A stretch of 64,000 nucleotides of DNA from Tardiphaga sp. 709 (GTDB taxonomy: Bacteria; Pseudomonadota; Alphaproteobacteria; Rhizobiales; Xanthobacteraceae), in NCBI RefSeq assembly GCF_032401055.1, contig NZ_CP135529.1, positions 4,338,501-4,402,500 on the forward strand. Reading direction: 5' to 3'. The position numbers and the translations under genes were made by a program. The stretch's first letter is position 1, and the number at the start of each line of letters is the position of its first letter. Below the pieces are notes generated by a model that saw only the letters and a program-made list of their open reading frames with translations, did not search any database and was not told where the DNA came from. Shown here piece by piece: positions 1 to 64,000 of this stretch.

Positions 1-121
1 CGATTCCAACCACCGCAGAGCCTAGCAACATCATACAGCCTAGCATGATCAGCGCCGCGAGCCAGACTCTGGCGCGGTTGATGCGGCCGTCAAAGCCGAA
101 CAGAAGCCATTGATAGCCCAT
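1..121 (-). CDS. DUF805 membrane protein, partial (3' end outside window)
   Basis: Only the first 40 or so codons lie in the window; the gene runs off the left edge. The ATG at 119-121 opens a protein beginning MGYQWLLFGFDGRINRA, the usual DUF805 N-terminus (aromatic stretch, then F-x-G-R-I-N-R) followed by a hydrophobic helix. DUF805 proteins are small multi-pass inner-membrane proteins of unknown role. The next gene upstream on the same strand is a second DUF805 member, so this is a tandem pair. The family call is firm from the motif; the function is unknown. Confidence 0.75.
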   Translation of the reverse strand, partial: MGYQWLLFGFDGRINRARVWLAALIMLGCMMLLGSAVVGI

Positions 122-222
122 AAGCGATGTTCCGGAGCACGGCGATGGCGCGGCTCAGGATAGTTGGTCGCCTCGGGCGGACTTCGGTTCGATCGCGGAG
201 CGGAACGCGCGGTCGATGAGGC

Positions 223-699
223 TCAGACCCTCTGTGCAATCGCAGGTTCGGCAAGCGGATCGGGACCGTATTCGTTCGGCCCGGCGGTGCCGCGCAGGAA
301 GCCAAGCTCGACAATCGCCCAAATGGTCACCGCGAAACTGGCAATATGAAAGACGAAGCTGGTGCTCGCGCTGCTGGTGCTGCCGATGCCGCTGAGGACG
401 CTCGGCCCAAGCCAGAACACCAGGATCCACCATCCACTCTTCTCGCGGTCGTGCAGTCGCTTGATGCCGGTGGCGATGCCGGACAATGTGCCGGCGACGA
501 TGAGGACGATGGCCGCCAGCCACAGCAGGATGGCCGCGCCGACCATGCTGAACAGCCGGTCGGTGTCGAATCCGCCGAGCCACATCACGGCAGCGGCGAT
601 GAAGGCGATCCAGATGACCAGGTAGATCAGGATGGCTAGCCAGTATTTGCCGCGATTGATCCGTCCCGTGAAGCTGAAAAGCAGCGTGGTCCATTCCAT
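223..699 (-). CDS. DUF805 family inner-membrane protein
   Basis: This 158-residue protein starts at ATG 699, preceded by a G-rich ribosome-binding stretch; an in-frame TTG lies four codons upstream. It opens MEWTTLLFSFTGRINRGKYW, matching the DUF805 signature F-x-G-R-I-N-R-x-x-YW, and has about four hydrophobic segments. The central stretch KRLHDREKSGWW is also typical of the family (R-L-H-D-x-x-x-S-G-W-W). The function is unknown. It is followed by a second DUF805 gene about 100 bases downstream on the same strand, suggesting duplication. Confidence 0.88.
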   Translation of the reverse strand: MEWTTLLFSFTGRINRGKYWLAILIYLVIWIAFIAAAVMWLGGFDTDRLFSMVGAAILLWLAAIVLIVAGTLSGIATGIKRLHDREKSGWWILVFWLGPSVLSGIGSTSSASTSFVFHIASFAVTIWAIVELGFLRGTAGPNEYGPDPLAEPAIAQRV

Positions 700-766
700 G
701 GCAGCCCCCAAGTTGTCGATCGGTCCGGTCTGCGCGATGCTACGCGCAAACCGGCCCGAACGACAA

Positions 767-1612
767 TCAGTCGCGCAGCAGCTCGTTGATGCTGGTCTTG
801 GACCGGGTGCGCTCGTCGACGCGCTTCACGATCACGGCGCAGGCTGTGGAGGGGCCGATCTGGCCGTTCTTCATCGGCTTGCCGGGCAGGTTGCCGGGGA
901 CCAGCACCGCATATTCCGGCACTTCGCCGACGAACACTTCGCCAGTTTCGCGATCGACGATCTTGGTCGATGCGCCCAGGAACACGCCCATGGCCAGTAC
1001 CGCGCCCTTGCGCACGATCACGCCTTCAGCGACTTCCGAGCGGGCGCCGATGAAGCAGTCGTCCTCAATGATCACCGGACCGGCCTGCAGCGGCTCCAGC
1101 ACGCCGCCGATGCCGACGCCGCCCGAAATGTGCACGCGCTTGCCGATCTGGGCGCAGGAGCCGACAGTCGACCAGGTGTCGACCATGGAGCTCTCATCGA
1201 CATAGGCGCCGAGATTGACGAAGGACGGCATCAGAACGACGTTCTTGGCGATGAAGGCCGACTTGCGCACGATAGCGCCCGGTACGGAGCGGAAGCCGGC
1301 GTCGCGGAAGCTGTTGTCGCCCCATCCCTCGAACTTCGAGGGCACCTTGTCCCACCAGGCCGCGCCGCCGGGACCACCAGAGATCTGCGCCATGTCATTG
1401 AGGCGGAACGACAGCAGCACGGCTTTCTTCAGCCACTGATTGACGGTCCACTTGCCGTCGTCGGCGCGGACGGCGACGCGGGCCTCGCCCTTGTCGAGCA
1501 GGTTCAGCGCCTGATCGACGGCGTCGCGGACTTCACCTTTGGTCGAGGCGTTGACGTTATCGCGCGCGTCGAAGGCGGCATTGATGGTGGACTCGAGGGC
1601 GGTCAGCGACAT
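767..1612 (-). CDS. dapD: 2,3,4,5-tetrahydropyridine-2,6-dicarboxylate N-succinyltransferase
   Basis: DapD transfers succinyl from succinyl-CoA to tetrahydrodipicolinate in the succinylase branch of diaminopimelate/lysine synthesis in the cytoplasm. The 281-residue length is normal. The N-terminal domain contains [20 protein letters not shown], and a left-handed beta-helix hexapeptide region follows, with the recognisable stretch [20 protein letters not shown] and then [16 protein letters not shown] chose ATG 1612 because AAGGA lies about 7 bases upstream; an open frame continues further but lacks family sequence. It lies near argB and other housekeeping genes, an order common in Bradyrhizobium relatives. 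Confidence 0.96.
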
Positions 1613-1712
1613 CGCAATTTCCTTGGGCAGATCGTGGGTAAAGGGTGATTTCTTGAAGCTTTTGTCGGGATTTGGCCGGGGAGAGTCAAGACGCGCGGGC
1701 GGCCATCCCGCC

Positions 1713-2420
1713 CTACCGCGCCGCATTCAGCGCCGCCAGAAAACCTGTCAGATCGTCGGTGACGTGGTCGACATGGTCGTCGTCGCGGCCTTCCAGCTCC
1801 CAGTCCTCGCGCACCACCTCCTTGGCGCCGTCGGGCACGATCAGCACGGTGGTCATGCCGAGTTGGTGCGGCACTACGAGGTTGCGCGACAGGTCCTCGA
1901 ACATGGCGGCCTTGGACGGATCGACGCCGTGCAGGCGAAGAAACTTGTCATAGGTCGGCTGCGCGGGCTTCGGCTCCAGATCGGCGGCGATGATGTCGAA
2001 GATCGCTTCGAACTGGTCGGCGAAGCCGAGGCGCTCCAGCACCGCGCTGGCATGGGCGACCGAGCCGTTGGTCAGGATCAGCTTGCGGCCGGGCAATTGC
2101 GCGATGGCGGCGCCCATCACCGGGTTGGGCTCCAGCGGCGAATGATCGATCTCGTGGACGAAGGCGAGGAAGTCGTCGGCGCGGACACCGTGCTCGGTCA
2201 TCATGCCGCGCATGGTGGTGCCGTAGCGCTTGTAATAATCCTTCTGAACCTTGAAGGCCTCGTCGGGCGAAATCCTGAGGAAGTTCGCGACGAAGTCGCG
2301 GATCTTGCCATCGACCTGCTGCCACAGGTTCACGTGGTGCGGATACAGCGTGTTGTCGAGATCGAACACCCATGTCTCGACATGGTTGAAGGCACGCGGC
2401 GATTTGGTCGGCAGGGTCAT
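1713..2420 (-). CDS. HAD-family pyrimidine 5'-nucleotidase
   Basis: This cytoplasmic HAD phosphatase of about 235 residues resembles the SDT1/YjjG pyrimidine 5'-nucleotidases. HAD motif I is [10 protein letters not shown] near residue 20 (nucleophile and acid/base aspartates D-x-D-x-T). Motif II is LILTNGS, and the acidic motif III region is near MFEDLSRNL. The sequence [12 protein letters not shown] after motif I is typical of this nucleotidase subfamily. It probably dephosphorylates pyrimidine nucleoside monophosphates; the exact substrate is inferred. The start is ATG 2420; an extension of nine codons to 2447 is possible. It lies between dapD and the DUF1036 gene on the same strand. Confidence 0.88.
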
Positions 2421-2443
2421 TGATTGTCTCTGTTGTCCGGTCG

Positions 2444-3508
2444 TCACGGCGTCGCAAAGCGCAGCGTCTTGCCGCCGCCCGACATGTCGACGATGGCGAA
2501 GCCGGCGCTGGTGAGGCCGCGGGTATTGCAGTCATTGTGTTCGCGGATCTCGAACTTACTCTCGCGTGTGCACAGCATGCGAACGCCGCCCCAGCTCAGG
2601 GGCTTGTCGTTGAGCTTGATGGCGCGGCCATTGTCGTCGACAGCCTCGGCGAAACTAAGGATCTGGCGGGGCTGGCCGACCACGTCGGGCCGCAGGCATT
2701 TGCCCGGCTCGATGCGATACCAGCCGCGGCTGACAATGCCCTTGCCATCGTCGGTCGCGACTGACGCCATCACCTTGTAGGACGTGTCGTTGCACCAGGT
2801 GAGGCCGGTCGCAGAGGGAGCCTGTACCGCAGCGATCATGGTCTCGAAGAAATTCGGCGTCGAAACCACATCGGCCGGAAGACTGCGGCTTTTGAGGAAG
2901 GACGAGAGCGCGCTCTGGGTCTTCGGCCCGTCCACGCCGTCGATGGGCGCTGCGTCATAGCCCGCGATGACGAGCAGACGCTGGATGGCAGCGAGCTTGG
3001 CCTGCTCGTCGTCATATTCGCTGTCTTCCGCGAGATAGGCGATCATATTGCCGTCGTCGGTCTGCGTCGGCTTGATCATCGTGAATGGCACTTGTGACTG
3101 TCCGGCACGGCATTGCCGGGCAGCAGCGATGACGAAGTTATCCGGCGCGATGCAGAGGTTGTCGGTGCCGTTCTGCGCCACGGGTGAGGCGCCATAGATG
3201 CTGAGCGCGCGGGCATGCAGCAGGATGCGGTCGGCCGTCAGCGTGCCCTGTACGACGACGCGGCACTGCGCGGGGTCGATGCGAAACCAGCCGCGCGTCG
3301 CGGTGGCGCTCTTGTCGTCGATGCCGATGGCGGCTTCGACGACATAGCTCATGCGATTGCAGAGTTTGAGATCGGCGCGGGCGGCCGTGCTGGCAAATAG
3401 CCAGATGACGCTGGCGAGAAGCGTCAACGATGTTTTCCGCGTCCACCAGCCAGACGCGAATGGCCGGGACAAGCCCGGCCATGACGACGTGTGGTGTGGT
3501 GCGTCCAT
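2444..3508 (-). CDS. Secreted DUF1036 protein with central peptidoglycan-binding-like domain
   Basis: The 354-residue protein has a hydrophobic export segment (SLTLLASVIWLFASTAARA) and two DUF1036 copies. The first begins LKLCNRMSYVVEAAIGIDD, the second LTWCNDTSYKVMASVATDD; each repeats the pattern 'cysteine-N...RGW(F/Y)RI(D/E)P..C'. Between them, IQRLLVIAGYDAAPIDGVDG resembles a PG_binding_1 repeat. ATG 3508 overlaps the argB stop (TGATG), implying translational coupling. The first 25 or so codons coincide with a dispersed intergenic repeat (3452-3487), so the native start may be further in, for example a TTG just before the signal peptide. The function is unknown; a cell-envelope role is inferred. 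Confidence 0.82.
   Translation of the reverse strand: MDAPHHTSSWPGLSRPFASGWWTRKTSLTLLASVIWLFASTAARADLKLCNRMSYVVEAAIGIDDKSATATRGWFRIDPAQCRVVVQGTLTADRILLHARALSIYGASPVAQNGTDNLCIAPDNFVIAAARQCRAGQSQVPFTMIKPTQTDDGNMIAYLAEDSEYDDEQAKLAAIQRLLVIAGYDAAPIDGVDGPKTQSALSSFLKSRSLPADVVSTPNFFETMIAAVQAPSATGLTWCNDTSYKVMASVATDDGKGIVSRGWYRIEPGKCLRPDVVGQPRQILSFAEAVDDNGRAIKLNDKPLSWGGVRMLCTRESKFEIREHNDCNTRGLTSAGFAIVDMSGGGKTLRFATP
3452..3487. repeat. Copy of the GGCCGGGCTTG repeat inside a coding frame
   Basis: Contains ATGGCCGGGACAAGCCCGGC then CATGACGAC, the reverse complement of the unit at 58363. It spans the first codons of the DUF1036 frame, where the translation reads SWPGLSRPF, a peptide recurring in mis-started proteins of this group. 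This argues that the native start is inside the element's right edge. Confidence 0.7.
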
Positions 3509-4405
3509 CACTTGTGGATCAGCGTGCCTGTGCCCTGATTGGTGAAGAGTTCGAGCAGCACGGCATGCGGGGTTTTGCCGTCGATGATCACGACGCCTTC
3601 GACACCCTGTTCGAGCGAATAGATGCAGGTCTCGACCTTCGGAATCATGCCGCCGGAGATCGTGCCGTCAGCGATCAGCTTGCGGGCATCCTTGATCGAC
3701 AGTTCCGGGATCAGCTTCTTCGACTTGTCGAGCACGCCCGGCACGTCGGTGAGCAGCAGCAGGCGCTTGGCCTTCAGCGCGCCTGCGACGGCGCCGGCAA
3801 AGGTATCGGCATTGACGTTAAAGGTCTTGCCATCCTTGCTTGCTGCGAGCGGCGCCAGCACCGGGATCAGCTCATAGCCGATCAGCTGGTTGAGCAGCGT
3901 AAGATCGACCTTTTCCGGCTCGCCGACAAAGCCGAGATCGACCACCTTCTCGATGTTCAGAATCGGGGTCGACCATGGTGCGCGTCGCCTTCGACGCGGT
4001 GACCATGTTGCCGTCCTTGCCGCATAGGCCGACGGCCTTGCCGCCGGCTTCGTTGATGTAGCTGACGATCTGCTTGTTGATGGAGCCTGCCAGCACCATC
4101 TCGACGATCTCGATCGTCGCCGCGTCGGTGATACGCAATCCTGCGGCGAATTCGGACTTGATGCCGAGGCGCGTCAGCATCTGCGCGATCTGCGGGCCGC
4201 CGCCATGCACGACCACCGGATTGATGGCGGTCTGCTCCAAGAGGACGATATCGCGGGCAAATGCGCGGGCCGTATCCTCGGCGCCCATGGCGTGCCCGCC
4301 ATATTTGATGACGATCGTCTCTTCGTCATATTGCTGCATGTGGGGCAGCGCCTCCGACAGGATGCGGGCCTGGTCGAGAGCACTGATGATGGGCGCGTCG
4401 GTCAT
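3508..4405 (-). pseudogene. argB: Acetylglutamate kinase, split by a +1 frameshift
   Basis: ArgB phosphorylates N-acetylglutamate in arginine synthesis. The N-terminal half (from ATG 4405) carries the ATP-binding IKYGGHAMG and the substrate loop VVHGGGPQI. The C-terminal half carries [39 protein letters not shown] and [10 protein letters not shown]. Together they make a normal-length kinase of about 298 residues. They are in different frames: the reading MVDPDS continues as N-I-E-K-V-V-D only after one extra base is removed at about 3955-3963. All motifs are intact apart from this. It is either a sequencing insertion or a real mutation that would make the strain an arginine auxotroph unless another argB exists. 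Confidence 0.9.
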
Positions 4406-4497
4406 GAAGCGGATCTCACGGTGAGCAATCTGCGGCGCGTTCTAGCCGATTGATTGCCGCCGCGCAAAGCATCGCTGCTCTGTCCAGTGGCCCGGCG

Positions 4498-4875
4498 TCA
4501 GGTGGGGCGCGGCCAAGCTGCGGATACCGCCAGCGCCAGCCAGCTTAGGATCAGCAGGGTGCCGCCGGTCGGGGCGGCCATGGTGAACAAGCCGTGACCG
4601 ACATATTGGCGCAGGGTCAGGTCGCCGGCGAAAATCGCGGCAGCAATGACAAAGCCGAAGGCCGCCGTCAGGCCGATCTGCAGATGGGCGACGCCACGCT
4701 CGATCAGGGCGACGACACCGAGAATGGCGGCGGCATGAAACAACAGCATCGAGGAGGCCGAGGCCAGCCGCGTCGCGTCCGGCTGGTGCGCCGAAGCGGC
4801 GGCGAGAATGACGCCGTCGGCGCCCATCACACCGGCCAGGATGACAAGAATGCGAAACAGGCTAAAGCGGGTCAT
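4498..4875 (-). CDS. DUF423 family small membrane protein
   Basis: A 125-residue protein with four predicted hydrophobic helices. The DUF423 family is recognised from the pattern GVMGADGVILAAASAHQPD near the N-terminus and the QYVGHGLFTMAAPTGGTLLI region near the C-terminus. It is probably in the inner membrane; its role is unknown. The start codon overlaps the engB stop by one base (TGATG), so the two are almost certainly translated from one message. The bases between this gene and argB (4406-4497) show no further feature. Confidence 0.85.
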   Translation of the reverse strand: MTRFSLFRILVILAGVMGADGVILAAASAHQPDATRLASASSMLLFHAAAILGVVALIERGVAHLQIGLTAAFGFVIAAAIFAGDLTLRQYVGHGLFTMAAPTGGTLLILSWLALAVSAAWPRPT

Positions 4876-5525
4876 CAGTTGCGCTCGTTCAACAGGCGGA
4901 CCATTGCAGCCCGCAATTCGGCCATGCCGTCACCGGTACGCGACGATGTAACCAGCACGTCCGGAAAGGCTGCCGGGTGAGTCCGTAACTCGGCGCGAAC
5001 CTCTTCGAAGGTCTTTTCGAGTTCGCTCTTCTTCACCTGATCAGCCTTGGTCAGCACGATCTGGTAGCTGACCGCCGAACGATCGAGGGACTTGAGCACG
5101 TCGAGGTCGACATCCTTCAGGCCATGCCGGGAGTCGATCAGGACGTAGACGCGCGCGAGGCTCGCTCGGCCCTGGAGGAAATTGTAGATCAGTTTGGTCC
5201 AGGACGCGATCTTGACCTTCGGCGCCGAGGCATAGCCGTAGCCGGGCATGTCGACGAGCCGGAAGTCGGAGCCATCGGGACCTTCGAAGAAGATCAGCTC
5301 CTGGGTGCGGCCTGGCGTATGCGAGGTCCGGGCCAGCGCGTTGCGGCCGGTCAGCGAATTGATCAGGCTGGATTTGCCGACATTGGAGCGGCCGGCAAAG
5401 GCCACTTCCATCCCTGCCATTGGCGGCAACGTCTCGATCGAGGGCGACGCCCAGATGAACGTCCATTCGCCTGCGAAAAGCAGGCGGCCCTGTTCGATCA
5501 GCTTCGCATCGGTGTCAGTGGTCAT
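4875..5525 (-). CDS. engB: Ribosome biogenesis GTPase EngB (YihA/YsxC)
   Basis: This TRAFAC-class GTPase of 216 residues helps assemble the large ribosomal subunit. The G1 loop is GRSNVGKSSL (about residues 46-55), G3 is DMPGYG, and G4 is TKAD. The G2 region TSHTPGRTQEL is typical of EngB. The length matches the family. It sits between yidC upstream and DUF423 downstream, the usual alphaproteobacterial order rnpA-yidC-engB-argB. Confidence 0.96.
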   Translation of the reverse strand: MTTDTDAKLIEQGRLLFAGEWTFIWASPSIETLPPMAGMEVAFAGRSNVGKSSLINSLTGRNALARTSHTPGRTQELIFFEGPDGSDFRLVDMPGYGYASAPKVKIASWTKLIYNFLQGRASLARVYVLIDSRHGLKDVDLDVLKSLDRSAVSYQIVLTKADQVKKSELEKTFEEVRAELRTHPAAFPDVLVTSSRTGDGMAELRAAMVRLLNERN

Positions 5526-5585
5526 GCGAAGTCTTTCCGGCTACGCGCCCCGGCTTGCGCCGGGGACGTCAGCCACTTGGTTTGA

Positions 5586-7445
5586 TCAGGTCGTTTTCTT
5601 CTTCGCGAAGGTCGACTTCACGTTGTCGAACAGTTCGACCTTCACGCCGTTACGATTCATGATGTAGGCCTGCTGCAGCACCGAGAGAGTGTTGTTCCAT
5701 GCCCAGTAGATCACGAGGCCTGCCGGGAAGCCGGCGAGCATGAAGGTAAAGATCAGCGGCATCCAGTCGAAAATCATCTTCTGGGTCGGATCCGGTGGCG
5801 TCGGATTGAGCTTCATCTGGAACCACATCGTGATGCCCATGATGATCGGCCAGATGCCGAGCGCCAGGTAGTGACCGAACACAGGAATCGTCGTCGGATC
5901 GAAGGGGATCAGGCCGAACAGGTTGAACAGGTTGGTCGGATCATGCGCCGACAGATCCTTGATCCAGCCAAAGAACGGCGCGTGGCGCATTTCGATGGTG
6001 ACGAACAGGACCTTGTAGAGCGAGAAGAACACCGGGATCTGCAACATGACGGGAAGACAACCGGCGATCGGGTTGATCTTCTCCTTCTTGTAGATCTCCA
6101 TCATCTCCTGCTGTTGCTTCATCTTGTCGTCAGGGAAGCGCTCCTTGAGCGCCGCCAGCTGCGGCTGCACGGCCTTCATCTTCGCCATCGAGGCGTAGGA
6201 CTTCGAGGCCAGCGGGAAGAAGATGATCTTCACCAGTACGGTGACGAGCAGAATGGCGATGCCGAAGTTGCCGAACAGGTGGAAGAACCAGTCGAGCGCC
6301 AGGAACATCGGCTTGGTGATGAAGTAGAACCAACCCCAGTCGATCAGAAGGTCGAAGTGGTTGAGGCCGAGCGCCTGATTATAGCCGCCGAGGCCGACAG
6401 CCAACGGGAAGTTGATGCCGACAGTGGCCGCTTCCTTGGCGCCGGCAAATAGGCGGGCATTGGCCGTGCCGGTGCCGCCGATGGCGATGGTCTGCGCGTC
6501 CTGCAGATAATCGGTCTGGTAAGTCCGCTGGGTGCCGGTCAGGTTCGACGAGAAACGGGCCTGCAGCTGCGCATTGGTGTCGGGCAGCAGCGCCGAAGCC
6601 CAATATTTGTCGGTGATGCCGAGCCAGGCATTGGTGACCTTGAAATTCACCGCCTTGGCTTCGTCGATCTTCTTGTAACCGTATTCCTGCAGGCCCTGGT
6701 CGCCGAGATAGCCGACGAGGCCTTCATGCAGGATGTAATAGCCTTCGACATGCGGTGTGCCGTGGCGCGAGATCAGCGCGAACGGATACAGCGTCACCGG
6801 CGCGTTGCTGATATTGCTGACGTCATCCTTGACCGAGAACAGGTAGCGGTCATCGATCGAAATGGTGCGGGTGAAAGTGAGGCCGTCGCCATTGTTGTAC
6901 TTCAGAACGACAGGCGTGGTCGGCGTCAGGGCGTTGGAGCCTTCCTGCTGCCACTGGGTGTTCTGGTCGGGGATTTTTGTGTTTGCACCGGCGGCGGCGA
7001 CCCAGCCGAACTCGGCATAATAAGGCGCGGCCGTGCCCGACGGGGAGAACAACACGATCGCCGGCGATTTCGGATCCACAGTGTCGCGGAACTTGGTCAG
7101 CGAGATATCGTCGAGGCGCGCGCCCTTCAGCGCGATGCTACCGGAGATGCGCGGCGTGTCGATCTTGACGCGCTGCGATGCTGCAATGGCACTATCGCGG
7201 CTGACGATCGGAGCGTTGGCCGGCGCCACATTCGTGGGTGCGCCGCCTGCGGCGGTGGAATTCGCGGTCGGCGTCGTGCTGCCGGGCGTGGCGTTTGGCT
7301 GTGCGGTCGGGTTGGCGAGCTGGGTCTGCGTCGCGGTCTGTGCGCGCTGCTTCTCCATCTGCGGGATGTTGTAGAAATATTGCCAGCCGATCAGCACCAG
7401 GCCGGACAGAATGACGGCAATGATGGTGTTGCGATTGTCGGTCAT
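5586..7445 (-). CDS. yidC: Membrane protein insertase YidC
   Basis: YidC inserts and folds inner-membrane proteins alone or with SecYEG. The 619-residue protein has the Gram-negative layout: an N-terminal helix (AVILSGLVLIGWQYFYN, about residues 10-26), a Thr/Ala/Pro-rich linker, a large periplasmic beta domain to about residue 350, and the conserved C-terminal core. Core marks are LVKIIFFPLASKSYASMAKM, the cytoplasmic coiled hairpin (ERFPDDKMKQQQEMMEIYKK) and INPIAGCLPVMLQIPVFFSL. The C-terminus is basic (FAKKKTT). It is followed by engB and preceded by rnpA. Confidence 0.97.
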   Translation of the reverse strand: MTDNRNTIIAVILSGLVLIGWQYFYNIPQMEKQRAQTATQTQLANPTAQPNATPGSTTPTANSTAAGGAPTNVAPANAPIVSRDSAIAASQRVKIDTPRISGSIALKGARLDDISLTKFRDTVDPKSPAIVLFSPSGTAAPYYAEFGWVAAAGANTKIPDQNTQWQQEGSNALTPTTPVVLKYNNGDGLTFTRTISIDDRYLFSVKDDVSNISNAPVTLYPFALISRHGTPHVEGYYILHEGLVGYLGDQGLQEYGYKKIDEAKAVNFKVTNAWLGITDKYWASALLPDTNAQLQARFSSNLTGTQRTYQTDYLQDAQTIAIGGTGTANARLFAGAKEAATVGINFPLAVGLGGYNQALGLNHFDLLIDWGWFYFITKPMFLALDWFFHLFGNFGIAILLVTVLVKIIFFPLASKSYASMAKMKAVQPQLAALKERFPDDKMKQQQEMMEIYKKEKINPIAGCLPVMLQIPVFFSLYKVLFVTIEMRHAPFFGWIKDLSAHDPTNLFNLFGLIPFDPTTIPVFGHYLALGIWPIIMGITMWFQMKLNPTPPDPTQKMIFDWMPLIFTFMLAGFPAGLVIYWAWNNTLSVLQQAYIMNRNGVKVELFDNVKSTFAKKKTT

Positions 7446-7518
7446 CGTTCAGGTCTCGTCATTCAAATGCGGGTGCGGCTCTCGCTTCCGGCTGCGCGCT
7501 TGTCGCAGGCTGAAAGCG

Positions 7519-7881
7519 TCAGGTCACGCTGGTTTTAGAAGATTGCGTCTTAGAAGATTGCCGATCGAGGCGGTGCAGCGCCGAGCGGAGGTCGTCGAGC
7601 ATCATCATGAAATCGCGTTGGAGCGCGACACGACGGCCGACTAGCACATAATCGCTGTGGGGTCGCATGGATAAGACATCGACGCGCTTCACCAGTTCGC
7701 GAAGCCTGCGCCGGATACGGTTCCGCTCGGTGGCGGTTCCGTTTTTTTTGGTCACGGTAAAGCCGACCCTGATCGGGCCGTCGTCGTCACGTCGCCGGGT
7801 TTGCATCACAAAGGCAGGGCTGTTCACCCGCGGCCCATTGGCAGCGGCGAGAAAGTCCGCCCGCTGCCGTAACCGGTCCAT
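7519..7881 (-). CDS. rnpA: Ribonuclease P protein component
   Basis: RnpA is the small basic protein that assists the RNase P RNA in maturing tRNA 5' ends. The 120-residue product begins MDRLRQRADFLAAANG and contains the conserved VGFTVTKKNGTATERNRIRR, including the RNR signature. The C-terminal tail is longer and less conserved than in E. coli. It lies 24 bases after rpmH, in the universal rpmH-rnpA arrangement. No yidD was found between rnpA and yidC. Confidence 0.95.
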   Translation of the reverse strand: MDRLRQRADFLAAANGPRVNSPAFVMQTRRRDDDGPIRVGFTVTKKNGTATERNRIRRRLRELVKRVDVLSMRPHSDYVLVGRRVALQRDFMMMLDDLRSALHRLDRQSSKTQSSKTSVT

Positions 7882-7905
7882 GATGAACTCTCGGAAGAGA
7901 TCCGA

Positions 7906-8040
7906 TCAGGCGCTGAGGCGCTTGCGGCCACGTGCGCGGCGCGCAGCCAGAACCTTGCGGCCGCCAACGGTCGCCAAGCGAGCGCGGAAGCCGTGACGGC
8001 GCTTGCGCACCAATTTGCTGGGTTGATAAGTCCGCTTCAC
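7906..8040 (-). CDS. rpmH: 50S ribosomal protein L34 (GTG start)
   Basis: The 44-residue product reads (M)[17 protein letters not shown] and ends GRKRLSA, which is L34 over its full length. The start is GTG at 8038-8040, directly before AAG CGG; there is no in-frame ATG at the correct position. It heads the rpmH-rnpA-yidC cluster. The sequence upstream (8041-8436) is the shared region with the divergent histidine kinase and should hold both promoters. Confidence 0.95.
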
Positions 8041-8436
8041 GGGTCGTTCTCCGCTGACCGGGCAATTCGCCGAGTAATTTGAGGTAAGTCCTAAGATGTT
8101 GGCTCAACGAGCCATTTCGGGCCCAAAGACGAGCCGCACCCGATCTAAAACCGGGTCATCGCGGACAGTTGGCGGGCTTATACGGGAGCGTCCTGTTTTC
8201 GTCAACGTTGCCCTGTAGCGGTGCTCTGATCCGCCAAATTCCTGGAACCACGGGATTAATCCCAATTTCCCGGTGTTTTCAGGTTGTTGGCGGTTGTGAA
8301 ATTGCTCTATGGCTTAAGCGTGTTCGCTCAGCGGACAAATTTAAGAACTGGTCGCAAACATCATCGTAACAAATCGTCGTTGGACCCGTATCGCTCAATA
8401 GTTCAGCGTCAGACCGTGAGATCAGAGGCCAATATT
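8041..8436. other. Divergent intergenic region rpmH / histidine kinase
   Basis: About 400 bases separate rpmH from the proposed kinase start. An open frame on the plus strand extends back from the kinase to 8284, but the encoded residues lack kinase-family character, so I treat them as untranslated. I found no unambiguous promoter, operator or terminator here. Confidence 0.5.
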
Positions 8437-9915
8437 GTGTCTTCGGCCGGCGAAAAGCCCATCGAGCCCGCGTTCAGGCTCGGCCCCATGCGACGGCTGG
8501 GGCTGTCGGGCAAGCTGTTGCTGCTCACCATTCCGCTGGTGCTGATTGCCGAAATTCTCATTTATGTGCCCTCGATCGCTAATTTCCGGATCAACAGGCT
8601 GAACGACAGGCTGGCCGCGGCCAATACGGCAGCACTGGTGCTGGACGCTGCGCCGCTTGGGATGGTCCCGGAATCGCTGTCGCGGCAGATCCTGAGCAGC
8701 ATCGGCGCCCGTGCGGTGGCCATCAAGATGGGCCAGCAGCGCCGTCTGCTCGCTAGCGCTGATTTGCCGGCGCAGATCGATCATGACATCGACATGCGGT
8801 CGATGACGGTGTGGTCGGCGATCGTCGATGCGTTCGAGGTCATGCTGGAAACTGGCGATCAGACGATGCGCATCATCGGGCCGGCGCCCGGCGGAGCGCA
8901 ATTCATTGAAGTAGTGGTCGATGAATTGCCGCTGCGGCAGGCGATGTATCGTTTCTCCAGCAATCTGTTGTGGGTGTCGCTGGGATTGGCGATTCTCTCG
9001 GCGGGGCTGGTCTATCTGGCGCTGCATTATCTGTTCGTGCGGCCGATGCGGAATTTGACGGCCAATCTCGTCGCTTTCCATGAAAACCCCGAGAGCTCGG
9101 CGCGGATTATCGTGCCGAGCCAGCGCGCCGACGAAATCGGCGTGGCGGAGCGCGAATTGTCCGACATGCAGCGCGATCTCGTTTCAATGCTGCATCAGAA
9201 GAGTCGTCTCGCTGCGCTCGGCCTCGCGGTCTCGAAGATCAATCATGACCTGCGCAACCTGCTTGCGTCGTCACAATTGCTGTCAGATCAGCTCGCCAGC
9301 GTGCCCGATCCGCGCGTGCAGCGCTTCGCGCCGAAGCTGATGCGCTCGCTGGAGCGCGCCATCGCCTTCTGCCAGTCGACACTCTCTTATGGCCGCGCGC
9401 AGGAAGCTGCCCCCGATCGCAAGATGATTCTCGTTGAGCCGGTGGTCAACGAAGTCCGCGAATCGGCCGGGCTTGCGACCGACGTGTCGATCGGCTGGGT
9501 CAACGCCATCGAGCGCGGGCTGATGATTGATGCCGATCCCGACCAGTTGTTTCGCATTTTGCTCAATCTGGTCCGCAATGCGGCCCAGGCGCTGGAGGGG
9601 CAGCCGCAGAGCGACGTCGCCCCGCAGCAGATTCGCATCACCGGCCGCCGCGAAGGCGCTGTCACCATTCTCGAAGTGTCCGACACCGGCCCCGGCGTCC
9701 CGCAGCGGGCGCGCGACCACCTGTTCGAAGCATTTCAGGGCTCGTCCCGCCCCGGCGGTAGCGGGTTGGGCCTCGCGATCGCGGCCGAATTGGTCCGCGC
9801 CCATGACGGCGATATTCACCTTGTGGAAGGCACTTTGGGTGCAACCTTCCGGATCAGCCTTCCGGACAGGCCGGTGGAACTGCACAGCATCCGCAAAGAA
9901 CGCGCGCGGGCCTGA
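8437..9915 (+). CDS. Membrane-bound sensor histidine kinase (HAMP, HisKA, HATPase)
   Basis: The order of parts is: first membrane helix LLLLTIPLVLIAEILIYVPS, a periplasmic domain of about 120 residues, second helix LLWVSLGLAILSAGLVYLAL, and a HAMP linker. A DHp domain follows with the phospho-acceptor in KINHDLRNLL, then the N box LLNLVRNAAQAL, G1 VSDTGPGVP and G2 GGSGLGLAIA. It is an orthodox kinase signalling through an unknown regulator; none is adjacent. I prefer GTG 8437 (AGAGG about 9 bases upstream); ATG 8488 is an alternative and ATG 8284 would add unconserved residues. The signal sensed is unknown. Confidence 0.88.
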   Translation: MSSAGEKPIEPAFRLGPMRRLGLSGKLLLLTIPLVLIAEILIYVPSIANFRINRLNDRLAAANTAALVLDAAPLGMVPESLSRQILSSIGARAVAIKMGQQRRLLASADLPAQIDHDIDMRSMTVWSAIVDAFEVMLETGDQTMRIIGPAPGGAQFIEVVVDELPLRQAMYRFSSNLLWVSLGLAILSAGLVYLALHYLFVRPMRNLTANLVAFHENPESSARIIVPSQRADEIGVAERELSDMQRDLVSMLHQKSRLAALGLAVSKINHDLRNLLASSQLLSDQLASVPDPRVQRFAPKLMRSLERAIAFCQSTLSYGRAQEAAPDRKMILVEPVVNEVRESAGLATDVSIGWVNAIERGLMIDADPDQLFRILLNLVRNAAQALEGQPQSDVAPQQIRITGRREGAVTILEVSDTGPGVPQRARDHLFEAFQGSSRPGGSGLGLAIAAELVRAHDGDIHLVEGTLGATFRISLPDRPVELHSIRKERARA

Positions 9916-10074
9916 GCCGTCTTTTCCGGGTATGTCACGGGAGTGAAATAAGCGGCTCAGGGCGCTTGCCAAGCCGGGCTCGACCCGGTAGCTATGGCCC
10001 GCTTTCGCAAACATCGTTTCCGAAACGCATCCGGTGTTGGCGGCTCTGACTTTTGGCCCCACACATCGCGGCAC

Positions 10075-10152
10075 GCGCCCGTAGCTCAGCTGGATAGAGC
10101 ACGTGACTACAGAATCACGGGGTCAGAGGTTCGAATCCTTTCGGGCGCGCCA
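10075..10152 (+). tRNA. tRNA-Arg (probable ACG) with an 8-nt anticodon loop
   Basis: Full cloverleaf: acceptor GCGCCCG pairs with CGGGCGC, followed by discriminator G and an encoded CCA. The D arm is GCTC/GAGC, the anticodon stem CGTGA/TCACG is a perfect 5 bp, the variable loop is 5 nt, and the T arm contains TTCGAAT. The anticodon loop reads CTACAGAA, eight bases instead of seven. Removing the A at 10111 gives CTACGAA with anticodon ACG, and the acceptor stem, D loop and discriminator suit an arginine tRNA. So this is an Arg-ACG tRNA with one inserted base, either an error or a real defect. Confidence 0.85.
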
Positions 10153-10208
10153 TTTCCGCTTCATTGTGATGCGCCAATCATCGTCGCCATTGCTGCGCTT
10201 CTCGTAGC

Positions 10209-10529
10209 TTACGGGATCCTTGCCACAACGTCGGGCCGGTTTTTCTCGAGCCAGGCTACGGCCTCGGGTCCATCGACGACGCACTCGAAGGTTTCCCAAG
10301 TGGGGTCCTCCAGGGATTCCGGTTGCAGTCGCTTCGCTGCATACTCAACGAGGTCGTGCAAGCGTTCGTATCCTTGTCGGCGCTCGAGGGAGTCTGCAAT
10401 CGCTGTGCTGGCCCATCCTCGTTGGGCCAAATCGATAATGCTCGGAGCGTTAGCCTCGCTGAACCAGGGTGTGGCATCGAACTCGATGCAGCGGACATTA
10501 TCAGCGGTATGGCAAGTAGCGTGGATCAT
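10209..10529 (-). CDS. Small soluble protein, unknown function
   Basis: A 106-residue acidic protein. A strong ribosome-binding site (GGAGGG, 5 bases from ATG 10529) supports translation; an in-frame start at 10556 is less likely. It contains IEFDATPWFSEA, a pattern I associate with small hypothetical proteins in alphaproteobacteria, and DLAQRGWASTAIADSLE, which could be a helical pair. No catalytic motif or membrane segment is visible. It lies just downstream of the arginine tRNA on the opposite strand, a common place for acquired genes, though no integrase is present. Confidence 0.55.
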   Translation of the reverse strand: MIHATCHTADNVRCIEFDATPWFSEANAPSIIDLAQRGWASTAIADSLERRQGYERLHDLVEYAAKRLQPESLEDPTWETFECVVDGPEAVAWLEKNRPDVVARIP

Positions 10530-10605
10530 TGGGTCCCTCCGTTCGCCGGCTAACAACCTGCGCTAGCATTGCTCTCTAGAGTTTCACATCGCTGCCTCGC
10601 ACGCC

Positions 10606-13600
10606 TCAGCCTTTGACCAGGTCCCCCAGCAGGTTTGCCGCCACCATCAGCTTGGCGAGCGTCAGGCCGCCTGCCGCAATCTCCTCGACTGCGCGGCGGA
10701 TGCGCGTCGCCTCGGGATGAGCTGCAAGCCAGGTCTCCGCAGCCTGCTGGCCGGATTGGCCGGTTGCCAGCATATCCGCGGCAAGGCCTCTTTCGGCAGC
10801 CGCGATCAGGTCGACGGCGCGGTCGATGGCGAGGCGTTCGAAACGATCGCTGACCGGCACGCTGCGCGCGGCAGCGATGATCCGGTCGAGACGGAAATTG
10901 GCCTCGGCGGCAAAGAACGTCGCGGCGGCTTCCCCGATACTGCGGCTGGTGCGCTCGGCGACCGTCACGATGTCCGGCGCCGAGACCAAGGTGTCGAGAT
11001 CGGCCAGTTCGCCGGCGAGGCCGGACGGGACGCCGGCGTCGGTCAGCTCCTGCCGGCGCTTCCCGCGCGCGGCCTGCAAGTCCGGTGGCAGGGTGTTGTC
11101 GAGAGAGGCTCTGATCTCGCGGATACCTGGGCCGAAACGGGCGATCACCGCCTCGAGGCCGTCCTTGAAATCAATATTGCGCACGTACCAGACCATGCGG
11201 GAAAGCAGAAGGTCCTGGACCGCCTCATAGAGGGACAACTGCAACTGCCCCTCGATGCAGACGTCGAGCGTATCGATCGCATCATTTAGCCCCTTGAGCC
11301 CGTAGGATTCATCGACCGCCACATAGGCCATGACGATAGTGGTGATATCGGCATCGGTTTCGTCGATCAGGCGCACGATACACGCCGGGCCGCCGCGGTT
11401 GATGACCGTATTGACGAGGCTGGTCGCGATGATTTCGCGTCGGAGGCGATGGAACTCTACCGCTGTCGGGAATCTGTCCTGAACCTGGCCAGGAAAATAC
11501 CTCGAGAGCTCGCGAGCGAGATAAGGATCGTCCGGCACGCTGGTGCCGAGCAGGTCGTCGTAGAGCGTCAGTTTGGCGTAGGCGAGCAACACGGCAAGTT
11601 CAGGCCGTGTCAGGGACTGCCCGCGCCTCGTGCGCTCGGCGATCGCGGCGTCGTCGGGCAGAAATTCGACTGCACGGCTGAGCAAGCTGCGCTGCTCGAG
11701 CGACTGCATCAGGCGGGTGAGGAAGCCGGTCTCTGCCACGCCCTTGCGTTCAGCGAGCGAGAGCGCGAGCGTCTGCAGATAGTTGTTGCGTAGAACGAGC
11801 GCACCGACGTCGTCGGTTATCGCGGCAAGCAGCGTGTTACGGTCAGCCGGGCTGAGGCGTCCCTCGCGCTCGGGGCGCGCCAATGCGATCTTGATATTGA
11901 CCTCGACGTCGGACGTATTCACGCCGGCCGAATTGTCGATCGCGTCGGTGTTGAGCTTCACGCCCGTCTGCGCCGCTTCGATGCGGCCGCGCTGGGTGAC
12001 GCCGAGATTGGCGCCTTCGCCGATCACCTTGGCGCGAACGTCGGTCCCGGTGATGCGGATCGGATCATTGGCGCGGTCGCCGGCCTGATCGTCGCTCTCC
12101 TCCGATGCCCGGATATAGGTGCCGATGCCGCCAAACCACAGGAGGTCCGCGCGCGCCTTCAGGATCGCCGTCATCACCTCGAAGGGCGTTGCCTGCGGCT
12201 TGTCGAGATCGAGCAGGCTGCGCACTTCCGGTGCGAGCGGAATCGCCTTGAGGGAGCGCGAGGACACGCCACCGCCTTGCGAGATCAGCGATTTGTTGTA
12301 GTCCTGCCAGCTCGATCGCGGCATGTCGAACAGGCGCTTGCGTTCGGCGTAGCTGATCGCCGGATCGGGAGAGGGATCGATGAAGATGTCGCGGTGATCG
12401 AAGGCCGCAACGAGTTTCGTCGCCGGCGAGAGCAGCATGCCATTGCCGAAGACGTCGCCGGACATGTCGCCGACGCCGACTACGGTGAAAGGCATGGTCT
12501 GAATGTCGGTGCCGAGCTCGCGGAAGTGGCGTTTGACCGCCTCCCAGGCGCCTCGCGCCGTAATCCCCATCTTCTTGTGGTCGTAGCCCTGGCTGCCGCC
12601 GGAGGCGAAGGCATCGCCGAGCCAATGGTTCTTCTCGGCCGAAATCGCGTTGGCGATGTCGGAGAAGGTGGCGGTGCCCTTGTCGGCGGCGACGACCAGA
12701 TAAGGATCGTCGCCATCGTGCCGCAAGGTCGAGTCGGGCGGGAGGAGGTCGTCGCCGTCGAGATTGTCGGTGAGTTCGAGCAGCGAGCGAACGAAGATGC
12801 GATAGGCTTCGGTGCCTTCCGCGAGCCACGCGTCGCGGCTGGAGAGCGGCGGCAGGCGCTTGGGCACGAAGCCGCCTTTGGCGCCGACCGGCACGATCAC
12901 GGCGTTCTTGACCTGCTGGGCTTTGACCAGGCCGAGGATCTCGGTGCGAAAATCCTGCGGCCGATCGGACCACCGCAGTCCGCCGCGCGCAACCTTGCCG
13001 AAGCGCAGGTGAATGCCTTCGACGCGGGGAGAATAGACGAAAATCTCGTAGAGCGGTCTCGGAGCCGGCAGGTCCTCGATTCCGCGCGCGTCGAACTTGA
13101 AGGAGATCACCGGACGCGGATGTCCGTCCTCGCCGACCTGCCACAAGTTGGTGCGGATGGTGGACTGCACCAGATTGGTGAAACGGCGGAGGATGCGGTC
13201 TTCGTCGAGCGATGCGACGGATTTGAGCTGCTCCTCGATATCGGCAAGGAGGGCGGTCTCCTTGGCCGAGCGCTCGGAATCAGTAAGGGCGAGGCGTGGA
13301 TCGAGGCGGGTCTGGAACAGCGCGACGAGGTTGGCGGTGATCGCTACGTTCTTGCGCAGAGTCTCCCACATATAATCCTGGCTGAACGGCGCGCGGATCT
13401 GGTGCAAATAGCGGGACAGCGCTCGGATGGTCGAGACTTCGCGCCAGCCCAGGGCCGTGCGCAGGATCAGCCCGTTATATCCGTCGGATTCGGCGCGATC
13501 ACCGACCACTGCCATGATCGAGGCTTCGAGCCGATGACTGAATTCCCGGTTGATCTCGATCGGCTGGCCGTCGCTGGTCTCGATCGTCATGTCGTGCAGC

Positions 13601-15420
13601 CACACCGGCTCCGGCCTGGCACCGGGCACGATCTGATAGGTACGTTCATCGACCACGCGCAGGCCGTGATTTTCGATCACCGGCACGCGATAGGACAGCG
13701 ACAGCGGCGCGGCATCCGAGAACACCTTCAGGCCGAAGCGCCTGGGATCGTCCTCGCCCTCGAAGCGATGAACCGAAATCGTCACCGGGCGGGTTGGCGT
13801 GAGCCTTTCGATGGTGGCGATATCGGCAATCGCCTGTTCGGCCGTGGAAACCTCGGTATATCCGCCGGTAAAGGCCTGGGCATAGCGATTGGCGAGCATG
13901 CGTGCCCGCATGCCATCGGTAGACGCAGTCAGCGCGGCCTTCAGCTTGTCGGCCCAGGTCGCGGCAATGGCGCTGATCCCGGCTTCCAGCGTGGCGCGCT
14001 CGACGGCAGGAGTCTTACCTTCATAGCGTCCGATGATGTAGTGAACGCGCGTCAATGCTCCTTCGGGGAAAGACACGTAGGAGGCCGCCTGCATCCCTTT
14101 GTAGATCTGCGACAGGAAGGCGCCGACGCGCATGCGCACATCAGTGTCGTATTTGTCGCGCGGAATGAAGACGAGGATGGAGACGAAGCGATCGAACTTG
14201 TCGACCCGAGCGAGCGCCCGGACGCGGGGGCGCTCATAGAGGATCAGGATTTCCATGACGAAATTGAAGAGGGTGTCGACGTCGACCTGGAATAGTTCGT
14301 CTCGCGGATATTCCTCGAGGATATGCATCAGCGCCTTGCCCGAATGGCTGTTCGGATCGAAGCCGGCGCGCTGGAGCACCCGCGATACCTTGTGGCGAAC
14401 ATAGGGGATCTGTCGTGCCGAGCGCGTATAGGCGCCTGAGGTGAACAGGCCGACGACTCGCAATTCACCTTCGAGCCGGCCGTCGGGCGCATAGAGCTTG
14501 ATGCCGATATAATCCATCCGGATGCGGCGATGAACGCGGCTACTCACATTGGCCTTGATGACGATGAGTAGGGTCGGCTCGCGCATGAACTCGCGAATTT
14601 CCGACGTCATCACCACCATTTCGCTGCCGCGGCGCAGGACCTTTACATCGGGGTCGCGGAGGATGCCGAGGCCCTCAGCGGTCGTGATGTCGTCCGACGC
14701 ATCGCTGTCGGGCGAGAAGCGATACTCGCGCACGCCGAGAAAGGTGAAATTGTCCGCGCACAGCCATTGCAGGAACTGGTTGGCCTCGGCGACCTCGTCG
14801 ATCGGCAGCGGCGGTGGATTGGAAGAGAAAGTCTTGATCGCGTTCTCGACGCGGTCGCGCATGACGCGCCAGTCCGCGACGCTGGCGCGCACGTCGCTTA
14901 ACGTCCCGGTGAGGCCGTCAATCAGCCTCTCGCGGTCGGTGTCGGCGTCGAGGCGGGTGATGTGGAGATGAATCAGGCTCTCGCGCGCGCCCTTTGCCCC
15001 TTCCGGCAGTGCTTCACCGTGGAAGTGCAGGAGTTTGCCTTGGTCATCGCGCTCCACCGCGATGATGGGGTGAGCGACGAGGGTGACTTCGATGCCCTGC
15101 TCGGCGAGCTCCGCCATGATGGAATCGAACAGGAAAGGCATATCGTCGTTGAGAATTTCGAGCACGGACATCTCGCGCCCGTCCGGCATCGTCGGATTGA
15201 CGACGCGGATATCGGCACGACCCGCCGTGCGCCGCTGTACATGCTCCCAGGCTCGCTCCGCCAGGAAGGCAAGCGAGGAGGCATCGTAACTGGCGAGGTC
15301 CTCAACATTGGTGTAGCCGAACATAAGCTCGGCAAAGGTTCGGGGGGCCTTGCCCGGCTGCACGCTTCCCGCCGCGTCGCGGATCAGAGTTGCCCGGGCC
15401 TTGTCGTCACGCCACGCCAT
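10606..15420 (-). CDS. gdhB: NAD-specific glutamate dehydrogenase, large (180 kDa) type
   Basis: This enzyme oxidises glutamate to 2-oxoglutarate and ammonia with NAD+, mainly for glutamate catabolism. The product of about 1,604 residues has the length of the L-180 GDH class. The N-terminal half is regulatory. The catalytic part includes KVARGGLRWSDRPQDFRTEI, then KNAVIVPVGAKGGFVPKRLP with the lysine-rich substrate pocket, and FTVVGVGDMSGDVFGNGMLL in the NAD fold. I chose ATG 15420 because GGAGG lies 6 bases upstream; the frame opens 11 codons earlier without family sequence. It is monocistronic. Confidence 0.95.
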   Translation of the reverse strand: MAWRDDKARATLIRDAAGSVQPGKAPRTFAELMFGYTNVEDLASYDASSLAFLAERAWEHVQRRTAGRADIRVVNPTMPDGREMSVLEILNDDMPFLFDSIMAELAEQGIEVTLVAHPIIAVERDDQGKLLHFHGEALPEGAKGARESLIHLHITRLDADTDRERLIDGLTGTLSDVRASVADWRVMRDRVENAIKTFSSNPPPLPIDEVAEANQFLQWLCADNFTFLGVREYRFSPDSDASDDITTAEGLGILRDPDVKVLRRGSEMVVMTSEIREFMREPTLLIVIKANVSSRVHRRIRMDYIGIKLYAPDGRLEGELRVVGLFTSGAYTRSARQIPYVRHKVSRVLQRAGFDPNSHSGKALMHILEEYPRDELFQVDVDTLFNFVMEILILYERPRVRALARVDKFDRFVSILVFIPRDKYDTDVRMRVGAFLSQIYKGMQAASYVSFPEGALTRVHYIIGRYEGKTPAVERATLEAGISAIAATWADKLKAALTASTDGMRARMLANRYAQAFTGGYTEVSTAEQAIADIATIERLTPTRPVTISVHRFEGEDDPRRFGLKVFSDAAPLSLSYRVPVIENHGLRVVDERTYQIVPGARPEPVWLHDMTIETSDGQPIEINREFSHRLEASIMAVVGDRAESDGYNGLILRTALGWREVSTIRALSRYLHQIRAPFSQDYMWETLRKNVAITANLVALFQTRLDPRLALTDSERSAKETALLADIEEQLKSVASLDEDRILRRFTNLVQSTIRTNLWQVGEDGHPRPVISFKFDARGIEDLPAPRPLYEIFVYSPRVEGIHLRFGKVARGGLRWSDRPQDFRTEILGLVKAQQVKNAVIVPVGAKGGFVPKRLPPLSSRDAWLAEGTEAYRIFVRSLLELTDNLDGDDLLPPDSTLRHDGDDPYLVVAADKGTATFSDIANAISAEKNHWLGDAFASGGSQGYDHKKMGITARGAWEAVKRHFRELGTDIQTMPFTVVGVGDMSGDVFGNGMLLSPATKLVAAFDHRDIFIDPSPDPAISYAERKRLFDMPRSSWQDYNKSLISQGGGVSSRSLKAIPLAPEVRSLLDLDKPQATPFEVMTAILKARADLLWFGGIGTYIRASEESDDQAGDRANDPIRITGTDVRAKVIGEGANLGVTQRGRIEAAQTGVKLNTDAIDNSAGVNTSDVEVNIKIALARPEREGRLSPADRNTLLAAITDDVGALVLRNNYLQTLALSLAERKGVAETGFLTRLMQSLEQRSLLSRAVEFLPDDAAIAERTRRGQSLTRPELAVLLAYAKLTLYDDLLGTSVPDDPYLARELSRYFPGQVQDRFPTAVEFHRLRREIIATSLVNTVINRGGPACIVRLIDETDADITTIVMAYVAVDESYGLKGLNDAIDTLDVCIEGQLQLSLYEAVQDLLLSRMVWYVRNIDFKDGLEAVIARFGPGIREIRASLDNTLPPDLQAARGKRRQELTDAGVPSGLAGELADLDTLVSAPDIVTVAERTSRSIGEAAATFFAAEANFRLDRIIAAARSVPVSDRFERLAIDRAVDLIAAAERGLAADMLATGQSGQQAAETWLAAHPEATRIRRAVEEIAAGGLTLAKLMVAANLLGDLVKG

Positions 15421-15769
15421 AGCATCCTCCACGTCCCAGCCAACTAACCGCAATTACGGTCGGCCGTTGTTTTTGGAGTGCATCTCTTCGTGCGCCATCG
15501 TTTCCCGACCGCGTTTCAATCGCACAGGTGAAATTTTCGGTCGTACGGTCTCGACTATGTTAGCACCCCGGAGCCGCCCTGGCGCGCGGAGTTGTGAGGT
15601 GTGTCTTGAGGCCGGAATCGATGCCGACGAGCCTCTCGTCATGGGACGTCTTATGAAATCGCAAGCAATTTCAATCATGTATAAGTTCGTGGCTGTATTC
15701 CGAATGGCGCGCCAGACTTTTCCGTTCAAATTACAGCAGCTCGCCGTCGATTGGCTGCTCAATCGCTGC
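15421..15769. other. Upstream region of gdhB, no gene seen
   Basis: About 350 bases between gdhB and the 3' end of the IclR gene, both read on the minus strand. It should contain the gdhB promoter. Open frames here are short and unconvincing, and I saw no clear operator or terminator. Confidence 0.5.
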
Positions 15770-16606
15770 CTATGTCGCAAGCGGACCTTTGCCTTGGACT
15801 GGGCGACGCGTGCTCGCTTGTCGGATTTTCTGCTCGATCTCGTAAGCTGCCTTCAAAAGCGTTTCGACAACTTCCTGCTCGCGTCGCGGGCCGAGCCGTG
15901 TTCGGACGGCCGATATGGTGAGGGCCGCCGCCGGATCCCCATCGGCTGTCTTGATCCAGGTCGAAATCGATTTCGTGCCCTGGACCAATCCGACTTCGCG
16001 CACGCCATAGCCCCTGCGCCGGACGTCGGCGATTTCTGACAACACGGTCTGCCGGTCGGTCCGATATCCCGCGAATCGAGGTTCATTCGTCGCAGCGATC
16101 CTGCGTGACTCTTGAGCCGGTAACGCGGCCAGGATGGCAACGCCTGCGCTGCTGACGCCGAGCGGCCGCCGCGCACCCACGGCGATCGAGAGTACCTGAA
16201 TCGGATATGAGCCAATTCTCCTATCCACGCATAAAGTGTCGTTGCCGGTGCGCACCGTTAGAAACAATGTATCACCGACCCGTTGCGACGTTTTGCGCAA
16301 AATGTCGTCCGCCGCTGCGAGCAATGGCGAGCGCGATGGGCGAGCGAGTGCCAATTCAGGGACCTGCGTGCCGATTGCATAGCGACCCGAGCGCTCGTGG
16401 CGCTCGACGAGCCCCTCCTCCATCAGGACATGGACGATCCGGTGTACGGTCGGGCGCGATAGACGCGTCGCTTGGACGACTTCTTTCAACGGCAATCCGC
16501 TCTCACCGCCCGCTGCAAGCACGCGAAGGAGGAAGAGCGCGCGCCGGATCGCCTGTGCGCCTTGTCGCGGCTCCGGATCGAGCGTTGTCGGCAATCCACT
16601 GTCCAT
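15770..16606 (-). CDS. IclR-family transcriptional regulator
   Basis: A 278-residue regulator. The N-terminal winged helix contains AIRRALFLLRVLAAGGESGL and TRLSRPTVHRIVHVLMEEGL; the C-terminal effector domain contains VDRRIGSYPIQVLSIAVGAR and GVSSAGVAILA, typical of IclR. ATG 16606 is the right family start; a longer frame upstream encodes unrelated basic sequence. It is transcribed divergently from the catabolic operon at 16743, so it very likely controls that operon in response to a pathway metabolite. A perfect palindrome overlaps its start codon (16600-16616), suggesting autoregulation. Confidence 0.93.
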   Translation of the reverse strand: MDSGLPTTLDPEPRQGAQAIRRALFLLRVLAAGGESGLPLKEVVQATRLSRPTVHRIVHVLMEEGLVERHERSGRYAIGTQVPELALARPSRSPLLAAADDILRKTSQRVGDTLFLTVRTGNDTLCVDRRIGSYPIQVLSIAVGARRPLGVSSAGVAILAALPAQESRRIAATNEPRFAGYRTDRQTVLSEIADVRRRGYGVREVGLVQGTKSISTWIKTADGDPAAALTISAVRTRLGPRREQEVVETLLKAAYEIEQKIRQASTRRPVQGKGPLAT

Positions 16607-16616
16607 AATGTGGACA
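16600..16616. promoter_or_regulatory. Candidate IclR operator (TGTCCA-N5-TGGACA)
   Basis: A perfect 6-bp inverted repeat, TGTCCATAATGTGGACA, overlaps the start codon of the IclR gene and lies about 130 bases before the first gene of the divergent operon. The position suits a site where the regulator represses itself and controls the operon. Binding is inferred from position and symmetry only. Confidence 0.5.
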
Positions 16617-16742
16617 ATAACCGCACATTGGCATCGACAAGTAAAGCGCTTGAAACCAATGGTTCGCCGCAAGAGCGCTGGTCCTAATCGGCGTCGAACA
16701 TACGGTCTGCGGCGTGAAAGTCGCATCTGGCGGGAGGAAATG

Positions 16743-17708
16743 ATGAAGTCGCTATGGATCGCTGCAGCCATTGCCGCGACGCTGGTTAATGGCGCGGCGA
16801 CGGCCCAGGAATGGCCCGCGCGCATTGTCAAACTGATCGTGCCCTATCCGGCCGGCGGCAATGTCGATAGCGCGGCGCGCATCGTCGCGGATCGGCTGCA
16901 AGAAAAATTGGGCCAGCCTTTCGTGATTGAAAACAAGTCGGGCGCTGGCGGCATGATCGCCGGGGAAGCGCTGGCGAAAGCGCCGAATGATGGCTACACG
17001 CTCATGGTCGGCGCCAATGGTCCGGTTCTCTTCGCTCCCGAAATTAACAAGCGCGACGCCTACAACTGGAAGCGCGACTTCCTGCCGATCTCGAGCATCT
17101 CGATGACGCCGCTGGTGCTCGAGGTTCATCCTTCCGTGAAGGCGACGTCGTTCGCCGAATTGCTCGAACTCGCGAAGCGCGATCCGGGCAAGCTGACGAT
17201 GGCATCCCCGGGGCCGGGCACGACCAATCACCTGCTCAGCGAACTTATGCAGTCCAAGCTCGAGATTCGTTGGGTGACGGCGCATTATCGCGGCAACGCG
17301 CCCGCGACCAATGACCTGCTCGGCGGGCAGGTTCAGTTCGCATTCGATCAACTGTCGGTCAGCCTTCAATATATCAAGAGTGGAATGGTGCGCGCCCTGG
17401 CGGTCACAAGCCCACATCGACTGCAGACGCTTCCCGACGTGCCCACTTTCGCCGAGCTCGGCTATCCGGATTTCGACGGCCAGACCTTCACGGGGCTCGT
17501 TGCTCCGGCGGGCACTCCCGTTCCGATCGTCGATAAATTGAACAAAGCGCTGACTGAGATCCTCAAAGAACCAGGCGTGATCGACAAATTCGAAAAACTT
17601 GGCGCCGAAGCACTCCCGATGACGCCAGGTGAGTTCAGAGCCTATCTCGATCGTGAAGACGCCAAGTGGATTCCGGTCGTGCGCAAGGCCAACGTGAAGG
17701 CGGATTGA
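16743..17708 (+). CDS. Tripartite tricarboxylate transporter substrate-binding protein (TctC/Bug family)
   Basis: A 321-residue periplasmic binding protein with a signal peptide (MKSLWIAAAIAATLVNGAAT, cleaved before QEWPARI). The Bug-family signature is VKLIVPYPAGGNVDSAARIV, followed by IENKSGAGGMIAGEALAKA and DGYTLM. It should capture an organic acid, plausibly an aromatic ring or its cleavage product given the downstream genes. No TctA or TctB membrane subunit is present, as with many orphan Bug genes. ATG 16743 follows GGGAGG; ATG 16740 is also possible. It is the first gene of the operon, with 3 bases before the next. Confidence 0.92.
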   Translation: MKSLWIAAAIAATLVNGAATAQEWPARIVKLIVPYPAGGNVDSAARIVADRLQEKLGQPFVIENKSGAGGMIAGEALAKAPNDGYTLMVGANGPVLFAPEINKRDAYNWKRDFLPISSISMTPLVLEVHPSVKATSFAELLELAKRDPGKLTMASPGPGTTNHLLSELMQSKLEIRWVTAHYRGNAPATNDLLGGQVQFAFDQLSVSLQYIKSGMVRALAVTSPHRLQTLPDVPTFAELGYPDFDGQTFTGLVAPAGTPVPIVDKLNKALTEILKEPGVIDKFEKLGAEALPMTPGEFRAYLDREDAKWIPVVRKANVKAD

Positions 17709-17711
17709 CGA

Positions 17712-18320
17712 ATGAAGATCGATCCCGCTGAACTTGGCGCCGAGAAGGCCTATCGTCTGCTCACCGGCATCGTCGTCCCGCGACCGATCGCATGGGTGAC
17801 CAGCATGTCGCAGGCAGGTACTGTCAACCTTGCGCCTTTCAGTGCTTTCACCTTCGTCTCGCCTAAGCCGCCGATGCTGGCAATCAGCGTCGGCCGCAAA
17901 TCAGGCGTCTACAAGGACACGGCGCGCAACATCCTGGATCGCGAAGAATACGTCATTCACATCGCGGATTCGCCGTTGATGTCGGCGGTGCACGAAAGCT
18001 CCGCCGAACATCCGCCGGAGGTGAGCGAGGTCGAAGTCCTCGGTCTCGAGACGACTCCCAGCGATCATATCGCGGTGCCGCGGCTGACGGCGGCGCCTAT
18101 CGCGATGGAATGCCGGTTTCGGCAATGCCTCGAATTCGGGGATACCCGCAGCCGGTTGATCGTCGGCGAAGTGGTCGCATTTCACATCAAGGACGATCTG
18201 CTCGCCAACGACAAGATCGAGACCGAGAGCCTCGATCCGATCGCCCGCATCGCCGGTCCGCGTTACGCGCGGCTAGGTGAGATTTTCACGTTGAAGTCCG
18301 TATTCCAGACATCGAAGTAA
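17712..18320 (+). CDS. Flavin reductase-like domain protein (FMN-binding)
   Basis: This 202-residue protein belongs to the DIM6/NTAB flavin reductase family. The fold is shown by YRLLTGIVVPRPIAWVTSMS, then VNLAPFSAFTFVSPKPPMLA and a C-terminal EVVAFHIKD. The P-R-P-I-A-W-V-T motif is a hallmark. Such proteins either reduce FMN for a partner monooxygenase or act on substrates directly. No oxygenase component lies nearby, so the partner is unknown. It starts 3 bases after the binding-protein gene and is probably translated with it. Confidence 0.87.
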   Translation: MKIDPAELGAEKAYRLLTGIVVPRPIAWVTSMSQAGTVNLAPFSAFTFVSPKPPMLAISVGRKSGVYKDTARNILDREEYVIHIADSPLMSAVHESSAEHPPEVSEVEVLGLETTPSDHIAVPRLTAAPIAMECRFRQCLEFGDTRSRLIVGEVVAFHIKDDLLANDKIETESLDPIARIAGPRYARLGEIFTLKSVFQTSK

Positions 18321-18411
18321 TTGGAACAACGCCGCGGGCGCAACTCGAGCAACCGTTCCAGCAGCGCGATCCCGGCGGCAATCGATCCAGTGAATTGTTC
18401 AAGAGGCCCTC

Positions 18412-19272
18412 ATGAAACTATGCAGCTATTTGACCGGTGGAAGCAGCCACTACGGTGTGGTGGCCGATGACGGCGTCATCGATCTCAGCGCGTTGCTTGG
18501 ATCGGAGTTTCCCGATCTGCGCAGCCTGATCGCCGGCAACGGGCTGGCGAAGGCGAAGCAGGTGAGCGCCGGCCGCAAGCCCGATCATCGATTGTCGGAT
18601 CTGGTCTTGCTGCCGCCGATCCCGGCACCGGAGAAACTGTGGTGCATCGGGGTCAACTACAAGGACCGCAACGCCGAATACAAGGATAACTCGGATCTGC
18701 CGAAATATCCGAGTCTGTTCGTCCGTAACCCGTCATCGGTGGTGGGCTCCGATCAGCCGATCGAAAAGCCGAAGATCTCCGAGCAACTCGATTACGAAGG
18801 CGAGATCGTGATCGTCATCGGCAAAGAAGGCCGTCACATCACGCGCGAGAATGCCTGGTCGCACATCTTCGGCATGACGCTCTGCAATGAAGGCTCGGTG
18901 CGGGACTGGCTGCACCACGGCAAGTTCAACGTCACCCAGGGCAAGAATTTTGATCGCTCCGGCAGCGTCGGGCCGTGGATCGTCACGGCCGACGAATGCG
19001 ATCCGCAGGGGACCCACGATATCGTCACGCGAGTGAACGGGGAGGAGCGTCAGAACGACTCGACCGAGCGGCTAATGTTCACCTTCGACTTTCTGATTTC
19101 CTATCTGTCGACCTTCGCCACCTTGAAGCCCGGCGACATGATCGCAACCGGAACACCAACCGGCGCCGGCGCCCGCTTCACGCCGCCGCGTTGGCTCAAG
19201 CCCGGCGATGTCGTCGATGTCGAGTCCAGGCAGATCGGCATTCTTCGCAACGTCGTCGCAGAGGAGAAATAA
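18412..19272 (+). CDS. Fumarylacetoacetate hydrolase family protein
   Basis: A 286-residue FAH-family enzyme of the HpaG/COG0179 type. The C-terminal catalytic domain starts at PEKLWCIGVNYKDRNAEY and carries the metal ligands in DYEGEIVIVIG (E-x-E) plus the downstream aspartate region GKNFDRSGSVGPWIV. The end, GDMIATGTPTGAGARF, is characteristic. Members hydrolyse C-C bonds, decarboxylate or isomerise 2-oxo dicarboxylates after ring cleavage. It is translationally close to the next gene (2 bases), a member of the hydratase family that usually acts next in the same pathway. Confidence 0.92.
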   Translation: MKLCSYLTGGSSHYGVVADDGVIDLSALLGSEFPDLRSLIAGNGLAKAKQVSAGRKPDHRLSDLVLLPPIPAPEKLWCIGVNYKDRNAEYKDNSDLPKYPSLFVRNPSSVVGSDQPIEKPKISEQLDYEGEIVIVIGKEGRHITRENAWSHIFGMTLCNEGSVRDWLHHGKFNVTQGKNFDRSGSVGPWIVTADECDPQGTHDIVTRVNGEERQNDSTERLMFTFDFLISYLSTFATLKPGDMIATGTPTGAGARFTPPRWLKPGDVVDVESRQIGILRNVVAEEK

Positions 19273-19274
19273 CG

Positions 19275-20078
19275 GTGCTTGATCAGACGGTCATCGATAC
19301 GCTGGCGCATCGCCTCGACGAAGCGGAGCGGACCAAGACGCTCATTACCATGTTGACCGCCGACTATCCCGATCTCACCATCGAGGATGCCTATTCGATC
19401 CAGCGGACCTGGACGGCGCTGCAGCTCGAACGCGGGCGGGTGATCAAAGGCCACAAGATCGGCCTGACCTCGAAGGCGATGCAGAATGCGGTCAGCATCT
19501 CCGAGCCGGATTACGGCGTGCTGTTCGTCGACATGTTCTATCAGGATGCCGGCACCATCCCTTATGAGCGGTTCTTCGCGCCGCGCGTCGAGGTCGAACT
19601 GGCCTTCGTGCTCAAGACCGATCTGCGCGGACCGGATTGTACGATCTTCGACGTGCTAAACGCGACAGACTACGTCACACCGGCGCTCGAAATCCTGGAA
19701 ACGCGCATGCACCGCGTGCATCCGCAAACCAAGAAGCCTCGCACGGTGGTGGACACGATTTCCGACAACGCAGCGAATGCCGCGCTTGTGGTCGGCGGTC
19801 GTCCATTTCGTCCGCTGGATGTCGATCTGCGTTGGGTCAGCGCGCTGCTGTTTCGGAATGGCCAGATCGAGGAGACCGGTGTCGCTGCCGGCGTGTTGAA
19901 CCATCCGGCAAACGGCATCGCGTGGCTCGCCAATCGCCTTGCGCCGCACGACGAATATCTCGCTGCAGGCGAGGTGGTGCTCGCCGGATCCTTCACGCGT
20001 CCGATCGAGGTCAGCCGCGGCGATACGATACATGCCGATTACGGGCCGTATGGCTCGGTGTCGTGCCAATTCGTCTGA
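19275..20078 (+). CDS. 2-oxo-hepta-3-ene-1,7-dioate hydratase-like enzyme (MhpD/HpaH family, GTG start)
   Basis: A 267-residue hydratase/decarboxylase-family enzyme that hydrates dienoates from meta-cleavage of aromatic rings. Recognisable segments are [43 protein letters not shown] (metal-binding glutamates) and [18 protein letters not shown]. The real start is GTG 19275, 2 bases after the FAH stop and preceded by GGAGA; the open frame running back to 18975 is out of family and overlaps the FAH gene. The exact substrate is uncertain: HpaH, MhpD and 4-oxalocrotonate decarboxylases are closely related. Confidence 0.92.
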
Positions 20079-20099
20079 CCGTTTCCGGAGACTGCAGCC

Positions 20100-20492
20100 A
20101 TGACATCTTCCAAGCGCCGCCGCAGCGTTCATATCGGCGAATTCAAGCACGCAAATCCGATCCCCAATGCCTGCCGCATCAACAATCTGCTGATGTCCGG
20201 CGTCATCCTCGGCCGCGATCCCAGGACAAGCGAGATGCCACCGGATCTCGAAAGCCAGTGCGCCAACATGTTCGCGCATATGAAGGCGATCGTGGAAGCC
20301 GGCGGCGGCAGCGCTGACGACATCATCAAGATGACGGTCTGGCTCAAGGATCGCAGCAATCGTGGGCCGGTCAACGTCGAGTGGCTCAAGATGTTTCCGG
20401 ACGAACATTCGCGTCCGGCCCGTCATGCGCTCTCCATGGAGATGGACGGCGGCGCCCTGGTGCAATGCGATTTCACTGCGGTGATCGATTAA
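20100..20492 (+). CDS. RidA (YjgF/YER057c/UK114) family protein
   Basis: A 130-residue RidA-family protein. The C-terminal signature includes VEWLKMFPDEHSRPARHALS, the usual site of the imine-binding arginine. RidA proteins hydrolyse reactive imines or enamines; some members, such as 2-aminomuconate deaminase, are dedicated catabolic enzymes. Its place in the middle of a ring-cleavage operon, 21 bases after the hydratase and 11 before the amidohydrolase, favours a catabolic deaminase or imine-clearing role over a general one. That role is inference. Confidence 0.9.
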   Translation: MTSSKRRRSVHIGEFKHANPIPNACRINNLLMSGVILGRDPRTSEMPPDLESQCANMFAHMKAIVEAGGGSADDIIKMTVWLKDRSNRGPVNVEWLKMFPDEHSRPARHALSMEMDGGALVQCDFTAVID

Positions 20493-20503
20493 AGGAGCGA
20501 CAG

Positions 20504-21376
20504 ATGCCCGACTATCTTCCATTTGATCCGACCCCGCGCACGCCATCCCGCAAGCCGCCGCCGAAGAGCATCGACAGTCAATTCCATGTGCTCGGTCCGG
20601 TGGAGCGTTATCCCGTCCGGCCCGGCGCTGCCTATCAGATGCCGATGGCGACCTGGGAGGCTGCGCTTCGGGTACACAAGGCGCTTGGTATCGAGCGCGG
20701 CATCATCGTGCAGACGACGACATATGGCGCCGATCATTCGGTGGTTCTGGACGGGCTGGCGGCGATGGGGCCGAACTACAAGGCCTGCGCGAATGCACTG
20801 GTTTTCGCCGAGCGCGACGATGCGTATCTCGCCAAGCTGAACGACGCCGGCGTCGGCGGCGCGCGGTTCAGCTTCCGCAAGGAGCTCGGCGCCGTGCTTT
20901 CGGACAGCGACTACGAGCGCGCGATCGCACGTATTTCCGAACTCGGCTGGTACGCTAAATTCCAGCCGGAGAAGGACGGCATTGTCGCCAATCTCGACAA
21001 GATCGCGTCTCTCAAGGTGCCGGTCCTCATCGATCACATGGGTCGCCCGGATCCAACGCTCGGCAAGAACGATCCGAACTTGCGTGCGGTTCTCGATCTG
21101 CTGTCGAAGGGAAATTTCTGGGTGATGCTCTCGCTTGGTGAAAAGACGTCCAAGAAAGGTCCGCCTTGGGACGACGTCATTCCCATCGCGCAAGCCTATC
21201 TCGAAGCCGCGCCTAATCGCTGCGTCTGGGCAAGCGACTGGCCCCACCCGGTATCGGTCGTCCAGCCGCCGAATGACGCCGACCTGCTTGAATTGCTCTA
21301 TCGCTACGCGCCGGACGATGCCTTGCTGGAAAAGATACTGGTCACAAATCCGGCAAAGCTGTTTGGGTTCTCTTAA
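20504..21376 (+). CDS. Amidohydrolase family 2 protein (COG3618, LigI-like)
   Basis: A 290-residue TIM-barrel hydrolase related to 2-pyrone-4,6-dicarboxylate lactonase and D-galactarolactone isomerase. Seen: N-terminal IDSQFHVLGP, the middle histidine in LIDHMGRPDP and the late aspartate in CVWASDWPHP. The first metal-binding motif is D-x-Q-x-H instead of D-x-H-x-H, so metal binding may be altered; metal-independent lactonases of this family show the same change. ATG 20504 follows AGGAG. It closes the operon and probably hydrolyses a lactone or pyrone intermediate. Confidence 0.88.
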   Translation: MPDYLPFDPTPRTPSRKPPPKSIDSQFHVLGPVERYPVRPGAAYQMPMATWEAALRVHKALGIERGIIVQTTTYGADHSVVLDGLAAMGPNYKACANALVFAERDDAYLAKLNDAGVGGARFSFRKELGAVLSDSDYERAIARISELGWYAKFQPEKDGIVANLDKIASLKVPVLIDHMGRPDPTLGKNDPNLRAVLDLLSKGNFWVMLSLGEKTSKKGPPWDDVIPIAQAYLEAAPNRCVWASDWPHPVSVVQPPNDADLLELLYRYAPDDALLEKILVTNPAKLFGFS

Positions 21377-21398
21377 TAGATAGTGGGCGGACACCCTG

Positions 21399-21421
21399 CC
21401 GGGAGCGGAGTCCGCTTCCGG
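21399..21421 (+). terminator. Candidate terminator hairpin after the catabolic operon
   Basis: CCGGGAGCGGA is followed by TCCGCTTCCGG, an 11-bp inverted repeat with one G-T pair, about 22 bases past the amidohydrolase stop. There is no T-run, so termination would be inefficient or the hairpin may simply stabilise the message. The rest of 21422-21639, between convergent genes, shows nothing else. Confidence 0.45.
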
Positions 21422-21639
21422 GGGATATCCGGGATCGCCCCTCGTCCGGGCTGGATTTCATCCGCGCGGGCGGGGTGCTTCGACTGATTGTGAAGCCGAC
21501 ACAAATATCTTTTTGCTGCTCTTCTTCAGCGAGCCTGTCGCGAGCCCGTCAGAATCTCACGCGACAGGGAACCGCATGCGAGCGATCGAAACCGCAGCCG
21601 TATGGTTGTGAACCTGCGTCTCCGGTCGTTTGTTTCGAC

Positions 21640-22551
21640 CTACGGCTTATCGCGGCCCCACGGGAAGAGAGAGACCGGAAAATCGGCCGCATAGCGCCGC
21701 CCTTTCGGCGGACGGGGAGGGTCCTGCCGAGGATTCGGGTCCGGCTCCAGCACCTTGCGATAAAGATGCCAGGTGGCATGACCGAGTAGGGGCAGAACAA
21801 CGGCGAGACCGACGAATAACGGCAGCGAACCGGCCACCAGCAGCGCGGCCACAATCAGACCCCATGCCGCCATCGTCACAGGATTTTTCATCACGACCCG
21901 CAGCGAGGTCTGAACTGCGTCTGTCACGCTCGCATGTCGGTCGAGCATCAGCGGAAACGCCACGACGCTAACGCACAGGGCCATGATAGCGAACAATAGT
22001 CCGACGCCGCAGCCCTGGACGATCAGTTGGTGCCCCTCTGTGGTTGTGAAGATGCGCGATGCGAAATCAGGAATGCTGGCCGCAGGGGCATTGCCGAACT
22101 TGGAAACGTAAATCGCATTCGCAGTGGTCACCCAGACCACGAACAGAATGAGCAGGAGCGTGCCGAGGCCAAGCATGGCTCCAAAGGACGGCGAGCGCAG
22201 CACGCCGAGTGCATGCCACGCCGACGCCTCTTCGCCGCGTTCGCGGCGGCGGCTGAGTTCATAGAGACCGAGGGCTGCAAAAGGACCAATCAACGCAAAA
22301 CCGGCGGCTAGTGGGAAAAGCAGCGGTAACACCGAATAGCCAAGGGTCATTCTGGCCAACACAAGCCCGAGAACAGGATAGATAATGCACAGAATAATGG
22401 CGTGACTCGGGACCGCCTTGAAGTCCTCCCAGCCCAGCCGCAACGCATCATGCAGATCGGACAAGCCGATCTTGCGAATGACGGGGGCGGCGACGCTATC
22501 GGAAGCGCCCGGTACTGTCTGCGAGATCTTGTCAGAATACGGAGTAGCCAT
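21640..22551 (-). CDS. DUF2189 family multi-pass membrane protein
   Basis: About 303 residues with six hydrophobic helices, for example AIILCIIYPVLGLVLARMTL and PLLFPLAAGFALIGPFAALG. The pattern IGPFAALGLYELSRRRERGE near the second helix and FPLMLDRHASVTDAV later are typical of DUF2189. The function is unknown. ATG 22551 has GGAG at about 9 bases; an in-frame GTG lies two codons upstream. It is divergent from the cytochrome oxidase operon across about 600 bases; similar genes are often found beside oxidase genes in related bacteria, which is recollection not tested here. Confidence 0.85.
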   Translation of the reverse strand: MATPYSDKISQTVPGASDSVAAPVIRKIGLSDLHDALRLGWEDFKAVPSHAIILCIIYPVLGLVLARMTLGYSVLPLLFPLAAGFALIGPFAALGLYELSRRRERGEEASAWHALGVLRSPSFGAMLGLGTLLLILFVVWVTTANAIYVSKFGNAPAASIPDFASRIFTTTEGHQLIVQGCGVGLLFAIMALCVSVVAFPLMLDRHASVTDAVQTSLRVVMKNPVTMAAWGLIVAALLVAGSLPLFVGLAVVLPLLGHATWHLYRKVLEPDPNPRQDPPRPPKGRRYAADFPVSLFPWGRDKP

Positions 22552-23148
22552 GGTCACGATCTCCCATGCGTTCGCACCGGCGAGATCGAGTCATTTTCAA
22601 ATGACGAGTCTTCGCCTTCGTGCGCAGAAATCGCGACTGGTTCTGGAAGACGGCCAAGTTCAACGAAGAGAGCTTTGCCGAGCAAAACCTGTCGCAACCT
22701 GTGCACCAAGTTTAGCGCAATCCGGAAAGAATAGCACGCACTGTTCGGTGAATTCTTCCTTTGTAAGGTTTACGTTTCACCGCGTGGCTGATGGCAATTG
22801 ACGCATCACTTTGTCTGTCATGCGGACGCACGTCGTGTATTGCAATGCGATATGGGAATCCGTTGCGCGTGCCATTGCTCAACGGTTCGATCGTGGTGCT
22901 ATCGTCGTCGTGAGGAATAAGCCGGTCTATTGACAATCAAGCCTGCCGGGGAACATCCTGTAGTGGCAAGTGCCCGTAGTTCGACGACACCAGCGATCGC
23001 AACTTTTCGAATTCGATGTTGCGACCGGTTAGAGGGCAAGGCGGCCAGCATTGTGATGGCGAGCTCGAAATCAGCCATCGATGCAGACGTGAACTGCGCC
23101 CTTTTCTAAGTCTTGTCCGCAGCCTCTAGAGGCAAGGATGAACAAGGG
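22552..23148. other. Divergent intergenic region DUF2189 / coxM
   Basis: Roughly 600 bases without a convincing gene. It should contain the coxMNOP promoter. I looked for a FixK/FNR site (TTGAT-N4-ATCAA) and a sigma-54 -24/-12 pair and found neither in good form; TTGACAATCAA near 22931 is only a partial match with the wrong spacing. Confidence 0.5.
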
Positions 23149-23982
23149 ATGGCTGTAGCATTCATACTGCTGTTGGTCGCAGTCGCTTCGGTGCTGTTTC
23201 ACCTCCTAAGTCCATGGTGGTGGACGCCGATCGCATCGAACTGGAGTTACATCGACGACACGATCACCATGACGTTCTGGATCACCGGGGCGGTCTTCTT
23301 CGCGATCGTCGCATTCATCGCCTATTGCATCTTTCGTTTTCATCACAAGGAAGGAAGACAAGCGGCCTATGAGCCCGAAAACAAAAGGCTGGAATGGTGG
23401 CTCACCATAGGGACTGCGATCGGTGTCGGAGCGATGTTGGCGCCCGGTTTGCTTGTCTGGCATCAGTTTGTGACGGTGCCGTCTGATGCAACAGAGATCG
23501 AGGTCATGGGCCAGCAGTGGCGCTGGAGCTACCGGCTGCCCGGAAAAGACGGCCGGCTCGGGACGGTCGATGCCCGCAACGTCAGTGCCGAGAATCCACT
23601 AGGCTTGAATCCGAACGATCCTAACGGTCAGGACGACGTCGTGGTCGAGAACGACGATTTGCATCTCCCGATCGGGAAGCCGGTCAAGGTATTGCTCCGC
23701 TCAATCGACGTTCTGCACGATTTCTACGTGCCTGAGTTCCGGGCGAAGATGGATATGGTGCCGGGCTCGGTCACATACTTCTGGTTTACTCCTACGCGCA
23801 CAGGAACATTCGAGGTTCTTTGCGCGGAATTGTGCGGCATCGCGCATGCGCAAATGCGGAGCAACGTCATCGTCCAGGAAGAGAGCGAATATCATGCATG
23901 GCTGGAGAAGCAGCAGACATTCGCAGCGTTATCCGGCCACCGACCCATCACGAAGGCGACTTACAAGACCCGCGGCAAATAG
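23149..23982 (+). CDS. coxM: Cytochrome c oxidase subunit II (alternative oxidase)
   Basis: Subunit II accepts electrons from cytochrome c through the CuA centre. The N-terminus has hydrophobic helices (FILLLVAVASVLFHLL; FWITGAVFFAIVAFIAYCIF). The CuA site is complete: histidine in SIDVLHDFYVPEF and the loop CAELCGIAHAQM (C-x3-C-x3-H-x2-M). WRWSYRLPG is the aromatic electron-entry region. There is no fused cytochrome c domain. I prefer ATG 23149; an in-frame TTG at 23113 would add 12 residues. Gene order and a pair of subunit III genes match coxMNOP of Bradyrhizobium japonicum. Confidence 0.93.
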   Translation: MAVAFILLLVAVASVLFHLLSPWWWTPIASNWSYIDDTITMTFWITGAVFFAIVAFIAYCIFRFHHKEGRQAAYEPENKRLEWWLTIGTAIGVGAMLAPGLLVWHQFVTVPSDATEIEVMGQQWRWSYRLPGKDGRLGTVDARNVSAENPLGLNPNDPNGQDDVVVENDDLHLPIGKPVKVLLRSIDVLHDFYVPEFRAKMDMVPGSVTYFWFTPTRTGTFEVLCAELCGIAHAQMRSNVIVQEESEYHAWLEKQQTFAALSGHRPITKATYKTRGK

Positions 23983-24062
23983 CAGGACCGGCGCGGCGGC
24001 GTTGCACGTTGTAACACTTACGATGAGCGACGATCAGAGGATAAATCCGGGAGGACATTCTA

Positions 24063-25838
24063 ATGGTTGATGTCCCGTCTGACGTACTCGCAGGAATTCC
24101 GCCGGCCGAAGTGGGTGAGGTCGATCTCTATCACCCAAGAAGTTGGTGGACGCGATATGTCTTCTCGCAAGATGCCAAGATCATTGCGGTCCAGTATGCG
24201 ATGACGGCAATGGCCATCGGTATGGTCGCGCTGGTGCTGTCGTGGCTGATGCGGCTGCAGCTCGGTTTCCCCGGAACGTTTTCGTTTATCGATCCGAGCC
24301 AGTATCTCCAATTCATCACCATGCATGGGATGATCATGGTGATCTACCTTCTCACAGCGCTGTTTCTCGGAGGCTTCGGGAATTACCTGATCCCGCTGAT
24401 GGTCGGTGCTCGCGACATGGTGTTCCCCTACGCGAACATGCTGAGCTACTGGATTTATCTGCTTGCCGTGCTGGTGCTGGTTGCGACCTTCTTTGTACCG
24501 GGTGGGCCAACTGGCGCTGGATGGACGCTGTATCCGCCGCAGGCCATTCTGTCCGGAAGCCCGGGACAGGAAGCAGGCATCATCATGATGCTGGTATCGC
24601 TGATCCTGTTCATTATCGGCTTCACCATGGGCGGCCTGAATTATGTCGTGACGGTGCTGCAGGGGCGCACGCGCGGAATGACGCTGATGCGGCTGCCTCT
24701 GACGGTGTGGGGAATCTTCACAGCAACCGTAATGGCATTGCTTGCATTTCCAGCCTTGTTCGTTGCCTCAGTGATGATGCTGTTCGATCGGCTTCTTGGC
24801 ACCAGCTTCTTCATGCCAACGCTCGTGGAGATGGGTCAGCTGGGGAAGTACGGCGGTGGCAGTCCGCTGCTGTTCCAGCACCTGTTCTGGTTTTTCGGCC
24901 ACCCCGAAGTCTATATCGTTGCTTTACCTGCTTTTGGCATTGTCTCTGACCTCATCAGCACTCATGCGCGAAAGAATATTTTCGGTTATCGCATGATGGT
25001 GTGGGCGATTGTCGGAATCGGAGCGATGAGCTTCGTGGTGTGGGCGCACCACATGTATGTCAGTGGCATGAATCCGAAGTTCGGATTTTTCTTCGCAACA
25101 ACGACCCTCATCATCGCGATCCCCACGGCGATCAAGGTTTACAACTGGATCCTGACCCTGTGGCGTGGCGACATTCACCTCACCATTCCGATGCTATTCG
25201 CGCTGGCATTCATCATCACGTTCGTCAATGGCGGCCTGACTGGCCTGTTCCTCGGCAACGTCGTCGTGGACGTTCCCTTGTCCGATACGATGTTCGTGGT
25301 CGCCCATTTTCACATGGTCATGGGTGTTGCGCCGATCATGGTCGTGTTTGGCGCGATCTATCACTGGTATCCGAAAGTGACGGGACGGATGCTGAACGAG
25401 ACACTGGGGCGCTTCCATTTCTGGGTCACGTTCCTTGGAGCTTACGCGATCTTCTTCCCCATGCACTATCTCGGGCTGCTGGGTGTGCCGCGCCGCTATC
25501 ACGACATCGGCGGGACGGCATTCGTCCCGGCGTCTGCCCATGATCTGAATGCATTCATGAGTATCGCTGCGCTCATCGTCGGCTTTGCCCAGCTCGTATT
25601 TGTGTTCAACATGATCCGGAGCCTGTCCAAGGGCGAGGACGCCGGCGGCAATCCGTGGAACGCGACCACGCTTGAGTGGCAAACGCCGCAGACACCGCCG
25701 GCACATGGCAACTGGGGCAAGGAACTCCCGGTCGTCTATCGCTGGGCTTATGACTATAGCGTGCCCGGCGCAGCACGGGATTTCATCCCCCAGAATGAAC
25801 CGCCGGCCAGCTTGACGCCGAAGGGAGCGCATCCATGA
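24063..25838 (+). CDS. coxN: Cytochrome c oxidase subunit I (aa3-type, alternative oxidase)
   Basis: The catalytic subunit carries haem a and the haem a3-CuB centre and pumps protons in the inner membrane. The 591-residue protein has about 12 helices. Haem and CuB ligands are visible in FITMHGM, FFGHPEVYIV (His, Glu and cross-linked Tyr of type A1 oxidases), WAHHMYVSGM and VAHFHMVMG. The K-channel region is IAIPTAIKVYNWI. A strong GGGAGG site precedes ATG 24063. Its stop overlaps the next start (ATGA), so coxN and coxO are translationally coupled. Confidence 0.96.
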   Translation: MVDVPSDVLAGIPPAEVGEVDLYHPRSWWTRYVFSQDAKIIAVQYAMTAMAIGMVALVLSWLMRLQLGFPGTFSFIDPSQYLQFITMHGMIMVIYLLTALFLGGFGNYLIPLMVGARDMVFPYANMLSYWIYLLAVLVLVATFFVPGGPTGAGWTLYPPQAILSGSPGQEAGIIMMLVSLILFIIGFTMGGLNYVVTVLQGRTRGMTLMRLPLTVWGIFTATVMALLAFPALFVASVMMLFDRLLGTSFFMPTLVEMGQLGKYGGGSPLLFQHLFWFFGHPEVYIVALPAFGIVSDLISTHARKNIFGYRMMVWAIVGIGAMSFVVWAHHMYVSGMNPKFGFFFATTTLIIAIPTAIKVYNWILTLWRGDIHLTIPMLFALAFIITFVNGGLTGLFLGNVVVDVPLSDTMFVVAHFHMVMGVAPIMVVFGAIYHWYPKVTGRMLNETLGRFHFWVTFLGAYAIFFPMHYLGLLGVPRRYHDIGGTAFVPASAHDLNAFMSIAALIVGFAQLVFVFNMIRSLSKGEDAGGNPWNATTLEWQTPQTPPAHGNWGKELPVVYRWAYDYSVPGAARDFIPQNEPPASLTPKGAHP

Positions 25839-26539
25839 CGGCCATCGTCCTGTTCATGGCTGGAATAGCGGCCATTGCGGGATGGTGGCTCTCGCAGCAA
25901 CGGCTTGCGGCCAAGCCCTGGCTGGAGGAGGGGGCGGTTGGCGATTTTCCCGGCGGAAGTTCGATGTCGTTGCCGGCGGCGAAAATAGGTTTGGGTGTGT
26001 TTCTCGCGGTCGTCGGGTCGTTATTTGCGCTCTTCGTCAGCGCTTACTCCATGCGTATGCAATTGATCGACTGGCGGTCGCTGCCCGTGCCCGGGTTGCT
26101 GTGGTTCAACACCGGTGTTCTGATCGTGAGCAGTGGCGCGCTGCAATGGGCGCATGTTTCCGTAGATCGCGACGACAACGAAAATGTGCTGACCGGCCTG
26201 CTTGCAAGCGGCGTTTCCGCCGTTGTGTTCCTGATAGGTCAGTTGCTGGTGTGGCACCAGCTCAACATCGGGGGCTACTTTCTGGCGGCCAATCCAGCCA
26301 ACGCCTTCTTCTATCTGATCACCGCGGTCCATGGATTGCACTTGCTCGGCGGTCTCGTGGCTTTGGGCAGAACCATCGTCAAGGCATGGCGCGGTGTTGA
26401 AATCCCGCAACTGCGTTTGAGTGTGGAATTGTGCACGATGTATTGGCACTTCCTACTCCTGGTCTGGTTGATCCTGCTCGCTCTGCTGACAGGCTGGGCG
26501 GACGAATTCGTCACCATCTGTCGCCAGTTGCTGACATAG
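25835..26539 (+). CDS. coxO: Cytochrome c oxidase subunit III, first paralogue
   Basis: A 234-residue subunit III-type membrane protein with about seven helices. Family marks are LQWAHVSVDRDDNENV, AFFYLITAVHGLHLLGG and ELCTMYWHFLLLVWLILL, the last being the conserved end of the family (W-H-F-x-x-x-V-W). It overlaps coxN by 4 bases. A second, different subunit III gene follows 16 bases later, the arrangement reported for coxMNOP. Confidence 0.9.
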   Translation: MTAIVLFMAGIAAIAGWWLSQQRLAAKPWLEEGAVGDFPGGSSMSLPAAKIGLGVFLAVVGSLFALFVSAYSMRMQLIDWRSLPVPGLLWFNTGVLIVSSGALQWAHVSVDRDDNENVLTGLLASGVSAVVFLIGQLLVWHQLNIGGYFLAANPANAFFYLITAVHGLHLLGGLVALGRTIVKAWRGVEIPQLRLSVELCTMYWHFLLLVWLILLALLTGWADEFVTICRQLLT

Positions 26540-26555
26540 GAAAGGCATCGATGCG

Positions 26556-27278
26556 ATGGCAGAGACTGTGCTGGCAAACATCGAAAAGCGCCGAACGACG
26601 ACCGCAGGCTGGCAAGGTATTGTCGCCGACTGGTCCTCGGATCAACGGGCATTCAAGAATGTATCCTGGGGAAAGGCCATGATGTGGATCTTTCTCCTCA
26701 GCGATACCTTCATCTTCGGTTGCTTCCTGCTGTCGTACATGACGGCGCGCATGTCCACGACGGTGCCCTGGCCAAACCCGAGTGAAGTCTTCGCTCTGAC
26801 GATTGCAGGACAACACATCCCGCTCATTCTGATTGCCATCATGACCTTCGTGCTGATCAGCAGCAGCGGGACAATGGCTATGGCCGTCAATTTCGGCTAC
26901 CGCCACGATCGCCGCAAAACGGCGATGCTGATGCTGGCGACAGCTGCGTTCGGTGCGACATTTGTCGGAATGCAGGCTTTCGAGTGGACCAAGCTGATCA
27001 TGGAGGGGGTGAGGCCCTGGGAAAATCCGTGGGGGGCGGAGCAATTCGGCTCATGCTTTTTCATGATTACAGGATTCCACGGCACGCACGTAACGATTGG
27101 CGTGATTTTCCTGATCATCATTGCGCGAAAGGTCTGGCGCGGAGATTTCGAGACCGGACATCGGGGATTTTTCACAAGCAGGAAGGGAAACTACGAGATC
27201 GTCGAAATCACCGGCCTGTATTGGCATTTCGTCGATTTGGTATGGGTGTTTATCTTTGCCTTTTTCTATCTTTGGTGA
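26556..27278 (+). CDS. coxP: Cytochrome c oxidase subunit III, second paralogue
   Basis: A 240-residue haem-copper oxidase subunit III. Seen: KAMMWIFLLSDTFIFGCFLL, GMQAFEWTKLIMEGVRPWEN, ITGFHGTHVTIGVIFLIII and YWHFVDLVWVFIFAFFYLW, all canonical for subunit III (the H-G-T-H-V and W-H-F-V-D-x-V-W motifs). It is closer to the classical family than coxO. Sequence identity between coxO and coxP looks low, so this is not a recent duplication. It is the fourth gene of the operon. Confidence 0.92.
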   Translation: MAETVLANIEKRRTTTAGWQGIVADWSSDQRAFKNVSWGKAMMWIFLLSDTFIFGCFLLSYMTARMSTTVPWPNPSEVFALTIAGQHIPLILIAIMTFVLISSSGTMAMAVNFGYRHDRRKTAMLMLATAAFGATFVGMQAFEWTKLIMEGVRPWENPWGAEQFGSCFFMITGFHGTHVTIGVIFLIIIARKVWRGDFETGHRGFFTSRKGNYEIVEITGLYWHFVDLVWVFIFAFFYLW

Positions 27279-27286
27279 GGGAAAAC

Positions 27287-27652
27287 ATGGCTGAAGTCAC
27301 GCTACATGCAACGCCCCCTACATCCCCCGCGGCCCATGCCGAGGGACATCAGCATCCGATCAAGCTTTATCTCGTGGTCTGGGGATGGCTTTTTGTTCTG
27401 AGTACATGCTCTTACCTCGTCGACTACTTCAACCTGCAGGGGTATCTGAGGTGGTCTCTCATCGTGCTGTTCATGATGTTGAAGGCGGGCTTGATTGTTG
27501 CGGTCTTCATGCACATGGCGTGGGAGCGTCTGGCTTTGGCTTATGCCATCCTGCTCCCGCCATTGGTGTTGCTGGTTTTTGTCGGGATCATGGTGTTTGA
27601 ATCGGACTACACGCTGTTGAGTCGGATCATTTTCTTCAAGACTGGGGCGTGA
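27287..27652 (+). CDS. Cytochrome c oxidase subunit IV family protein
   Basis: A 121-residue protein with three hydrophobic helices (LYLVVWGWLFVLSTCSYLVD; RWSLIVLFMMLKAGLIVAVF; LALAYAILLPPLVLLVFVG). The middle helix, with LKAGLIVAVFMHM, is typical of the bacterial subunit IV (COX4_pro/CtaF) family, which assists oxidase assembly. ATG 27287 follows GAGGG. The frame is open upstream to 26984, but that part is a shadow of coxP. It ends the oxidase operon. Confidence 0.88.
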   Translation: MAEVTLHATPPTSPAAHAEGHQHPIKLYLVVWGWLFVLSTCSYLVDYFNLQGYLRWSLIVLFMMLKAGLIVAVFMHMAWERLALAYAILLPPLVLLVFVGIMVFESDYTLLSRIIFFKTGA

Positions 27653-27688
27653 AGATGAGCGGGGGTCTCGTGCGCAAGGAGGACTTCC

Positions 27689-27982
27689 ATGACCACATAT
27701 ATCATGCTTGCAAACTGGACTGATCAAGGTATCCAACACGTCAAGGACTCGCCACGTCGTCTCGACCTGGCGAAGAAAGCTCTCAAGGACATGGACGGAG
27801 AGTTCAAATCGTTTTTTCTGACCATGGGCGACTATGACATCGTCGCGGTTTACGAAGCGCCGGACGATGCCGTCGCCGCGCGCTTCAACTTGCAGCTGGG
27901 TATGCTGGGAAACATTCGAACGCACACATTGAAAGCGTTTCCCGAAACGGCTTACCGGGAGATCATCAAGTCGCTAGGCTGA
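27689..27982 (+). CDS. GYD domain protein
   Basis: A 97-residue protein matching the GYD family: MTTYIMLANWTDQGIQHVKD at the start, FFLTMGDYDIVAVYEAPDD (the family's G-x-Y-D motif) and a C-terminal AFPETAYREIIKSLG. It is a small ferredoxin-like dimeric fold of uncertain role. An excellent Shine-Dalgarno (AAGGAGG) precedes the start. It is 36 bases after the oxidase operon on the same strand and may be co-transcribed. Confidence 0.88.
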   Translation: MTTYIMLANWTDQGIQHVKDSPRRLDLAKKALKDMDGEFKSFFLTMGDYDIVAVYEAPDDAVAARFNLQLGMLGNIRTHTLKAFPETAYREIIKSLG

Positions 27983-28117
27983 TTGCGGACCGGAGGCACG
28001 TCCGCGAGATGCCACGCGCCGGTCAAATGACATGTCGACGGGAAAGAAGGTCGAGATGGCGCCCGCTGGCGGAAAGTAGGCGGGACACAATTGCAGTGAA
28101 GACGAGGTAGTGCGCAG

Positions 28118-28321
28118 ATGCAATTTACCGTTGGATTCAAGTTAAAGGGCAAGGCGGGCCATGTTGTCGTGGACGCCGAGGACGCGCTTGTCGCCGCTCT
28201 GAAAGTCAAGGCGGAGCTCCCGGAAGCGATGACGATGTATGTGCGCCCACAAAACCGGCGCGGCGACGCACGACACCCGTCACATGTGCCCGTCGACGAG
28301 CGCGCCGAGGATACTCATTGA
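28118..28321 (+). CDS. Small protein, unknown function
   Basis: A 67-residue protein starting MQFTVGFKLKGKAGHVVVDA and containing DALVAALKVKAELPEAMTMY, which could form a small alpha/beta fold; the tail is basic and His-rich. I do not recognise a named family. It follows the GYD gene on the same strand, and the codon pattern looks normal for the genome. No membrane segment is visible. Confidence 0.5.
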   Translation: MQFTVGFKLKGKAGHVVVDAEDALVAALKVKAELPEAMTMYVRPQNRRGDARHPSHVPVDERAEDTH

Positions 28322-28425
28322 CGATAGGTTGGGATGAGCAAGCCGGTGCAAGTCATGGTTCGTTCGGGTGGTCATAGCAAACTCAAGCCGACAGCTTCAG
28401 TTGGCGCTGAAGCACAAGAAGGAAG

Positions 28426-29190
28426 TCACGATGTTTCGCGTGGCCGCGGCGTCATATGGCTGAGTAGATCCATCGGCAACGGAAAGACCACAGTCGATGA
28501 TCGCTCGCCTGCAATGTCGTGCAACGCCGCAAAATAGCGCAGCTGCATCGCCTGCGGCTCCTGAGCAAGGATCCGGCCGGCCTCGACGAGCTTCTCGGCG
28601 GCTTGCTGCTCGCCTATCGCATTGATCACTTTCGCCCGCCGCAGCCGCTCCGCCTCGGCCTGCTTGGCGATGGCACGCACCATGTTTTCATTGAGGTCGA
28701 TATCCTTGATCTCGATGTTGGTGACCTTGATGCCCCACGCGTCGGTTTGCTGATCGAGGATCTCCTGAATGTCGGCGTTGAGTTTGTCGCGCTCTGCGAG
28801 CATTTCATCCAGCTCATGCTTGCCGAGCACCGAGCGCAGCGTGGTCTGCGCTAACTGGCTGGTTGCGACCATGTAATTCCCGACCTTGATGATAGCACGT
28901 TCCGGGTCGACGATGCGGAAATAGAGAACGGCGTTCACCTTGACGGAAACGTTATCGCGGGAAATGACGTCCTGCGGCGGCACATCCTGCACCATCACCC
29001 TGAGATCGGCCTTCACCATCTGCTGCACGAACGGAATCAGGATGATGAGGCCCGGACCTTTCACGCCGGTGAAGCGTCCGAGTGTGAAGACGATGCCGCG
29101 CTCGTATTCTCGCAGTATGCGAATGGCGGAGGAGAGAAAGGCGATCACGATGATCGCGAGCAGCGAATAGGCTATGTAATCGAGCATCAT
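28426..29190 (-). CDS. Slipin / stomatin-like SPFH protein
   Basis: A 254-residue prokaryotic slipin. It has an N-terminal membrane helix ([19 protein letters not shown]), then the SPFH domain ([41 protein letters not shown]), and a C-terminal coiled region rich in A, E and R. Slipins usually partner an NfeD protein. Here the gene overlaps the end of nfeD upstream (ATG within CGATGATG), so they form an operon. It probably organises a membrane microdomain with NfeD; since nfeD is damaged, the partnership may be lost. Confidence 0.93.
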
Positions 29191-30357
29191 CGTACACCTC
29201 CCTCGTCGGCGCTGAGTGCTGGCCGGCGACGCACCATCAGCGTCAGATCCGTGATGCTGGCGATCTCGACCGTCTCTCCGGGCTTGAATGTTTCCATGCC
29301 GCGGGCTCGCCAGCGCTCACCCTGCGTGAAGACGTGACCTTCGATGTCATTCCAGTCGAGAACTTCGGCGGGCAGGCCGCGCATGGCCTGCGCGCCGATT
29401 CGTGCCGGAGCTTTGCGGGCGCGCCGGAGCGAGCCGAGCACAATGAGAAGCAGTCCGATGAACATTGCCGTCACGATGCTGACGAGCGTCCATGACAGCC
29501 GGTATCCGGGCACTTCGATCCTGAACAACATCAACCCACCAAGAACCAGGGCAATGGCTCCGCCGAGGCCAAGAACCACGGTCGATCCATCCGGAGTCGA
29601 TCGTCTCGATCGTCGCATCCGTTGTCGCCAGATGCCGTCTGTCGCCACCGGGAAGCTCCACGACGCGACCATCGACCTGTCTGAGCAGTTCGACCGGGTC
29701 GCGCGCAATGAGGTCGATAACATTCGCTTGCAACGCAACACTGGCGGAAAGACTAGCTGCCTCCCGGACAGCCTTCTCGGCCCAATCGGCGTTACGTCCT
29801 CGCAACTCGGCCAGGCTGCGGATAAAGGCGACAGCGTCGTTCGTCGCCTTCGCCATCATTGCATCCTTCGGCTCCGTTTGCTGGGCGCTATCTTTCTTGT
29901 CCTTGCCGTCTTTGTCAGGGGTGCTGCCCGGCAGGCCTGGCACCGGACTGCCCATTTGCACGGGCGTCGCGGCGCCCAGATTGGTGCCCGGCGCCATTGC
30001 GGCGATATGCGTTGCATAGAGGAGATAAGTGCCGGCGCTGGCGGCGTGTGCCCCGGGCGGAGCAACATAACCTATGACAGGAACGGGCGATGCCAGCACG
30101 TCGGCGATAGTCTCACGCATGCTGGTGACGAGACCGCCCGGCGTATTCAGGCGCAGAATGACAGCTTCGGCGCGCTGTTCGCTTGCCTTGGCGAGAGCGT
30201 CTTTCACGTAGCTGGCGGTTGCCGGTCCGATCGCTCCGTCGATTGCGATCGTCAGCACAAGTTTTCCACTCCCCTCCGCCGAGACAGGCGTGGTGGGGGA
30301 GACAGCCAGAGCGACAATCGCAATTGTCGCCGTAAGAGTGGCCTGTACGGTCTGCAC
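29187..30357 (-). pseudogene. nfeD: NfeD membrane serine protease, internally deleted and frameshifted
   Basis: The 5' part (from GTG 30357 after GGGAGG) encodes a signal peptide and the ClpP-like protease domain: RLNTPGGLVTSMRETI and PPGAHAASAGTYLLYATHIA, including the serine. The 3' part, in another frame, encodes the last membrane helices (LGGAIALVLGGLMLF) and the C-terminal OB domain. At about 29585-29600 the family's block of several membrane helices, some 70 residues, is missing and the frame changes. It is a broken gene; the C-terminal half could be expressed only from an internal start. Confidence 0.8.
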
Positions 30358-30689
30358 AGCCTGGCCTCCCTTATCAAGATGATGTGGGGGGTCCTGGCAG
30401 AATCTCAATACGACGGGGATTGGCGAGCCGCCGCTCGCTGTCGAAACCAATGTGAGGGCTGCGCAAGACGAGAAGAATCGTCGATATTATCAGGCAGTCT
30501 CAATGACATAAGAAGTTCGCGGTTTCGATCCACGCCCTTGCTTCGCCTCCGAATATAATGGCGTGACCGCGTAGGCACGGCCTTCTTCATCGCGGCTCGA
30601 TGAGCAAAGTTCTGTCATCGAACTGTTCGACGATCATGCCGACGGCCCGCGCCCCTCCGCCGGATCGCAAGAGGAGCGCTGGCCGTGTT

Positions 30690-31109
30690 TCAGTGATGGG
30701 CCGAAACGCTCTTGACGCACTCGGACAACAAATCACCTGACGCAGAATGGCTGACGTCGCCCAGACTGACGATACCGACCATCCGTTTACTCTTGTTGAT
30801 CACCGGTAGCCTGCGGACCCGCAGTTTCTCCATGTGATGTACTGCCTTTGCGAGGTCATCGTCCTCCCGGCAACAATGGATACCTTCGGTCATCACATCG
30901 CGTGCCGTCGCGCGGCCGGCATCGAAGCTGTTCCTCGCGAGCCCTTTGCAGACAATGTCGCGGTCGGTCACCATCCCGATCAGGCGGTCGTCCTCGCCAA
31001 CCGGAACGCAGCCAATGTCATGCCCCCGCATCAATTTCGCGAGCTCGGTGACAGGAGTGTCGGGGCTAACCCAATCGACACCTTTGTGCATCACCTCTTT
31101 GACTTTCAT
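30690..31109 (-). CDS. CBS-domain pair protein
   Basis: A 139-residue protein made almost entirely of two CBS motifs. The first is VKEVMHKGVDWVSPDTPVTE ... MVTDRDIVCKG, the second is ARDVMTEGIHCCREDDDLAK ... GIVSLGDVS. Such stand-alone pairs bind adenosine nucleotides or NAD and sense energy state. Start ATG 31109 has AGG upstream. It sits between nfeD/slipin and a divergent AMP nucleosidase, both consistent with a stress or energy-status setting. Confidence 0.93.
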   Translation of the reverse strand: MKVKEVMHKGVDWVSPDTPVTELAKLMRGHDIGCVPVGEDDRLIGMVTDRDIVCKGLARNSFDAGRATARDVMTEGIHCCREDDDLAKAVHHMEKLRVRRLPVINKSKRMVGIVSLGDVSHSASGDLLSECVKSVSAHH

Positions 31110-31434
31110 GGCGAACCTCCATTCCTAGAGTTCAGGTGAATTGATGCAATGCAGTATGTCTCGCCTCCCTCCATGTCCTCCAACTATACAATCAATTACG
31201 TGCGAGGTCGCAGAAGAAAAAATCATGCCTGCGCGATCAGACCGGACAAACGCGGCCGCTGTTTCAATCCACGCTCCTGAACAGCGCGCATTCGACGCAA
31301 GGCCGGGACCATCCACGGTTGCAAGTGGAAATGGAACCCAAATAATCCAAACGTGTCTCATTGGACAGGGAGCGGTCCTATCCACTAGTTTGGCAGGCGG
31401 CGGTGTTGCACACCTCCGGACGAGATCATTGGGA
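31110..31434. other. Divergent intergenic region CBS gene / AMP nucleosidase
   Basis: Holds the promoters of both genes. An open frame on the plus strand extends from amn back to 31141 but the residues are not nucleosidase-like. I saw no firm FNR/FixK-type site. Confidence 0.45.
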
Positions 31435-32235
31435 ATGAAAGAGAAAAAGGATATCGTAGAAAACTGGTTGCCGCGTTACACCGGCACGCCGCTTGCTGAG
31501 TTCGGAGAGTATGTTCTCTTGACCAACTTCGACAACTACGTCGAATGGTTCGCCACGGCGTATGGCAGTTTGGTAAAGGGCGCAGATCGACCGATGCCCA
31601 ATGCGACTGCCGATGGTATCACTCTGATTAACTTCGGCATGGGAAGCCCGAATGCTGCGACCGTGATGGATCTGTTAAGTGCCATCGCGCCGAAAGCCGT
31701 GTTGTTTCTCGGCAAATGCGGTGGGTTGAAACGCAAAAATAAAATTGGCGATTTGGTTCTACCGATTGCGGCTATTCGGGGCGAAGGCACCTCAAATGAT
31801 TACTTGCCCCCGGAGGTTCCTGCGCTGCCCGCGTTCCAGTTGCAACGTGCGGTGTCGACCATGATCCGCGATCTCGGTCACGACTATTGGACCGGCACCG
31901 TGTACACGACCAATCGTCGTGTCTGGGAACATGATGATCGCTTCAGGGATATATTGCGTCGTACACGGAGCATGGCGATCGACATGGAGACCGCAACAAT
32001 CTTTGCTGCGGGATTTGCCAATCACATTTCGACTGGCGCACTGCTTCTCGTGTCCGATCAGCCAATGATTCCCGAGGGTGTGAAGACCGAAGCGTCGGAT
32101 CAGGAGGTGACCGCGAACTATGTCGAAAGGCATATCAGGATCGGAGTGGAGGCCCTGAAGCTTGTGCGGCGCCGCGGCCGCAGCGTCAAGCATTTGCGTT
32201 TCGAAGACGATTTCGATGCAGGGCATGAGACGTAA
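31435..32235 (+). CDS. amn: AMP nucleosidase (short form)
   Basis: This 266-residue member of the nucleoside phosphorylase/nucleosidase fold hydrolyses AMP to adenine and ribose-5-phosphate. Marks are INFGMGSPNAATVMDLL, LFLGKCGGLKRKNKIGDLVL and the base-pocket motif MAIDMETATIFAAGF with the conserved M-E-T. It resembles the short AMN-like class rather than the ~480-residue enteric enzyme. ATG 31435 follows GGGA and begins the conserved MKEKKDIVENWLPRYTGTPL. It is monocistronic as far as visible. Confidence 0.9.
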   Translation: MKEKKDIVENWLPRYTGTPLAEFGEYVLLTNFDNYVEWFATAYGSLVKGADRPMPNATADGITLINFGMGSPNAATVMDLLSAIAPKAVLFLGKCGGLKRKNKIGDLVLPIAAIRGEGTSNDYLPPEVPALPAFQLQRAVSTMIRDLGHDYWTGTVYTTNRRVWEHDDRFRDILRRTRSMAIDMETATIFAAGFANHISTGALLLVSDQPMIPEGVKTEASDQEVTANYVERHIRIGVEALKLVRRRGRSVKHLRFEDDFDAGHET

Positions 32236-32327
32236 AGAGGCGTCGCACCGCTGCATCGACAATTAAGCAGCGGTACGATCTTTCCATTTGGGTCTGCGAC
32301 GGCCGCCGCGGATCGTCGGACTAATCC

Positions 32328-32798
32328 TCAGTCATGCGCGCTAAAGCGGCCGTGCTGGGCGTTGGCCATCAGGCGCGCAAACTGCGCGTGACCCATATGA
32401 AGCAGCGTCTCGTGATCGCCAGCTTCCAGATAGACCTCCGGCTGCGCCTGGATGCTGTCGTCGACGATGATATCCAGCCCGTAGCATTTACCGACGGCAG
32501 GAACTGCACCGTGTGCGCAGTCGCGGAACAGCTGATGGATCTCGGTTTCATCTGCCATGTGGACATTGTCGCCGAGTGATGTTCTCAGGTCCGACAGGCG
32601 GAGGTGATGCGATGCGGGCAAGACGGCCAGTATATATTCGCCGTCGCGCCGCAACACGATGCCCTTGGCGAGGCGATCGCCCGAGATGTGGCATGCCTCA
32701 GCCGTGCCGGACGACGTCATGCGGAGTTCGTGCGGGATCACCTCGTATTGGATGTTTTCAGCGGCCAGGTATTTCTGCAGGGTGGGAGCAATGGTCAT
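32328..32798 (-). CDS. YbaK/EbsC-family aminoacyl-tRNA deacylase
   Basis: A 156-residue editing-domain protein of the YbaK/ProX family that hydrolyses misacylated tRNA in trans. Conserved marks are EACHISGDRLAKGIVLRRDG (catalytic lysine region), HHLRLSDLR and DCAHGAVPAVGKCYGLDIIV (the G-x-x-P loop). Substrate specificity is not assignable from sequence. A GGAGG site lies before ATG 32798. Its 3' end faces the amn 3' end. Confidence 0.88.
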   Translation of the reverse strand: MTIAPTLQKYLAAENIQYEVIPHELRMTSSGTAEACHISGDRLAKGIVLRRDGEYILAVLPASHHLRLSDLRTSLGDNVHMADETEIHQLFRDCAHGAVPAVGKCYGLDIIVDDSIQAQPEVYLEAGDHETLLHMGHAQFARLMANAQHGRFSAHD

Positions 32799-33323
32799 GG
32801 CGTGACCTCCGGGGCAAAATGCAAGCCATCCATCGTAAGGTCTTTGTCTGCAGACTCTCGCCGTGCGATGGGCGGCTGCGTGGTTGTAGGCTCAGCATAG
32901 GCCTCCCATCCGACAGCTGCAATTCGTTATCGGTGACCAACTCTCTCGCGAGATAAATCAGAATGCCCGCGCTGTCGGTGGTGACTGCGCGAGCGCCGCA
33001 ATGGTTCTTCCCCAAACCGGGGGCTGCTGTCCATTTGTGCGCATGCGGGGATCGCATGAGGTATCAATCGAAATTACATATCCATTTCAAAAACATAGGG
33101 GGGCGAAGTTTTATTCTGAATGGCGTGCCATTTTCCAGAACGCACAGCATTCACAGACAGGCCGATCGACCACGATGTCATGTGGTGACGCGCATCTCCG
33201 CTTAATGTCACCCCGGGTTCAGCGCCGAAGTGTGTGGCGCGCGCAGTGTGTGCGGCCGGTTGGTTGCGAGGGCATGGTCGTCGGGCTAGCCTATGCGCAG
33301 GACAAGTCCAAAGGTGAGAGCAT
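32799..33323. other. 525-base gap, no gene seen
   Basis: Region between the YbaK gene (reading left) and the M20 hydrolase (reading right). Short frames on both strands lack family character and ribosome-binding sites. Parts are less GC-rich (33061-33150). I see no tRNA, CRISPR or clear hairpin; it probably holds the two promoters. Confidence 0.45.
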
Positions 33324-34502
33324 ATGACCCCGCGCGAACGTCTCGACCAATTGCACCCGGAAATGACCGTATGGCGCAGGGATTTCCATGCGCATCCGGA
33401 GATTGGCTTTGAGGAGGAGCGCACCAGTGCGCTGGTGGCGGAGCGGCTGTCGGAGTGGGGTATCGAGGTGCATCGTGGCCTCGGCGGCACCGGCGTCGTC
33501 GGCGTAATCCGTGGCCGTCATCAGGCGGCGGGTAGCAACCGGGCCATTGGCTTGCGCGCTGATATGGACGCGCTGCCGATGGAGGAGGGCAACGGTTTTG
33601 CCCACCGCTCGCAGAATGCCGGCCGCATGCATGCCTGCGGCCATGACGGTCACACCACGATGTTGCTTGGCGCTGCGAAATATCTTGCCGAGACGCGCAA
33701 TTTCGCCGGCACGGTGCATCTGATCTTTCAGCCGGCCGAGGAAGGGCTCGCTGGCGCCAAGGCGATGATGGACGACGGGTTGTTCGAGCGTTTCCCCTGC
33801 GATTCCATCTATGCGATCCATAACAGCCCGGACATGCCGCTCGGCACCGTCAAGGCGTTGACCGGCACGGCGCTGGCGGCGATCGATTATTTCAAGGTGA
33901 CGCTGCGTGGCCGTTCCTCGCACGGTGCGCATCCGCATCAGGGTATCGATACGGTGGCCATGGCAGCGCAGGTGGTGAATGCGCTGAACGCGATTCCGTC
34001 GCGCCAGATCGATGCGCTGGAATCCGCCATCATCAGCATCGGCCAGATCCATGGCGGTACCTCGGACATCGTTCTGCCCGAGACGGTGGAGTTGCGCGGC
34101 TCGGTACGTACGCTGAAGCCCGAGGTGCGCGAACGCGTCGAGGAATTGTTCATGCGCGCGGTGACGCTGACCGCGCAGGCCTGCGGCGGCACGGCGGAGA
34201 TCGAGTATCGCCACGCCTATCCGGCCACCATCAACACGGCCGACGAGACGGTGCGCGCGGCAGAAGCCGCGGCGGCGGTGCCGGGCGTTACCGAGGTGCT
34301 GCGCGAAGGCAATCCAATTCTTGCCGGTGAAGATTTCGCGTTCATGCTCGAACGCAACCGTGGTGCCTATCTGATGTTCGGGCAGCGCACCGCCGACAAG
34401 GGCGGCGTGCCCGTTCACAATCCCGGCTACGATTTCAACGACGATCTCTTACCGATCGGCGCGAGCTATCTCGCCGGGCTGGTGGAGCAAGAGCTCGCAT
34501 AG
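33324..34502 (+). CDS. M20 family amidohydrolase (hippurate hydrolase / N-acyl-amino acid deacylase-like)
   Basis: A 392-residue M20D metallopeptidase-fold enzyme removing acyl groups from amino acids or similar amides. Metal and catalytic residues appear in ALPMEEGNGFAHRSQN, GRMHACGHDGHTTMLLGAAK and FQPAEEGLAGAKAM (E-E). The dimerisation domain includes GRSSHGAHPHQGIDTV, and the last ligand is near GEDFAFMLE. The exact substrate is unknown. It sits beside a GntR regulator and a TRAP transporter operon, which may supply the substrate. Confidence 0.93.
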   Translation: MTPRERLDQLHPEMTVWRRDFHAHPEIGFEEERTSALVAERLSEWGIEVHRGLGGTGVVGVIRGRHQAAGSNRAIGLRADMDALPMEEGNGFAHRSQNAGRMHACGHDGHTTMLLGAAKYLAETRNFAGTVHLIFQPAEEGLAGAKAMMDDGLFERFPCDSIYAIHNSPDMPLGTVKALTGTALAAIDYFKVTLRGRSSHGAHPHQGIDTVAMAAQVVNALNAIPSRQIDALESAIISIGQIHGGTSDIVLPETVELRGSVRTLKPEVRERVEELFMRAVTLTAQACGGTAEIEYRHAYPATINTADETVRAAEAAAAVPGVTEVLREGNPILAGEDFAFMLERNRGAYLMFGQRTADKGGVPVHNPGYDFNDDLLPIGASYLAGLVEQELA

Positions 34503-34532
34503 ACCGCGATCAACGCGATCTGAGCGGCGTGT

Positions 34533-35210
34533 CTACGCCGCGCCGCTCTTCGGAATGGTGCGGCCGATGACGCGCAAAAGGTCTGCGCGCACCGACTCGA
34601 TGTGACGTTCAAGGAAACGGCAGGCGTCATCGATCTTCTGGCTGCGGCACAGCGCGATGAGTTCGGCGTGTTCTTTCTCAGCGATGCCCATCGCGGTGGT
34701 GGTCGAGAGTTGCATGCGCGTGTAGCGGTCGCTGGTTTGCAGCAGCGCCATCACGATCGTCTGTGTGCGCGGCTGCCGCGCCCGGACATACATCGCCATG
34801 TGGAAATCGGCGTTGAGCTGTCCCCATTCGCTGATATTGCCGGCGGCAATCGCCTTCTCGAAGCGGTGCTGGATGTCGTCGAGTGCAGCGAAGTCGTTGT
34901 CGACAAAATGCGGCGCGGACTGCGCCAGCATCCGTGGCTCGAGGATGACCCGGAGATCGAACACGTCGTTGATTTCGTCGAGCGACAGTTCCGAGACGAT
35001 GGCGCCCTTCTGCGGGACGATCTTCACCAGCCCTTCGGCCTCAAGCTGAAACAGGGCTTCCCGCACCGGAATCCGGCTGACGCCATAGGCCTCGCCCAAG
35101 GCGTCCTGGCGCAACTGCGCGCCAGCCGGGTGGGTGCCGTCGAGGATGGCCTGGCGGAGTTGATCCGCGATCATGGCCGACAGGGTGCGGTGCTTTAGCG
35201 GCGCGCTCAT
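34533..35210 (-). CDS. GntR-family transcriptional regulator (FadR/FCD subfamily)
   Basis: A 225-residue regulator. The N-terminal wHTH reads IADQLRQAILDGTHPAGAQL and EAYGVSRIPVREALFQLEAE; the C-terminal FCD helical domain contains DLRVILEPRMLAQSAP and the metal-type histidines in NADFHMAMY and KEHAELIALC. It is transcribed divergently from the TRAP operon, and a near-perfect palindrome overlaps the operon's presumed -10, so it most likely represses that operon and is released by the transported compound. Confidence 0.94.
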   Translation of the reverse strand: MSAPLKHRTLSAMIADQLRQAILDGTHPAGAQLRQDALGEAYGVSRIPVREALFQLEAEGLVKIVPQKGAIVSELSLDEINDVFDLRVILEPRMLAQSAPHFVDNDFAALDDIQHRFEKAIAAGNISEWGQLNADFHMAMYVRARQPRTQTIVMALLQTSDRYTRMQLSTTTAMGIAEKEHAELIALCRSQKIDDACRFLERHIESVRADLLRVIGRTIPKSGAA

Positions 35211-35320
35211 TGATTTATCGAGCCTTTTCTCTGGATTTCGGCCGGATTGATCTCAGATCTCGTCCCGTCTTCGCTGCCGCACAAAAACTCCTCAAGGCGC
35301 GAATTTGTGCAAATCAGCGT

Positions 35321-35349
35321 TTGACAGGGAAATTGTATAAATTATACGA
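35321..35349 (+). promoter_or_regulatory. TRAP-operon promoter with overlapping GntR operator
   Basis: TTGACA at 35321-35326 is followed 16 bases later by TATACG at 35343-35348, a plausible sigma-70 promoter pointing at the TRAP genes. The palindrome TTGTATAAATTATACGA (35333-35349; arms TTGTATAA and TTATACGA, one mismatch) covers the -10 region. It matches the general A/T-rich GTAT-ATAC symmetry of FCD-type GntR sites. This would give simple repression by the divergent regulator. Confidence 0.6.
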
Positions 35350-35389
35350 TCCAAAAATCATATCACAATCGTGACAGCGGGGGCAGTTT

Positions 35390-36014
35390 ATGAGTGACCA
35401 GACGATGTCGACGGCCCCGGCCATCGGAGCCCGCCGGGTCATCCTGGTGGCGTCCGCCGGGCTGCTGGCCTTCGAGCGGCTGGCTCTGATGGGCCTGATG
35501 TATCTGCTGACGGCGCTGATCCTGGTGAATGTCGTCACCCGCTATTCGCACTTCCCGATCTACTGGATCGATGAGTCGGCGGTGTATTCGGTGGTCTGGC
35601 TGACCTTCATCGGCGCCTCCGCGATGACCCGCCTGCGGCTCGACTTTGCGGTCACCATGATGACCGAACGTCTGTCGGCCAGAAGTCAGCAGATCTTCAA
35701 GATTATCGCCACGAGCACGGTGATCGTGTTCGGTGTCGGCCTGATCGTCACCTGCATGCTCTGGATGGACCCGATCGGCCTTGCGCAAGCAGGCTTCGAC
35801 GCGAAGAAGTTCGCGGGCCAGACCTTCAATTTTCTCTACACCGAGCGCACCCAGACGCTGAACTGGCCGACATGGGTCCTCTATCTGACGCTGCCCATTT
35901 TCGCGGTGTCGATCACCATCCATGGCATTGCAGAATCTGCTCGAGGACCTCGGCCTCGTCGCCAAGGTGCCGCCGAAAGGCTTCCAGCTCTCCGAACTCG
36001 ACGGGGTGAACTGA
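35390..36014 (+). pseudogene. TRAP transporter small permease (DctQ type), frameshifted near the C-terminus
   Basis: The small integral subunit of a TRAP transporter with four hydrophobic helices; marks are YWIDESAVYSVVWLTFIGAS and RLRLDFAVTMM. At 35921 the frame changes: the natural C-terminus QNLLEDLGLVAKVPPKGFQL, ending at TGA 36012-36014, is in the frame one base later. The uninterrupted frame instead runs into arginine-rich shadow sequence and overlaps dctM. One extra base, probably the C before ATG 35922, explains it. Only the last 30 or so residues are affected, so partial function is possible even if the shift is real. Confidence 0.85.
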
Positions 36015-36015
36015 T

Positions 36016-37281
36016 ATGATCACCTTCGCCGCATTCACGGTGATCATGCTGGTCGGCGTGCCGATCGGTCTTTGCCTTTGCCTCGCCGGCTTCGTCTACA
36101 TCATGGCGTCCGGCAATCCGGTGCTGTTCCAGTCCTATCCGCTGCAACTGTTCGGCGGCGTCGACAGCTACGGTCTGATCGCGATCCCGCTGTTTATCCT
36201 GATCGGCGAGATTATGAATGGCGGCGGCATCACCAAGCGCATCGTCGACATGGCGATGGCCTTTGTCGGCTCACTGAAGGGCGGACTGGCTTACGTCAAC
36301 ATTCTCGCCAATATGTTCATCTCCTCCATTCTCGGCTCGGCGACCGCACAGGTCGCGATCATGGCGCAGATCATGGTCCCGGAAATGGAAAAGAAAGGCT
36401 ACGACAAGACCTTCGCTGCCGGTCTCACCGCCTACGGCGGCATGCTCGGCCCGATCATTCCGCCGTCGGTAATGTTCGTGGTCTACAGCGTGCTGGCGCA
36501 GGTGTCGGTCAGCGACATGTTGATCGCGGGCATCATTCCCGGTGTCATCCTCACAGTGATGTTCTGTGTCGTCATCGCGCTGATGGGCTACGTCTACAAC
36601 TATCCGCGTGCGGACTATCAGACGCCGAAACAGCGTGTGATGACCATCCTGCGCACCTCGCCGACACTTTTGATTCCCATCGTCATCGTCGGCTCCATCC
36701 TTGGCGGCCTTGCGAATGCGACAGAATCGGCTGCGGTCGGCGCAGTCGCTGCTGCTGTTGTTGGCAAATACTGGACCAAGGAATTCGAGTGGTCGCAGCT
36801 ACCGCAGATGATGCTGCGCTCCGGTATCTATTCGGCGATCGTGCTGTTTCTTGTGGCCGCGGCCGCCGTGTTTTCCTGGGTCTTGATCTTCGGCAAGGTG
36901 CCGCAGGAGACCGCCGCCTGGATCCAGACTGTTGCCAAGGATCCGATCAGCTTCATGCTGATCTGCAATGTCATCCTGCTGGTCATCGGCACGGTGATCG
37001 ACGGCGTGCCCGGCCTGATCATGACCGTGCCGATCCTGCTGCCGGTGGCGACCGAGATCTACCACATCGACCCGCGTCACTTCGGCGTGGTCGTCGTGAT
37101 CAATCTCGTGCTCGGATTGCTGTCGCCGCCGGTCGGACTCTGTTTCTTCGTCGCCGCCGCCGTCACAGGCGCCAAGCCCGGCAAGATGTTCATGGTGACG
37201 CTGCCGTTCTTCTTCATCTCCTGCATCCTGTTGGTGCTGCTCTCCCTCTATCCGTATCTGTCTCTCGCCCTCATCAAGTAA
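36016..37281 (+). CDS. TRAP transporter large permease (DctM type)
   Basis: The 421-residue large membrane subunit that catalyses sodium-driven uptake. It has 12 or so helices and family marks such as GGVDSYGLIAIPLFILIGEI, SSILGSATAQVAIMAQIMVP and YGGMLGPIIPPSVMFVVYSV (the conserved G-P-x-I-P-P-S). The C-terminal half repeats the pattern in VINLVLGLLSPPVGLCFFVA. The start is 1 base after the true dctQ stop. Uptake depends on the binding protein two genes on. Confidence 0.95.
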   Translation: MITFAAFTVIMLVGVPIGLCLCLAGFVYIMASGNPVLFQSYPLQLFGGVDSYGLIAIPLFILIGEIMNGGGITKRIVDMAMAFVGSLKGGLAYVNILANMFISSILGSATAQVAIMAQIMVPEMEKKGYDKTFAAGLTAYGGMLGPIIPPSVMFVVYSVLAQVSVSDMLIAGIIPGVILTVMFCVVIALMGYVYNYPRADYQTPKQRVMTILRTSPTLLIPIVIVGSILGGLANATESAAVGAVAAAVVGKYWTKEFEWSQLPQMMLRSGIYSAIVLFLVAAAAVFSWVLIFGKVPQETAAWIQTVAKDPISFMLICNVILLVIGTVIDGVPGLIMTVPILLPVATEIYHIDPRHFGVVVVINLVLGLLSPPVGLCFFVAAAVTGAKPGKMFMVTLPFFFISCILLVLLSLYPYLSLALIK

Positions 37282-37309
37282 GCCCCATACCCATCAAGGA
37301 GCCTCTGTC

Positions 37310-38293
37310 ATGACCATCTCACGTCGTCGCTTCCTCGCCGCATCGGCAGCTGCTTCGGTGTTTGCGCCGTCGCTCGCATTGGCGCAGGCCAAGGAGCTGC
37401 GTCTCGGCCTGATCACGCCGAACGGCCATTCCTGGAACAAGGCTGCGCTGAAGCTCGCCGATCAACTCAAGGAAGAGACCAAGGGCCGTCTCACCATGAC
37501 GGTGTTTCACTCCGGCCAGCTCGGCAACGAAGCAGCGATGATGCAGCAGTTGCAGACCGGCGCGCTCGATATGGGCTTTATTCAGGCTGCCGAACTCGGT
37601 TCGCGCGTGCCGCATATCGCGGCGATCAACGCGCCCTATATCGTGCGCTCCACGCCAGCCGTGGCGAAATTCGTGCGTCATCCGGCGGCAGTCAAACTGT
37701 TCGACGTGCTTCCTGCGGAAACCGGCACCATCGGCCTCGGCTGGGGCATCACCGGCATGCGCGCGGTTTTCGCGGTCAGGGATCTCAACACGCTCGCTGA
37801 CATCAAGGGCATGAAGCTGCGTATCAATCCGACGCCGGTCTATCGCGACTTCTACTCATCGCTCGGCGCCGCACCGACGCCGATTCCGACGCCGCAGGTG
37901 TTCGACGCCATGTCGAACGGCCAGGTCGATGGTCTTGAAGCCGATCTGGAATTCTCCTGGAACCAGCGCTTCGACAAGGTGTCGAAGTCGATCCTGCAGA
38001 TGAATGCCGTCTTCATGCCGATGGCCGCGGTCGTGTCCGGCCGCGTCTGGCAGTCGCTGCCCGCCGCCGACAAGGAGCTGATCACCAAGGCGGTGAAGTC
38101 GACGCTTGATGCGCAGATCGACGAATTGGCTGCTGGCGAGCCGGCACTGATCGAGAATTTCAAGGGCACGTCGGTGCCGGTGCGTCAGGTGGCCGTCAAG
38201 GATACCGAAGCCGTCATCGCCGAATTCGACAAGATCTGGCTGCCCAAAGCGCCTGTGCTCGCCGAGCTGCGCAAGGTCGGCGCGACGATCTGA
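37310..38293 (+). CDS. TRAP transporter substrate-binding protein (DctP type, Tat signal)
   Basis: A 327-residue periplasmic solute-binding protein. The N-terminus TISRRRFLAASAAASVFAP carries a twin-arginine motif (S-R-R-R-F-L), so it may be exported folded via Tat. The family region LRINPTPVYRDFYSSLGAAP and the helix QVDGLEADLEFSWNQRF are DctP-like, including the carboxylate-binding arginine. The ligand is probably an organic acid. An AAGGAG site precedes ATG 37310. It follows dctM in the order Q-M-P. Confidence 0.92.
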   Translation: MTISRRRFLAASAAASVFAPSLALAQAKELRLGLITPNGHSWNKAALKLADQLKEETKGRLTMTVFHSGQLGNEAAMMQQLQTGALDMGFIQAAELGSRVPHIAAINAPYIVRSTPAVAKFVRHPAAVKLFDVLPAETGTIGLGWGITGMRAVFAVRDLNTLADIKGMKLRINPTPVYRDFYSSLGAAPTPIPTPQVFDAMSNGQVDGLEADLEFSWNQRFDKVSKSILQMNAVFMPMAAVVSGRVWQSLPAADKELITKAVKSTLDAQIDELAAGEPALIENFKGTSVPVRQVAVKDTEAVIAEFDKIWLPKAPVLAELRKVGATI

Positions 38294-38363
38294 TCCTCAA
38301 TTCCACCCCATCGTCCTCATCAACCGGCGCGCTATGCGCGCCGGCATCACACGGAGTTTTGCC

Positions 38364-39290
38364 ATGAGTCCCCGTATTTCCTGGGAAGGTGTCTTCCCCG
38401 CAGTCACTACCCAATTCCATGACGATCTGTCGCTCGACATCGACGCCACCGCGAAGGTCATGGACGGCCTGATCCGCGACGGTGTGTCCGGCCTGATCAT
38501 CTGCGGCTCCGTCGGCGAGAACACCTCGCTGGAGCGCAAGGAAAAGATCGCGATCATGGAAGCGGCCGAGTCGGTCGCGAAGGGCCGCGTGCCCGTGCTC
38601 TGCGGTATCGCCGAATTCACCACGGCCTTTGCCGTGGATACCGCGAAGGAAGCCGCACGCGTCGGGATCGATGGCATCATGGTGATGCCCGCTTTGGTCT
38701 ATTCGTCCAAGCCGCACGAGACTGCCGCGCACTTTCGTTCGGTCGCCACCGCCACCGATCTGCCGGTGATGCTCTACAACAACCCGCCGATCTACAAGAA
38801 CGATGTCACCCCCGACATTCTCGCTACGCTGGCCGATGTCGACACGGTCGTCTGCTTCAAGGATTCGTCAGGCGATACACGCCGCTTCATCGACACGCGC
38901 AATATGGTCGGCGACCGCTTCGTGTTGTTCGCCGGCCTCGACGACGTGATCGTTGAGAGCGTGGCGATGGGCGCCGTCGGCTGGGTGTCCGGCATGTCCA
39001 ATGCGTTCCCGCGCGAGGGCGAGACGCTGTTCCGTCTGGCCAAGGCCGGACGACTCCAAGAGGCGATGGCGATCTATGAGTGGTTCATGCCGCTGCTGCA
39101 TCTCGATGCGCGCCCGGATCTCGTCCAGTGCATCAAGCTGTGCGAAAACATCATGGGCCGCGGTACCGCACTGACCCGGCCACCACGTCTGGCGCTGCTG
39201 CCGCATGAAAAAGCGGAAGTGGAGGGAATCATGACCAAGGCGCTGCGTCACCGTCCGATGCTGCCGGATGTCGGCCTCAAGGCAGCTTAA
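38364..39290 (+). CDS. Dihydrodipicolinate synthase-family lyase/aldolase
   Basis: A 308-residue TIM-barrel class I aldolase-family enzyme. Seen: the start of the barrel SWEGVFPAVTTQF, substrate loop GLIICGSVGENTSLERKEK, the catalytic tyrosine in VMLYNNPPIYK and the Schiff-base lysine in VVCFKDSSGD. It is not an obvious lysine-synthesis DapA. Its place in a TRAP/GntR operon favours cleavage of a 2-oxo acid from the imported compound. ATG 38364 follows GGAG; the frame extends 10 codons upstream. A terminator hairpin follows. Confidence 0.9.
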   Translation: MSPRISWEGVFPAVTTQFHDDLSLDIDATAKVMDGLIRDGVSGLIICGSVGENTSLERKEKIAIMEAAESVAKGRVPVLCGIAEFTTAFAVDTAKEAARVGIDGIMVMPALVYSSKPHETAAHFRSVATATDLPVMLYNNPPIYKNDVTPDILATLADVDTVVCFKDSSGDTRRFIDTRNMVGDRFVLFAGLDDVIVESVAMGAVGWVSGMSNAFPREGETLFRLAKAGRLQEAMAIYEWFMPLLHLDARPDLVQCIKLCENIMGRGTALTRPPRLALLPHEKAEVEGIMTKALRHRPMLPDVGLKAA

Positions 39291-39313
39291 CGACTCGTCG
39301 CTATCTGAAATTT

Positions 39314-39341
39314 ATCGGCGCGTCAGTCGTGGCGCGCCGAT
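39314..39341 (+). terminator. Hairpin after the TRAP/DHDPS operon
   Basis: ATCGGCGCG and CGCGCCGAT form a perfect 9-bp stem around a 10-base loop, 24 bases past the last stop codon, followed by GTCTTAT. A reasonable intrinsic terminator for an alphaproteobacterium. Confidence 0.65.
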
Positions 39342-39368
39342 GTCTTATGTAGCGATGCCTTCGCACAG

Positions 39369-39518
39369 CTAGACATCTTCGTCGTCGCGATCGCGTTTCG
39401 GTGTGGCGATATCGCCGTCTTCCTCGTCGTCGTCAGGCCGCGGCGGCGCGGGGACGGGTTTTTGCTTGTCGTCCTTGGCCGGTTTGTCGTCGCGGGCTCC
39501 GCCCACTCGTCCGCTCAT
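39369..39518 (-). CDS. Very small acidic proline-rich protein
   Basis: A 49-residue product, MSGRVGGARDDKPAKDDKQK then a proline stretch and an Asp/Glu/Arg-rich tail. Start 39518 (or the adjacent ATG 39521) has GGGGAA close upstream; the frame extends to 39614 but without support. It is low-complexity, probably disordered and soluble. I do not recognise a family. It faces the preceding operon's terminator. Confidence 0.45.
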   Translation of the reverse strand: MSGRVGGARDDKPAKDDKQKPVPAPPRPDDDEEDGDIATPKRDRDDEDV

Positions 39519-39680
39519 CATTTTCCCCGCCGGATTGCTTGTGTTGACCTCATTCTGACCGTGATTGAAGCAGATATTGCCGTAATCCCGCAATTGCCCT
39601 GTGTTTTTCCGCATGACCGTGTAAACGGGGGCAGATCCTGCCCGCTTTGAAATCGGGCGAGATCTTGTTCTGGAGTGACG

Positions 39681-39929
39681 ATGAAAAAACCGAAGTTAGA
39701 GCTCGAAGAACCGCAGGCGCGCAAATTCGTTCGCGCCGACAGGGCGCCGACCGAAGGTTATTCACTGGTGGTGGATGGCCATTTCAAATCCCATCACGAT
39801 ACGGTCGAAGCCGCGGAAGAAGCCGGCATGAAGCTGAAGAACCAGTTTCAGATGCTTCAGATCCAGGTCTACGATTCTGCGACCAAGACCCGTACCATGA
39901 TCGAATGGCCTGCGCCGAGCGCGGCCTGA
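39681..39929 (+). CDS. Small conserved-looking hypothetical protein
   Basis: An 82-residue protein starting MKKPKLELEEPQARKFVRAD, with YSLVVDGHFKSHHDTVEAAE, a helix and then a strand-rich end. The composition is balanced and typical of a folded alpha/beta protein. ATG 39681 follows GGAGTGACG; ATG 39675 is also in frame. The function is unknown. It stands alone between two small genes read on the opposite strand. Confidence 0.6.
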   Translation: MKKPKLELEEPQARKFVRADRAPTEGYSLVVDGHFKSHHDTVEAAEEAGMKLKNQFQMLQIQVYDSATKTRTMIEWPAPSAA

Positions 39930-39966
39930 GATAGATCAGACCCTGCGAAAGCAGGTCCTGCGATAG

Positions 39967-40221
39967 TCAGGTCCTGCGGCCGCCGCTGCGCTGATCGGCG
40001 AGCCACGCTGCCAGGGCCTGTGCTTTTTCCGTCGATTTGCTTGACGATGTCTTGCTCGAAGACGTCTTGCCCGATTTCGTTGCGGTCTTCTTCTTGGCCG
40101 GCGCGGGGGGCGATACCGCTTCGCGGGCAAGGCGCATGGCCTTCAGTCGGGCCATGTTGTCGAGTACCGCTTTGGCCGCGGCGTCGCGTTCGGATTTCGT
40201 CGCTTTGTCGTCAGTTGGCAT
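39967..40221 (-). CDS. Small lysine/serine-rich protein, unknown function
   Basis: An 84-residue basic protein. The N-terminal 40 residues are a charged helix (ERDAAAKAVLDNMARLKAMR), followed by a low-complexity K/S/T linker (KKKTATKSGKTSSSKTSSSK) and QALAAWLADQRSGGRR. The linker resembles the tails of DNA-binding or envelope-linked alphaproteobacterial proteins. Its start overlaps the stop of the preceding gene by one base, so both are co-translated. Confidence 0.6.
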   Translation of the reverse strand: MPTDDKATKSERDAAAKAVLDNMARLKAMRLAREAVSPPAPAKKKTATKSGKTSSSKTSSSKSTEKAQALAAWLADQRSGGRRT

Positions 40222-40460
40222 CAGCTCGTTTTCTTTTTTCTGGTAGCTTTCGGTTTGGGTTCGGGCGGGTTGGCCAGTTCTTCGGCTTCCCTGGCAAGGC
40301 GAAGCGCGCGCAGTTCCTCGGTCCGCTTGCGGATAGCGACATCGGCGGCCGCAATGTCGGCCATCGCCTTCACGCCTTCAGCTTCCTGCGCCGCCTTGCG
40401 GGCGAGCCGGATTTCCTTCAGTTCTGCGGGTGTCTTCTGTTCCTGTTCGGTGTCCATCAA
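40221..40460 (-). CDS. Small charged helical protein, unknown function
   Basis: A 79-residue protein predicted to be almost entirely helical (EIRLARKAAQEAEGVKAMAD, KRTEELRALRLAREAEELAN), with a lysine-rich C-terminus. The L-x-x-x-R-L-A-R-E-A motif also appears in the downstream partner (KAMRLAREA), so the two may be related halves of one small duplicated module. The start is ATG 40460 (a second ATG follows). Confidence 0.6.
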   Translation of the reverse strand: MMDTEQEQKTPAELKEIRLARKAAQEAEGVKAMADIAAADVAIRKRTEELRALRLAREAEELANPPEPKPKATRKKKTS

Positions 40461-40676
40461 CGCCTCGGGTTAGGCCGCGCGATCGGCGCGCAGCGAACTC
40501 TGTGTCATTCTTATCACGTAGATATAGGAAGCGGCACCCCTGCTGCCACCTAACTGGCCGCTGCAGTTAATCGCTTTGTGCCGGAAATGCGGCGAATTCG
40601 ACGCGAATGAGGCCAGGTTGCGTCCGTCAGGCCTTCCTGAGACAATCCGGTGGTAATCCGGACTGCAAGAATCTCC
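40461..40676 (+). promoter_or_regulatory. Leader of the nickel/cobalt permease gene, weakly cobalamin-riboswitch-like
   Basis: A 216-base leader. Several short blocks occur in the order seen in cobalamin riboswitches: ATAGGAAGCGGCAC (40524 on), CTGCCACCTAACTG (40541 on), CCGGAAATGCGGCG and ACGCGAATGAGGCCAGG. Each differs from the usual consensus, notably in the normally strict CCCGCAACTG box. A hairpin CCGG-N7-CCGG sits just before the start codon. Nickel/cobalt permeases in related bacteria can be cobalamin-controlled, so a divergent or decayed switch is possible, but the match is weak. Confidence 0.25.
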
Positions 40677-41732
40677 ATGATCCGCACACTATTCAACGAT
40701 GGCGCCGACAACCTGCGCGGCCGCATCATCGCTATCTACGCCATTCTGATCCCGGCCAATGTGCTGGCCTGGATATGGGCCCTGATCGCCTTCCGCGACC
40801 AGCCGGTTCTGCTGGGCACCGCGCTGCTCGCCTACACCTTCGGCCTGCGCCACGCCGTTGACGCCGACCACATTGCGGCCATCGACAATGTGACGCGCAA
40901 GCTCATGCAGTCCGGCAAGCGGCCGCTGTCGGTGGGCCTGTTCTTCTCGCTCGGCCATTCCACCGTAGTGGTCGTGGCATCCGTCTTCGTGGCGCTGGCA
41001 GTGTCGGCGCTGCAGGACAAATTTGCGAACTTCAAGGAAATTGGTGGCCTTATCGGCACCAGCGTTTCGGCCTTCTTCCTGCTGATCGTGGCAGTGGCCA
41101 ATATCTTCATTCTCGTATCGGTGTATCGGCTGTTCAAGGCGGTGAAGCGCGGTGAGCGTTTCATCGATGAAGATCTCAATGTTTTGCTTTCGCAGCGCGG
41201 CGTCATCGGCCGCATGCTGCGTTCGGTCTTCGCGGTGATCTCGAAGAGCTGGCACATGTATCCGCTCGGCATCCTGTTCGGCCTCGGCTTCGACACCGCG
41301 ACTGAAATCGCGCTTCTGGGTATCTCCGCCTCGCAAAGCGCCGATGGCATGTCGATGTGGTCGATTCTCGTGTTTCCCGCACTGTTCACGGCGGGAATGT
41401 CGCTGGTCGATGCGACGGACTCGGTGCTGATGGTGCGTGCCTATGGCTGGGCTTTCGTGAAGCCGATCCGCAAGCTGTATTACAACATGATCATCACGCT
41501 GGTGTCGGTGATCGTGGCGCTGGTGATCGGCGGTGTCGAGGCGCTGGGTCTGATCGGCCGCAAGCTCGACCTGTCGGGCAGCTTCTGGGACGGCATCGAG
41601 GCGCTGAACGAGAATTTCGGCGCGCTCGGCTATCTCATCATCGCGATTTTCATCCTGAGCTGGATGATCTCGGTGATCGTCTATCGCGTCAAAGGCTATG
41701 ACGACATCGAGGTACGGGTTCACGAGGCCTGA
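40677..41732 (+). CDS. Nickel/cobalt permease (NiCoT, HoxN/HupN/NixA family)
   Basis: A 351-residue, eight-helix transporter. The family signature is GLRHAVDADHIAAIDNVTRK in helix II (H-A-x-D-A-D-H-I), essential for metal selectivity. Further marks are FFSLGHSTVVV and LGFDTATEIALLG. It imports Ni2+ and/or Co2+ for metalloenzymes such as urease, hydrogenase or for cobalamin; which one is not decidable here. I chose ATG 40677; an in-frame GTG lies nine codons earlier. No neighbouring metalloenzyme genes. Confidence 0.94.
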   Translation: MIRTLFNDGADNLRGRIIAIYAILIPANVLAWIWALIAFRDQPVLLGTALLAYTFGLRHAVDADHIAAIDNVTRKLMQSGKRPLSVGLFFSLGHSTVVVVASVFVALAVSALQDKFANFKEIGGLIGTSVSAFFLLIVAVANIFILVSVYRLFKAVKRGERFIDEDLNVLLSQRGVIGRMLRSVFAVISKSWHMYPLGILFGLGFDTATEIALLGISASQSADGMSMWSILVFPALFTAGMSLVDATDSVLMVRAYGWAFVKPIRKLYYNMIITLVSVIVALVIGGVEALGLIGRKLDLSGSFWDGIEALNENFGALGYLIIAIFILSWMISVIVYRVKGYDDIEVRVHEA

Positions 41733-41742
41733 TGCGGCGTCG

Positions 41743-42573
41743 CTATTTGGGCGTCATCTTTTCCAGCGCTGCGCGCTTCCACAGATCCCAGGCCCGGCCA
41801 TGGATCTGGTCGATCACAGCCAGCGTTTTCTGGCTTTCCTCGCCCAGCAGATAGCTCACGGATCCGCCAAGCGCGAGCGCCTGCGACTGCAGCTGCGCAT
41901 TGACGTTGCTGTAATGGGCGCGAAACACTGCCATCGGAATCGTGCCCGCCACGACGACGCTGCCATGGCCCCGCATCAGCGCGACACTGCGGTCGCCGAG
42001 CGTACTGGCCAGCGCCTTGCCCAACTGCGCGTTGCTGACCAGCATGTTGCTCATGCCGGCGCTGTCTCGAATCTCGAACACCGGCACGTCGGGAAACAGG
42101 AAGGCGCCGAGGTGGAACACCGGCCGCAGCGGCGTGCTGCTGACGCTGAAGGGGATGATCCCGGGCGAATGCGTATGGACGACAGCTTTGACGTCGGGCC
42201 GGGCCTTGTAGATTTCGCTGTGGATGAAGCGTTCGAGAAAGCTGGCGCGTCCCTTCGCATCGACGGGATTGGAGTCGAGGTCGTATTCCATGATGTCGTC
42301 GGCGGTGACCAGGGCCGGAGCCACGGAGCGCCCCATCAGGTAGCGATTGGGATCGGTCGGGTGGCGCATGCTGACATGGCCGAAGCCATCGATCACATTG
42401 AGGTCGGTGAGGACGCGGTTCGCCACCACGAGGTCTTGCATCAACGCTGGATCGACGGGGCCGGCAGATGTTGGTGCTGGGGGCTGTGCTGCGGTTTGTG
42501 CGGAGGCCGGTTGCAGGGAGAGTGCGAACACCATTGCCAGCAGCATTGGCGCAGCCGATCGTGTCGACGCCAT
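41743..42573 (-). CDS. Class II aldolase/adducin-family protein with signal peptide
   Basis: A 276-residue protein with an unusual export signal (APMLLAMVFALSLQPASAQ) ahead of a class II aldolase fold. The zinc site histidines appear in VVHTHSPG and ALMRGHGSVVV, with MRHPTDPNRYLMG for the substrate loop. Most family members are cytoplasmic, so a periplasmic location is odd; the cleavage site looks good (A-S-A-Q). The function is unknown. It lies 49 bases after the persulfide dioxygenase-rhodanese gene on the same strand. Confidence 0.87.
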   Translation of the reverse strand: MASTRSAAPMLLAMVFALSLQPASAQTAAQPPAPTSAGPVDPALMQDLVVANRVLTDLNVIDGFGHVSMRHPTDPNRYLMGRSVAPALVTADDIMEYDLDSNPVDAKGRASFLERFIHSEIYKARPDVKAVVHTHSPGIIPFSVSSTPLRPVFHLGAFLFPDVPVFEIRDSAGMSNMLVSNAQLGKALASTLGDRSVALMRGHGSVVVAGTIPMAVFRAHYSNVNAQLQSQALALGGSVSYLLGEESQKTLAVIDQIHGRAWDLWKRAALEKMTPK

Positions 42574-42622
42574 TGTAGTCTCCCCCTGTCGAGTGGCGGG
42601 TTGGTCCGCCTTGCTCGCTATA

Positions 42623-43663
42623 TCATGCAGCCAGCACCGGGCCGCCAGCTTTCTTCCACGCATCGATGCCGCCGTCCAGATGCGCGGCATTGTCGATCCC
42701 CGCATCCTTCGCGGCAGTGACCGCCATGGCCGAGCGTTCCCCAAAGGCACAGAAGAACACGATGCGGCGCTTGGTGGCAGTGGCGACCTCGCGCAGCATG
42801 CCGCCGGGCTTGAGGCTGTCCGATATCGACGGGTAGGGCGCATGCAGCGCACCGGCGAGCACGCCGTGCTTGGCGCGTTCGCCGCTCTCGCGCAGGTCAA
42901 CCAGCAGGATGGCGGGATCGCCGAGATGGGCAATGGCCTCCCGCGGAGACAGCGCCAGGCCTTGCTTCTTCAGCGCGTCCGGCTTCAGTCCGACCTTCAT
43001 ATTGGCCGGGATCACCACATCCATCAGTTTCGGGTTCGGCAGGTTGAGCTTGCCCATTAGCTCGATGTAGTCCTCCACGGACTTCACCTGCAGCCGCGGA
43101 TTGTAGCGCTTCTCTTCGCCGATGGTGCTGACGGTGTCGCCCTTGTAGTCGTGCGCAGGGAATACCATCGTCTCGTCGGGCAGCTTGAGCAGGCGGTTGA
43201 ACAGTGAATCATACTGCGCCCGCGCGCTGCCGTTCTGGAAATCCGTGCGGCCGGTGCCGCGGATCAGCAGCGTGTCGCCGGTGAAGACGCGGTCGCCCAT
43301 TAGATAGCTGTAGGAGTCATCGGTGTGGCCGGGCGTATACATCACGTCGAGCTCGATGCCCTCGATCGTCACCTTGTCGCCGTCGCTGACACGCATGGCG
43401 ACGACGTCCGCCTTGCTCTGATCGCCCATGATGGTGACGCAATGGGTGCGATCGCGCAGTTCGGCGAGGCCGGTGACGTGGTCCGCATGGAGATGCGTAT
43501 CGACCGCCTTCACAAGCTTCAGGTCGAGCTCGCGCAGCAACTGGCAATAGCGATCGACCTTTTCCAGAACAGGATCGAGGATCAGCGCCTCGCCGCCGTG
43601 GCGGCTGGCAAGCAGGTAGCTATATGTGCCGGACACACTGTCGAACAACTGACGGAAGATCAT
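42623..43663 (-). CDS. Persulfide dioxygenase-like MBL hydrolase fused to rhodanese
   Basis: A 346-residue two-domain protein. Residues 1-230 are a metallo-beta-lactamase fold with AVDTHLHADHVTG (H-x-H-x-D-H), TPGHTDDSYSY and FPAHDYKG, the single-iron ETHE1 pattern. Residues 240-346 are a rhodanese domain with the active cysteine in FFCAFGERSAM (C-x3-G-x-R). Fused forms couple persulfide oxidation to sulfur transfer in hydrogen sulfide detoxification. It is divergent from the methyltransferase gene at 43809. Confidence 0.92.
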   Translation of the reverse strand: MIFRQLFDSVSGTYSYLLASRHGGEALILDPVLEKVDRYCQLLRELDLKLVKAVDTHLHADHVTGLAELRDRTHCVTIMGDQSKADVVAMRVSDGDKVTIEGIELDVMYTPGHTDDSYSYLMGDRVFTGDTLLIRGTGRTDFQNGSARAQYDSLFNRLLKLPDETMVFPAHDYKGDTVSTIGEEKRYNPRLQVKSVEDYIELMGKLNLPNPKLMDVVIPANMKVGLKPDALKKQGLALSPREAIAHLGDPAILLVDLRESGERAKHGVLAGALHAPYPSISDSLKPGGMLREVATATKRRIVFFCAFGERSAMAVTAAKDAGIDNAAHLDGGIDAWKKAGGPVLAA

Positions 43664-43808
43664 GGGCGCACCGATTCTGCGTGGTCGATCCTTCTTCAGA
43701 TCTGGTATTCGTCAGAATATTAACCCATTTGGCGGCGTTTGGACGACCTCTTTCTTCTCTTGTTCGTGAACGCAACTTCGGGATACTGCCCGCAGCAGTG
43801 AGGGCCTG

Positions 43809-44492
43809 ATGGCGGAATATGTGGTCGAATTCGGTCGGGACGGCCGACGTGTGGAAGATGATGGCCGGCTCGATGCCGCAGCTTTCCATCGCAACCACGA
43901 GGCGATCTGGCGGGTTCTTGCGACTTTCCTGCAGCAGGCTTGCGGCGATGTCGTGGAAGTCGGCAGCGGCACCGGCCAGCACGTCATTCACTTCGCTGGA
44001 CAAACGCCCGACATCACCTGGTGGCCGAGCGATCTCAACGACGCCCATCTGAAAAGCATCGCCGCCTGGCGCACCCATGCGGCGCAATTGACCAATGTCA
44101 GGCCGCCGCTGCGGATTGATCTGACCGATCCGGCATGGTGCCCGGAGATGGAGAACGGCAACGGCCCGGGCGCTCTCCTCGCGGTGTTCTGCGCGAATGT
44201 CGTCCACATCGCGCCATGGCCCGTCGCGGAAGGTTTGATCGCGGGCGCTGCAAAATATCTGCGGCCGGACGGGCGTCTCTTTATCTACGGCCCGTTCAAG
44301 CGCGGCGGCAAACATACGGCGGTGAGCAATGCCGTGTTCGACACCAGCCTGCGCGACGGTAATCCTGAATGGGGCGTGCGCGATGTCGAGGAGCTCGAGC
44401 GCGTTGCGCAGGGCGTCGGCCTCGGGCTGGCAGAGATCATCGAGATGCCGGCCAACAATCTGATTCTGGTCTTCGATCGGTCGCCCGACTGA
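43809..44492 (+). CDS. DUF938 SAM-dependent methyltransferase-like protein
   Basis: A 227-residue Rossmann-fold protein. SAM motif I is VVEVGSGTGQHVIHFAG; the DUF938 family is recognised by AAFHRNHEAIWRVL at the start, VWWPSD-like ITWWPSDLN, and YGPFKRGGKHTAVSNAVFD. The substrate is unknown. It is transcribed divergently from the persulfide dioxygenase, perhaps by chance. Start ATG 43809 has GAGGG at about 5-8 bases. Confidence 0.88.
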   Translation: MAEYVVEFGRDGRRVEDDGRLDAAAFHRNHEAIWRVLATFLQQACGDVVEVGSGTGQHVIHFAGQTPDITWWPSDLNDAHLKSIAAWRTHAAQLTNVRPPLRIDLTDPAWCPEMENGNGPGALLAVFCANVVHIAPWPVAEGLIAGAAKYLRPDGRLFIYGPFKRGGKHTAVSNAVFDTSLRDGNPEWGVRDVEELERVAQGVGLGLAEIIEMPANNLILVFDRSPD

Positions 44493-44606
44493 TCAGCGCA
44501 TGGTGCGTGCGCGCTGGCGTGTGTTGATCTGCCGCAGGGCCGTCGTCATAGTTGCGCGGAACGAAGGCCCCGGGACGAACCGGGCCACATCCGGGCGGAT
44601 TTCCCC

Positions 44607-45845
44607 ATGATCGACGCGGCTACCCCAGAGATACACGATGACGCGCGCGCACGCTCCAACGTGATCAGGCTGGCGGCGGCGCAGGCGCTGGGCGGCGCCA
44701 ATTCGGCTGTCATCTTTGCCACCGGCGCCATCGTCGGCGCCACGCTGGCGCCGAGCGTGTCGCTCGCGACGGTGCCGATCTCGGTCTATGTCGTCGGCCT
44801 TGCCTGCGGAACACTACCGGTCGGCATGATCTCCCGCGCCTATGGTCGCCGCGTCGCCTTCATCATCGGCAGTGGCGCCGGTGCGATCTGCGGGCTGCTC
44901 GGCGCCATCGCGATCCTGAAAGCATCATTCGCACTGTTCTGCTGCGCGACATTCTTCGGCGGCTTCTACGGCGCTGTCGCGCAGTCCTATCGCTTCGCCG
45001 CGGCCGATGGCGCCAGCCCGTCCTATCGCCCGAAGGCCGTCTCCTGGGTGATGGCAGGTGGCGTGTTCGCCGGCGTGCTCGGTCCGCAGCTCGTGCAATG
45101 GACCATGGATATCTGGTCGCCCTATCAGTTTGCCGCGAGCTTCGCAGCGCAGGCGGTGGTTGCCCTGATCGCGATGGCGCTGCTCTCCACGGTGGATGCA
45201 CCGAAGCCTGCGCCCGCGGACATGCATGGCGGTAGGCCGCTGCTGGAGATCGTGCGGCAACCGCGCTTCATCGCAGCCGCAATTTGCGGCGTGGTGTCCT
45301 ATTCGATGATGAACCTCGTGATGACCTCGGCGCCGCTGGCGATGAAGCTTTGCGGGCTCACGCTGAGCGATTCCAATTTCGGCCTGCAGTGGCACATCGT
45401 GGCGATGTACGGGCCGAGCTTCTTCACGGGATCTCTGATCGCGCGCTTCGGTGCATCGAAGGTCGTCGCCGCAGGGCTGGCGCTGGAGGCGATCGCCGCG
45501 GTGATCGGCATCGCAGGTATCAGCGCGATGCATTTCTGGATCTGTCTGGTCGTGCTCGGCCTCGGCTGGAATTTCGGTTTCATCGGCGCTTCCGCGCTGG
45601 TGCTGGAAACCCATCGGCCGCAGGAGCGCAACAAGGTGCAGGCGGTCAACGACTTCCTGGTGTTCGGTCTGATGGCGGTGGGCTCATTCTCGTCCGGCCA
45701 GTTGCTGGCGAATTACGGCTGGTCGACAGTCAATGCTGTGGTTTTCCCGCCGGTCGTTCTCGGGCTCGTGGCGCTGGTCATGGCCGGTTTCATCAAGCGC
45801 CGCGCGGTGCAGCAGGCTGCGGCGTTTCCCGATCCGGCGGTCTAG
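44607..45845 (+). CDS. MFS transporter
   Basis: A 412-residue protein with 12 helices. The loop 2-3 motif GMISRAYGRRVAFIIGSGAG resembles the MFS signature (G-x-x-x-D-R-x-G-R-R) with substitutions. The family looks like a permease whose relatives are uncharacterised in Bradyrhizobium; the second half has the repeat GSLIARFGASKVVAAGLALE. No substrate can be named. It is monocistronic, 114 bases after the DUF938 gene. Confidence 0.87.
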   Translation: MIDAATPEIHDDARARSNVIRLAAAQALGGANSAVIFATGAIVGATLAPSVSLATVPISVYVVGLACGTLPVGMISRAYGRRVAFIIGSGAGAICGLLGAIAILKASFALFCCATFFGGFYGAVAQSYRFAAADGASPSYRPKAVSWVMAGGVFAGVLGPQLVQWTMDIWSPYQFAASFAAQAVVALIAMALLSTVDAPKPAPADMHGGRPLLEIVRQPRFIAAAICGVVSYSMMNLVMTSAPLAMKLCGLTLSDSNFGLQWHIVAMYGPSFFTGSLIARFGASKVVAAGLALEAIAAVIGIAGISAMHFWICLVVLGLGWNFGFIGASALVLETHRPQERNKVQAVNDFLVFGLMAVGSFSSGQLLANYGWSTVNAVVFPPVVLGLVALVMAGFIKRRAVQQAAAFPDPAV

Positions 45846-45934
45846 CCAAGGCGCATCACACAGTTGCCGGCCGGGCGATCAACATCGTCCCAAGCCGGCA
45901 TTTGCGAACGATACTCCAGAGACGTCCGGACGTC

Positions 45935-47154
45935 TCAGGCCGATCCTGTGTTTCCAGTGATCGAGGCAGCCACCAGTCCCTGGGTGATGCCTTGTCCGCT
46001 CAGCAGGCGGGCAGCCGGACTTCTTGTCTCGGGAAAGATGGCCAGCAAGGTGTTTGACCCTTTCACCTCAGACCATCCAAGCTCCTGCGCGTGAACCGCA
46101 GCACGCTGGGACACACGCTCAAATGCAGCCGTCGGCTGGCCATTCTTGCCGGTCTCGATCATGAGATTTTTCAGTTCCTTATCGAGGTAGCGGATCAGGT
46201 CGGCTTTCAACGTGACGAAATCGGCATTGCAATCCCGCAGCACTGCCGCGGCATCGGCGTCGTCGACCAGCGCAACAGGTGCTCCAACGTTGCATATTGA
46301 TGGCCTCTCTGGTCGGCATAGTCGATAGCGCGTCGCCGTGTCGCGTGAAGCGCGGGCGAAAGCGGCAGCGTCGAGAGGTCGATAAGGGCGTTGGCACCTT
46401 TCAGCCTCTTCACTGGATCGAGGGTTGCTAACAGCTTCTGCTTTTCGCTGATCGGCAGGACGATATGCGAGGCGATGACGTCGGCAACCCGCCCGGGGTC
46501 GAGGGTTCTCTCCAGCGGCGGCCAAATCGGTGGCACGCGCATGTCATGAGCCGAAACGTAGCTCTCGAACCGTTTGACTGCCTGCTGGATCAGTTCGGGT
46601 TCATCGGGAATAGGACCCTCACTCACGCCTGCAACGTCGACTCTATACGAGCCGGTCTCGCCTACGAAACGCCGAATCACGACGCGTTGACGTCCCTGTG
46701 CCAGAACCCTGAGCGTGCCGTCATCGAGCCTTTGAATTTCAAGCAACTGGGCGAGAACGCCGATGTCGTAGATGTCCTCGAAGCCAGGTTCGTCAACAGT
46801 TTCGTTCTTTTGAATAGCAAGCACGACCTCCCGCTGTCGCGCGAAGGCATATTTCAGAGCGAGTATTGTTTTCTCCCGTCCGACAAAAAGCGGGTAGGTC
46901 GCTGTCGGGAATGGAACGAGATCTCTCAGCGGAATGGCCGGGTAGCTTGATATTCCGCTTTGAAGCTTGATAGTCGGCGTTTCCCGCGAAGTTCGACCGG
47001 CCTGCAGCATCGCCGACAAGGTATTCCAGTCAGCGACACCCAATATTCTCGATATCAACTCCAGGCTTTCGCTGTGACTGATCGTGATGGCTTTGGTGGT
47101 GAGGTTTTCGCGCAGGGTCTGTGCCATAGCCCTTGCATCGCGAAAATCGCGCAT
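45935..47154 (-). pseudogene. LON substrate-binding domain plus Clp N-domain protein, frameshifted
   Basis: The protein has three parts. Residues 1-50 (MRDFRDARAMAQTLRENLTT, then ISHSESLELISRILGVADWN) are a small helical module often found on glyoxalase-superfamily proteins. Residues 60-265 are a LON N-terminal domain (IPLRDLVPFPTATYPLFVGR, RQREVVLAIQKN). The last 130 residues are a ClpA-type N-domain (LHATRRRAIDYADQRGHQYA, ATLEHLL, then LVDDADAAAVLRDCNADF in another frame). There is no ATPase or protease. One base is missing at about 46270-46276. Start ATG 47154 follows AAAGGA. Possibly a substrate adaptor; that is inference. Confidence 0.8.
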
Positions 47155-47374
47155 CTGTTTCGTCCTTTGCATGAGCGAACCAGGAGGCATCAGGTGGTTG
47201 CGTTGCTGACCCGGTCGCTCGGACAAAGGGTGTCGGCAAAGGAAGTGATACGTTCACCGTCCCGTTCAGGGCGCAACCGGCAGGTCGTATCAACCAAGAT
47301 AAAATTGGCTCAAACGCGTCGAGCTGTCAATGAGTGCAGCTGTCGGCTGCCTTCACGCGGTAGTGAGACTTGTA

Positions 47375-48691
47375 TCAGTCCACATCGGCCAATTGGTCCG
47401 CAGTCTCGAAGGCGTCGCGCGGCCATGAGATTTGCACCACCGCGCCGTGATCCGGAAAGACACGATTGCTGAAAGTGACTCTGGCGCCGGTGCGCTCCAG
47501 CAGCGTGCGCGCAATGAATACGCCGAGGCCGAGGCCGCGATGTTCGCCCTCCTCGGCGGGGCGCCGGCGCGACAGATAGGGCTCGCCGATTCGCTTCAGC
47601 AGGTCCGGCGGAATGCCCGGGCCATCGTCCGAGATCGAGATCACGATACTTTCCGCATTCCACCAGGCGTTCACCTCGACCTGCTCCCGCGCGAAATCGA
47701 CCGCATTCTCCAGAATGTTGCCGACGCCGTAGAGGATCGCCGGATTGCGCATGCCGGCCGGTTCGGGGGCGTTGGCGACGGCGATACGTATCTTGATGGC
47801 AATGCCAAAGTCGCGATGCGGCGCCACGGCCTCCTCGATCAGCTGCGAGAGCGGCATGCGGTCGAATGGCGCGCCGCTCGAATTCAGCTGCGTGATCTTG
47901 GACAGAATCTCGCGGCAGCGCTGCGCTTGTTCGCGGACGGTCTTCAGGTCGTCGGCGAGTTCCGGGTTGTTGTGAATGTTCTTCTCAAGCTCCCGGGAGA
48001 TCAGGAAGATGGTCGAGAGCGGCGTTCCCAATTCATGCGCGGCTGCGGCGGCGAGACCGTCGATCTGGGTCAAATGCTGCTCGCGCGTCAGCACCAGTTC
48101 GGTGGCGGCGAGTGCGTCTGAAAGCTTGCGGGCTTCCTCGGTGACCTGAAACGCATAGAGGCTGGTTACGCCGATGGCGGTCAGGATCGAGAACCAGACG
48201 CCGAGCAGATAGATCTGCGGCAGCACCAGCGGTTCTGCGGAGTCCCACGGTAACGGCAGATGAAAGAAGGCCAGCACGGTGGCAGAGGCTGCCGCGAGAA
48301 CGCCGAGCGCGATGGTGAACCGTGTCGGCAATGCTGTCGCGGAGATCAGCACCGGTGCCAGAAACAGGAACGAGAACGGGTTTTGCAATCCGCCGGTGCA
48401 GTAGAGCAGGCCCGCGAGTTCGATGATATTGAGCGCGAGCAGGGCTGCCGCGAAGAGCGGTTCCAGCCGGTGGACCGGATTGAACAGCGTCTGCAGCACG
48501 AGATTGAGGGTCGCCGACAGGCCGATGATCGTCACGCAGGGAATGATCGCGACGTCGTATTCAAGGCCCTGGACTACGACGAAGATCGCCGCCAACTGGC
48601 CGAGCGCAGCGAGCCAGCGCAAACGCAGGATCGTGTCGAGACGAACATAACGGCGCGGCTGGCGAAAGTCGGAGGCGGAAATATCGGTCAT
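47375..48691 (-). CDS. regS: Redox sensor histidine kinase RegB/PrrB/RegS family
   Basis: A 438-residue kinase with six helices in the N-terminal half. The quinone-binding signature is GGLQNPFSFLFLAPVLISA and the H-box is AAAAHELGTPLSTIFLISRE. The redox cysteine of RegB is present in EQAQRCREILSK. N and G boxes are NILENAVDFA, DDGPGIP and GLGLGVFIARTLL. It senses quinone pool or redox state and controls energy metabolism genes. Its RegA/RegR partner is not in this window, although it is usually adjacent; only the LON/Clp-N gene follows, 220 bases later. Confidence 0.92.
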   Translation of the reverse strand: MTDISASDFRQPRRYVRLDTILRLRWLAALGQLAAIFVVVQGLEYDVAIIPCVTIIGLSATLNLVLQTLFNPVHRLEPLFAAALLALNIIELAGLLYCTGGLQNPFSFLFLAPVLISATALPTRFTIALGVLAAASATVLAFFHLPLPWDSAEPLVLPQIYLLGVWFSILTAIGVTSLYAFQVTEEARKLSDALAATELVLTREQHLTQIDGLAAAAAHELGTPLSTIFLISRELEKNIHNNPELADDLKTVREQAQRCREILSKITQLNSSGAPFDRMPLSQLIEEAVAPHRDFGIAIKIRIAVANAPEPAGMRNPAILYGVGNILENAVDFAREQVEVNAWWNAESIVISISDDGPGIPPDLLKRIGEPYLSRRRPAEEGEHRGLGLGVFIARTLLERTGARVTFSNRVFPDHGAVVQISWPRDAFETADQLADVD

Positions 48692-48800
48692 ATCAGGACA
48701 TTAGACGTCTCAGGCGATGACCACAAACCCATGCGGGCTGCGGCCACTTGAAGCGCCCAAGCTTGCCTTCGCCGCCACAATGCCGCATGGAACGGCAGCA

Positions 48801-49595
48801 ATGACGATTGAAGGCACCAAGTCAGGTCATGCGGCGACGGTTGATCGCAATGCTGCGGCGGCGATCGACGTCGCTCATCTCGTCAAATTCTACAAGACCA
48901 ACTGCGCCGTGAACGACATCTCGTTCAAGATCGCGCGCGGCAGTATCACCGGCCTCCTGGGCGGCAATGGCGCTGGCAAGACCACCACCATCGCCATGAT
49001 CATGGGGCTGACGCTGCCGACCTCGGGAAGGGTCTCGGTGCTCGGCTGCGCGATGCCGGCGCAATCAGCCGAAGTACTCGGTCGGATGAATTTTGAAAGC
49101 CCTTACGTCGATATGCCGATGCGGCTCACGGTCCGGCAAAACCTCACCGTGTTCGGAAAACTCTATGCCGTGCCGGACCTCAAGGGCCGCATCGCGCAAC
49201 TGGCTGAAGATCTCGACCTCACCGATTTTCTCGACCGCGCCAGCGGCAAGCTCTCCGCAGGCCAGAAAACCCGTGTTGCGCTTGCCAAGGCGCTGATCAA
49301 CGAGCCGGAATTGTTGCTGCTCGATGAGCCGACGGCCTCGCTCGACCCGGATACGGCCGACTGGATCAGGCGACATATCGAGACCTATCGTAGCAACCAC
49401 AACGCCACGATCCTTCTGGCGTCGCACAACATGCTGGAAGTCGAGCGGCTATGCGACCGCGTCATCATCATGAAGAAGGGCCACATCGAGGACGACGACA
49501 CCCCGGAGCAGATTCTGCTGCGCTATAACCGTACGACGCTGGAAGACGTGTTCCTCGACGTCGCGCGCGGTCGCGACCGGGAGCAGGCGCCATGA
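48801..49595 (+). CDS. ABC-2 type transporter ATP-binding protein
   Basis: About 264 residues. Walker A is GLLGGNGAGKTTTIAM, the ABC signature is KLSAGQKTRVALAKAL (L-S-A-G-Q) and Walker B is LLLLDEPTASLD, with the H-loop in ILLASHNM. The NatA/CcmA-like architecture indicates an exporter. ATG 48801 follows GGAACGG; ATGs at 48717 and 48780 are also in frame. Its stop overlaps the permease start by 4 bases (ATGA). The two are divergent from regS. Confidence 0.92.
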   Translation: MTIEGTKSGHAATVDRNAAAAIDVAHLVKFYKTNCAVNDISFKIARGSITGLLGGNGAGKTTTIAMIMGLTLPTSGRVSVLGCAMPAQSAEVLGRMNFESPYVDMPMRLTVRQNLTVFGKLYAVPDLKGRIAQLAEDLDLTDFLDRASGKLSAGQKTRVALAKALINEPELLLLDEPTASLDPDTADWIRRHIETYRSNHNATILLASHNMLEVERLCDRVIIMKKGHIEDDDTPEQILLRYNRTTLEDVFLDVARGRDREQAP

Positions 49596-50407
49596 GCCTC
49601 GTAGAGCGGTCACACGGCATCGCCATGTATCGCATCAATGCGATGGTGCTGCGCTACTGGTATCTGTTGGTGTCGTCGTGGCCGCGCATGTTGGAACTGG
49701 TCTATTGGCCGGCGCTGCAGATCATCACCTGGGGCTTCCTGCAGAATTACATCTCGCAGAATGCCGGGTTCTTCGCCCAGGCCGGCGGCACGCTGATCGG
49801 CGCAGTGATCCTGTGGGACATCCTGTTTCGCGGCCAGCTTGGCTTCTCCATCTCCTTCCTTGAGGAAATGTGGGCGCGCAATCTCGGTAACCTGATGATG
49901 AGTCCGCTGAAGCCGATCGAGTTTCTGATCTCGCTGATGATCATGAGCCTGATCCGCCTCGCCATCGGCATCATCCCGATGGTGATTCTCGCAATGTTCT
50001 TCAAATTCAACCTGTTCGCGCTCGGCCTGCCGCTGATCGCGTTCTTCTGCAACCTGATCTTCACCAGCTGGTCGCTCGGTATCTTCGTGTCGGGTCTGGT
50101 GCTGCGCAACGGCCTCGGCGCCGAGAGCATCGTCTGGACGCTGATGTTCGGGCTGATGCCGCTGGCCTGCGTCTACTATCCAGTCTCGGTGTTGCCGGCC
50201 TGGCTGCAATATATCGCCTGGGCCTTGCCGCCGACCTATGTGTTCGAGGGCATGCGGGCGCTGCTGTTCGATCACACCTTCCGCGCCGACCTGATGTTGA
50301 CTGCGCTGGCGATCAACGTCGTGCTGTTTATTGTTTCATTCGCGATATTTCTTGGGCTTTTGAACAGCGCCAGGCGCGCCGGAACGCTGATCTCCGGCGG
50401 CGAATAA
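49592..50407 (+). CDS. ABC-2 type transporter permease
   Basis: A 271-residue permease with six helices, for example RLAIGIIPMVILAMFF and NVVLFIVSFAIFLGLLNSAR. It has the ABC-2 membrane family pattern, including the conserved end region GLMPLACVYYPVSVLPAWLQ and ALPPTYVFEGMRALL. It works with the ATPase upstream, to which it is translationally coupled. The exported compound is unknown; related pairs move polysaccharides, antibiotics or sodium. Confidence 0.92.
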   Translation: MSLVERSHGIAMYRINAMVLRYWYLLVSSWPRMLELVYWPALQIITWGFLQNYISQNAGFFAQAGGTLIGAVILWDILFRGQLGFSISFLEEMWARNLGNLMMSPLKPIEFLISLMIMSLIRLAIGIIPMVILAMFFKFNLFALGLPLIAFFCNLIFTSWSLGIFVSGLVLRNGLGAESIVWTLMFGLMPLACVYYPVSVLPAWLQYIAWALPPTYVFEGMRALLFDHTFRADLMLTALAINVVLFIVSFAIFLGLLNSARRAGTLISGGE

Positions 50408-50496
50408 GACCATTTATCAAGGGATAACCGCCGTTTTTACCGCCAATGGCCTGAAAGCCATGCGTGCGGCGCATTGACGCTTTCTTACGCAGACAC

Positions 50497-50508
50497 CAGT
50501 ATATACTG
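50497..50508. promoter_or_regulatory. 12-bp perfect palindrome upstream of phaZ
   Basis: CAGTATATACTG is a perfect palindrome 36 bases before the PHB depolymerase start codon, in the expected promoter zone. It could be an operator; the centre TATATA may also serve as a -10 element. No regulator is identified. Confidence 0.4.
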
Positions 50509-50543
50509 CAGCGCAAAAGCGGATGCTAAACGAGTGAGGACAG

Positions 50544-51869
50544 ATGCCGATAGGTGAATTTGGCAGGCCGCCAGCCCTGCCGTCCGAGACGAGCCCGGCT
50601 CTGACCACCCCGATGTACTGGATGTATGAGATGGCCTACGCGTCGCTCAATCCGGCGCGCGCGATGACAGACGCTACCAGGATGCTGTTTCAGAATCCGC
50701 TGAACCCGTTCTCGCGAACCGAGTTCGGTAAGTCGGTGACCGCGGGCTGCGAATTGTTCGAACGCACCACACGTCGCTACGGCAAGCCGGAATGGGGTCT
50801 CCACGATACTGAAGTGAACGGCGTACGCACGCCGATCGAGATCCGCTCGGTCTGGGAAAAGCCGTTCTGCCGTTTGTTGTATTTCGATCGCAAGCATCCG
50901 CGTCCGCTGCGCGCACCGCAGCCACGTGTGTTGATCGTGGCGCCGATGTCCGGTCACTACGCGACATTGCTGCGCGGTACCGTCGAAGCCTTCCTGCCGA
51001 CCCATGAGGTCTACATCACCGACTGGTCGGATGCGCGTCAGGTGCCGCTGGCCGCGGGCCGCTTCGATCTCGAAGACTACATCGACTATGTGATCGAGAT
51101 GTTCCACGTGCTCGGTGGTAACGTCCATGTGCTCGCGGTCTGTCAGCCCGCGGTGCCGGTGCTCGCCGCCGTGTCGGTGATGGAGGCCGAGAACGATCCC
51201 TATGTGCCCGTCTCGATGACGTTGATGGGCGGCCCGATCGATACGCGCCGCAATCCGACTGCTGTGAACAATCTCGCTGCCGAAAAGGGCATGGATTGGT
51301 TCCGCAACAACGTGATCACCAAGGTGCCGTTTCCGCATCCAGGCATCATGCGCGACGTCTATCCAGGCTTTTTGCAGCTCAGCGGCTTCATCAGCATGAA
51401 TCGCGACCGCCACGTGGAAGCACACAAGAAGCTGTTCGAGAATCTTGTGAAGGGCGATGGCGATCTCGTCGACAAGCATCGCGAGTTCTACGACGAATAT
51501 CTGGCGGTGATGGATCTGACAGCAGAGTATTACCTGCAAACGGTCGACACGGTGTTCGTCAAACACGCGTTGCCGAAGGGAGAGATGACCCATCGCGGCA
51601 AGCCTGTTGATCCCTCGAAGGTCGTCAACGTTGCGCTGATGACCGTCGAAGGCGAGAACGACGACATCTCGGGTCTCGGTCAGACCGAAGCGACGCATAT
51701 GTTGTGCAGTTCGATCCCCGATGAGCGTCGTGTACATTACGTTCAGAAGGGCGTTGGACACTACGGCGTGTTCAATGGATCGCGATTCAAATCTGAAATC
51801 GTGCCGCGCGTGTCTGACTTCATGCTGAGCGCAGCAAGCGCACGACATCGCGCCGCTGCTGCTGAGTGA
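50544..51869 (+). CDS. phaZ: Intracellular polyhydroxyalkanoate depolymerase
   Basis: A 441-residue depolymerase that mobilises stored PHB inside the cell. The N-terminus MYWMYEMAYASLNPARAMTD is typical. The lipase-box equivalent is AVCQPAVPVLAAV with a cysteine nucleophile, as in the intracellular PhaZ1 class, and the histidine near VGHYGVFNGSRF completes the triad. No signal peptide, consistent with a cytosolic enzyme on granules. GAGGA precedes ATG 50544. It is monocistronic and ends in a large palindrome. Confidence 0.94.
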   Translation: MPIGEFGRPPALPSETSPALTTPMYWMYEMAYASLNPARAMTDATRMLFQNPLNPFSRTEFGKSVTAGCELFERTTRRYGKPEWGLHDTEVNGVRTPIEIRSVWEKPFCRLLYFDRKHPRPLRAPQPRVLIVAPMSGHYATLLRGTVEAFLPTHEVYITDWSDARQVPLAAGRFDLEDYIDYVIEMFHVLGGNVHVLAVCQPAVPVLAAVSVMEAENDPYVPVSMTLMGGPIDTRRNPTAVNNLAAEKGMDWFRNNVITKVPFPHPGIMRDVYPGFLQLSGFISMNRDRHVEAHKKLFENLVKGDGDLVDKHREFYDEYLAVMDLTAEYYLQTVDTVFVKHALPKGEMTHRGKPVDPSKVVNVALMTVEGENDDISGLGQTEATHMLCSSIPDERRVHYVQKGVGHYGVFNGSRFKSEIVPRVSDFMLSAASARHRAAAAE

Positions 51870-51876
51870 TTCAACA

Positions 51877-51918
51877 CGCGCGCATGCGATGACGATGCAT
51901 CGTCATCGCATGCGCGCG
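51877..51918. terminator. 42-bp perfect palindrome after phaZ (hairpin, no loop)
   Basis: Each 21-base arm (left arm starts CGCGCGCATGCGATG) is followed directly by its exact reverse complement, centred at 51897/51898. It lies 8 bases past the phaZ stop codon. There is no T-run after it. It would form an extended hairpin acting as a terminator or an mRNA end-protecting structure; the length and perfection are greater than usual for terminators. Confidence 0.7.
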
Positions 51919-52245
51919 ATCAACATCGATGAATCGAAAACAACATCGTTGAAACGCGAGATCGTCGCCTGTGAGCTGTTGCGGCGGGCTTTCTAAGCCC
52001 TTGAAAATAGGCATGGAAACCGGATTTTCCGCCTATTTCTAGCAGCGGTGCGCGATTCACTCCTAGATTCCGAAAATCGGCGTTCTTTTGAATCTGAGAT
52101 TCCTGTTCCGGACCCCATCCGGTAGGGGACAAATCGCCTTTTGACCCCGTATATTGGGCAAATGATTTGTTTTTGCGCCGAGCAATTCCCGTGGCGGCGG
52201 TTATGGCAGAATCCGGTCGATCTACTGACGACCGGGACTACTGAC
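51919..52245. other. Gap downstream of phaZ palindrome, no gene seen
   Basis: About 330 bases before the YgjP peptidase gene. An in-frame extension of that gene reaches 52141 but carries no family sequence. No further repeats or promoter of note were seen apart from AT-rich stretches. Confidence 0.4.
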
Positions 52246-52998
52246 ATGGCCTTCCGCGCACTTCTCTACCGCCGCCCCACCGAACCAGACACGCTTGCCG
52301 TCAAACACGGCTCCCAGATCTTCGCCATACGCCTGCGCAGGCACCGCCGTGCGACGCGTTATACGCTGCGCATTCATCCGAGCGAGCGCGAAGCCATCCT
52401 GACCATGCCGCCGCGTGGGTCATTGGCCGATGCAAAGGACTTTGCACAGCGTCATGGCGCCTGGATCGCCGCGCGTCTTGGCCGTTTGCCGAAGGCAGCA
52501 CCATTCGAGCACGGCACAACGGTTCCGCTGCGGGGAACTCCGCATCGAATCGTGCACCGTGCGGGGCGGGGGACGGTGTGGACCGAGACCCGCGACAGCG
52601 GCGAGAAGATCATCTGCGTCGCCGGCGATGTCGAGCATATCGACCGACGTATCCACGATTTCCTCAAGCGCGAAGCCAAGGCCGATCTCGTCAAGGCATC
52701 GAACCGCTATGCCGCGCAGCTGAACGTCAAGGTGAAGCGGATCTCGATCCGCGATCAGTCGAGCCGCTGGGGGTCGTGCACCACCGAGGGGTCGCTGTCG
52801 TTCTCCTGGCGTCTGATCCTCGCGCCGCCCTTCGTGCTGGACTATCTCGCCGCCCATGAAGTCGGGCATCTCGTCGAGATGAACCACTCGGTGAAGTTCT
52901 GGCGCGTGGTCGGGCGGATCTGCCCGGCGACCGAACGCGCCAAGGCCTGGCTCGATACTCATGGCAACGACCTGCATCGCTTCGGTGTGCAGGACTGA
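52246..52998 (+). CDS. M48/YgjP-type zinc metallopeptidase-like protein
   Basis: A 250-residue SprT/YgjP (DUF45) family protein. The zinc motif is AAHEVGHLVEMNHSVKFW (H-E-x-x-H plus N-H-S-x-x-F-W). The preceding substrate region SIRDQSSRWGSCTTEG is also conserved. Probably a cytosolic metallohydrolase of unknown target. ATG 52246 was chosen because MAFRALLYRRP starts the conserved part; there is only a weak ribosome-binding site. It is convergent with mrcA. Confidence 0.88.
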   Translation: MAFRALLYRRPTEPDTLAVKHGSQIFAIRLRRHRRATRYTLRIHPSEREAILTMPPRGSLADAKDFAQRHGAWIAARLGRLPKAAPFEHGTTVPLRGTPHRIVHRAGRGTVWTETRDSGEKIICVAGDVEHIDRRIHDFLKREAKADLVKASNRYAAQLNVKVKRISIRDQSSRWGSCTTEGSLSFSWRLILAPPFVLDYLAAHEVGHLVEMNHSVKFWRVVGRICPATERAKAWLDTHGNDLHRFGVQD

Positions 52999-53051
52999 GC
53001 TCTTGGTCCCAGCCGCGGTGCTGTGCATCGCGTGTCCGGGACGCTCGCTCG

Positions 53052-55325
53052 CTATCTCCCGAACAACCGCTCCGTCAGCCAGCCATCGAGCCCGCTCGAC
53101 GCTTCCGGCCGAACGTTTTGCTGCGGCTGTTGGCGCGCGGCGGGGTAGTTGGTTTGCGTCGGCGCCGGCGGCTGCGGGCGATAGCCATTATAGACGGGGG
53201 CGCTTGGCACATAGCCGCGTTCCGGTGGCGCTGATGGCGACGGTGCGCTCGATCCGGGCAGTAGGCTCGACAGGGCCTGGCCGATCGGATTGGTGCTGAA
53301 CGAATTCAACGGCGCGAGGCCCGGCACGGGCTGCGGCTGCAGGCCCTGATGCGCCGTCTTCATGAAGCGCGACCAGATCTCCACGGGCAATCCGCCGCCG
53401 GTGGCCTTCTTGGTCGGCGAGTTGTCGTCATTGCCGAGCCAGACGCCGGTGACGAGCTGCGAGGTGTAGCCGATGAACCAGGCGTCGCGGAAATCCTGGC
53501 TGGTGCCGGTCTTGCCGGCCGCGTACCAGCCGGGCAGTTCGGCCTTCTTGGCGCTACCGGACAGAATGGTCTGCTGCATCATCGTGTTCATGGCAGCCAC
53601 GGCGCGGGCGTCGATCACCTGGCTCGCCGTCTCCGCCGGCCGCGTATACAGCGTCTTCTTGCCTTCCACCGTGCGGATGCGGTTCACCACATGGGGCGAC
53701 ACAGCGAGGCCGCCATTGGCAAAGGGCGCATAGGCGCCGACCAGTTCGGTCATCGACACTTCGGAGGTGCCGAGCGCGATCGAGGCATTGGCTTCCAGCT
53801 TCGAGGCGATGCCCATCCGATGCGCGGTGCGCACGACATTCTGCGGGCCGACCTCGAGGCCGAGCCGCACGGCCACCGTGTTCAGCGACATCGACAGCGC
53901 CTGGGTCAGCGTCACCGAGCCGAAATATTCGTGGGTGTAGTTCTCGGGCTTCCAGCCCTTGATGTCGATCGGCGCGTCCTGGCGGATCGTCTCCGGCGTC
54001 AGCCCCGCCTCGATGGCGGTGAGATAGACGAACGGCTTGAAGCTCGATCCCGGCTGGCGCTTCGCGGTCACCGCGCGGTTGAACTGGCTCTCCGAGTAGT
54101 TCCGCCCGCCGACCATGGCGCGGACCGAACCGTCCGGCGTCATCGCCACCAGCGCGCCCTGCGTCACGTTGAACTTCACGCTCTTGGCGGCCAGCTCGTC
54201 GATGATGGCGGCTTCGGCCACGCTCTGCAGCTTGGGATCGATGGTGGTCTCGACAATGATGCTCTCGTCGACCTGGCCGACCAGATCGTCCAGCACTTCG
54301 CCGATCCAGTCGGCGACATAATTCACCGTGCCGGCGCCGACCGGCTTGACGTTGTATTGCGGCACGCCGGCCGCGCCCTTGGCCTGCGCTGCGGTGATGA
54401 ATTCGGCGTCCTGCATCGCCGCCAGCACCACCTTGGCGCGCGCCTCGGCGCCTTCCGGATTGCGGTTCGGCGCCAGCCGCGACGGCGACTTTACGAGCCC
54501 CGCCAGCATCGCCGCTTCCGCGACGGTGACGTTCTTCGCCGGCTTGCCGAAATATTTCTGCGCCGCGGCTTCGACGCCGTAAGCGCCGGAGCCGAAATAG
54601 ACGCGGTTGAGATAGAGTTCCAGGATCTCGGCCTTGCTGTGCTTGCGCTCCAGCCAGAACGCCAGCTCCACTTCCTGCAGCTTGCGCGCCATGGTGCGCT
54701 CCTGCGTCAGGAACAGGTTCTTGGCGAGCTGCTGCGTTAGCGTCGAGCCGCCCTGCGACACGCCGCGATGCATCAGGTTGGTCGCCGCTGCGCGCGCGAT
54801 GCCGATCGGATCGATGCCGTAATGCGAATAGAACCGCCGGTCTTCAATGGCGATGAAGGCCTTCGGCAGATAGGGCGGCAGATCCTTCAGCGACACATTG
54901 GCGCCGGCCTGTTCGCCGCGCGTTGCCAGCACCGTGCCGTCCATGCCGACGATCTGGATCGTCGGCGGGCGCTTGGGAATTTCCAGCGACTGGATCGGCG
55001 GCAGATGCGCGCCGACATAGATCACGACGCCGACAATAGCGATCGCCGCCCACAGGCCCAGCACCGCGCCCCAGTAGAACAGCCGCTTGATGCCCTTGCC
55101 GAAACCGCCCGAGCTGCGCGCCTTGCTGGATGTTCGGGATTTGCGCGGCTTGTCGCCGCCGCCATTATTGGACTCACGCTTCGGCGCCTGCTTGGGCGTT
55201 TTCTTCGGCCGATCATCGCCGCCGCCGGGCACGCGATCATCCGCCGTGAGGCGCAGATCGGACAGCGCCGCGCCGAGCCCGAAGGTCGGCTCCTTGCGCC
55301 CGCTCTTTTTCTTGCCCCACGCCAT
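53052..55325 (-). CDS. mrcA: Penicillin-binding protein 1A (transglycosylase/transpeptidase)
   Basis: A 757-residue class A PBP that polymerises and cross-links peptidoglycan. A lysine-rich cytoplasmic N-terminus precedes one membrane helix (YWGAVLGLWAAIAIVGVVIY). The GT51 domain contains AIEDRRFYSHYGIDPIGIAR (catalytic Glu) and QGGSTLTQQLAKNLFLT. The transpeptidase has the serine in GSSFKPFVYL, SLNT and AGKTGTSQD. A proline/glutamine-rich C-terminal tail follows. I chose ATG 55325 (MAWGKKKSGRK); an in-frame start lies six codons upstream. Confidence 0.94.
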   Translation of the reverse strand: MAWGKKKSGRKEPTFGLGAALSDLRLTADDRVPGGGDDRPKKTPKQAPKRESNNGGGDKPRKSRTSSKARSSGGFGKGIKRLFYWGAVLGLWAAIAIVGVVIYVGAHLPPIQSLEIPKRPPTIQIVGMDGTVLATRGEQAGANVSLKDLPPYLPKAFIAIEDRRFYSHYGIDPIGIARAAATNLMHRGVSQGGSTLTQQLAKNLFLTQERTMARKLQEVELAFWLERKHSKAEILELYLNRVYFGSGAYGVEAAAQKYFGKPAKNVTVAEAAMLAGLVKSPSRLAPNRNPEGAEARAKVVLAAMQDAEFITAAQAKGAAGVPQYNVKPVGAGTVNYVADWIGEVLDDLVGQVDESIIVETTIDPKLQSVAEAAIIDELAAKSVKFNVTQGALVAMTPDGSVRAMVGGRNYSESQFNRAVTAKRQPGSSFKPFVYLTAIEAGLTPETIRQDAPIDIKGWKPENYTHEYFGSVTLTQALSMSLNTVAVRLGLEVGPQNVVRTAHRMGIASKLEANASIALGTSEVSMTELVGAYAPFANGGLAVSPHVVNRIRTVEGKKTLYTRPAETASQVIDARAVAAMNTMMQQTILSGSAKKAELPGWYAAGKTGTSQDFRDAWFIGYTSQLVTGVWLGNDDNSPTKKATGGGLPVEIWSRFMKTAHQGLQPQPVPGLAPLNSFSTNPIGQALSSLLPGSSAPSPSAPPERGYVPSAPVYNGYRPQPPAPTQTNYPAARQQPQQNVRPEASSGLDGWLTERLFGR

Positions 55326-55489
55326 ACGCAAACACCACGCCACCCGATACCGCGAGCCTAGCCTCCGCGGTTTAAGGGGCGGTTACGCAGAAGTTAACGT
55401 AAGGGAAACAAGGTTCCATGGTTGGGGGCACTGATGCCGTGATGCGCACTGTTGCCGTGCGGAATGCTGCACACGGTGGCTTCCGCAAA
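55326..55489. other. Region upstream of mrcA
   Basis: Between the mrcA start and the inverted-repeat element. It presumably holds the mrcA promoter, read leftward. No gene or motif was recognised. Confidence 0.4.
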
Positions 55490-55667
55490 CTCTGCTGTCA
55501 TCCCCGCCTAGCGTGCCAAAGGCGCGCGCGGGGCGGGGACCCATAACCTCCGAGTTTGTGGTGCGCGATGAAGGCTGCGACGTTCTCGCCCTGACTATCT
55601 CTGCACGTGTCTATGGATCCCCGCCCCGCGTGCGCCTTCGGCGCACTAGGCGGGGATGACAGCTGAG
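55490..55667. repeat. 178-bp inverted-repeat element (MITE/REP-like)
   Basis: Two arms of about 50-55 bases, 55490-55545 and 55612-55667, are reverse complements with a handful of mismatches. The core reads TGTCATCCCCGCCTAG on the left and CTAGGCGGGGATGACA-type on the right. A 66-base, less symmetric centre lies between. It is non-coding. The design matches the non-autonomous palindromic elements common between genes in Bradyrhizobium relatives. No transposase or target duplication is seen. Confidence 0.8.
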
Positions 55668-55739
55668 TATTGTGTGGCCGCACTACGCAACACACGCGCT
55701 GTGCTTCGCACTCTCGCTCACCGCTTCACTTGTCAAACA

Positions 55740-56216
55740 GCCACGCCATTCCCTGGAAAAATCTCACCGCCCACGCGCCGTCCGTATCGCGCCTCAGCGC
55801 AAAGCGGGTGGACCGGTTTTCCCCCTCGTGAATGAGGGGGATGACGCGCCGAAAGGCGCAACTTGGTCGTTCTCGCGTTTCGCTCCGGCCTTGCGAAGGC
55901 CCTTGCGATCCGCGCATCGCCTTTCGGCGCGCCATCGCGGTTTTTCTGTTCGAGGGACCGCGCTTCCGGGTACTGGGCAGGACTAATAAGTCCTCTGTTC
56001 CGGACAGGCTTTCGCCTGCCTTCACCCGCACCGCGTCCAGCCGTTTCCGGCAGAGCCCCGTAGTGGGCCCGGACGGTGACCCCCGACCTCCCGAGTCCGT
56101 GCTTGCGAGGCACGTCCGCAGGCGCCGCATCCAAACTCCACTTCGAAAGCGCCCTCGAGAAGCGCCCCTCGTGAGTAGGACGGAAAGGAATATAGTCAGA
56201 ATAAACTAATTGTCAA
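55740..56216 (-). ncRNA. Hairpin-rich RNA candidate downstream of a strong promoter (unclassified)
   Basis: A consensus-like promoter (below) fires leftward from about 56180. Behind it, in a stretch with only shadow ORFs, are perfect hairpins: CAGGC-GAAA-GCCTG (56005-56018, GNRA loop), GGACT-TATT-AGTCC (55980-55993), GGCCTT-CGC-AAGGCC (55887-55901), GCGCC-TTTC-GGCGC (55846-55859) and CCCCCTC-N6-GAGGGGG (55821-55840), all as read on the minus strand. Group II intron, RNase P, tmRNA and SRP signatures are absent. It could be an RNA gene, an element remnant or a cluster of terminators. The ends are approximate. Confidence 0.4.
56189..56216 (-). promoter_or_regulatory. Near-consensus sigma-70 promoter, reading leftward
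   Basis: On the minus strand TTGACA (56211-56216) is followed by 16 bases and TATATT (56189-56194). A 6/6 -35 with a 5/6 -10 is uncommon in this GC-rich genome and implies strong, unregulated transcription of the region to the left. The same AT-rich block precedes the GIY-YIG gene on the other strand. Confidence 0.6.
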
Positions 56217-56276
56217 CCCCAGCGTGTATGTGCTCGGCTATGGAGCAAGCTTGGTGATGAGGAAATTGAGCACACA

Positions 56277-57282
56277 ATGGGAAATCTAGCCGGACGAACG
56301 ATAAAGCTCTTCTTGGTTGACGGCGTCCCCGACGGGATTCGGACTGCGGAAATCATGAGTTGGACCGGTCATGTATTATTCGCACCACGGTCCAGTATCG
56401 CGACCCTTCTAGCTCGCCCTGAAGCAAAGAGAACAGGTGCATATCTCCTAATAGGGCCTGATCCGAAAGATACAGATCATGGTGTACGTCGGCGAGGGAG
56501 ATAACGTCGGAATTCGTATCTCTAGCCATAACAAGGATGACGATAAGGATTTCTGGGAACATGCATGCGTCATCACTAGCAAAGATCTCAATTTGACCAA
56601 GGCTCACGCGCGTTATCTTGAAAGCGAAATCATTCGAATCGTAAAACATGAAGGGCGCGCCACACTCGCGAACAAGAGCGAACCCGAGTTTGACCGTCTG
56701 CCAGAATCTGACCTCGCCGATATGGACGATTTTGTAGCTCGCCTCCAAGTTTTGCTACCCGTACTTGGAGCAGAATTTCTTCGCCCAACGCCCGACGTCT
56801 CGAAGCGAGTGGAATTTCAGTTCCTTCAGTGGCTGTCGGAGAAAAGGAGAAGGGCTCCAATCCTTCTGGAGATGGTGTTTCAGAATCTCTCAAACGAATC
56901 GCGGCCAGAGTTTCGAATGAATGCAGGCGGCCTTCAGGCAGAGGCAGTCGAAATCGATGGGCAAATGATTATTCTGTCGGGATCTCAAGCGCGCGCCCAA
57001 GAAGCGCCGTCGCTCGCTTCGAATGTTCGTGCGTATAGGGATCAATTGCTAAAAACGGGAAAATTAGTAAAGGACGAAAAAACTGGTGTTCTACATTTCG
57101 CTGAGGATGTTGCCTTCACTTCCCCCAGCGCAGCAGCGCAAGCTGTTATGGGAACAAGTAGGAACGGCAGAACCGATTGGATTAACGTTTCGACGAACGA
57201 GACCTATGCGAATTGGCAAGAACGTATGATCTCGAAATTTTATTCGACCGTGAATCTGTTTGACGATGGCGAGGCAACGTAA
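56277..57282 (+). pseudogene. GIY-YIG nuclease with DUF4357 domain, frameshifted in the catalytic motif
   Basis: The N-terminal part (MGNLAGRTIKLFLVDGVPDG ... KRTGAYLLIGPD) holds the first half of the GIY-YIG fold (here G-A-Y). The second part (MVYVGEGDNVGIRISSH) holds the Y-V-G and the R/H residues; it is one base out of frame, an extra C at 56478. The C-terminus has the DUF4357 stretch ASNVRAYRDQLLKTGKLVKD, ending WINVSTNETYANW. Base composition is more AT-rich than the neighbours, suggesting acquisition. Relatives are probably mobile or defence-linked nucleases; the split is a lesion or sequencing error. Confidence 0.82.
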
Positions 57283-57470
57283 TTTAGATACATCCAATCT
57301 GGAATGACTTATATTTGGTGACACCAATCACATTGTCAGAAGCGTCTATAGAAGGCGGGCTGCTTCTTCTCCCTCCCTCAAGCGGCGAAGCCGCGCAGTG
57401 GGGAGGGTGGCGCGGTGCGAGCACTTGCGAGCAACGTGACGGGTGGGGTGGTGCAGCAAGTGAGGACAGC
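57283..57470. repeat. GC-rich palindromic stretch before the DUF559 gene
   Basis: Contains CTCCCTCAAGCGGCGAAG and CGCAGTGGGGAGGGTGGC (57370-57413), related to the reverse complement of sequence after the gene (57831-57860: GGCCACCCTCCCCACGC). Similar CCTCCCC/GGGGAGG blocks bracket the DUF559 gene. They resemble dispersed intergenic repeats and suggest the gene was moved or copied as a unit. Confidence 0.5.
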
Positions 57471-57821
57471 GTGGCAAACGCATTCGCGCGGTCGCTTCGC
57501 AAGAGCCTGACGCCGCAGGAGGCGAAGCTGTGGGTGAAGCTACGTGAACTCAAGCCGCTCGGCTTTCACTTTCGCCGGCAGGCGCCGATCCGGCACATCA
57601 TCGTGGACTTCGTCTCGTTTCGCGATCTGCTGGTGATCGAGGTCGATGGCGGGCAGCATAATTTTGATGAAGCTACGCGCAAGGATGAAGCGCGGGATAC
57701 GTTTCTGCGCGGCGAGGGATTTCGCGTATTGCGGTTCTGGAATTTCGAGGTGGATCGGAATCTAGATGGTGTGATGGAGACGGTGGTGACCGCATTGGGC
57801 ACCCCCACCCGACCGGCCTGA
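57471..57821 (+). CDS. DUF559 (Vsr-like) endonuclease-family protein
   Basis: The product of about 116 residues begins ANAFARSLRKSLTPQEAKLW after GTG 57471. The PD-(D/E)xK-type core is visible in IIVDFVSF and LVIEVDGGQHNFDE (D, then E-x-D), and FLRGEGFRVLRFWNFEVDRN is the C-terminal family signature. Its substrate is unknown; relatives are linked to mobile or mismatch-repair contexts. An upstream in-frame ATG (57315) lies in repeat sequence and looks spurious; the GTG follows GAGGACA. The genes on both sides also belong to the accessory segment. Confidence 0.85.
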   Translation: MANAFARSLRKSLTPQEAKLWVKLRELKPLGFHFRRQAPIRHIIVDFVSFRDLLVIEVDGGQHNFDEATRKDEARDTFLRGEGFRVLRFWNFEVDRNLDGVMETVVTALGTPTRPA

Positions 57822-57985
57822 CGGCCGGCCACCCTCCCCACGCAAGGGCGGGGGAGGGAAAGCAATCGCTGCATACGCCCCACATCATCGCCGCATTGAT
57901 CACACCAAACCACCACACCCACTCCAGACCTTCCGCACACTTCACCGCTAATGCTGCGCTCCTTCCCAACCGGAAAGGACCAACC

Positions 57986-58348
57986 ATGCGCATCATCACA
58001 GCGACGGCCATCGCGGCCATTCTCTCGCTCGGCACGCCGGGTTTCGTGCTCGCACAGGGAGCTGCGACCCCAGCTGAAAATGCACCGGCCAAATCCGGCG
58101 AGCGGACCAGCGCCAAGATCTCCAGCATCCAGGTGGTGGATGTGAAGCAATTGCCGGATGCGGTGAAGAAGCAGGTCGAGGAGGTGGTGTCGAAATCCAG
58201 CGAGGAGGATCTGAAGGCGCTGCGCGCCTCGATCGACGCCTCGCCGGCGGCCGCCAATGCGCTCAAGGAAAAGGGCATGAGTTCGGCGCAGGTGGTGGCG
58301 ATCAATATCGCCGATGGCGTGCTGACGATGTTTGCGAAGACGGCTTAA
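57986..58348 (+). CDS. Small secreted protein, unknown function
   Basis: A 120-residue protein with a signal peptide (RIITATAIAAILSLGTPGFV, cleavage near LAQG) and a mature helical region (DAVKKQVEEVVSKSSEEDLK, PAAANALKEKGMSSAQVVAI). I do not recognise a family. GAAAGGA lies just before ATG 57986. It is probably periplasmic. It stands between the DUF559 gene and an intergenic repeat. Confidence 0.65.
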   Translation: MRIITATAIAAILSLGTPGFVLAQGAATPAENAPAKSGERTSAKISSIQVVDVKQLPDAVKKQVEEVVSKSSEEDLKALRASIDASPAAANALKEKGMSSAQVVAINIADGVLTMFAKTA

Positions 58349-58356
58349 TCACGACC

Positions 58357-58486
58357 AGGCTCTCGTCATGGCCGGGCTTGTTCCGGCCATCCACGCCTTC
58401 CTTCGTTGTCACTTCAAGCAAGACGTGGATGCCCGGGACATCTGGCGAAGCCGCGCTTCGCGCTTTGCCCGGGCATGACGGAGTTT
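58357..58486. repeat. Dispersed palindromic repeat (GGCCGGGCTTG type), two inverted halves
   Basis: The first half reads CATGGCCGGGCTTGTTCCGG, followed by CCATCCACG; the second half contains CGTGGATGCCCGGGAC and CCCGGGCATGACG in the opposite sense. The first half also occurs, almost identically, at 3452-3487 in reverse orientation inside the DUF1036 coding frame. Such units are abundant in Bradyrhizobium-type genomes. No gene lies in 58349-58553. Confidence 0.75.
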
Positions 58487-58507
58487 TGGTTGCTGGCAAT
58501 TAAGTTC

Positions 58508-58541
58508 AAAGCCACGCGCAGGGATACCCGCGCGTGGCTTT
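58508..58541 (-). terminator. Terminator hairpin after the LivK-type gene
   Basis: AAAGCCACGCGC and GCGCGTGGCTTT form a perfect 12-bp stem with a 10-base loop, 12 bases past the stop of the binding-protein gene. The A/T ends of the stem give a short U-tract on the minus-strand transcript. Confidence 0.75.
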
Positions 58542-58553
58542 GTCGTTTGCAGC

Positions 58554-59807
58554 CTAGCCCGCCGAGTCATCCTCGATGATCGGGCCGAACAGTTCCCAGC
58601 GCTCGCCGTTGAAGCGCTGCATCTGCAGCTGCTTGTTGACGCGGTAGTCGGTGGGCGAGGTGGAGAGGCTCATGCCGGGCAGGCCGAGATCGGTCTTGAA
58701 GCCCGAAATGCTGCTGGCCTGCTTCATCACATTGGCGCGGGTGAGATCGTCGCCGCAGCGCTTCAGCACTTCCACCATGAGCTGGGCATTGCCGTAGCCA
58801 TAGGTGTTGAAGTTCGAGTTCTTGTCGCCGTCGGGATAATATTTGTCCATGAAGGCCATGTAGCGCTTCATGCCCTCGTCGTCCTTCCACTGCGGGTCCA
58901 GCGGGTCCTTGCCGTAATTGGTCGAGATGAGACCCTTGGAATTGTCGAGCCCCGCAGGCACCAGCACCGCGCCCACCGATGTCGCATTGATGTCGACGAT
59001 GTGGATCGGCTTCCAGCCGAGATCAGCCACCTTCTTGATCGCCTGCGCGGCGAATTTCGGCGTCGAGGCGTTGAACAGGAGGTCGGCGCCGGAGGACTTC
59101 AGCTTGACGATCTGCGAGTCGATGGTCGGGTCGGCGAGTTCATAGGACGCTTCCGAGACGATCATCGACGCGGCCTTGTCGCCGAGCCCGGCCTTCATGC
59201 CGGTGAGATAGTCGCGGCCGAGATCGTCGTTCTGCCAGAGGATGGCGATCTTGGCGGTCGGATGGTTCTTCAGGATGTATTTGGCGTAGATCCGGCCTTC
59301 GGTCTGGTAGTTGGGATTGTAGCCCATGGTCCAGGGGAAGTTCTTCGGATCGGTAAAGCGCGTGGCGCCGGTGGCGGCGAACAGCTGCGGCACCTGCTTC
59401 TGGTTCAGATATTTCTGGACGCCCGCATTGGACGGCGTGCCGATGATCTGGAAGGTCAGCAGCACCTCGTCGGACTCGACGAGCTTGCGCACCTGTTCCA
59501 CGGCCTTGGGCGGCGAATAGGCGTCGTCATACTGGATCAGGTTGATCTTGCGGCCGTTGACGCCGCCCTGGTCGTTGACCATTTTGAAATAAGCGAGCTG
59601 CGTCTTGGCGATCGACGAATAGGCCGAGGCGGGGCCCGAGAACGGCACGGTCTGGCCGATCTTGATCTCGGTATCGGTGGCGCCGGGATCGTATTTCTTC
59701 TGCGCGAGTGCCGATGTGGCCAGCAGTGATGTGGCTGTCAGCGCAATGGCCGCCATCCCGACAAATTTAGCCGTCGTGGCGAAGCGATGAAGAAGCGAAG
59801 TTCTCAT
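58554..59807 (-). CDS. ABC transporter substrate-binding protein (LivK/branched-chain amino acid type)
   Basis: A 417-residue periplasmic binding protein with a signal peptide of about 35 residues (AIALTATSLLATSALA). The family sequence starts at KKYDPGATDTEIKIGQTVPF and SGPASAYSSIA, then includes DQGGVNGRKINLIQYDDAYS and TYGYGNAQLMVEVLKRCG. It belongs to the Peripla_BP_6 group used for amino acids, amides or aromatic acids; the ligand is unknown. No permease or ATPase gene is adjacent. GGGAGG precedes ATG 59807. Confidence 0.92.
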   Translation of the reverse strand: MRTSLLHRFATTAKFVGMAAIALTATSLLATSALAQKKYDPGATDTEIKIGQTVPFSGPASAYSSIAKTQLAYFKMVNDQGGVNGRKINLIQYDDAYSPPKAVEQVRKLVESDEVLLTFQIIGTPSNAGVQKYLNQKQVPQLFAATGATRFTDPKNFPWTMGYNPNYQTEGRIYAKYILKNHPTAKIAILWQNDDLGRDYLTGMKAGLGDKAASMIVSEASYELADPTIDSQIVKLKSSGADLLFNASTPKFAAQAIKKVADLGWKPIHIVDINATSVGAVLVPAGLDNSKGLISTNYGKDPLDPQWKDDEGMKRYMAFMDKYYPDGDKNSNFNTYGYGNAQLMVEVLKRCGDDLTRANVMKQASSISGFKTDLGLPGMSLSTSPTDYRVNKQLQMQRFNGERWELFGPIIEDDSAG

Positions 59808-60195
59808 GTCGTTGCCTCCCTGATGATATGTCACTCGACAGTCGTTCCCGTGCGGGCGCCGTCGTTATCGGGGAGTGTGAGGCAAGGATTTCGCGTTGGC
59901 AAGGCGAGGAGATGGGCACTTTCCCTCACCTCTCCCCGCTCCCGGCGAAGCGAAGCTTCGCTAGGCGGGGAGAGGTCGCCGCGTCTTCGCGGCGGGTGAG
60001 GGGCGGAGCGCCGATGTTGATGCAAATTCGGTAGGCGTGGTTCGGACGATCAGTGCGATCCGAGGGCGAGGGTTTGCCGCGGCTGCGTGCCATGCCCCTC
60101 ATCCCACCCTTCTCCCCGCAGGCGGGGAGAAGGAGCAGCGCGGCGCTCCCGGCGGCTAACTCCATTTGCCAATGCTGTGTAGACAACGCCGCCCC
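59808..60195. repeat. Repeat-rich intergenic region with two hairpins
   Basis: CCTCTCCCCGC (59929-59939) pairs with GCGGGGAGAGG (59965-59975), and CTTCTCCCCGC (60109-60119) with GCGGGGAGAAG (60122-60132). Both belong to one repeat family, and a CGCGTCTTCGCGG hairpin lies between them. No gene is convincing here. The region separates the binding protein from the receptor gene and may act as terminators for the latter. Confidence 0.65.
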
Positions 60196-62190
60196 TCACG
60201 CACTCCGCACCGACGCCAGGAAGCTCGCCACATCCGCTTTCAGCCGGGCGCTGTCGCCGGACAGCGAGCGGGCGGCCGAGAACACATGGGACGAGGCCAG
60301 ACCCGTGTCGCTGGCGCCGCGTTTGACGTCCGCGATATTGGCGCTGACATCGGAGGTGCCCTGCGCGGCGCGCTGCACATTGCGGGCGATCTCCGCCGTG
60401 GCGGCGCCCTGTTGCTCCACCGCTGCGGCAATGGTCGAGGCGATCTCGGACATCCTCCCGATGGTGCTGCCGATGCCCTTGATGGCCGCCACCGAGTTCT
60501 TCGTCGCATGCTGAATGCCTGACACCTGCTGGCCGATCTCGCCGGTGGCGCTCGCGGTCTGTTCGGCCAGTGCCTTGACCTCGGCGGCGACCACTGAGAA
60601 GCCGCGGCCGGCACTGCCGGCGCGCGCCGCCTCGATGGTGGCGTTGAGCGCCAGCAGGTTGGTCTGCCGCGCAATGGCGCTGATGAGCTGGACCACCTCG
60701 CCGATCTTGTCGGCCGCGCTCAGCAAGTCGCCGATCTGGCGGTTGGTCGTCTCGGCCTGTGCGACAGCCTCGCCGGCAATCGCAGCGGAGGCCTGTACCT
60801 GACGGCCGATCTCGTTGACCGATGACGACATCTGCTCAGTGGCGGAGGCCACCGACTGCACATTGGCGGAGGCTTCATCGGACGCTGCCGCGACCACCTC
60901 GGTCAGTTGCTGCGAGCGCGCTGCGGTCGAGGTCAGCGTGCCCGCCGCGGTCTCCAGCTCGGCCGAGGCCGACGACACCGTCTCGACGATGCGGCCGACG
61001 GCGCTTTCGAAGTCGCCGGCGAGCCGGTTCATGTCGGCCTTGCGCGCTTCAGCGGCGCGGTGCTCCTCGCGCAGCTTGGCGTCGAGCTCATCCGCCGCCT
61101 TCTGCTGCGCGCGCAGCTTGAAGGTCTCGACCGCCTGCGCCATGTCGCCGATCTCGTCGGCGCGGCCGAGGCCGGGCAGCACCACAGCAAAATCGCCCGA
61201 GGCCAGCGTCTGCATCGCCTGCGTCATATCCGCGATCGCGCGCGCGATGCGCTGGCCGAAATAGACGGCGGCGAGGCCGATCAGGATCGTCGCCAGCGCG
61301 ATGGTCCAGGTCAGGATCTGGCGCGTTTGTGCGGCACGCACTTCGGCGGCGTTGTATTCGGCCTGGGCCGCGGCTACGAGGCCATCCAGCGCCGGCCGGT
61401 TGCGCTGAAACACCATCGCGAAGTCGGCGACTTCGTCATTCAACGTGGTCTGCGTCACCGAATAGGCGAGGAAACTTTCGCCATAGGCCTTGATCAGCGC
61501 GGCAAGCTCATCGCGCACTGCGTCGGGCAGTTCCGTCGCCTTCAGCGCGTCGGCAAATTCGTCGCGCCTTTTGTCGAACTGGTCGCCATATTTTTCCTCG
61601 CCGCGCAGCATGAAGTCCTTCTCATGCCGCCGCATCATCAGCATCAGATTGGCCAGGCGGATCTGGTCGAACTGCGCCAGCCGCGTTTCGACGTCGTGAA
61701 CCGCAGCGCGCAGCCGGCCCTGCAGGCCCAGCGTCTCGTTGAGCCCCAGCGATTTCTGGATCGAGGCGATGTTGTTGAAGCGGGTCTGATAGACATTGAG
61801 ACCCGCGCGTAGGGCCGAGCCCTGTTTCAGCGCATCGCCCTCGGGGCGCTTGTCGACGATGGTGTCTATCGCCGACAGATTCGCCAGTGCTGTGGTGATG
61901 ATCTCGCCATGGACAGCGATCAGCTTCTCATCATGCTTGCGCAGAAATTCATTGGCGACCTGTCCGGCTTCCAGATAGTTCGCCGACAGACCCACGACAT
62001 GCTGGCGCAGCTTGACGGCTTCATCCGACTGGCGCTGCGCGTCTGCCTCATAGGCGAGGCCGATGAGGCAGATCGTGCCGGTGAGCACGACAGCCATGAT
62101 GCCGATCAATGCGATCTGGATACGCAGGCCAAATCTGATGCGCGGAAAATAGCCTGGGATCGCTGGAGCGCGCAGAGAGAATTTGAACAA
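60196..62190 (-). CDS. Methyl-accepting chemotaxis protein
   Basis: About 664 residues: membrane helix [20 protein letters not shown], a periplasmic four-helix-type ligand domain of some 250 residues, second helix [24 protein letters not shown], then a long signalling hairpin. The hairpin tip reads [20 protein letters not shown] followed by [19 protein letters not shown], the canonical kinase-contact region. No CheR-tethering C-terminal pentapeptide is obvious. It probably senses a small periplasmic ligand. I chose TTG 62190 after GAGGA; a GTG-initiated extension to 62235 is possible. Confidence 0.93.
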
Positions 62191-62517
62191 GAGAACTGAT
62201 CCTCGTTGATGCCGTGACCGCGTCGCGCGGTGCACCTAACGACGATCTAGATAGCTCAGCTCTGCATCGCTTTTACAAAACGCGCGCAGGATGGTTACGG
62301 AGAGTCGCGCCGACTCTGACATTCGCATGTCACAATGAAATGCAGCATGCGCAACGCAACGCGCGCACGAGATGTCGGCGCGATGACGCGGCAGCGATGG
62401 CGATGTTTTTATGAAAAGATGCCGCCGAATTTAGCTGGCTAAGTCAGCAAAAGAATCGTGAGGCGAAGCTCTCATTGTCGTTCCGGCATTCACCGGAACG
62501 ACAATGATTTTGTGAGC
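62191..62517. other. Gap between MCP and DUF1304 gene
   Basis: About 330 bases. The only feature seen is the hairpin at 62473-62506. AT-rich stretches near 62400 may hold the MCP promoter. No gene is supported. Confidence 0.45.
62473..62506 (-). terminator. Palindromic hairpin after DUF1304 gene
   Basis: CATTGTCGTTCCGG and CCGGAACGACAATG form a perfect 14-bp stem around CATTCA, about 12 bases beyond the DUF1304 stop. It lacks a long U-tract but could terminate leftward transcription; the core resembles the other GGAATGAC-type repeats nearby. Confidence 0.6.
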
Positions 62518-62883
62518 TTACTTCGCCAGCCACAACACGACCAGCGCCAGCGCCGCCGGCGCGGCCTGTACATAAAGGATACGCTTGCTCACCGTTGCTG
62601 CGCCATATGCACCGGCGACGATGACGCAGAGCAGGAAGAACGCCTTGATCTGGAATGCGAAGGCTGGTGCGGAATGCAGCAGGCCCCAAATCAGACCGGC
62701 GGCGAGGAAGCCGTTATAGAGGCCCTGATTGGCGGCGAGCACCGCGGTGATCTCGGCCTTCTCCGGCGTGTTCCTGAAGGTCTTCAGGCCCTGCGGCTTC
62801 TGCCAGAGAAACATTTCCAGCACGAGAAAATAGATGTGCAGCGCAGCGACCAGTGCGGTGAGAAGATTGCCGATGAATGTCAT
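62518..62883 (-). CDS. DUF1304 family membrane protein
   Basis: A 121-residue protein with four helices (LLTALVAALHIYFLVLEMFL; AFAFQIKAFFLLCVIVAGAY). The DUF1304 pattern is seen in HIYFLVLEMFLWQ and NQGLYNGFLAAGLIWG. The function is unknown. ATG 62883 follows a G-rich stretch; a frame upstream to 63096 is in repeat sequence and is rejected. Confidence 0.9.
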   Translation of the reverse strand: MTFIGNLLTALVAALHIYFLVLEMFLWQKPQGLKTFRNTPEKAEITAVLAANQGLYNGFLAAGLIWGLLHSAPAFAFQIKAFFLLCVIVAGAYGAATVSKRILYVQAAPAALALVVLWLAK

Positions 62884-62905
62884 GAGAGCCCCCGTTAGTA
62901 CCCAA

Positions 62906-63077
62906 CTGTCATTCCGGGGCGCGAACGCCTCTTGGCGGTCGCGAACCTCAGCCATTCCGATTGGAATGGCGGGGAATCCCGATGTGTTCATACTATACCG
63001 AGATTCCCCGCCACTCCCATTGGAGTGGCTGAGGTTCGCATTCTCAGCTTCGCTGAGAAAGCGACCCGGAATGACAG
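62906..63077. repeat. 172-bp nested palindromic element
   Basis: Outer arms CTGTCATTCCGG (62906-62917) and CCGGAATGACAG (63066-63077) are exact complements. Inner arms of 38 bases (62941-62978 and 63002-63039) are complementary with a few mismatches. A 23-base centre contains TGTTCATACTATACC. It lies between the DUF1304 and EAL genes. Its size resembles the 178-bp element at 55490-55667, and both start with a TGTCAT edge. Confidence 0.8.
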
Positions 63078-63120
63078 TGTGGGGCCGGGCGCGCATGCGC
63101 TTTGCGCGCCGCCGCGTGCG

Positions 63121-64000
63121 TCATCCCACCGCCGGCTTCGGCAGCGATGCCGGGTCCAGCCACGGACGTGTGGATGACGCCAGGCCGGTGAGGCGACCCT
63201 GGATGTAGTCGCAGCCCCAATCGCGCAGCAGCAGGCCGGACTCCTCGTCCTGCACCCATTCGGCGACGGTCTTGATGCCGAGCCGGTGGCACAGATCGAT
63301 CAGGGTCTGCACGAAAGCGCGGTCGTCGGCGGAATGCGCGATGTTCTGCACGAAGGCGCCGTCGATCTTGACGATGTCCACGCCGAGCTTGCGCAAATTG
63401 CGGAACGAGGTGTAGCCGGCGCCGAAATCGTCGATGGCGATGCGGCTGCCGAAATTCTTCAGCCGCGTGACGAAGCCGCGGACGTCGTCGAGGTCCTGGA
63501 TGGCCACGGTCTCGGTGATCTCGACGATCAGCCGCTGCGCGACACCGGGATGCGCACGCATCATCGACTCGATGGAGGTCCACCAGTCCGGATCCATTGT
63601 CGTGTCCGGCGAGATGTTCAGCGAGAGCTGCACATCCGGCGCGGCGGCGAGCTCGGCGACGACGAGTTCGAGGACGCGATGATCGACCAGCCGGATCAGG
63701 CCGAGCTTCTCGGCCACCGGCACGATATCCGGCGCCAGCAGCAATTGACCGTCATCCTGCTTCATGCGCACCAGCGCTTCATAGAAAGCGGGGGTACGGC
63801 TGTCGGCATGCATCACGGGTTCGAAGGCCGTGACGATGCGGCGCTCGTTCAGCGCAGTCACGATCTCGTCGGTGACGCGGATATTAACGCGGCGCTGGGC
63901 ATCGCGCTCCACATTCGGCCGCCACAAAGCAAAGCTGCCGTGGCGGCGGCGCTTGGCGCCGTTCAGGGTTTCCTGCGCGCGGTTGACGGCTTCGTTGACG
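63121..64000 (-). CDS. EAL-domain cyclic-di-GMP phosphodiesterase, 5' end outside window
   Basis: The open frame continues to the right edge, so the N-terminus (probably a GGDEF or sensor part; residues read VNRAQETLNGAKRRR) is missing. The EAL domain is recognisable: FYEALVRMKQDDG (the E-A-L motif), SLNISPDTTMD, EITETVAI, IDDFGAGYTSFRNLRKLGVD, KIDGAFV and AEWVQDEE. Active-site residues of a working phosphodiesterase appear present. The C-terminus ends SLPKPAVG. Confidence 0.9.
   Translation of the reverse strand, partial: VNEAVNRAQETLNGAKRRRHGSFALWRPNVERDAQRRVNIRVTDEIVTALNERRIVTAFEPVMHADSRTPAFYEALVRMKQDDGQLLLAPDIVPVAEKLGLIRLVDHRVLELVVAELAAAPDVQLSLNISPDTTMDPDWWTSIESMMRAHPGVAQRLIVEITETVAIQDLDDVRGFVTRLKNFGSRIAIDDFGAGYTSFRNLRKLGVDIVKIDGAFVQNIAHSADDRAFVQTLIDLCHRLGIKTVAEWVQDEESGLLLRDWGCDYIQGRLTGLASSTRPWLDPASLPKPAVG

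What the first reader, a model, noticed from the sequence alone, without database searches (positions are those of the whole stretch)
55740..56216. Strong promoter feeding an unclassified hairpin-rich RNA region
A TTGACA-16-TATATT promoter reads into about 450 bases with no supported ORF, many perfect hairpins (some with GAAA loops) and no signature of the known large RNAs I could test by eye. The segment is flanked by a palindromic element and a broken nuclease gene. It could be a new small RNA, a fragment of a mobile element or an anti-phage RNA component. This is the best candidate in the window for an undescribed system.
Basis: partly seen in the sequence, partly recalled or inferred. Interest (0 to 1): 0.7.

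Follow-up and report, generated by a model that had tools for sequence, protein, structure and literature searches.

The report
New multi-copy structured bacterial RNA gene
The segment is one copy of an apparently unnamed bacterial RNA gene family, a folded RNA of roughly 440 letters with its own promoter, which swaps inner parts with other copies and with a second RNA type at the same chromosomal places, often next to ever-changing anti-virus genes; its job is unknown.

Summary
In detail: on the minus strand a TTGACA-16-TATATT promoter (56216-56189) reads into a hairpin-rich non-coding segment (element 55731-56216). In 56 copies 97.0% of cells pair, 44 of 77 pairs show changes on both sides, 0 of 500 shuffles do as well; 6 of 104 indels keep frame. 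No Rfam family, plasmid or phage record matched.

Unusual: (1) at three orthologous sites some strains carry type I and others a different structured RNA of about 530 nt ("type II") between the same promoter/5' hairpin and the same 3' tail. (2) At four of ten sites the DNA beside the promoter is replaced between close strains; 7 of 17 loci at three of these carry defence or restriction families. But 16 other members of four such families lie elsewhere: a hot spot, not proof of a defence RNA.

Best reading: a selected, structured, probably trans-acting RNA that recombines between copies. A selfish element is not excluded. No transcript was tested.

The parts
55731..56216 (-). type I RNA element: promoter, structured RNA, 3' tail
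   Evidence: homology of copies from the -35 box to the tail; 10 copies in the genome
56211..56216 (-). -35 box TTGACA
   Evidence: sequence; TTGA[C/T] in 44 of 56 copies
56189..56194 (-). -10 box TATATT
   Evidence: sequence; with the -35 in 41 of 56 copies
56129..56181 (-). 5' hairpin domain (helices 1-3); start of transcription inferred near 56182
   Evidence: helices 1-3, 90-99% of cells paired (coordinates); architecture shared with type II
55937..56128 (-). central domain closed by GCGG/CCGC (helices 4-11) with conserved ACUACG loop
55968..56038 (-). hypervariable segment that moves between copies
55842..55934 (-). 17-pair inverted-repeat arm (helix 12) enclosing a second variable stretch (55859-55918)
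   Evidence: helix 12, 98.2% of cells paired, 9 of 17 pairs with changes on both sides
55731..55745 (-). 3' tail CGTGGCTGTTTGACA, shared with type II copies
56217..57887 (.). strain-specific cargo between the RNA promoter and the point where synteny resumes
   Evidence: comparison with G017, G003, G008
56265..57234 (+). cargo gene: PDC-S14-like, DUF4357 domain, in two frames (apparent frameshift)
   Evidence: Pfam and PADLOC; two pieces
57315..57821 (+). cargo gene: DUF559
   Evidence: Pfam 2.3e-32; recurs at site C of G008

Best explanation
The segment is a type I copy of a two-type family of chromosomal RNA loci. Shown by comparison: a sigma70-like promoter precedes a non-coding RNA of about 440 nt with a conserved fold; the genome holds 10 type I copies and at least five type II copies; several sites are kept even between genera; inner segments and, at three sites, whole bodies are exchanged while promoter, 5' hairpin and 3' tail stay. 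Inferred: the locus is transcribed; the RNA acts as a folded RNA in trans, most likely with a protein that reads the shared 5' domain and tail, while variable loops or bodies set its target or partner; exchange is by gene conversion or homologous recombination between copies. The stretch between the promoter and the end of the next gene is a permissive place where accessory genes, often defence genes, come and go; the RNA is the stable landmark there and need not be the cause.
For: 97.0% of cells paired, 44 of 77 pairs with changes on both sides, 0 of 500 shuffles as high on any of five measures, 38-48% paired when slid; 6 of 104 indels in frame; promoter kept; at two sites shared between genera the RNAs are 67-73% identical yet keep 71-75 of 76-77 pairs with 6-9 double changes; nearly all copies found are full length where the contig allows; exchange of inner segment and of bodies; no plasmid or phage match.
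Against: No transcript was tested. Copies are individually dispensable: the 5' part is deleted at site J of the window's genome, and copy number runs from 1 to 20 in the genus. No partner protein was found. Covariation scores are inflated by relatedness and the structure came from the same alignment. Conversion between copies could keep the pairs alike without selection at each site.
Confidence: 0.55

Rival explanations
1. Selfish, SINE-like RNA element: a non-autonomous chromosomal element with its own promoter (head), replaceable body and shared tail that spreads with help of an unidentified enzyme; the fold serves its own spread.
For: Dispersed copies, 1-20 per genome in the genus; head-body-tail layout with swapped bodies; type II at 81-94% identity among copies; orientation to the 3'-side gene not fixed.
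Against: No target-site duplication seen by eye; no plasmid or phage match; sites shared between genera with kept pairing; no linked transposase or recombinase noticed in the flanks read, not searched systematically.
Confidence: 0.25
2. Working part of the neighbouring defence systems (sensor, guide, antitoxin or regulator of the cargo).
For: 7 of 17 loci at sites A-C carry defence or restriction families, Hachiman HamAB at a further site; cargo starts at the RNA promoter.
Against: Families are unrelated to each other; 16 of 20 genes of four such families lie away from listed RNA copies, the other four being those that led to the test; sites D, G, H and J have copies without cargo in the strains compared; most loci outside the genus show no such cargo by eye.
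Confidence: 0.07
3. Guide-like RNA of a trans-acting recombinase or nuclease, the variable loops being programmable specificity parts, as in bridge RNAs.
For: Hypervariable segments inside a conserved scaffold beside a place where DNA is replaced.
Against: No recombinase at the sites; no match of variable loops to insertion boundaries was sought or seen; sites A and B share a loop segment while their cargos differ.
Confidence: 0.05
4. DNA-level repeat (REP- or MITE-like) without RNA function.
For: REP-like palindromes lie next to several copies.
Against: Kept promoter, large multi-domain fold, G-U pairs kept on one strand only, for example U-G in 46 of 56 at columns 111-151.
Confidence: 0.03

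Closest known systems
Large structured bacterial RNAs (OLE, GOLLD, ROOL, HEARO; recalled, no call)
   Same: Several hundred nucleotides, complex conserved fold, non-coding
   Different: No Rfam match; ten or more copies per genome; alternative bodies at the same site
Br-REP1 and Br-REP2 and CGTC/GTAG REPs of Bradyrhizobium and Rhodopseudomonas (PMC5082802 sections read; PMC3733652 passages)
   Same: Dispersed intergenic repeats in the same bacterial group; palindromes beside some copies
   Different: REPs are short palindromes; here a promoter and a 440-nt fold. PMC5082802 mentions, without data, a larger element around Br-REP2 that I could not compare
Small RNAs BjsR1-BjsR10 of B. japonicum (PMC5082802, section 12)
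   Same: Intergenic RNAs with RpoD-type promoters, some with 2 to 4 imperfect copies
   Different: Sequences not available in the text read, so identity was not tested; copy numbers are lower
Eukaryotic SINEs (recalled)
   Same: Head with promoter, replaceable body, shared tail, dispersed copies
   Different: No partner enzyme, no target-site duplications seen, sites shared between genera
Defence hot spots of bacterial chromosomes (for example PMC10250203, seen in a search listing only)
   Same: Conserved flanks with changing defence genes
   Different: The edge is a multi-copy RNA gene, with several such sites per genome

Membership tests
Any Rfam 15 family | Score above the family's gathering cut-off | tested here: not met
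   Window: only a tRNA at 10075; five loci: none; E-value mode on three type I copies and one type II copy: nothing credible
Structured non-coding RNA | Conserved base pairs with compensatory changes | tested here: met
Structured non-coding RNA | Transcript of the predicted size | not testable with these tools
   No expression data; promoter only
REP/BIME repeat | Short palindromic unit without own promoter | tested here: not met
   About 485-bp element with promoter and multi-domain fold
Insertion sequence, MITE or SINE-like element | Target-site duplication and clean empty sites | tested here: inconclusive
   No duplication seen by eye; the sites compared were swaps, deletions or too diverged, none a clean empty site
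Retron or group II intron RNA | Linked reverse transcriptase | tested here: not met
   A reverse transcriptase lies beside 1 of 17 loci at sites A-C (L086) and beside the L200 copy of another family, not beside the others read
IS110-type bridge RNA or other guide RNA | Linked recombinase or nuclease and loops matching target and donor | not tested
   No systematic protein search of all flanks; loops not matched to junctions
Component of a defence system | Constant partnership with one defence gene family | tested here: not met
   Different families at the same site; 16 of 20 genes of four families lie elsewhere

The most novel reading that the evidence does not exclude
A class of RNA loci with interchangeable bodies: a constant head (promoter plus 5' hairpin) and a constant tail hold one of at least two large folded RNA bodies, and strains replace one body by the other at the same site, either as a bacterial counterpart of SINEs or as a repertoire of trans-acting RNAs whose specificity parts are exchanged like cassettes, at places that also collect defence genes.
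Probability: 0.3. Interest if true: 0.85.

Novelty: new variant of a known kind. Interest (0 to 1): 0.65.

Why it matters
A folded RNA of about 440 nt with ten or so copies per genome, some at sites shared between genera, is a large non-coding gene family to be missing from Rfam 15. The type I/type II exchange at orthologous sites is a natural experiment on what the common ends are for. The stable RNA edge also shows where to look for new defence genes in Tardiphaga and its relatives. If functional, it adds a major RNA family; if selfish, it would be a bacterial element with a SINE-like layout.

Tried and rejected
Coding gene: rejected on indels. Known RNA: rejected with Rfam; the only low E-values, to an animal microRNA model, are the neighbouring palindrome seen on both strands at 64-66 bits against a gathering score of 168. 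5' leader of the next gene: rejected, that gene points either way (16 loci). Cargo entering by recombination inside the RNA between different sites: not supported at site A, where the RNA next to the cargo keeps its site's sequence. Defence partner: reverse test negative. Target-site duplications: looked for by eye, none convincing. Further RNA types with the shared head in the fetched DNA: none by two simple patterns.

Limits. Match listings were truncated; searches scored 4 first-look candidates per genome and one search used stricter filters, so their counts are lower bounds. Of the ORFs I scanned 19 different proteins (10 per call, some twice), with two more; those of L053, L054/L077, L064, L068 and the DUF559 copies of L085 and L090 were not scanned. 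The pairs are not independent: they come from 10 sites. One search used 56 copies; one search had 69 distinct ones above 350 nt; I left out near-duplicates and poorly matching or partial copies by choice. Gene names such as uvrB, gltD, the penicillin-binding protein, the histidine kinase, the metal-efflux pair and the three-Cys-motif protein are my reading of ORF sequences, from no family search.

Full report
WHAT IS THERE. On the minus strand the window has TTGACA (56216-56211), a 16-base spacer and TATATT (56194-56189), followed by about 450 bases of dense hairpins. The strand folds 3.9 standard deviations below shuffles. Both flanking features are real: a palindrome with 57-nt arms and a nuclease-like gene broken by a change of frame, whose two pieces match one PADLOC profile, PDC-S14, in succession.

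A MULTI-COPY FAMILY. The segment is one of 10 copies in its own genome, besides one truncated remnant. All 18 genus genomes have copies, 1 to 20 each by the covariance model; 65 of 149 family genomes and 28 of 47 genera gave a BLAST match. In 199 genomes drawn from the order, the model, under stricter filters, rang in 4: the window's own, one of another family with 8 copies, and two with one weaker match each. Other named carriers of the core pattern are Rhodopseudomonas and Pseudolabrys, and metagenome bins labelled Rhizobium, Devosia and others. No plasmid or phage record matches at blastn sensitivity.

IT IS A STRUCTURED RNA. In 56 copies RNAalifold gives 77 pairs. Scored as a fixed structure, 97.0% of cells pair, 44 pairs have changes on both sides, and none of 500 shuffles reaches any of five measures; sliding the partners by 1-3 columns drops pairing to 38-48%. 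Relatedness inflates such scores and the structure was derived from the same alignment, but the margin is large. At two sites shared between genera (G121 against G016, and G121 against G000 and G004) the RNAs are 67-73% identical and keep 71-75 of 76-77 pairs, with 6-9 double changes per comparison. Kept G-U pairs hold only on the promoter's strand. Indels rarely keep frame, 6 of 104; against this, open stretches are somewhat longer than in base shuffles (same call). The promoter is kept in 41 of 56 copies; 8 of 56, all from other genera, have an ATCCCCG box where the -35 lies. Rfam has no such family.

PARTS ARE EXCHANGED. Seven pairs of copies with scaffolds 89-92% identical have an inner segment (window 55968-56038) only 32-57% identical, gaps counted as mismatches; six of the seven are pairs of the same site. 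Nine pairs show the reverse, among them sites A and B of G000 (segment 97%, scaffold 80%) and of G008 (100%, 78%). So the segment moves between copies, most simply by gene conversion. More striking, at site K the window's genome has a type I RNA, whereas G017 and G008 have, between the same promoter with 5' hairpin and the same tail (GTGGCTGTTTGACA), an unrelated body of about 450 nt, here called type II; G003 shows both ends of a type II RNA on separate contigs. The same swap is seen at two more sites: type I in G004 but type II in G000 at G004 C1:733086, and type I in G003 (L078) but type II in G000 (L281). Grouping by flanks shows both sides to be orthologous in the three cases; of 15 groups holding type I from at least two genomes, 3 are mixed (my count). 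In G004 one type I copy (L209) joins the 3' flank of one of these sites to the 5' flank of another, either a rearrangement through the RNA or an assembly join. Type II is itself multi-copy: four copies each in five close genomes, where only four were scored, and a fifth in G000; 49 of 149 family genomes match, many only in its 5' or 3' module. Thirteen copies are 81-94% identical to the G017 one, Rfam has no match, and 8 sequences give a consensus of 152 pairs, 19 with double changes, too alike for a strong test. Its layout parallels type I: 5' hairpin, a domain closed by GCGG/CCGC, a long inverted-repeat arm, then the tail.

A HOT SPOT BESIDE IT. Synteny between close strains runs through the RNA to its promoter and then stops. 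In 39 orthologous pairs from ten sites a non-homologous gap of 400 bp or more begins within 25 bp of the -35 in 26 (10 of 10 pairs at site A, 10 of 10 at B, 5 of 6 at C, 1 of 1 at I, none at D, E, F, G, H and J; at E and F a gap begins 530-840 bp further on); 6 gaps touch the 3' side, and 22 others occur over 435 kb of aligned sequence. At sites B, C and D synteny resumes at the stop codon of the next gene, so the replaced part is simply what lies between that gene and the promoter. Of 17 loci at sites A-C, 7 carry defence or restriction families: PDC-S14 (window), KAP/PifA, OLD-like ATPase, reverse transcriptase with RNase H, FRG/PDC-S15, DUF5131/PDC-M41B, and a DpnI-type enzyme (Pfam only). 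Hachiman HamAB lies beside a copy at another site (L071). The rest are other, unknown or unscanned genes; RelA/SpoT and DUF3800 proteins had no PADLOC match. The DUF559 gene of the window recurs at site C of G008 and at site A of G004.

AGAINST A DEFENCE ROLE. For FRG, OLD-TOPRIM, KAP and PDC-S14 I counted about 20 genes in 18 genomes; the four beside an RNA copy are those that led me there, and none of the other 16 lies near a copy listed, whose lists are cut. Of 20 loci outside the genus most show ordinary genes next to the RNA by eye; one has a reverse transcriptase.

HOW IT MOST LIKELY WORKS. Shown by comparison: promoter, conserved fold, persistence in many copies, exchange of parts. Inferred: transcription, action in trans as a folded RNA with a partner that reads the constant ends, exchange by recombination among copies, and a permissive intergenic space that collects accessory genes. 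The main rival is a selfish SINE-like element: variable copy number and the head-body-tail layout speak for it; no duplications seen, sites shared between genera and kept pairing speak against it. Copies are dispensable one by one: at site J of the window's genome the 5' part of the RNA is deleted.

KNOWN OR NEW. Seven literature searches and what I opened (PMC5082802: abstract, sections 12 and 15; passages of PMC4842269, PMC3091675, PMC11109978 and PMC3733652) did not show this RNA. The library is open-access only and cannot be searched by sequence, and PMC5082802 mentions an undescribed larger element around Br-REP2 that I could not compare. I place it as a new RNA family of the large structured kind, with the unusual property of interchangeable bodies.

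Noticed in passing
L231:889-1450 (+); G000 C1:5192483, 5079601, 5047347, 2565221 and about 3347600: Type II: a second multi-copy structured RNA with the same promoter region and tail; matches reach 8-Mb genomes of another genus (g25).
   Followed up: partly
L039-L042, L044-L046, L051, L181-L195 (5' ends): Copies in other genera have an ATCCCCG box at the -35 position with a TAnnnT -10 about 17 bases on, a different conserved promoter type.
   Followed up: partly
L209 / L234 (G004 C34 near 453228): A type I copy joins the 3' flank of one site to the 5' flank of another: a rearrangement through the RNA or an assembly join.
   Followed up: no
L071:7517 onward (G002): A Hachiman system (HamA and HamB) lies directly beside an RNA copy.
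   Followed up: yes
window 57315-57821; L085; L090: DUF559 gene found as cargo at two different RNA sites in different strains, as if it moved as a small cassette.
   Followed up: partly
window 55489-55668: Large palindrome (57-nt arms, 66-nt spacer) beside the RNA's 3' end; it differs between strains at this site and gives spurious microRNA-model hits on both strands.
   Followed up: partly
window 55842-55934 (helix 12): The 5' arm carries a GNRA-like centre (GAAA, GCAA, GUGA, GUAA in different copies) matched by its complement in the 3' arm, so two local hairpins or one long helix are possible: a candidate switch.
   Followed up: no
window 10075-10152 (+): The only tRNA called in the window has a good Rfam score but an unassigned type in ARAGORN (four-base anticodon call).
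   Followed up: no
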